Origin: a virus | Reading direction: 5' to 3' (one strand) | IMG/VR virus record: IMGVR_UViG_3300046529_000385 | Span: 1-21,731 of that record | DNA: 21,731 nucleotides | In this document: positions 1-21,731 of the stretch, one piece after another | How the letters are laid out: each line of letters begins with the position of its first letter | Numbering within the stretch: the stretch's first letter is position 1 | The notes under the pieces: model-generated | The model's database searches: none | Seen by the model: only the letters and a program-made list of their open reading frames with translations | Told to the model about the DNA's origin: nothing | Program-made: the position numbers and the translations under genes

Positions 1-1
1 A

Positions 2-577
2 TCGTTCGGAGAAATGTTCGCCGGAATATCAGGAAATCAGGAATGCAGACCCGAGGGGCAAGACATTGCCGTGGGAAGTTGGTGGAGCACTGAACCCAAC
101 GTGGGTCGAGTGGCTAATGGGGTTTCCTTTGAATTGGACCTCATTAGAGAAATAGAAAATGGAAATTGCAACTGTCAGGAAACAGAGCCAGAGGCTCAAG
201 TCATTATCCGGCGCCTGCTGCGCGCAATGTGGGAGTGTGCGCCGCTTGCAGAGACATCATCGGACCTATACCGCAAACGACTTTATGATCTTGTGCCAGA
301 GTTGCCACAAGGAAATCCACGTAGCTTCTGGGTCTTGGGGCCGTGGATCAAGAAAGACAAAGAATTGCGCGATCTGTGGGAACAGCTTTATTCCGCGCCA
401 TTCCACGAAGCACAAGACTTGCAGCAAAGAGTGCTTGAGCGAATTGGGCAGAAGAAACGCCCGGAGGCGTTGGGGTCCAGAGTCAACCGTCTTAGAGCAT
501 TGGGGAACGCGGTCGTCCCGCAAATCCCGGAAATCATCGGTCGCGCAATAATGGAGTCAGAAAAATGCCGATGCTAA
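2..577 (+). CDS. Overlapping-frame ORF ending in a C5-methyltransferase motif X-like segment
   Basis: This frame stays open from the window edge to TAA at 575-577 and overlaps the HNH gene along its whole length. Its ends look like real methyltransferase: SWWSTEPNVGRVANGVS (about 77-127) and RLRALGNAVVPQIPEIIGRA (about 488-547). The second matches motif X of cytosine-5 methyltransferases (GNAVxPxI), which helps form the AdoMet pocket. The roughly 116 codons in between resemble nothing I know and coincide with the HNH gene in the other frame. One reading is a methyltransferase 3' end split by the HNH insertion. Another is a longer fusion protein that is still made. An internal ATG at 14 exists, but the frame is open upstream, so the gene is probably 5'-partial. 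It overlaps the next gene (start 565) by 13 nt. Confidence 0.4.
   Translation, partial: SFGEMFAGISGNQECRPEGQDIAVGSWWSTEPNVGRVANGVSFELDLIREIENGNCNCQETEPEAQVIIRRLLRAMWECAPLAETSSDLYRKRLYDLVPELPQGNPRSFWVLGPWIKKDKELRDLWEQLYSAPFHEAQDLQQRVLERIGQKKRPEALGSRVNRLRALGNAVVPQIPEIIGRAIMESEKCRC
3..155 (+). CDS. C-terminal fragment of a cytosine-5 DNA methyltransferase (5' end outside window)
   Basis: The frame starting at base 3 is open from the window edge to a TAG at 153-155. It reads GGALNPTWVEWLMGFPLNW near the end (about bases 81-140). I recognise NPxWVEWLMGFPxxWTxLE as a C-terminal signature of phage-type cytosine-5 DNA methyltransferases, which transfer a methyl group from S-adenosylmethionine to cytosine. 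The catalytic PCQ and ENV motifs would lie upstream and cannot be seen. An HNH gene begins four bases after the stop, in the same frame. The same DNA read one frame over (bases 2-127) gives SWWSTEPNVGRVANGVS, which also resembles methyltransferase C-termini, so the true frame is ambiguous. I favour this one because it runs directly into the HNH gene's frame. The fragment is too short to say which sequence the enzyme recognises. Confidence 0.6.
   Translation, partial: RSEKCSPEYQEIRNADPRGKTLPWEVGGALNPTWVEWLMGFPLNWTSLEK
128..497 (+). mobile_element. HNH-bearing insert in methyltransferase 3' end, flanked by TTAGAG repeats
   Basis: TTAGAG occurs at 144-149 and again at 492-497, exactly 348 nt (116 codons) apart. 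The 24 bases ending at each copy match at about half of their positions, suggesting diverged copies of one site. Conceptually deleting one copy plus the interval leaves both frames intact. One frame joins WLMGFPLNWTSLE to HWGTRSS; the other joins EPNVGRVANGVSFELDLI to RALGNAVVPQIPE. The span holds the HNH core. I infer insertion of a small HNH cassette; the exact boundaries are uncertain (left 128-149, right 476-497). No group I or II intron features were recognised. Confidence 0.45.
159..551 (+). CDS. HNH endonuclease-like protein with two zinc-finger-type Cys motifs
   Basis: A 130-aa protein. Residues 21-54 form an HNH core: CAQC (21-24), RHH (32-34), ILCQSCHKEIH (44-54). This is the usual beta-beta-alpha metal finger arrangement with two CxxC pairs. 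A second Cys cluster follows (CAIC 70-73, C88, C92), then GRRNARRRW (97-105), typical of phage HNH proteins near methyltransferase genes. The protein probably nicks or cuts DNA and may act as a free-standing homing-type nuclease. The last 24 or so residues (from about 107) do not look like HNH sequence. They read through the 3' end of the interrupted methyltransferase gene. It begins 3 nt after the TAG of the upstream fragment, with no strong ribosome binding site, so it may depend on translational coupling. The HNH assignment is firm; the biological role is inferred. Confidence 0.8.
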   Translation: MEIATVRKQSQRLKSLSGACCAQCGSVRRLQRHHRTYTANDFMILCQSCHKEIHVASGSWGRGSRKTKNCAICGNSFIPRHSTKHKTCSKECLSELGRRNARRRWGPESTVLEHWGTRSSRKSRKSSVAQ

Positions 578-666
578 TTATTCTTTTCCTGCTTCTCGCC
601 GGCTGCACCACGCAGCAAGACGAGTGGCGGAATATTTCAGACGTTGTTCAGCGGAGCAAGCCATGA
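565..666 (+). CDS. Small lipoprotein (33 aa)
   Basis: ATG at 565 opens a 33-codon gene ending with TGA at 664-666. The sequence starts MPMLIILFLLLAGCTTQQDE: a short hydrophobic stretch followed by a lipobox LAGC, so Cys14 would be lipidated by the host. The mature peptide would have only about 20 residues. Phage-encoded small lipoproteins can be outer-membrane spanins (Rz1) or superinfection or surface factors. A separate, better Rz1 candidate sits in the lysis cassette near 3333-3725, so its role here is open. Its stop overlaps the next start (ATGA, 663-666). Its last codons contain the GGAGCAAGCC sequence that serves as the ribosome binding site of that gene. Confidence 0.65.
   Translation: MPMLIILFLLLAGCTTQQDEWRNISDVVQRSKP
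653..666 (+). promoter_or_regulatory. Start module GGAGCAAGCCATGA, copy 1
   Basis: GGAG and the coupled ATGA overlap that begins the 68-aa gene. An identical 14-mer occurs at 856-869. Confidence 0.55.
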
Positions 667-869
667 TTACCAATAGATCGAATGATCGGTTTGAGGCTTG
701 GGCAATCATAGAAAAGAGGGGCAATAAGCTGGCGCTATTAAGTGGCCATGTTCCGATTTATTGGATGCGCAAAGTTGCACAAAACAGAGTGGATGAATTT
801 GGCGGGAACTATCTCCACGTCGAAAAGATAACAATTCACAGATCGCGTCGGCGCAGGAGCAAGCCATGA
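663..869 (+). CDS. Hypothetical protein (68 aa)
   Basis: I do not recognise a family. I chose ATG at 663, which overlaps the upstream TGA as ATGA and has GGAG 7 nt before it. The frame is open further upstream to an ATG at 624, but that start lies inside the lipoprotein gene. The protein begins MITNRSNDRFEAWAIIEKRG, has a mixed soluble middle section, and ends with a strongly basic tail (RSRRRRSKP), which could contact nucleic acid. Its 3' end again contains GGAGCAAGCCATGA, the start module for the following gene. Confidence 0.6.
   Translation: MITNRSNDRFEAWAIIEKRGNKLALLSGHVPIYWMRKVAQNRVDEFGGNYLHVEKITIHRSRRRRSKP
856..869 (+). promoter_or_regulatory. Start module GGAGCAAGCCATGA, copy 2
   Basis: Identical to 653-666 and in the same position relative to stop and start, here beginning the 87-aa gene. 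A variant, GAGCATAAAGCCATGACC, at 1114-1131 starts the PAPS-reductase-like gene. Confidence 0.55.
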
Positions 870-1129
870 CCCTGACAGACTCAGAAAAACGGCACATGCA
901 GCGCATGGAAAACAGCATCGCCATGACCGAACCAACCCAAGCACAGATGAGCCGCGTTATGCGGGTGGAAATACCGGAGCGCAATTTCTATTTGTTGCCG
1001 GAAAAGACCCGCGAATTGATCCACGCCTACGGCATTTCTGTGGGCACGCTTGGACGGCGTAATGCGCCGCTGGCCTTTGAGATTGCCGAATATCGCTGGC
1101 GGGAAATCCAAGAGAGCATAAAGCCATGA
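866..1129 (+). CDS. Hypothetical protein (87 aa)
   Basis: No family recognised. It starts at ATG 866 in an ATGA overlap with the previous gene and ends at TGA 1127-1129, which again overlaps the next start. The protein is soluble and charged. Its first third (MTLTDSEKRHMQRMENS) looks helical; the middle (EKTRELIHAYGISVGTLGRR) might be a small helical DNA-binding or protein-binding unit, but that is only an impression. It is translated just before the PP-loop protein and both carry a TxAQ phrase near the start (PTQAQM, PTQAQI), perhaps a short shared sequence. Confidence 0.6.
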   Translation: MTLTDSEKRHMQRMENSIAMTEPTQAQMSRVMRVEIPERNFYLLPEKTRELIHAYGISVGTLGRRNAPLAFEIAEYRWREIQESIKP

Positions 1130-1905
1130 CCCCAACACAAGCACAGATAGAGGCGGCGAGTGATAAACCGTATTACCCGCCATCTTTTGCGCTGCTTAGC
1201 GGCGGCAAGGATTCTCTATCGACGGCGCAAGTTCTTGCCAACGCGGATCGGTTACTTGGATGCGTCGCTTTGGGGACGGGTATTAGCACCCCGGATTGGC
1301 GGGACTTCGTTATTGATACCTGTACCAAACGAGGGTGGCCATTGGAATTTCACCACACGACTTCCGACTATGTTGAGTTGGTCCGCAAGTTTGGGTTTCC
1401 GGGGCCTGGGATGCATCAGAAGTTTATGAGCCATCTAAAGGGCCGCGCCATACGAGAGTTCCGGCGCAAGCATCCGAGCGGCGTTCTCGCGAGTGGAGTC
1501 CGTAAGGACGAAAGCAAGCGGCGCTTCGTCAATACAAAGCCGGTTAGCTTTTGGGAAAATGTTCCAATCCTCGCGCCCATCTACGATTGGACAAATGAGA
1601 AAGTATGGGAATTTTTTCACGCCAACGATTTCACGCGGGCACCCGCCTATCAAACGCTGATGATAAGCGGGGACTGTCTCTGTGGTGCCTTTGCCGTTCA
1701 GGGCGAGGCCGCAGCATTAAGGCTTGGCTATCCAGACGTGGCGGATCGCTTCGACGCTCTCGGGCGCGAGATACATGACGCATTTCCGAAGCGATGCAAA
1801 TGGGGTTGGGGCTGGGACCAGCGGCGTGAGGGTAAATCAGCGCGAGAGGCCGCAGTGTGTGCAGAATGTGGAGATACCGCAGATATGTTTGCAGAAAATG
1901 AATGA
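1126..1905 (+). CDS. PAPS reductase-like PP-loop protein
   Basis: A 259-aa protein of the phosphoadenosine phosphosulfate reductase/ATP-pyrophosphatase superfamily. The PP-loop SGGKDS sits at residues 25-30 and binds the phosphates of ATP or PAPS. The family signature GVRKDES (124-130) and the stretch PILAPIYDWTNEKVWEFF (148-165) follow. Cysteines at 184 and 186 (CLC) and 245 and 248 (CAEC) could hold a metal or Fe-S cluster, or act as thiols. Phage members of this family are common and rarely have a proven substrate. Possible jobs are sulfur metabolism, DNA modification of the DndC type, or nucleotide or tRNA thiolation. Being in one operon with a DNA methyltransferase remnant favours nucleic-acid modification, but no other Dnd genes are visible. 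The start overlaps the preceding stop as ATGA. Confidence 0.85.
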   Translation: MTPTQAQIEAASDKPYYPPSFALLSGGKDSLSTAQVLANADRLLGCVALGTGISTPDWRDFVIDTCTKRGWPLEFHHTTSDYVELVRKFGFPGPGMHQKFMSHLKGRAIREFRRKHPSGVLASGVRKDESKRRFVNTKPVSFWENVPILAPIYDWTNEKVWEFFHANDFTRAPAYQTLMISGDCLCGAFAVQGEAAALRLGYPDVADRFDALGREIHDAFPKRCKWGWGWDQRREGKSAREAAVCAECGDTADMFAENE

Positions 1906-2009
1906 AGATGGTTGCCCATTTGGCCGAAAACTGCCCTTACCATTCCCGTGAACAGGCTGTGCTAGATGAGGCTGTATCTATACTTCACGCATTGAAGGAC
2001 AAGACATGA
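1902..2009 (+). CDS. Small hypothetical protein (35 aa)
   Basis: ATG at 1902 overlaps the stop of the PAPS-reductase-like gene (ATGA) and the frame ends at TGA 2007-2009. The product starts MKMVAHLAENCPYHSREQAV and ends in a predicted helix and ALKDKT. It has one Cys and two His, too few for a clear zinc motif. No family recognised. Its last codons contain GCATTGAAGGACAAGACATGA, which supplies the ribosome binding site and start of the next gene. Confidence 0.5.
   Translation: MKMVAHLAENCPYHSREQAVLDEAVSILHALKDKT
1989..2009 (+). promoter_or_regulatory. Start module GCATTGAAGGACAAGACATGA, copy 1
   Basis: A strong AAGGA Shine-Dalgarno followed by an ATGA overlap; starts the 53-aa gene. It is almost identical to 2147-2167, with one C/T difference. 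Confidence 0.55.
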
Positions 2010-2167
2010 ATTACTACGGCTACAGCCTTGTGCTTTTGGATCGCATGATGCGTGGGGGATACAAATACACTTGGGGGCCTAAAGGAATTAGAGCCGGTCG
2101 GTTTTGGGCGGCAACAAAAAGTTGGAATAGGCCACGACGCAAACGCGCATTGAAGGACAAGATATGA
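2006..2167 (+). CDS. Small basic hypothetical protein (53 aa)
   Basis: ATG at 2006 overlaps the previous stop (ATGA) and lies 7 nt after AAGGA. The product begins MNYYGYSLVLLDRMMRGGYK, is rich in Tyr, Trp, Arg and Lys, and ends WNRPRRKRALKDKI. The basic tail suggests nucleic-acid contact, but I do not recognise it. Its 3' end repeats the GCATTGAAGGACAAGAyATGA module seen at the end of the preceding gene. Confidence 0.5.
   Translation: MNYYGYSLVLLDRMMRGGYKYTWGPKGIRAGRFWAATKSWNRPRRKRALKDKI
2147..2167 (+). promoter_or_regulatory. Start module GCATTGAAGGACAAGATATGA, copy 2
   Basis: Second copy of the AAGGA plus ATGA module; starts the 33-aa membrane peptide gene. The module makes two unrelated proteins end in ALKDKT and ALKDKI. 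Confidence 0.55.
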
Positions 2168-2265
2168 TTTGCCCTGAATGCGGCCCATTCATACTTGGCT
2201 TCTTGATCGCAGCGGTGATCTTAACGGGTGCCGTAGTGTTTTTTGCTTCGATGAAGCCGCGCTAA
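2164..2265 (+). CDS. Small membrane protein (33 aa)
   Basis: ATG at 2164 sits in an ATGA overlap and the frame ends at TAA 2263-2265. The peptide starts with a CPEC knuckle (residues 3-6), has one hydrophobic segment (about 9-29, FILGFLIAAVILTGAVVFFA) and a short basic end (MKPR). It is probably a single-pass membrane peptide. Its last bases overlap the stop of the minus-strand gene that ends at 2262, so the two arms of the genome meet here without a spacer. Confidence 0.5.
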   Translation: MICPECGPFILGFLIAAVILTGAVVFFASMKPR

Positions 2266-2459
2266 TGCCACATCGGGGCGCCATGCTCTTTCTGCTTTGT
2301 CCACGCAGCTCTATTGATTGTATCGATGTCGCCGTTGATCTGATTCATTGACTTATAAGACTTCGATATATTTTCTTTTACGAAATACATTGCGATGCTG
2401 AACGTCCCAAACGAGATCAGGATCGAAATGAGAGCGACGGAAGAATCCCAATCCATCAT
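2262..2459 (-). CDS. Small single-pass membrane protein (65 aa), last gene of the lysis module
   Basis: It starts MMDWDSSVALISILISFGTF. One transmembrane segment lies at about residues 8-27, followed by a charged, probably helical tail (VKENISKSYKSMNQINGDID). This shape (one N-terminal membrane helix and a coiled-coil-like tail) resembles small holin accessory or T7 gp17.5-like membrane proteins, but no family is certain. The ATG at 2459 overlaps the previous gene's TGA (ATGA); a second ATG follows at once, so the start may be 2459 or 2456. The gene ends against the plus-strand operon with a few bases of antisense overlap. Confidence 0.6.
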   Translation of the reverse strand: MMDWDSSVALISILISFGTFSIAMYFVKENISKSYKSMNQINGDIDTINRAAWTKQKEHGAPMWH

Positions 2460-2890
2460 TTGTTCCGCCCTATGGCAAACCTCACCATTGACACGGTATG
2501 CCCGATTGCAGTGATGACGGCCGGCACTTGGTCGGCGATGATAAAGGCGCGCGGCCGGATAACGCCATCGGCGAATTGCGAAAGCATCATGGCGTGAACC
2601 GCGCCGAACGCCGATATGAGTAGAATAGTCTGTTGCGGCAACATGAAGGCTAACCCCTTCAACCGTCCGTGAGTTCCAATTCCAACTAGGGCGCTGGCGG
2701 CGACAGCAAAGCAGATAGGCGATGTCGCATACCCAAACAGGCGGAACAATGCAGAAAACGCCGTACTATCGTAAGCGGCAGGATCAACAAGCCCAAGGAC
2801 ACCCCATACTAGGTGCAGGGCAACCGCGTATATTATCATTAGTGGGTAGTGGTACTGCACCAAAGCATAGTGGTCCTGTGGCTCTTTCAC
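2456..2890 (-). CDS. Multi-pass membrane protein, candidate holin (144 aa)
   Basis: The start is GTG at 2890, overlapping the preceding TGA as GTGA. Hydrophobic segments at about residues 16-36, 55-73 and 82-105 suggest at least three membrane passes, with a charged C-terminus (RFAIGRNK). Holins are small, have two to four passes, and open the inner membrane to release the endolysin. The size, topology and place after endolysin and spanin genes make this the best holin candidate in the window. No signature identifies a holin family, so a different membrane role is possible. Confidence 0.55.
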   Translation of the reverse strand: MKEPQDHYALVQYHYPLMIIYAVALHLVWGVLGLVDPAAYDSTAFSALFRLFGYATSPICFAVAASALVGIGTHGRLKGLAFMLPQQTILLISAFGAVHAMMLSQFADGVIRPRAFIIADQVPAVITAIGHTVSMVRFAIGRNK

Positions 2891-3336
2891 GCCGTATCCC
2901 GCTTCACTCGGAGGTCTACCTCATTGCTTCCCTTTGCCACTACAAGGGCGATGATGAGGCAGGCGCCGTAAGACAGTCCGCACGGAAAGCAAACCGTTTT
3001 CAAAATGTCATCGCCAAACTCTGATTCGATACCGAGAAGAATGCTGGCGTCATTGTCCTTGCCAGGATAGTTCGCATACCATTCGAGCAGGCGGGGTTTG
3101 ATTGGATCTAGGTGAGCGAGTGCATCGTCCGTAATAACGAGAGGACTATTCATCACGCCGACGCCAGAGGTGACAACCTCCGACATAGCCCGGCGCATTT
3201 GAAATCCCCACATTGTATCGACTTTCAGTTCGAGGGATCCAAACCTCATTGCGGTTTTGACGATGAAAAGAAAGAGCGTAATCCACGCCCCCACAGACAT
3301 AGCTATGGATATAAACTGCGGGCTAATTTCAATCAT
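2887..3336 (-). CDS. Membrane protein of the lysis module, unknown function (149 aa)
   Basis: I chose ATG at 3336 because it overlaps the Rz1 stop as ATGA; the frame runs upstream to 3363 inside Rz1. The protein begins MIEISPQFISIAMSVGAWIT. It has an N-terminal transmembrane helix (about 8-28), a soluble middle of about 80 residues with Asp, Leu and Pro (ITDDALAHLDPIKPRLLEW), and a second hydrophobic segment near the end (FPCGLSYGACLIIALVVAKG). No family recognised. Lying between the spanins and the holin candidate, it may take part in lysis control, but this rests only on position. Confidence 0.6.
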   Translation of the reverse strand: MIEISPQFISIAMSVGAWITLFLFIVKTAMRFGSLELKVDTMWGFQMRRAMSEVVTSGVGVMNSPLVITDDALAHLDPIKPRLLEWYANYPGKDNDASILLGIESEFGDDILKTVCFPCGLSYGACLIIALVVAKGSNEVDLRVKRDTA

Positions 3337-3803
3337 TCCTTTGGCTTTTTGATCTGCCACCAATGCTTTTTAACCGGCTTGGTGACAGATACCGGAGGGG
3401 GTGAAGTCTTATCTACGTTTGGTATGGGCGGCCATACTTCGGGATCTTCCACAATGATAGGCTTCGGCGCCTGCGCTACTTTCGGCTTTGCCGGCCGGCG
3501 CAACCATGATCCCTTTTTCTTAGGTGCCTTCCATAGCCCGAGCTCCACGCCAACTTCATTATGCACCTTGATCTGGCGCACGGTCGGCGCGGTGTCCTTT
3601 GGACTCCAAGTGATCGGCCTGAACGCAGCCTGGGCGATCCGCTTGGCGCCGTCAGGGTTCACGCTCGAAAGAGTCGGGGCGCATGATGTCGTTAACGTCA
3701 TCAGGAGGAAGCTTGCGCTCAACACGCGAGCGAATGTCCTTGACGTACTTTTCCATCTTCGCCATTTGCGCTTGCTGCTTGTTGACAGCGACATTGTATC
3801 CAT
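3333..3803 (-). CDS. Rz1-like outer-membrane spanin lipoprotein
   Basis: Read from ATG 3803 the protein has 156 aa. Residues 27-41 give VLSASFLLMTLTTSC, a hydrophobic signal with a lipobox ending at Cys41. The rest is proline-rich and basic (PKPIIVEDPEVWPPIPNV, SPPPVSVTKPVKKHWW), as expected of o-spanins, which span the periplasm from the outer membrane. The 5' part overlaps the Rz-like gene in another frame, the classic nested Rz/Rz1 arrangement. The start is uncertain: ATG 3803 has AAAGGG 7 nt before it but gives a long basic leader, whereas GTG at 3725 would give a normal short signal peptide. It couples to the next gene by ATGA. Confidence 0.7.
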   Translation of the reverse strand: MDTMSLSTSSKRKWRRWKSTSRTFARVLSASFLLMTLTTSCAPTLSSVNPDGAKRIAQAAFRPITWSPKDTAPTVRQIKVHNEVGVELGLWKAPKKKGSWLRRPAKPKVAQAPKPIIVEDPEVWPPIPNVDKTSPPPVSVTKPVKKHWWQIKKPKE

Positions 3804-3900
3804 CGTTGTGCCCTTTCAGATAAACACCGCCAAATACGACAGCCACTACGCCACCGAGAACAAACCATCGCGCGATGCCGGCCGCGAAAAATGCCATCAT
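3652..3900 (-). CDS. Rz-like inner-membrane spanin (82 aa)
   Basis: ATG 3900 overlaps the endolysin stop (ATGA); a second ATG follows at 3897. One membrane helix lies at about residues 11-28 (RWFVLGGVVAVVFGGVYL), followed by a periplasmic helix (NKQQAQMAKMEKYVKDIRSR). This fits an i-spanin, which pairs with the Rz1 lipoprotein to fuse inner and outer membranes in the last step of lysis of Gram-negative cells. It is shorter than lambda Rz (153 aa). The identification rests on topology, position after the endolysin and overlap with a lipoprotein gene, not on sequence signatures. Confidence 0.65.
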   Translation of the reverse strand: MMAFFAAGIARWFVLGGVVAVVFGGVYLKGHNDGYNVAVNKQQAQMAKMEKYVKDIRSRVERKLPPDDVNDIMRPDSFEREP

Positions 3901-4808
3901 TGGACTGCTCCTTTTCCGTGGTCGCGCCAATAGTGATAGAGAATCCAGCCGACGAGGCCGAGCTGCACCAAGATAATCCAGAAGATCGGCGAGCGCATTA
4001 CATCGATAAACTGTTGCGCGATCGTCGGCGGGGCATTCGCAACGGTCGTGGCAATGCCCGTGCCCCCGAGGCCAACCGCGCCCCATGATATTTTGCTTTT
4101 GACGATCGGCTTGACCTGTTGCTGAATGACGGCCGCCGTGCTCACCACGTCGGCAATCCCGACATTGGCCATCATCCCGCCGGCTGGCGGTGGAGGGTCG
4201 ATCGATGCGGTCTGCACTAGCGCCATGTCATCCTCGGGCGGCGCCTTGGCCGACAGGGGCATCGTTTCGCTCTCTGTCGAACTCGCCGTCGACGTGGGGG
4301 CCATTTCTTTAGCCGCCGCTTCGACGCGATCGGTCCTCGCCATCCAGCCCCGGCCATAGATCGAAAACTGCTTGAGGGCGCGGTAATATGCCCGCCGGCA
4401 ATCGCTGACTTTGTGGATTAGAAGTTGCGGATCGGGATAGTTCGTTGCGGCGTTGATAGTGACCATACCCATCATGCCATCGACTTGGACGCCGAGAGCA
4501 CGCTGCAGCTCTTTGACTGCAGGTTGCCGCCCGCTGTTGACGCTGGCGTTGAAGAATAAGAGGTCAATTCCGGCCGGAAGATCGTCGCAATAGGGGTTCC
4601 AGTATTTGTCCCGATAGATCGCATTGATGTCATTCTGGGGCGCCTTCCACACGTCAGCCGGGCGGCCTGTGTGGGTTTTTCGATAGGTGTCCCATTCCCG
4701 CTGAATTATGCCTCTTGATGTCCGGCCGCCGTGGTCGCGCGGGTCATCGTCATTGCCGCCTTCTTCGCGCAATATGATCGCTAGGCTGGACTGAAAGTTC
4801 TCTCTCAT
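3897..4808 (-). CDS. GH108-type endolysin with PG-binding domain and C-terminal membrane anchor
   Basis: A 303-aa protein. Residues 8-34 contain the glycosyl hydrolase 108 pattern: EEGG (15-18), then DPRDHGGRTSRGI (22-34). The likely catalytic Glu is E16, which would cut glycan strands of peptidoglycan. Residues about 80-165 match the PG_binding_3 partner domain found in this family (FFNASVNSGRQPAVKELQRA). A Ser/Thr/Pro-rich linker (170-210) follows, then a glycine-rich hydrophobic stretch (241-259) and a clear transmembrane helix (274-293, PIFWIILVQLGLVGWILYHY). Standard GH108 lysins stop after about 170-200 residues, so the tail is an addition. It starts 1 nt inside the previous stop (TAATG). 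Confidence 0.85.
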   Translation of the reverse strand: MRENFQSSLAIILREEGGNDDDPRDHGGRTSRGIIQREWDTYRKTHTGRPADVWKAPQNDINAIYRDKYWNPYCDDLPAGIDLLFFNASVNSGRQPAVKELQRALGVQVDGMMGMVTINAATNYPDPQLLIHKVSDCRRAYYRALKQFSIYGRGWMARTDRVEAAAKEMAPTSTASSTESETMPLSAKAPPEDDMALVQTASIDPPPPAGGMMANVGIADVVSTAAVIQQQVKPIVKSKISWGAVGLGGTGIATTVANAPPTIAQQFIDVMRSPIFWIILVQLGLVGWILYHYWRDHGKGAVQ

Positions 4809-4963
4809 TAGAGCTTGGAGGCGATTTGCTGTTCGAGCGCCTTGGCCTTGTCCCGGAGGTCCATAGCCTCGGTTTCAAGGCCGTTCATCTTGGTCCGTAT
4901 GAAGGGCCATGTGTAAATTGACACACCATAACCCCCGAAAAACCCTAGGATAATCCACCACAT
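4808..4963 (-). CDS. Small membrane protein upstream of endolysin (51 aa)
   Basis: Starts MWWIILGFFGGYGVSIYTWP: one N-terminal transmembrane helix (about 2-21), then a charged helix (KMNGLETEAMDLRDKAKALE) likely to form a coiled coil. ATG 4963 is preceded by GGAGG at a normal distance, and the TAA overlaps the endolysin ATG (TAATG). The shape could fit a small holin, antiholin or accessory membrane protein; no family recognised. Confidence 0.65.
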   Translation of the reverse strand: MWWIILGFFGGYGVSIYTWPFIRTKMNGLETEAMDLRDKAKALEQQIASKL

Positions 4964-4986
4964 AGGACGGCCCTCCAATTGAGAGC

Positions 4987-4999
4987 CCTGCGTGGCAGG
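4987..4999 (-). other. Small hairpin CCTGC-loop-GCAGG
   Basis: A 5-bp perfect stem with a 3-nt loop in the leader of the 51-aa gene. No U-run follows on either strand, so it is not a standard terminator. Confidence 0.25.
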
Positions 5000-5012
5000 T
5001 CAAAGGTAAATC

Positions 5013-5024
5013 AGCAACGCACTC
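5013..5024 (-). repeat. Intergenic element GAGTGCGTTGCT, copy B
   Basis: On the minus strand it lies 3 nt after the TAG of the 113-aa gene and 49 nt before the 51-aa gene. A 16-base match (5010-5025) is shared with copy A at 19698-19713. Confidence 0.6.
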
Positions 5025-5027
5025 AGC

Positions 5028-5369
5028 CTAAACGACGTACTGCTCGCCCTCGATCGTTATGGTGAGCGATGTGCCGGCCCCGGCGCCGCCTACAAGGAAG
5101 TCGCTCGAAAGCATTTTCAGATTGCAGTAATAATCGAATGTATCATTTGCGGCCACGGATACGGCGTTAAAGAGCTCCGTACCAGCGGTGTTCGCACCAG
5201 TCGCACCGAGCCATATAGAAAAAGTCACGGCACCTGATGTCTTATTGGCGATGTGAATGTGCTTGATGATGTCGTAGATCAACGCCGATGTGTTGTTATA
5301 GATATTCGTCGTCAGCGTAGCCGACATGGCAACAGGGCCAGCGGTGCGCTTAATGCTTGGGTTTGCCAT
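5028..5369 (-). CDS. Putative virion-associated protein (113 aa)
   Basis: Begins MANPSIKRTAGPVAMSATLT and ends with IEGEQYVV. The sequence is beta-rich with many Thr, Ala and Gly, and includes YDIIKHIHIANKTSGAVTFS and LSVAAND-type repeats typical of small phage surface proteins that I recall only as hypotheticals. It lies between the tail fibre cluster and the lysis genes, so a tail or fibre accessory role is likely. ATG 5369 has AGGATAGGA just before it. The gene is bracketed by two copies of the GAGTGCGTTGCT element. Confidence 0.65.
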   Translation of the reverse strand: MANPSIKRTAGPVAMSATLTTNIYNNTSALIYDIIKHIHIANKTSGAVTFSIWLGATGANTAGTELFNAVSVAANDTFDYYCNLKMLSSDFLVGGAGAGTSLTITIEGEQYVV

Positions 5370-5416
5370 GTTTCCTATCCTCTTTGGCTTAAGCCTATGG
5401 CCTGGTGCCGACCACT

Positions 5417-5428
5417 AGCAACGCACTC
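5417..5428 (-). repeat. Intergenic element GAGTGCGTTGCT, copy C
   Basis: On the minus strand it lies 1 nt after the TAG of the C1q-like gene (stop at 5432-5430) and 47 nt before the 113-aa gene. Confidence 0.6.
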
Positions 5429-5429
5429 T

Positions 5430-5903
5430 CTATCCTATTATGTAGCTGCGGTTTTTTGACAAACTGACGGCGCCTACCTCAAGCGAACGGCCACTAAAGA
5501 ACGTGATCGTGGCATCGTTTTGCAGGGGGGTGTTTCCTCCTGTGCTGTCGCACACAACGTACATTTCATAAAAATCGGTGCCGTTCGCGGTGTCGCTTAT
5601 CGTCGTCGCCACGAAGGCGCTAGACGAATCCTGTCGTCCGTTAGTTTGCGAAAATATGGAGCCGTTTTTATAGATCGCAACGCCGCCGCTGGCGTTGCTA
5701 TTAACAGCAGCAATGTTAGTTGCGAAAAACGAAGCGGTGAGCGACACGATCCCCGCAGGCGGCGTCCATTTATTAGAGGCAAAGTAACCGCCAACATTAA
5801 AAACTACGTGACCAAAAGTCACTTTCGTTAGAGTGACATCGGCAAGGTTCTGTGTGGTGTCGCCAACCTTATCGGCACGAAACATTATGAGGCTTGTGGT
5901 CAT
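5430..5903 (-). CDS. C1q-like domain protein, tail fibre accessory (157 aa)
   Basis: One C1q/TNF-like beta-sandwich unit spans most of the protein: FRADKVGDTTQNL at the start, then VTFGHVVFNVGGYFASNKWTPP (each under 20 when split: VTFGHVVF, NVGGYFASNKWTPPAG), IYKNGSIFSQTNG, and TITFFSGRSLEVGAV. Such trimeric units are found at the tips of phage fibres and bind surface ligands. It is a paralogue of the two units in the preceding gene. I chose ATG 5903, which overlaps the preceding TGA as ATGA; a GTG at 5915 is possible. A 20-residue C-terminal extension (VSLSKNRSYIIG) follows the domain. Confidence 0.75.
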   Translation of the reverse strand: MTTSLIMFRADKVGDTTQNLADVTLTKVTFGHVVFNVGGYFASNKWTPPAGIVSLTASFFATNIAAVNSNASGGVAIYKNGSIFSQTNGRQDSSSAFVATTISDTANGTDFYEMYVVCDSTGGNTPLQNDATITFFSGRSLEVGAVSLSKNRSYIIG

Positions 5904-6733
5904 GCGCTTAACCACACGCCAGAGAAATTTGTAAATTCTGGATTGCCGTAGAAGGCTAGGGAACTGCCGGCGGCAATCATGGCTCTGGCCGTGTAGGCGT
6001 CGCTACCGTTGCACTGGTCGTCAAGAGCAAAAGAAATTAAACCCGCGCTACCCGCCGACTGTTGCACCATTTGGGCGTAAACCGAGCCGTTCTTATAAAT
6101 GTAGGTGTGCAATCCCGTTCCGTTCGCAATCGTACCCTTATGGGCAAGATTAAGAACGAGTGTCACATTCCCGGCTGGGGGCGTCCACGCATTCGATGCG
6201 AAGTAATTGCCAACATCATAGAGTTCATTCCCAAACGTAACAGCGGTTATCGTGTTGGCTACAACGCCGGTTTGGTCCGTCCCGTTTTTGTTCGCTTTGA
6301 AACATGCTACCGGAGTTGGAAACCTATAACCGCTAAACCATGTATATAGAGAATTGCCGCTTACTGTTGTTGATCCAGAACTCCGGTCAAAATACGCAAA
6401 CACCGTATAGACATCGCTGCCACTGCAATTGTCATCCGCCACTACGTTCGTAGGCCCTGCATCAGCAGCATTGCCGCAAAAGTTTGATTGCGCAAATGTT
6501 GCGTTATTCTTTCTGATAGTGACGTAACTAACCTGGCTATTTGTCTCTGTCCCGGTGATATAGACATTCGCCATCAGGCGAATTTTCCCAGCAGGGGGCG
6601 TCCAAGCGTTAGAAGCGAAGAAGTTGCCGTTGTCGTAGGCTTCCGTCCCGAATGTAATTTGCGTTTCTGTTGCATCAGGGAAAGAGGTTTGGTCTGTCCC
6701 GTTTTTGTGAGCGCGGAAGCTGGCGACTGTCAT
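5900..6733 (-). CDS. Two-domain C1q-like tail fibre protein (277 aa)
   Basis: Two tandem C1q-like units, about residues 4-136 and 143-275. Both carry the same landmarks in order: F(R/K)A.KNGTDQT, TFG.E.YD.GN.FASNAWTPPAG, a KN..(F/Y)AQ strand, D(N/Q)C(S/N)GSD.YT, and (W/N)FSG near the end. Shared landmarks and spacing show an internal duplication. The fold usually forms trimers and is common in receptor-binding tips. No chaperone or signal is seen, as expected for a virion protein. It follows the fibre gene at 7541-6744 with a short gap and couples to the single-unit paralogue by ATGA, giving three related units in a row. Confidence 0.75.
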   Translation of the reverse strand: MTVASFRAHKNGTDQTSFPDATETQITFGTEAYDNGNFFASNAWTPPAGKIRLMANVYITGTETNSQVSYVTIRKNNATFAQSNFCGNAADAGPTNVVADDNCSGSDVYTVFAYFDRSSGSTTVSGNSLYTWFSGYRFPTPVACFKANKNGTDQTGVVANTITAVTFGNELYDVGNYFASNAWTPPAGNVTLVLNLAHKGTIANGTGLHTYIYKNGSVYAQMVQQSAGSAGLISFALDDQCNGSDAYTARAMIAAGSSLAFYGNPEFTNFSGVWLSA

Positions 6734-6743
6734 GGGCGCCCTC

Positions 6744-7541
6744 TTACTTCTTCAAGACCGTGATCGTGAGAACGATACGGGTCAAAGTGCTTGAACTATT
6801 CACGTTCACGCGAACCATTGATCCGGCCGGAATGCTTTTCGTCCATCCTGTAAGAGTTGTGTCATTGGCGCCGGTGGCACTCGATAGGGTGGGCAAGGCC
6901 GACGCGGTGATCGTTTGCCCTACCGCCGGCGGCGTGCTGGTACTGAAAGCCTTAACCCACACATCGAGCACACACGATCCGCTTATGTCCGAGAGCGTAG
7001 TCGCGGCAATAATCGTGCAAGCGAACGGGACATAAAGATCGCATGTTGAGTTAGCCGCCGGCGTTCCACCACTACCATCAAACGAAAACACAAGCGCGGC
7101 GGTCGTGCGGACATTGTTCTGCCCCGGCGCCACATCGCTAGGCGCATCCGTGGTGTCTGCGGTTGTGCCAATGCCGGCGAGACGTTGCGCTTTCTTCGCC
7201 ATAGATTGCGCCACAGCATCCGTTCCCGAGCCGCCCGTACTCGTTCCCCGCTTTCCCGGTGGCCCCATGTCACCATCGCCGCCGCTCGCGTCGATCGTCG
7301 CGGCATATCCGGCGAGCTGCAACGCGCGATTAGCAGTTGATTTAGTGGTAGATGACGATCCGCTTGGAGCAACCAACGCAACGCCAGCTTGCACGAATCC
7401 AGTGGCGACAAGTTGCTGTGCTACATGCGCAAGCGGCAGTAGTTCCGCATCTCCCGAGCCAGGACTTGTGCGCCCGAGGATATATCCTGCCGGGATACTC
7501 TGCCGGACGCCGCGTACTTTGATGGGAGGAATGCCGGCCAT
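6744..7541 (-). CDS. Modular tail fibre / receptor-binding protein (265 aa)
   Basis: The N-terminus (VRGVRQSIPAGYILGRTSPG, 9-28) is a phrase common at the start of podovirus fibre proteins and probably docks to the tail. A Ser/Gly-rich region includes a short collagen-like stretch (GDMGPPGKRG, 90-99) and two similar helical bits ending in AxxLAGxxxT (ANRALQLAGYA, 70-80; KKAQRLAGIG). From about 150 onward comes a beta-rich tip: VFSFDGSGG, a DLYVPFACTI strand, SCVLDVWVKAF, TLTGWTKSIPAGSMVRV. This tip is a recurring adhesin domain of phage fibres and ends the protein. The start overlaps the large ejection gene's stop (TAATG). Confidence 0.75.
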   Translation of the reverse strand: MAGIPPIKVRGVRQSIPAGYILGRTSPGSGDAELLPLAHVAQQLVATGFVQAGVALVAPSGSSSTTKSTANRALQLAGYAATIDASGGDGDMGPPGKRGTSTGGSGTDAVAQSMAKKAQRLAGIGTTADTTDAPSDVAPGQNNVRTTAALVFSFDGSGGTPAANSTCDLYVPFACTIIAATTLSDISGSCVLDVWVKAFSTSTPPAVGQTITASALPTLSSATGANDTTLTGWTKSIPAGSMVRVNVNSSSTLTRIVLTITVLKK

Positions 7542-10500
7542 TATTTGCCAACCTGATTTAGAACGTCATTGCCTTCCTTCGCGGTCTGAATGAGCCCGTA
7601 GTAAAGGCTGTCGATGAGTTGGCGCTTCTCAAACGGCTTCATGTCCGGGTTCTTGTCGACCATTTGAATGACCTGACTTTGCTCCGTGATCGCCTGCTTG
7701 ATGGCGTCTAGCTGTACAAACATTCGCATCCCGCCAGCGGCCTGTATTTTGTCCATCGATTCTTGATCGCCTTCATTGGCGCGGGCCATGTAAGTATCGA
7801 AATAGATTTTGTTCTCGTTAAACTTCTCATAGAAGTTTTGCACGGATTGAGCGTTGGTTGTCGGGTAGCGGGCGACAAAGGCGCGGACGATCGGAATGTC
7901 CGCCATCGTCTTTTCCGCATGTTCCGGTCCTGGCGGGACAACGCCGGCCTGCCGCAAGCCGTAGTCCGCCGCCTGCAACGTATATGTTCCGAGTGCGCCG
8001 GTCCAACCGCGAATGTAGTTTTCGATAAGCATTGGGCTCGATAAGGCGTTGGCCGTGCCATGTCCCATGCTGCCGGCCTGCCCCACGCGCTCTTGACTGA
8101 TACCTGAAAACGAACTCAATACCTGCCCTAGCTTCTTCGCTGTCTCAGTGGTGTAGTTGCTATATTGATATTCCGGCAATTGGCCTTCGAGCCGTGCCGG
8201 GATGATCGTTCGGTTAGTGAAAAATGATCGGTTTGCCATCTGCTCGAACATAGGGACGAGCGCATTCGGCGTTATATCGCCAACGGTGCTGATCGAAAGC
8301 GACTTGATGAAGCCCTTAAACGCATCCGGGTTTTGATTATAGAAATGCTCAGCTATCCGTTCTGCGCCAGAACCAAACAGAACACCGGTCGAGAACGGTT
8401 TTGGTATCCGCCATATCGTTCCGTTGTTGACCTGATATTGACCGTCAACTAGGCGCCACTGATCGCGCGGTCTAACCTTCGCAAGGTCCTCCGGCGAAGG
8501 TTCCCATCGATCGGTCGGGATGACCCAAAAAACGTCCTTCTCCCATTCGGGTAGTTCCTGATACCGGCTATCATCCTTGTTTGCCCACCATAGGGCGAGC
8601 GATGGAATCGTAATGCCGACGCCGATCTTGATGCCCGTACTTACCGGCGTTTTTGCAAGCGCCTCAGCAATCTGCATCGTGTCTTGAATTTTGGCATTCA
8701 TAAATGCGGAGATGGCATTCCACGACTTCATCTTCGCGCCCATACGGGCGATGTCGATTCCGGTGTTGCGCGATACCCATGCCGCCTCAAGAATGTTCTT
8801 TTTATCGGCGCCGGTTGCACGGCTCGCGGCGTCAAGCGCGGCCTGTCCCGCTTCCCATGTCACGCCGTCGCGTAGTTGCATCGCGCCGCCTTGCGGCGTT
8901 AATGCCGGCAAGGTCGTGCCGGTTGCTTCCGATGTTTTGCTTTCCAGATCACGCAGAGATCGCTTGAACCCGCCAAGGTGGTTCATGTTCATGGCAAATT
9001 CGGTGAGCATTTGCAGCGGACTGATTGCCGATTGCCATGCCTGCCCGGTGATGCTGCTGATCTTGGAAAGCGGCGTCATGTTCGGGTTTTGAATGACGTT
9101 CCAAGACCGCGCCATCAGTCCCGATTTGTCGTTTAACTCGGAAAGGCTTTCCTGCAGGAAACGCCGGTCTAGCCCGACAAGCGTGGCGTTTGCACCGCCG
9201 CCCTGTTGCCATTTCCAATAGTCCGCGTCTTTCGTAATGAGCCCAACAAGGCCCTTGAGTGAATCGGCTGGCGTGTAAACGCCGTCATTCGTTTTGATGA
9301 ATGAGTAGATGAAGTCGCGGATCGTATGCCGGATGGCAAACTCTGGATCGAGCACAGCTCCGGCGCGGAGTGTCGATGAGAGTGGTTCGAGCAATTTTAT
9401 AAACCAATTCGTCGTGCTGCGATCGAGCCCCTTCATTGCGTTGGCAATGTCAGGATCCACTTTGTACGATATGCGCTTTCCGTCACGGAAAATGCTGATC
9501 TCGCCGGGCTTCGGTGGCGTTGCCATGTCCTGCAGGCTTGAGATTAAATCCGGGTCTGCCTTGGCCCCTTCATGTTCTAGGAAGCCTGCAATGTCGGCGG
9601 CGTCGCCCTTGTCTTGCTTGCCTTTGAACTGTGATAGTTCTTCCTTCGCCGCGCCCTGCTTTTCCAACATGTCAATGAGCTTGGTGCCGACAAAATTCTT
9701 TTCGGCCATCGCCGTGAACAGGTAGGTGTTCTTAATGATGTTCTCGATCGGATCGACAACCTTGAGCTCAGACCCGACAAGCGCCTTGATAGGATTGCTG
9801 GCCTGCATACTCTGCCCGCTGATGCCGTTGGCGCCGGCCATCATGTCCTCGCCCATGACGCGATGGAACGGGACATAGAACGAATACTTGTCCGTCATTG
9901 CGGCGAAGCCTTTATCCGAAATCACGCCGCTGTCCCTGAGATATTGCGCAACGTTCCTTTGATAAGTGACCAACTTTTCCAGCTCTGGACCAAATCTCCC
10001 GATTGCGCTCTCGCCGTAAACCTGAATAGCCTCTTTGTCGAAACCTGTTTCAATACCGAGTCTTTCTAATTCCTTCGCGTGAGCTGCCGATACGAACGCA
10101 CGGAAGTCGTCCATTTCGCCTTTGATTGGATCGAGTATTTCTTTCAGTGGCGGGCCATTCGGCTTGTATGTATTGAAATCGAACGTGCCCTCATTGAGCA
10201 TGTGATCGGCTTTGCCGGTCCATCCTGAAAACAGCCGTGCCAACTTGTAGGGATCTTCTGCCGCCGCAAACTCCGCGCCATCGCGCGCTTTGCTTATAGG
10301 AAAGAACCGATCGACTACGTTGGTGTAAATCTTAGCGAGCGTGATCCCCTTACCCGAGCTGGCTTGGTCAACGCTGATGTGTTCGAGAATTTTGTCCCTG
10401 GCATCATCGACCGACATAGGCTTGCCGCCTTCTGGCGGTTCGCCTGCCGCAGACATTTCTTTGCCGGGCGGTTCTTCGGGCGGTGCCGGTGGTTTCCCCG

Positions 10501-11266
10501 CGCCTTCTGCCTCTGCCGTTTCTTCGCCATAGACCGCCGGCAACTTATCATCGCGCGATAAGACTTCCTGCTTCAACACAGGATCGGTCTGTGCATCGTG
10601 GGCAATCTCTGATGGCGTAACGCCATGCTCATCCCAAATGCGCTCTAGCTTCTTGAGCACTTGCGGAGCGACCTCATCGGGCGAAAGCACGGTCGCCGCG
10701 TTATGGAAGTCCTGCGCTTCCGGCAATGGACCCACAGGCTCTTTCCGCATCGTGCCGTCAACCGGATCAGGCTTGAGCCTTGAAAAGCTTCCCGCCTCGT
10801 CCGGCATGAGTGGACGACCGGCGTGCGGGCCAAAGATGAATGCGGCATTAAACGCCTTGCCGTAATCTTCATCGCCCGGCTGTCCCTTGCCGGGAATGTC
10901 CGTGAAGTCCTCGCGCCGTAGGCCAGGACCGACAAGGCCATTGTCCCATGCGTCTTTACCCATCTGGAAAGCGCCGGCAATTGCCTCGGGACCGCTGGCG
11001 ATGAACGAGCTAACGCCACCTAGCGCGGCCTGCCCATAACTTCCCTCTTTAATCTTCTGTGCGCTCCACTCCGCGAGACGTTGTGAATATGGCTTCTTAG
11101 ATTGTTCCTCAAACGATTGCCGTGCCGCCTCGCCCTGTGAGACGCGATCGATAAACGCCGGCGGTATGGCGCCAGAACGCGGTTCAGTCGGCCCAAAGTC
11201 CGTAGGCGTATTATCGCTAGGAGCCTGCGCTATCGGTGCAAAGTCGTTTGGGGCGGTGTCAGGCAT
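7541..11266 (-). CDS. Large internal virion (DNA ejection) protein with LPD38-like region (1241 aa)
   Basis: Position and size (1241 aa against 1318 in T7 gp16) suit the large internal core protein that enters the host to form the DNA-ejection channel. The N-terminal 300 residues are Pro/Glu-rich and low in complexity. Around residue 460 is YVPFHRVMGEDMM; around 640 is LDPEFAIRHTIRDFIYSF. These resemble the LPD38 polyvalent-protein domain that I recall from large phage proteins. A hydrophobic stretch near 885 (GVGITIPSLALWWANK) may contact membrane. No lysozyme or transglycosylase motif was found; the neighbouring gene supplies a peptidase instead. It starts in a TAATG overlap with the upstream gene. 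Confidence 0.75.
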   Translation of the reverse strand: MPDTAPNDFAPIAQAPSDNTPTDFGPTEPRSGAIPPAFIDRVSQGEAARQSFEEQSKKPYSQRLAEWSAQKIKEGSYGQAALGGVSSFIASGPEAIAGAFQMGKDAWDNGLVGPGLRREDFTDIPGKGQPGDEDYGKAFNAAFIFGPHAGRPLMPDEAGSFSRLKPDPVDGTMRKEPVGPLPEAQDFHNAATVLSPDEVAPQVLKKLERIWDEHGVTPSEIAHDAQTDPVLKQEVLSRDDKLPAVYGEETAEAEGAGKPPAPPEEPPGKEMSAAGEPPEGGKPMSVDDARDKILEHISVDQASSGKGITLAKIYTNVVDRFFPISKARDGAEFAAAEDPYKLARLFSGWTGKADHMLNEGTFDFNTYKPNGPPLKEILDPIKGEMDDFRAFVSAAHAKELERLGIETGFDKEAIQVYGESAIGRFGPELEKLVTYQRNVAQYLRDSGVISDKGFAAMTDKYSFYVPFHRVMGEDMMAGANGISGQSMQASNPIKALVGSELKVVDPIENIIKNTYLFTAMAEKNFVGTKLIDMLEKQGAAKEELSQFKGKQDKGDAADIAGFLEHEGAKADPDLISSLQDMATPPKPGEISIFRDGKRISYKVDPDIANAMKGLDRSTTNWFIKLLEPLSSTLRAGAVLDPEFAIRHTIRDFIYSFIKTNDGVYTPADSLKGLVGLITKDADYWKWQQGGGANATLVGLDRRFLQESLSELNDKSGLMARSWNVIQNPNMTPLSKISSITGQAWQSAISPLQMLTEFAMNMNHLGGFKRSLRDLESKTSEATGTTLPALTPQGGAMQLRDGVTWEAGQAALDAASRATGADKKNILEAAWVSRNTGIDIARMGAKMKSWNAISAFMNAKIQDTMQIAEALAKTPVSTGIKIGVGITIPSLALWWANKDDSRYQELPEWEKDVFWVIPTDRWEPSPEDLAKVRPRDQWRLVDGQYQVNNGTIWRIPKPFSTGVLFGSGAERIAEHFYNQNPDAFKGFIKSLSISTVGDITPNALVPMFEQMANRSFFTNRTIIPARLEGQLPEYQYSNYTTETAKKLGQVLSSFSGISQERVGQAGSMGHGTANALSSPMLIENYIRGWTGALGTYTLQAADYGLRQAGVVPPGPEHAEKTMADIPIVRAFVARYPTTNAQSVQNFYEKFNENKIYFDTYMARANEGDQESMDKIQAAGGMRMFVQLDAIKQAITEQSQVIQMVDKNPDMKPFEKRQLIDSLYYGLIQTAKEGNDVLNQVGK

Positions 11267-13560
11267 TATCTACTCGCTGTCACTGACGATCCACCCTTGC
11301 CACTCCATTCAAAGTGCATGGGATCGCGTGAACGGCCGTTCCAATCTCCGCCCCAGATCAAACCGTATCTAGCGGCAATCTGTGCAACATCTTTCGGGAG
11401 ATTGTCCTTTGCGGAATGGAATGGATTTTTGTCCGGGTTAATATCGATCGCGTTGCCGAAGGCGTGCTCTGACATGCTGGTAAAGCTGCCGCGCTTCATG
11501 CGGTTGGAGTAGCCGCCGATGTCGTCAACCTTGTATCCCTTGCGTTCGAGCTCATCGAGGAAGCCTTGGAAGTGCGGGGCCGCTGCCGCGTTCACTTGAA
11601 CGGTCTGTCCCTGTGTCGTAATCGTCTTTAGGTTCTCGCCAATTCCGCCGTCGATGCCTGCTTGTTCGGCGCGGCCAGAGCTAAAGAAATTCTTGTCGGC
11701 ATGAGCATCAACGCCCATCGCCCTATTGATAGCGTTCTGCCCCTCTGACCCTCCCCCCTCCGGCGAGAAGTTCATCTTCTGCGGATAGCCGTCCGTGCCG
11801 TAAATCTGTTTCGTCTTTGGGTCTTGGTACATGCCGGTTGACGGGCTTCGCAGAACGCCCGGTATCTTCGCAGCCGGTGTTCCTGACGGCGGTCCCGTTG
11901 GCTGTTGTGTCTGTGTGCCGCCTGGCTGAGTACCAGGCTGTCCCTGCCGCAGTCTATCCGACAGGTTCTTAACGCTCTGACTAATCGGCGTTTGGAACCG
12001 CTGCATGTTCTCAGGCGAGCCCATGTAGTCGGGATTGCCCGGTGTGATTGCCTTGCGCGGATCGTCGCCACGTTGCAGGAGTTGTTGCTGCTTGTCGCGA
12101 ATTGCCATCCGGTAGTCGTACACTTGCGCATCGCCCGATGGATCGAGCTTGCCCATGAGCGGATTAGACTTTGAGATAAAGCCCTTGCGCGAATCCAAAA
12201 ACTTCTCGGTATCGGTGTTCAGCCGATCGCCCTCCGGCGTCGATTGCCGGGTAATCATATTGGTCAGTTCATTGGAATCTGCCCGACTTAGCGATCCAGG
12301 CGTTCCTGGCGCCTTTTGTCGAGCCTGCCTAATTTCGTCAAGATTGGTGATCTTGTTAGGATCGCCATAGGGCAGGTTCACCCGCGATGCCAAATCGGAG
12401 AACGTCGCCCTGGAAATATCGGTCTGATGCTGCGTTGGCCCTGTCACCAACTGATTAAATTCTTTGCGTGCGTTTATCAGATCGTCGCCCTGATATTTCT
12501 TATTGATGGCGTCGAGGGGATCGGCAACATATTTTGGATCAGTCTTAGGCAAAAGACTGTTCGTATATAGGTCGCCTATGTCTTTATCACGCGCGATTGC
12601 GTCAAGGTTCTGTTGATGCTTGTCGAGCCGGTCTTGATCTTGAATGCGCTCGTTTGAAAACTTGCGGATAGCTTCTTCGAGCTTCGGCCGCTGTCCGCCA
12701 ACGATGCTGTCCCATCGCGAGTCATTCAAAGTCCGCAGCGCATTTTCCGTATGGCCGGCGACAACATCGTTATACATGCTCTGTTGAAGCACTTGTAGTT
12801 TGGCTTGATCGCGTTTTTGATCGACAACAAGTGTGCCCTTGGCGCCGACAGCCCCGGTGAATGTCCTTGTTACAGCGTCGAAAGCGCCGTCGATGTGATC
12901 CATCGCATCGGGCAGTGTGAGGTCGCCACGGCCCGTTGCAGCGATAGTTTCATTCACCGTGCCATCCGTGGTGTGAATGGCGTGATTGACCGCAACCTGT
13001 CCGTCGATCGCCGCCGCTGAAACCGCTAGGCGCCGATTGCTTACGGCGGCCTGCAGCGCCATCCGGTCGCGCGCCTTTTGGCTAACGTTCTGGCCTGTGA
13101 TGCCCCCAATGAGCCGATCGAGGAAACTACTATGATTGTCGATGATGTCGGACGCCGACGTTGCATACTGTCCTGGCGACGGCACTTGGGCATCTTGCGG
13201 AAATGCCTTGTCAACGCCAACGCCGGGATGATCGCTTATCGGAGCGCCTTCCGCAGACCTTGGCGTACCGGCTCCGACGATGCCGCCTTGAGCTGCAATC
13301 TCGGCCTGGGTCAGTTGGTTTTGAAAATCAATCTCGGCAAGCGCATCGGTATGTTGCTGCGCCTGTGCTTGAAACTCACCAAGGCCCTCGCCGATCGCGG
13401 AAATGCCCTGACCAATCGAATGCCCGGCTTGCGACAGGTACTTCTCTTGTAGGCCGGCATTGCGCTCCTGCACGGCGCCGAGTTCGCGGTAGGCCGCACT
13501 CCCGGCTTCTGATGGAGTGATCTTGCCTTCGCCGGCGTCGAAAGTCTTGATGTTAGGCAT
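11266..13560 (-). CDS. Internal virion protein with C-terminal M15 peptidase (764 aa)
   Basis: In size and position it matches T7 gp15 (747 aa). The first 500 or so residues are helical and Gln/Ala-rich (LSQAGHSIGQGISAIGEG, FQAQAQQHTDALAEIDF), as in ejection proteins. A Pro/Gln/Thr linker (QPGTQPGGTQTQQPTGPP) follows. The last 130 residues form a zinc D-Ala-D-Ala carboxypeptidase/VanY-type M15 peptidase: SEHAFGNAIDIN at 697-708 and DPMHFEW at 746-752, with probable zinc ligands H699, D706 and H749 and catalytic E near 751 or 698. It would cut the peptides of peptidoglycan during DNA entry. The fusion of lytic peptidase to this core protein differs from T7, where the lytic activity sits in gp16. 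Confidence 0.8.
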   Translation of the reverse strand: MPNIKTFDAGEGKITPSEAGSAAYRELGAVQERNAGLQEKYLSQAGHSIGQGISAIGEGLGEFQAQAQQHTDALAEIDFQNQLTQAEIAAQGGIVGAGTPRSAEGAPISDHPGVGVDKAFPQDAQVPSPGQYATSASDIIDNHSSFLDRLIGGITGQNVSQKARDRMALQAAVSNRRLAVSAAAIDGQVAVNHAIHTTDGTVNETIAATGRGDLTLPDAMDHIDGAFDAVTRTFTGAVGAKGTLVVDQKRDQAKLQVLQQSMYNDVVAGHTENALRTLNDSRWDSIVGGQRPKLEEAIRKFSNERIQDQDRLDKHQQNLDAIARDKDIGDLYTNSLLPKTDPKYVADPLDAINKKYQGDDLINARKEFNQLVTGPTQHQTDISRATFSDLASRVNLPYGDPNKITNLDEIRQARQKAPGTPGSLSRADSNELTNMITRQSTPEGDRLNTDTEKFLDSRKGFISKSNPLMGKLDPSGDAQVYDYRMAIRDKQQQLLQRGDDPRKAITPGNPDYMGSPENMQRFQTPISQSVKNLSDRLRQGQPGTQPGGTQTQQPTGPPSGTPAAKIPGVLRSPSTGMYQDPKTKQIYGTDGYPQKMNFSPEGGGSEGQNAINRAMGVDAHADKNFFSSGRAEQAGIDGGIGENLKTITTQGQTVQVNAAAAPHFQGFLDELERKGYKVDDIGGYSNRMKRGSFTSMSEHAFGNAIDINPDKNPFHSAKDNLPKDVAQIAARYGLIWGGDWNGRSRDPMHFEWSGKGGSSVTASR

Positions 13561-13569
13561 GGACTATCC

Positions 13570-14067
13570 TCATAGCAGCGCCAATAGGCCGACAGCGCCG
13601 CCGATAAAGCTAAAGATACCGCCAGCCGTCGCGCCCTTAGCGGCCGCCGATGCAGCGCCCGCCGCGCCAATGGCCGATGCAGACATGGCCTGATAGGCAG
13701 TTGCCTGTTCAGCAAATGCGTTCTCTTGGATTTGTCCCTGCGTAGAGACAATCCCTTTGGCGAGAGCGCCTTGCTGCATACTCATGCGCATAATGTCGCC
13801 AGCCGATCCGCCCGATACGTTCGCCGCGCCCTCTGCCGCCGTTGCCGAGCCCGTGGTCATTTCGATTTTGCGGTCGAGCTGCGCTTGTTGAATGGCAACC
13901 GAGTTTTGTTCGATACCGATATTTGCAGTCGCAATGCCTGCTGCCGTTTGATACGACTGCGCTGCTTGTTGATAGCCAGCCGCAGCAGCCCTATCGCCTT
14001 GCGCCGTGAACAGGTCTTGAACACCCGTCCCGAACAATCCGATTGCTCCCCCTAGTCCTGTTGCCAT
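13570..14067 (-). CDS. Small internal virion protein, gp14-like (165 aa)
   Basis: It lies between the nozzle gene and the gp15-like gene, where T7 encodes gp14 (196 aa). It starts MATGLGGAIGLFGTGVQDLF, has a long Ala/Gln-rich helical middle (GYQQAAQSYQTAAGIATANI, AIQQAQLDRKIEM) and ends in a hydrophobic Gly/Ala-rich segment (FSFIGGAVGLLALL). That pattern is usual for the outer-membrane-acting ejection protein. It is placed mainly by gene order and composition. The start lies 1 nt after the nozzle gene's stop. Confidence 0.7.
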   Translation of the reverse strand: MATGLGGAIGLFGTGVQDLFTAQGDRAAAAGYQQAAQSYQTAAGIATANIGIEQNSVAIQQAQLDRKIEMTTGSATAAEGAANVSGGSAGDIMRMSMQQGALAKGIVSTQGQIQENAFAEQATAYQAMSASAIGAAGAASAAAKGATAGGIFSFIGGAVGLLALL

Positions 14068-14068
14068 G

Positions 14069-17000
14069 TTATGAGTCCTGGGCCTGTTCGGCCGCGCCTA
14101 TGGACACAACTGATGCCGGGTATGGGCGCACGATTTGCCACGCGAGCATTGCATCAAAGTCGTAGGCGCTGTTGACCGTTTCGCGCCACAGGCCGGAATA
14201 CAATTGCGTCGGATCGGGCGTAACGCCTGACACGCTCTTAAGCGATGCCATCTGCATTGACGTGCCAAAGTCTGTGCCAAATTGAATGCCCATCGTGCTT
14301 CGCAGCAGTGCTTGAACTTCATGGGCACGCCGTATCTTTGCAAAGGCCGGCCCGCTTCGCGTTCCCGCCTGTTCTGGCGCGATTGCCCGTAGGATTTGCC
14401 CTTGCGAAACAAATGGAAACCCGACCGCAATCGGAATGAAGCCGCCGCTATAGGCAACGCCACCGTTGCGTCCAACCTCAGTCAACAAGTGCGATGCGAC
14501 GTACGCGGAAGTGAATAGATAAGCGCCAGCTCCCGGCGCCGTGAAGTCGAAAGATGACGGCGGCGTTCCAGAGCCATAGGGCACAAAGATCGTGCCGTTC
14601 GCGTCGACAACAAATGGGCCGAGATCGAGTCCGAAGGCAACAACCGTTGGCGATTGACCAATGAAATAGTTTAGTCCGGTAAATCGGATGCCTGTCGCAG
14701 TGTTGTCCTCATAGGCGCTATCGGGGACTAATGCGCCGTCGACAAACCATGAAACGGTTAGGTCATCTTCCTCGTCGAATACCTGCGTGAAATCTTCGAC
14801 AAAATAGTTAGTGCCGTCTGTCGTCACCAAATCGACCGTATCGAGCGTTCCATCGCCGGTCGGCCCAACACTGAGGCTTGTCAGCAATCGACCGTGCCCG
14901 AGGTCATGCCGATGCCAGCCGACAAACGCTGGCGTCTCCGTGGTCATTGCACTAACGCGCCTATAAGTGGCGCCGATCAATCCTCCGGGGGGAATAGTGT
15001 ATCCGGTATGAGTTGTCACAGTCGTTACGTTGACCGCCCAAGGAGTGTAGTCGGTCGGGATTGTTTGGCTAAACGGCGTTCCGCCGAAGTTAGCGGTGAA
15101 TTGCGTATTGACGCCGTAAAGGTTTGTTTCGATTGCCGGATAGTAGGGGCCACCGGCCAGACCCGAAAAATCAAACCCTCCCGTTCTAGTAGATGGATTT
15201 TGAGTAGCCAAAGTCCCGCCGTTCCATTTGCCTGTAACGGGATTCCAGAACCAAACGAGTTTATTGTCTAAATCGACAGCGACGCCGATGATAGACCCAA
15301 CAGGATATGCTCCTGCGTTGTAAACTGGGGCGCCAGCCAGATATACGCTGCCAATTCTCGCTTCATATCCAATGCTGTTACCTGAGCCTCCTAGCAAATG
15401 ATTGGCTGCGGAATCTGATATGAAGCCGGCGGCACCTGTCCGTTGAAAGTGATTGCAGAATCCGATAGCGGGCCACACGCCATAACTGACGCTGTTAACC
15501 ATCGCATCCATAGTCATTTCAAAATAGAATTTTCCCGAATTGTGCCCGAGCGTTGCCATCGCAATTCTGCGAGTGCCGTTCTCATTGGTCGTAGTTAGTA
15601 GGAAATTCCAGTTAACGATACTGCCACCAAGTCCGTAGGTACCACCACCGTATGGTGGCGCCGCGCAAGTTACTGAGAAGCCGTGAACACCGGCGCCCGT
15701 ACGGCCGGGGAAATCTAAGAGGGTTTCCGCTGTAGTTCCAAATCCTATTGCTGTGTACCATGTCGCAACTTGGACAATGGCAATCTCGAAATAGAATTTT
15801 CCGGTACTCTTTCCAGTGGTCGCGCGAACTCCGGCATTCGTATTTGCCACAAGGTCGGCGGCGGTAAGATTGCCGCCAGATAGAGTGACGTTAGCGGCCT
15901 TGTCACTCGGATTCCAAGTGGTGCCGCTGCCCCATGCTGTATAGCCGGTAGGGATCGGGTGGACGAAAGACGTGGCCCCGAAATTAGCGGTGTAAACATG
16001 ATTTTGAGTGCCGGAAGCATTGCCGGGATAGACCATCGGGAAAAGTGTTCCGGTAGTCGTGAACGTCATCCCGCCAACGGGCGTATTAGGGTCTTGCGTT
16101 TCCAATGACTGCGCATTCCAGCCCCCATAGAACGGGCTGTAAATCCAAAGTTTCTTCGCATCGAAGTCGATCGCAATGCCAAGCGCGCAAACAGTTGGCG
16201 GAGTAGTTGTGCCATCAACCGTCAGGTCGCCATTGCTCAAGGTGAGCAATTGGTTCGTAAAGTCTGGATCGAACGTGCAATCGTTCACCGTTTGGCTTGT
16301 GGTCGTTAATCCTGTTGCCGGCAGATCGCCCGTACGCGCCCAAATGATCGGCGCGAGTTCTTCCTGATAACCGAGCTCCGCAATTCCATCTTTCGACAGA
16401 TGCTTTGCCGTCTCATTCAAGTGCGGCGCGATGTATCGATTGGTAAATACGTCGGATAGAAGCTCCATCAGCCGCCGCCGGTACTTTTGCACAAATGTCA
16501 GGCTGATACCCGTGCGGCGCGGCTCGATATTGGCGCAGCAATATTTCGTCACACGCTTGGCTTGAATGCTTGTCGGCGTGATTGGATCGCTCAGTGTCGA
16601 TGCCTGAATCAGCCATTCGCCTCCCGATGTGCCAGCCGTAATGCCGTTGTGATCCGGCTCAAACCAAACAATCTCATTCGCATCCTTGCTTTCGAGCACA
16701 TACGAAATGCCGCAAGCATCCGTGACCGTGCCATCGGTCAAGGTTGGCGCCATGTTGATTGTGCCGTTCTTGTCGAAGCCTAAAGACTGTGACGTGTCGA
16801 AGCGATTGCGCAGCGCACCGCCAAACCAGAACCGGCCTTCATAAAAGCTGCCGCATGACGGGTAGGTTGTCGTGTCGGAATAAACCCCGAGGCGCCACGG
16901 ATTAAGTGCCGATGCCGTTGGCGTTGCCGATGTGCTGGTGCTGTAGAGAGGAAGCGGCGGACCCTGGATAGCAACCGACACCACTACCGGAGTCGTGACA

Positions 17001-18508
17001 ACTAAAATCACGCCCCATGTCCAAACCTGATAGCCTGTGACGACAGTCCAAATCGTACTCAGCGAAGCATTGCCAGCTCCGACAACGCCCTGATTATTTA
17101 TCAGTGCCCCGCCATCTGGCGCACCGCCAACAGAGCCGGACGTATTGCCGCCAGTGTTTTTGTATGTCGATCCTTTGTAAGTGACAACATCGCCAAGCGT
17201 ATAGGTTGCCGCTGAGTTCCACGCAGGGGGTGTTGCAAACAATCGGATGAGCCGCCCCACATCGGTAGTCTGAAATCCCGCCGCAACGGTAGGATCGGCT
17301 CCCGTGACTTCTGTACCGCTCGCAACAACAACCCAATAAAGCGGGGCCGAGCCCGGCGTCTGATTGTTGTTCCCCTCAAGTAGCGATCGATAGGCCGAAC
17401 CAGAATGAGAAACGTAATCGCCAATGTTATAAGTTACGGTAGCATCCCACGCGACGAATGACGCCGTGAGAGTGACAATCCCCGTGACATTGACTAAGGC
17501 CGCCGAGGCGCTGATTGCTTCCCACCCCGAGCCTGACGTTCCTGGCGTGGTGCCGATCGTACTTACGGTATGAATGTCGCTAGATGATCCATCGCTTGAA
17601 CTCGTTGAAAAACCATTGAACTGATAGACTGTTCCTCCATCCGAAACGATCGAGCCAATCGGATAGGCCGTGCTGTTATCCCATGCCGTGAAGCTGCTAA
17701 CGGTTCCCGAGCTAACAGTCATCTGACTATTAGGCACCGGGTCAAGGTATGGCCCGTCAAGAAATGCCACCGGCGCAAACGTCACATCTGCCGTGCCCGG
17801 CGTATCGACATCGGGCGTGATCGTCAGCATGTACGGCAGGTATTGTGCATTGAGGACGAGCGCGAAGTCCTGATTTTGAACAATGCGACTTACAGCCCAT
17901 CGACCATCGATGTACGGCGTTGCCACTCGCAGAATGCGAGACGCAGTGATTGTCGAGCCTGATGTTATCGAAAGCGTCGAGCCGTCGATGTTGGCGCCGG
18001 TCAATCCATCGTGCAAAGTGAAATGCGTTGTGTCGCTTTTCGTGACGATGAACGTGCGTTGCCGAAGCGGGAGACTGCCATCGGAGTGCGTGCCAATCGT
18101 GAAAGTAATTTCATCGCCAGTGATCCACGTAACGGCACTTGTCATAAGCATCACGGCAGGCGTGGCCGACGAAATGCTCGTTACCGCTTGCGCACCGTCC
18201 GTGGTCTTGACAAGAGAGTTGCCATTCCAAAAGCGCAACCAGCCTGTCGTATCCTCATTGGTAAATTCAACATCGTAGGGATAGTCCGATCTGAACGCGA
18301 CTTTGTAAGTGCGCCCCGCAAGGTTCTTGTACGTTGGACCTTTCAATCGCGAGCCGGGCCGGCGAACCCATACACCTTCTTCAAGCGGAAACCCGTTCCG
18401 CGAGAGGTTCATCGCGCTCCGGTACTTGGGATGATCGGTGCGGCCCTGGAAGAAGGGTGACCATTCGCCGCCTAGGAAATTCGTCTGATGATAATTGGCG
18501 AGCGGCAT
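14069..18508 (-). CDS. Tail nozzle protein (T7 gp12-like) with inserted CBM-like and SPRY-like domains (1479 aa)
   Basis: The N-terminus (NFLGGEWSPFFQGRTDHPKY, then GFPLEEGVWVRRPGSRLKG) is diagnostic of podovirus tail tubular protein B. T7 gp12 has 794 residues, so this one is nearly twice as long. Extra parts: three short carbohydrate-binding-like units (about residues 272-300, 350-393, 428-460, each with W(D/N).....Y..G..V...G..Y), and a block of about 445 residues (about 727-1172) with three SPRY-like units. SPRY signs are GKFYFE (twice), GIAIDFDAKKLWIY, GVAVDLDNKLVWFWNP, and TANFGGTPFSQTIPTDYTPW. The first unit appears to lack its middle, the second its end, and the third is complete. The core resumes at GATYRRVSAMTTETPAFVGW. 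The protein likely forms the tail end and may also bind host surface glycans. Confidence 0.85.
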   Translation of the reverse strand: MPLANYHQTNFLGGEWSPFFQGRTDHPKYRSAMNLSRNGFPLEEGVWVRRPGSRLKGPTYKNLAGRTYKVAFRSDYPYDVEFTNEDTTGWLRFWNGNSLVKTTDGAQAVTSISSATPAVMLMTSAVTWITGDEITFTIGTHSDGSLPLRQRTFIVTKSDTTHFTLHDGLTGANIDGSTLSITSGSTITASRILRVATPYIDGRWAVSRIVQNQDFALVLNAQYLPYMLTITPDVDTPGTADVTFAPVAFLDGPYLDPVPNSQMTVSSGTVSSFTAWDNSTAYPIGSIVSDGGTVYQFNGFSTSSSDGSSSDIHTVSTIGTTPGTSGSGWEAISASAALVNVTGIVTLTASFVAWDATVTYNIGDYVSHSGSAYRSLLEGNNNQTPGSAPLYWVVVASGTEVTGADPTVAAGFQTTDVGRLIRLFATPPAWNSAATYTLGDVVTYKGSTYKNTGGNTSGSVGGAPDGGALINNQGVVGAGNASLSTIWTVVTGYQVWTWGVILVVTTPVVVSVAIQGPPLPLYSTSTSATPTASALNPWRLGVYSDTTTYPSCGSFYEGRFWFGGALRNRFDTSQSLGFDKNGTINMAPTLTDGTVTDACGISYVLESKDANEIVWFEPDHNGITAGTSGGEWLIQASTLSDPITPTSIQAKRVTKYCCANIEPRRTGISLTFVQKYRRRLMELLSDVFTNRYIAPHLNETAKHLSKDGIAELGYQEELAPIIWARTGDLPATGLTTTSQTVNDCTFDPDFTNQLLTLSNGDLTVDGTTTPPTVCALGIAIDFDAKKLWIYSPFYGGWNAQSLETQDPNTPVGGMTFTTTGTLFPMVYPGNASGTQNHVYTANFGATSFVHPIPTGYTAWGSGTTWNPSDKAANVTLSGGNLTAADLVANTNAGVRATTGKSTGKFYFEIAIVQVATWYTAIGFGTTAETLLDFPGRTGAGVHGFSVTCAAPPYGGGTYGLGGSIVNWNFLLTTTNENGTRRIAMATLGHNSGKFYFEMTMDAMVNSVSYGVWPAIGFCNHFQRTGAAGFISDSAANHLLGGSGNSIGYEARIGSVYLAGAPVYNAGAYPVGSIIGVAVDLDNKLVWFWNPVTGKWNGGTLATQNPSTRTGGFDFSGLAGGPYYPAIETNLYGVNTQFTANFGGTPFSQTIPTDYTPWAVNVTTVTTHTGYTIPPGGLIGATYRRVSAMTTETPAFVGWHRHDLGHGRLLTSLSVGPTGDGTLDTVDLVTTDGTNYFVEDFTQVFDEEDDLTVSWFVDGALVPDSAYEDNTATGIRFTGLNYFIGQSPTVVAFGLDLGPFVVDANGTIFVPYGSGTPPSSFDFTAPGAGAYLFTSAYVASHLLTEVGRNGGVAYSGGFIPIAVGFPFVSQGQILRAIAPEQAGTRSGPAFAKIRRAHEVQALLRSTMGIQFGTDFGTSMQMASLKSVSGVTPDPTQLYSGLWRETVNSAYDFDAMLAWQIVRPYPASVVSIGAAEQAQDS

Positions 18509-18510
18509 CG

Positions 18511-19671
18511 CTACGCCCTACAAGCAAGGTAATCGTCCAAAGGTGGATATTCGACTCCGACCAAGATGCCGTTTTCCTTCTTCGCACTTGAGACGACTTG
18601 CTGGTAAAGGCCGGTGAGAATTTTTAATTTATCGCTCGATTGTGTGATGCTTTCGCAAATCTCATAGGCAACCTTTGCCGCCAAGGCTTCGCAAAAAAGT
18701 GCGTCCATTCGTTTAACGTCTGACCAGTCGCCAGAATAGCGCAGATCAATCGGATCGACTTGTCGTGAAATAATGTAGTCGCTCTCGTACAGCCAATCCG
18801 TGTCGACAAGATTGCTTGGCGCACCGAGCGGTGACGTTGACCCTGCCTTTGGGTCTTGCGCAGCGATGCGAAGGAACCCCCAAGGTAGCCGGAAGATATT
18901 ACGGGTTGCTGATTGCGTACTCGGTCCAGCCCCTATCGGGTAGATGATGTTGAGCTCAGAAAGCGTCCCGGAAAGCGATCGCCACAAGCGCGAAGTGCTA
19001 AGGCCCGTCGTCGCCCAATCTGACGGGCTACCCGCCGGCGTGTTGCCGGTGTTGAGATCGATCAGGCTGATGTAGTTGATGCTCGCCGATACTACGATGT
19101 CGTTCTTCTTGTACGTCACCGTGGCATCGTAGTCCTGCACCGTTGCCGGATCATCGGTGTTGGCACTCTGCAGCGACAGGAACATCGTGTAGGTGCCATC
19201 GCCCGGTGTCTTATAGACGAGCTCGCCAGAGGAATAACTTGTGCCGCTGCTATAGAGTTGCGCGGCTATCGGACCCCAATACTGGCACCATGGCGCCGTA
19301 CCATAAGCCCCCGAGAGGGCGCCTGGCGTGTTGTTGATGTTGGCCGGTTGTTCAGAAAGCCAATAGCCCGTGGAATTGTCCACAGGGTCGACATACGCGA
19401 CAATATCACCGACGCCGTAGGTTGCGGTCGCATCATAGGTCGGCGGTGTGTAGATCAGGGTATTGGTGTCGACCGGGCGTATCCTAGAGCGCCTGATGGC
19501 AAATTCCCAAGTATTTTCGCGCAGTACGGCTTGCCGCACCTTGTTATAAACAAGGGCGCATTCCTTGGCGTTCTTGGTGTTGTCGGTGAGCGAGGCTATC
19601 CGGTTGGACGGTGGAACACCGCAATGCTGCAGCGCCCGATTGGCGATGTCTTCGGGAGTGTTGTAGCCCAT
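18511..19671 (-). CDS. Tail adaptor protein (T7 gp11-like) with CBM-like insertions (386 aa)
   Basis: Core parts match tail tubular protein A: ANRALQHCGVPPSNRIASLT (10-29), VRQAVLRENTWEFAIRR (45-61) and NIFRLPWGFLRI (258-269), with a helical C-terminal half. This protein forms the ring that joins portal and nozzle. T7 gp11 has 196 residues; here three units of about 40 residues are inserted between 75 and 225. They resemble carbohydrate-binding modules of the chitinase type: YDATATYGVGDIVAYV (79-94), SGTSYSSGELVYKTPG, and YDATVTYKKNDIVVSASINY with W219. It ends 2 nt before the nozzle gene and starts 29 nt after a GAGTGCGTTGCT element. Confidence 0.8.
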   Translation of the reverse strand: MGYNTPEDIANRALQHCGVPPSNRIASLTDNTKNAKECALVYNKVRQAVLRENTWEFAIRRSRIRPVDTNTLIYTPPTYDATATYGVGDIVAYVDPVDNSTGYWLSEQPANINNTPGALSGAYGTAPWCQYWGPIAAQLYSSGTSYSSGELVYKTPGDGTYTMFLSLQSANTDDPATVQDYDATVTYKKNDIVVSASINYISLIDLNTGNTPAGSPSDWATTGLSTSRLWRSLSGTLSELNIIYPIGAGPSTQSATRNIFRLPWGFLRIAAQDPKAGSTSPLGAPSNLVDTDWLYESDYIISRQVDPIDLRYSGDWSDVKRMDALFCEALAAKVAYEICESITQSSDKLKILTGLYQQVVSSAKKENGILVGVEYPPLDDYLACRA

Positions 19672-19700
19672 GCGCCTTAATCGCCTGCCCCAGAACGATC

Positions 19701-19712
19701 AGCAACGCACTC
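19701..19712 (-). repeat. Intergenic element GAGTGCGTTGCT, copy A
   Basis: It overlaps the TGA stop of the 219-aa gene by 2 nt on the minus strand and lies 29 nt upstream of the adaptor gene start. Its extended form (19698-19713) shares 16 bases with copy B. Confidence 0.6.
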
Positions 19713-20370
19713 ACTCGATCGCTGTAGGGATGCGGGTGACTTCCAAATAGCTGACCGGGAAGCCGGCCACGATCCACTCATAGGTACCGGGAGGAAGCGA
19801 TAGAGTCTGTTGACCGGCGCCTAGGGTGATTTGCGTGGCGCGGGCCGTATAGGTCGTCCCGTCGAGGCCGAGCTTCTTGAGGTCGACGGTCCCCGAGTTG
19901 GCCGTGAGCGTAGCGGCCGTCCACGTCGCCGATGTGACCGTTGTGGTACTGGTGATGTTGCCGCCGGTTCCGATCGTGGTGGCGTAGATCGTGACTGAGT
20001 GATTTGTGACTTGCGTCGGCGTTTGGGCCTGTGCCCGCGCCTGCACCGCAGGGCTTACGGTCCCGGCGAAGTAGTCGGTTCCGGCCGTCCCCGTGCCGTT
20101 GAGGGTGGCGATCAGGTGGCCAAGCGTAACGTCCTGGCTGGCGCCAAGTTTAACGTCATTGGCCTGTGCCATTGAGGATTCAAAGCGGTAGGTCACAGAC
20201 CCTATAACGACAACCTGTCCGGCCGTGGGGTTGGTGCCCATCGTAAACAGGCCGGATAGGGCGGATAGGCTTTCCACCCAATAAGAACCGCCGCGCAGCA
20301 CAAAGGGGCCGATCGTTCCGGCTGCTACTGCTTGGCGAAGATCGCCGTCGCCGCCAAAATAATCAGACAT
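19711..20370 (-). CDS. Virion protein paralogue with inserted domain (219 aa)
   Basis: Both ends match the neighbouring 99-aa protein. Residues 1-34 carry GGDGDLRQAVAAGTIGPFVL and RGGSYW; the last 60 or so carry DLKKLGLDGTTYTARATQIT, GQQTLSLPPGTYEWIVAGF and YLEVTRIPT. Between them about 115 residues have been inserted: GLFTMGTNPTAGQVVVIGS, YRFESSM, DVTLGHLIATLNGTGTAGTD and SVTIYATTIGTGGNITST. I recall this inserted unit as a mobile domain of phage tail or surface proteins. Its place between capsid-side and tail genes suggests a virion surface protein. Start: ATG 20370, 10 nt after the previous stop. Confidence 0.65.
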   Translation of the reverse strand: MSDYFGGDGDLRQAVAAGTIGPFVLRGGSYWVESLSALSGLFTMGTNPTAGQVVVIGSVTYRFESSMAQANDVKLGASQDVTLGHLIATLNGTGTAGTDYFAGTVSPAVQARAQAQTPTQVTNHSVTIYATTIGTGGNITSTTTVTSATWTAATLTANSGTVDLKKLGLDGTTYTARATQITLGAGQQTLSLPPGTYEWIVAGFPVSYLEVTRIPTAIE

Positions 20371-20380
20371 TGGCTATCCA

Positions 20381-20680
20381 TCACTCGGTAAGTGTCGGGA
20401 CGCGGGTGATCTCAAGGTAGTTGGCGGTGAAGGTCGCCACGACCCATTCATAGATGCCTGGGGCCAGGGAAATGGTCTGTTGGCCTGCCGTGGCCGTGAT
20501 CTGCGTGATGCGCGCGGTGAAGGTTGCCCCGTCAGGCCCCCGGCGCTTGAGGTCTATAGTACCCGAGCCTGTGGACTTGGTTTCGATCCAGTAGGAGCCG
20601 CCGCGCAGGACAAATGGCCCGATGGTGCCGGCCGCCACGTTCGAGCGAACGTCTCCGTCTCCACCGAGAAATTCAGCCAT
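20381..20680 (-). CDS. Small virion protein, paralogue of the next gene (99 aa)
   Basis: It carries GGDGDVRSNVAAGTIGPFVL (6-25) and RGGSYWIETKSTGSGTIDLK followed by ARITQITATAGQQTISLAPG and YEWVVATFTANYLEITRVPT. It looks like a compact beta-sandwich and is the plain form of the 219-aa protein next to it. No family name is known to me. It lies upstream of the tail adaptor gene, so a head-decoration or head-tail surface role is likely. The start ATG 20680 is 9 nt after the upstream stop with only a weak Shine-Dalgarno. Confidence 0.65.
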   Translation of the reverse strand: MAEFLGGDGDVRSNVAAGTIGPFVLRGGSYWIETKSTGSGTIDLKRRGPDGATFTARITQITATAGQQTISLAPGIYEWVVATFTANYLEITRVPTLTE

Positions 20681-20689
20681 AGGGACCGC

Positions 20690-20908
20690 CTAGACCGGCG
20701 CTGCGAAGTCGACAAGGACCAGAGGATCGACTGCCTCAACAATACGGGTGATCGCTTCCAGCATGAGCTTTGCATCTTCGCGTGTCAGGCTTTTGCCGGT
20801 ATCAATCCGTACTTCGAGATCGGTTGCCCCCGTCGACGCGCCGATCGTGAAGTCGCTGGATAGTGCGCCGGTCTGACCTCGATTAAGGCCGATGAAAGTG
20901 CTTGCCAT
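20690..20908 (-). CDS. Small hypothetical protein (72 aa)
   Basis: Starts MASTFIGLNRGQTGALSSDF, with a Gly/Thr-rich first half and a helical second half (LTREDAKLMLEAITRIVEAV). No family recognised. GGAG sits 8 nt before ATG 20908. It lies in the structural operon, so a virion or head-assembly role is possible but unproven. Confidence 0.6.
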   Translation of the reverse strand: MASTFIGLNRGQTGALSSDFTIGASTGATDLEVRIDTGKSLTREDAKLMLEAITRIVEAVDPLVLVDFAAPV

Positions 20909-20918
20909 CGTTCAGCTC

Positions 20919-21296
20919 CTATTCCGCCAGTCCGCCGTATCCGGCCTTAGCAAGTAGCAGGGCCGCCGCAAAGGCTTCCCGCAACTTATTCAGATTCGTA
21001 ATCACGGTGTCATCCCAGGTGATCGAAAAGTCGGCACCGCTGATATTGCCGGTGAGCGCCGTCACGTTTGTTTGAAGTGCCAGAACGTCAGTTTGTATGA
21101 GAGTGACGGCCGTAGTGGATGGCGCATCGCCCGCGATAGCCGTCACCGCTAGCGCCGCAGTGATGTCAGTGAGAGTGGTCGTAACATCGGTATTGGTGGT
21201 CGTTGGGTCCGGTATGGTCTGTCCCTTGCCGTGGGAATTGAATTTCCCACCGCCCGTGGAGTTTCCTAGCGTGACCCCAATTCCATGTTTTGCCAT
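20919..21296 (-). CDS. Threonine/alanine-rich hypothetical protein (125 aa)
   Basis: Begins MAKHGIGVTLGNSTGGGKFN. A Thr/Ala/Leu-rich middle (DVTTTLTDITAALAVTAIAG, VTLIQTDVLALQTNVTALTG) has heptad-like spacing of Leu and Val that could form a coiled coil, followed by a C-terminal helix (KLREAFAAALLLAKAGYG). No family recognised. Coiled-coil phage proteins in this position can be scaffolds or fibre parts; this is only a suggestion. It starts a few bases after the upstream stop. Confidence 0.6.
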   Translation of the reverse strand: MAKHGIGVTLGNSTGGGKFNSHGKGQTIPDPTTTNTDVTTTLTDITAALAVTAIAGDAPSTTAVTLIQTDVLALQTNVTALTGNISGADFSITWDDTVITNLNKLREAFAAALLLAKAGYGGLAE

Positions 21297-21299
21297 CGG

Positions 21300-21731
21300 T
21301 CAATCGACGTAGTAGCAGCTCAGATACATCGTCGCTCCCGTGGTGACTGCCGTTGTATGGCAGACGGCCACGATGTCGAAGAATCCGCCCGGATCAGTCG
21401 TTAGCCCGAGAGCCTGCCACAATGGCTTGGTCCGCAAATCCACCGTGTAGGTCGCGTTTTCGTCTGTCTTGTCGGTCATAATGATGGCCGAGGTAGCATC
21501 GATGTCCGAGGCAAAGAACTGATCGCCCGTTGTCGGCACGATGATGCCCTGTAGGGCAGGCTGCGTGCCATCGGTCGTGCTACTCGAATAGTAGACCGAG
21601 AGGTTAAACTTGCCGGCGGACATGGCTGCGGCCTCGAACCAAAGCTGCTTGATCTTGGCGTTCGAGGGAACGCGAACCATCTGATAGGTCGATCCCGCCG
21701 CATCAGCAGTGACGGTTGTTACGAAGCCGTC
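21300..21731 (-). CDS. Virion structural protein, 5' end outside window
   Basis: The frame is open to the right edge, giving at least 143 codons. It reads VTADAAGSTYQMVRVPSNAK, then IKQLWFEAAAMSAGKFNLSV, YYSSSTTDG, and ends ATMYLSCYYVD. YxMVRVPSNAKIKxL is a phrase I recall from small phage capsid-side proteins. An ATG at 21680 exists, but the frame looks coding upstream of it, so the real start probably lies beyond the window. The beta-rich composition and place before head-tail genes suggest a capsid decoration or stabilising protein. Confidence 0.65.
   Translation of the reverse strand, partial: DGFVTTVTADAAGSTYQMVRVPSNAKIKQLWFEAAAMSAGKFNLSVYYSSSTTDGTQPALQGIIVPTTGDQFFASDIDATSAIIMTDKTDENATYTVDLRTKPLWQALGLTTDPGGFFDIVAVCHTTAVTTGATMYLSCYYVD

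Follow-up and report, generated by a model that had tools for sequence, protein, structure and literature searches.

Two readings in the first 577 bases

The first 577 bases of the window raise the question why two overlapping frames of one strand should both read like a cytosine-5 methyltransferase, with an HNH nuclease between the recognisable phrases, and whether both of them code. The window is a whole IMG/VR fragment of 21,731 bases that starts within a gene, so that the 5′ part of this gene is absent. The frame of base 2 is called frame f, and its product alpha or the large chain; the frame of base 3 is f+1, and its product beta or the small chain. All features of this gene are on the plus strand. 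The 3′ part of alpha (2–577) is cut by the contig start and reads SWWSTEPNVGRVANGVS over the bases shared with beta, with EPNVGRVANG at 92–121. It continues from WWSTEPNVGRVANGVS through the HNH gene to RLRALGNAVVPQIPEIIGRAIM from position 488, where motif X is found (RLRALGNAVVP, 488–520), and no stop intervenes. The 3′ part of beta (3–155) reads GGALNPTWVEWLMGFPLNWTSLEK, with NPTWVEWLMGFP at 93–128; its reading LNPTWVEWLMGFPLNWTSLEK is followed by the stop TAG at 153–155 and then by the HNH reading frame at 159–551. The two signatures meet at bases 90–140, which give C5-methyltransferase motif IX in f+1 (LNPTWVEWLMGFPLNWT), while largely the same bases give EPNVGRVANGVS in frame f, the frame that ends with motif X (GNAVVPQ).

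Family searches assigned frame f to phrog_32758 (1e-14) and phrog_363 (5e-7), both DNA methyltransferases, and positions 3–152 of f+1 to phrog_26627 (unnamed, 5e-7) and to the DNA methyltransferase family phrog_1008 (3e-5). A tblastn search of annotated phages with the window's own readings gave no match at 1e-3; queries with the broader relatives did. Reading frames and family searches bear out the initial annotation where it described two overlapping methyltransferase-like frames with an HNH nuclease between them and motif X downstream. Very probably the region belongs to a C5-cytosine methyltransferase gene that is dual-coded, and represents its 3′ end; for the full-length reading we rely on relatives, chiefly L002 and L009 (76–80% identical).

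The full-length gene in relatives

A scan with the frame f protein of the window returned 80 viral loci. In most loci with a recognisable phrase, EPxVGRVAxG in f and NPxWVEWLMGFP one base on are read from the same bases, and this coincidence of motifs is more than chance because the same two phrases coincide in most relatives. Close relatives found through the motif X frame alone nearly all lack stops in either frame over the greater part of the gene; in the near relative L002 the beta frame is open for 297 aa. Longer stretches of relatives show in frame f the phrases DLFSGIGGF, GGFPCQ, ENV and RDRVW, followed by GNAVVPQ, which identify a C5-methyltransferase with motifs I–VIII upstream of the part seen in the window. 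Their f+1 frame, open over most of the gene, reads SSWRTSQLCLVEG..FSETWPRSGMMRNGTAYQLPPLVP..LWPTPTARD..LNPTWVEWLMGFPLGWT.

The alpha chain of L065 matches PF00145 at 4e-44, and motifs I, IV (PCQ), VI (ENV), VIII and X were found in relatives; the window has the motif X part only. Against the Pfam DNA_methylase profile, alpha covers positions 1–177 of 324 and motif X. Motif IX and the recognition region between motifs VIII and IX, which PF00145 would place in the same chain, are not part of alpha, and motif IX is found in f+1. A Pfam search with beta gave no match.

The HNH gene and its insertion site

The HNH endonuclease reading frame (159–551, 130 aa) is in the beta frame, and its final 20 codons or so are the former beta tail. 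The protein reads RHH..N..CQSCHKEIH and contains a C4 zinc finger: the HNH core with CxxC...CxxC (CCAQCGSVRRLQRHHRTYTANDFMILCQSCHKEIH) is encoded at 216–320 and the zinc-finger-like segment (CAICGNSFIPRHSTKHKTCSKEC) at 366–434. The HH..N..H core with its metal-binding cysteines is thus present, and the family search returned the nuclease families phrog_1271 and phrog_2340; in the Pfam HNH search the window protein is under the cut-off and the L015 protein over it. The stop of beta, three bases and the HNH start ATG occupy 153–161, an arrangement that likely reflects translational coupling and recurs with equal or similar spacing in other insertions. Only a weak Shine–Dalgarno sequence precedes this start, which is a point against the reading.

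Empty sites in relatives read ..ATGGGGTTCCCGCTCGGGTGGACCGCCTTAGAG.., whereas the window has TGGACCTCATTAGAGAAATAGAAAATG, the HNH gene and TCAACCGTCTTAGAGCATTGGGG, with the insertion between imperfect copies of ACCnnnTTAGAG. The left copy of this 12-nt direct repeat (ACCTCATTAGAG, 138–149) marks the insertion border and is identical to the right copy (ACCGTCTTAGAG, 486–497) at 9 of 12 positions, for which reason an exact target duplication is not claimed. The distance between the copies is 348 nt, or 116 codons, so that frame f is kept; as the insert contains no stops in f, alpha would still be translatable to motif X. The same HNH element is found in L002 and L009 (HNH 80% identical). A different HNH gene stands immediately behind the beta stop in L015 and its near-identical copies, and a third type nine bases behind the beta stop in L023 and L306; in L292 the HNH is fused to beta with no stop between. 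At least three HNH types thus occur at the same point and in the beta frame, 0–9 nt behind the beta stop or fused to beta. Their distribution is patchy at one site, with empty sites among relatives, as in homing genes. Another homing-nuclease kind was seen in the same gene family: L313 has a LAGLIDADG-like segment (YAAGLIDGEGCISI..) inserted in a nested gene at about alpha residue 120, in frame f+1, with frame f open.

Insertion of the HNH gene could have killed the methyltransferase; the open alpha frame would then be due to chance and the HNH gene a relic. The initial annotation considered that the enzyme may now be inactive if motif X is needed. The fold could indeed be disturbed by 116 residues added shortly ahead of motif X. 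However, frame f was open through the HNH gene in all six genes tested, with at least three insertion types among them, and synonymous shuffles reproduced this with P values of 0.0004–0.010 for each gene. Moreover, the window and L002 retain the HNH (80%) and alpha (76%) readings alike. Loss of the enzyme is therefore unlikely, and the claim of inactivity found no support. Since frame f stays open through the HNH gene where shuffles rarely allow it, the sequences point to a continued need for the motif X of alpha in HNH-bearing genes.

Start of beta

Separate initiation of beta was examined in members with a GC content below 0.56 and an internal start, defined as the first start codon after the last f+1 stop. 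A Shine–Dalgarno sequence of at least 4 nt at proper spacing precedes 81% of the 47 internal beta starts. The corresponding value is 10% for f+2 and 20% for shuffles, none of the 200 shuffles exceeding 39%. A second kind of start was found in 42 of 179 genes, where the sequence [AGT]TGAATG places the beta ATG four bases past the start of alpha: the TGA closes f+1 and the ATG reopens it at once.

Alternatively, ribosomes translating alpha could enter beta through a programmed frameshift, so that a fusion with motifs I–IX would be made and no separate initiation would be needed. This mechanism would suit the offset of exactly +1 between the frames, and also those members in which f+1 is open almost from the alpha start. 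It is nevertheless very unlikely, in view of the [AGT]TGAATG genes and of the low-GC members, in which f+1 stops occur up to alpha codon 53–63 or so and are followed by a start codon with a Shine–Dalgarno sequence.

Identity of beta; staggered and fused forms

Phages in which the two readings are arranged differently indicate what beta is. Arthrobacter phage Andrew (gp43/44) and the Streptomyces phages Euratis (gp33/34) and Samy (gp49/50) have staggered pairs: alpha stops after motif VIII, and the f+1 protein alone carries the PTP repeats, motif IX (EWMMG or EWLMG) and motif X. In Mycobacterium phage ShiLan gp70 and about 25 actinobacterial relatives all motifs are in one frame, the motif IX–X half having shifted into the main frame. 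The types of arrangement are thus connected by phage genes of staggered and of fused form. The beta family phrog_1008 matches residues 196–388 of the single-frame ShiLan gp70 (2e-61), and hhalign of beta with the fused methyltransferases gave 96.4% (E 1.2e-9) at motif IX. The fused profile in turn aligns with TRKLHPRECARVMGYPDSY...KQFGNSVV of M.HhaI, which are motifs IX–X in the expected order, at a score that is by itself sub-threshold, and an AlphaFold model of the fused protein (core about 90 or above) matches M.HhaI with E 2.8e-14. Together, these matches identify beta as the motif IX half. Taken alone, beta gave an AlphaFold model with a pLDDT of 63 and no fold match, and the top match of its profile in the PDB, motif IX of DRM methyltransferases, is too weak to stand alone (E 0.25). 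The variable PTP region of beta probably contains the recognition part.

Two single loci illustrate how frames may change. In ShiLan (L095, 6344–7513) the f+1 frame of gp70 still reads the N-terminal beta part (SSWKMW..FSETWPPSGMTRSGAAFELP..LLPTP), which, judged by its sequence, is a visible relic of frame fusion. In Mycobacterium phage Seabastian (L090, 1501–2260) gp75 and gp76 are both annotated as DNA methylase, and the alpha and beta readings switch frame after about 120 codons; this one f+2 case has the appearance of a nested gene that a frameshift has divided in two.

It was proposed in the initial annotation, as one of two alternatives, that an old frameshift had left two recognisable readings, and one could suppose that only one of them is used in the window phage. 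This proposal holds for a different branch: in ShiLan gp70 and the about 25 similar actinobacterial proteins the IX–X half is in the main frame and a beta remnant is open in +1. It does not hold for the window's family, where both frames are constrained across very diverged phages, and for the window phage we regard it as most unlikely.

Selection in both frames

Evidence for dual coding comes from selection statistics. The set found through alpha consists of 54 non-redundant genes of L002–L088, for which f+1 was not used in retrieval (except L002, found by HNH). The longest f+1 open run has a median length of 93% of the gene in this set; when synonymous codons are shuffled, the figure is 40%. 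The open run was significant (p ≤ 0.01) in f+1 for 43 of the 54 genes, in f+2 for one, and for two of 56 control genes; L058 is one clear exception, being open in f+2 instead. The f+1 stops were mapped in 179 non-redundant nested genes. They are common to alpha codon 60 or so, hardly occur between codons 75 and 240, and reappear in numbers past motif IX: per 100 alpha codons they fall from 6.2 to 0.28 over codons 0–75, amount to 0.00–0.04 over codons 75–240, and then rise to 1.5–7.9. In f+2 of the same genes 0.9–11.7 stops per 100 codons are found throughout.

Substitution patterns agree with this map. For 69 disjoint pairs the ratio of alpha third-position to first-position differences is 3.19 before beta, 1.74 over codons 60–165, 0.75 (95% CI 0.66–0.86) at motif IX and 2.29 at motif X. 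The subset found only through f shows the same pattern (3.19, 1.56, 0.74 and 2.45). Codon choice at EPxVGRVAxGVP also deviates from that in all alpha genes of the set, with frequencies of 0.91 vs 0.14 for GGT, 0.97 vs 0.19 for GCT, 0.99 vs 0.36 for CAT and 0.98 vs 0.23 for GGG; at the shared motif, codons that maintain the f+1 reading are used, including some that the set otherwise seldom employs. In the close pair of Salmonella phage S9-5 and E. coli PT62, most changes (27) leave the alpha protein alone unaltered, against 7 that leave beta alone unaltered, which indicates that outside motif IX beta is less constrained than alpha.

The least probable explanation considered, that only alpha is real, f+1 being passively open owing to base composition and to the conservation of residues in alpha, with phrog_1008 and other beta families as misannotations, could appeal to the frequency of long spurious +1 frames in GC-rich genomes and to the annotation of alpha alone in most isolates examined, but it conflicts with the shuffles, the stop map, the position ratio below one at motif IX, the codon choice, the Shine–Dalgarno sites, and the Andrew, Euratis and Samy pairs, in which alpha is closed and beta alone has motifs IX and X. 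Shuffles, codon-position ratios, codon choice and Shine–Dalgarno sites instead indicate translation of, and selection on, both frames. As far as sequence can tell, few examples of long overlapping genes show selection in both frames as clearly as this pair. The suggestion that the region really codes in two frames is thereby strongly supported for the window's family. Conservation of one frame only, the pattern expected of single-frame use, was looked for and did not occur; both frames are constrained in relatives.

Distribution

Of the 315 loci collected, 219 are of the nested +1 type and 36 of the staggered +1 type; in 34 the readings are co-extensive or fused, and one locus is in f+2 (Seabastian gp75/76). 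These counts are not prevalences because part of the set was retrieved by beta. This retrieval bias touches the counts of nested loci, not the 54-gene shuffle test or the ratio subset found only through f. Searches of a phage collection gave 145 records for one beta query and 1468 for one alpha query. Nested, unannotated beta genes are present in Mycobacterium phage Spikelee (gp77), Synechococcus phage S-H1, Sulfitobacter phage phiGT1, Acinetobacter phage ABMM1, Salmonella phage S9-5, Lacticaseibacillus phage R23.9, Vibrio phage 1.091.O and a Leptospira plasmid; in most isolates examined only alpha is annotated. A prophage copy in E. coli PCP07014 (L327, 301–1062), annotated as a pseudogene, is interrupted in alpha (..LLV*IGL) and, at almost the same position, in beta (..CLFE*DLQ), so that neither chain is left intact.

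Proposed mechanism

In view of the above, the following mechanism can be considered. Frame f would be translated to the large chain alpha, with motifs I–VIII and, at the C-terminus, motif X. The f+1 frame would give the nested small chain beta, consisting of the variable PTP-repeat region and motif IX, from its own start codon inside alpha. Most likely, alpha and beta would assemble into one enzyme, as in M.EcoHK31I, with which the earlier suggestion of an enzyme made from two pieces is in agreement. Because both frames constrain the same bases, the DNA of motif IX is almost frozen, which would make it a good target for a homing endonuclease. In the window the HNH gene has inserted right behind motif IX, in the beta frame. 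Since it follows a product that is already translated in its frame, a simple route to its translation exists, by termination and restart or by direct fusion: in the window, ribosomes ending on beta at TAG 153–155 could restart at ATG 159. Alpha would be read through the HNH gene to motif X, and the about 116 extra residues could form a tolerated loop.

Sequence statistics support two selected frames, internal starts with Shine–Dalgarno sites in relatives, an HNH gene in the beta frame and an open alpha frame. We infer the heterodimer, the role of beta as recognition part, reinitiation, homing of the HNH gene to an empty site, and retained activity. It is rather likely that one stretch of DNA encodes parts of three proteins, namely two methyltransferase chains and a homing nuclease that uses the beta frame, and that unrelated homing nucleases, which must keep the other frame open, have repeatedly settled at its frozen target. 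If this is correct, an unannotated motif IX subunit would also be encoded by many genes of phages and prophages that now carry the annotation of one cytosine methyltransferase, and conclusions drawn from the sequence of the annotated gene, or from its expression by itself, would be misleading.

Other features of the window

Several other features of the window were recorded. On the plus strand, a small open reading frame at 565–663 (MPMLIILFLLLAGCTTQQDEW..) encodes a short lipoprotein-like peptide and overlaps the end of the methyltransferase frame, and 1126–1905 encodes a phosphoadenosine phosphosulfate reductase domain protein (PF01507, 1e-11; phrog_424, 1e-25). On the minus strand, two overlapping frames at 3333–3993 match the Rz-like spanin families phrog_1275 and phrog_1026; this spanin pair is of the usual overlapping type and adjoins a glycosyl hydrolase 108 lysin at 3897–4808. 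Two very large proteins are encoded on the minus strand at 7541–13560, one of 1241 aa with an LPD38 polyvalent-protein domain and one of 764 aa with a C-terminal peptidase M15. At 19711–20680, also on the minus strand, similar modules (GGDGD.R..VAAGTIGPFVLRGGSYW) open two adjacent genes, apparently a duplication.

Comparison with known systems

The small chain of M.EcoHK31I is encoded in another frame within the gene of the large chain. The phage family shares this feature, which is seen at full length in relatives and as the 3′ end in the window. M.EcoHK31I has motifs I–VIII and X on the large chain and motif IX alone on the small polypeptide (PMC3404938). Compared by description, the phage chains are alike in having motif IX alone on the second polypeptide and motif X on the large one. 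M.EcoHK31I belongs to a restriction–modification system, whereas the genes described here are in phages and prophages; its predicted recognition domain is said to be on the large chain, whereas in the phage family the variable region is apparently on beta. With natural intermediates (nested, staggered and fused), M.EcoHK31I would change from a biochemical curiosity into an example of a widespread arrangement. In M.AquI the enzyme is also made of two chains, split between motifs VIII and IX (PMC3404938). The staggered pairs Andrew gp43/44, Euratis gp33/34 and Samy gp49/50 resemble this organisation, but the window's family differs in having motif X on the large chain and a small chain that is nested and not downstream. 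The phrog library labels both phrog_363, which matches alpha, and phrog_1008, which matches beta, as DNA methyltransferase, and does not state that the same bases encode both. In the open-access literature, to which the search was confined, no report of phage-wide dual-frame methyltransferase coding was found.

The ShiLan domain is an out-of-frame HNH in a phage methylase, the translation of which was listed by its authors as an open question (PMC11855218). It lies in frame +2 of an amino-methyltransferase and has a GTG start 18 bp into the insert (PMC11855218). As in the window, an HNH is inserted in a phage methylase in another frame, the host frame is open, and there is no sign of an intron or intein. 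ShiLan gp65 was considered as the same gene and rejected, its sequence being that of an unrelated methyltransferase. It is of the amino-methyltransferase type (DPPY motif), with the HNH in +2 and no host-gene product known in the HNH frame. The window HNH does not belong to the ShiLan domain, as host enzyme, frame and start all differ. In the window's family, by contrast, the HNH shares its frame with the small chain and lies directly behind beta; coupling to beta would offer a testable explanation of how a homing nuclease within a methylase can be translated although it is out of frame.
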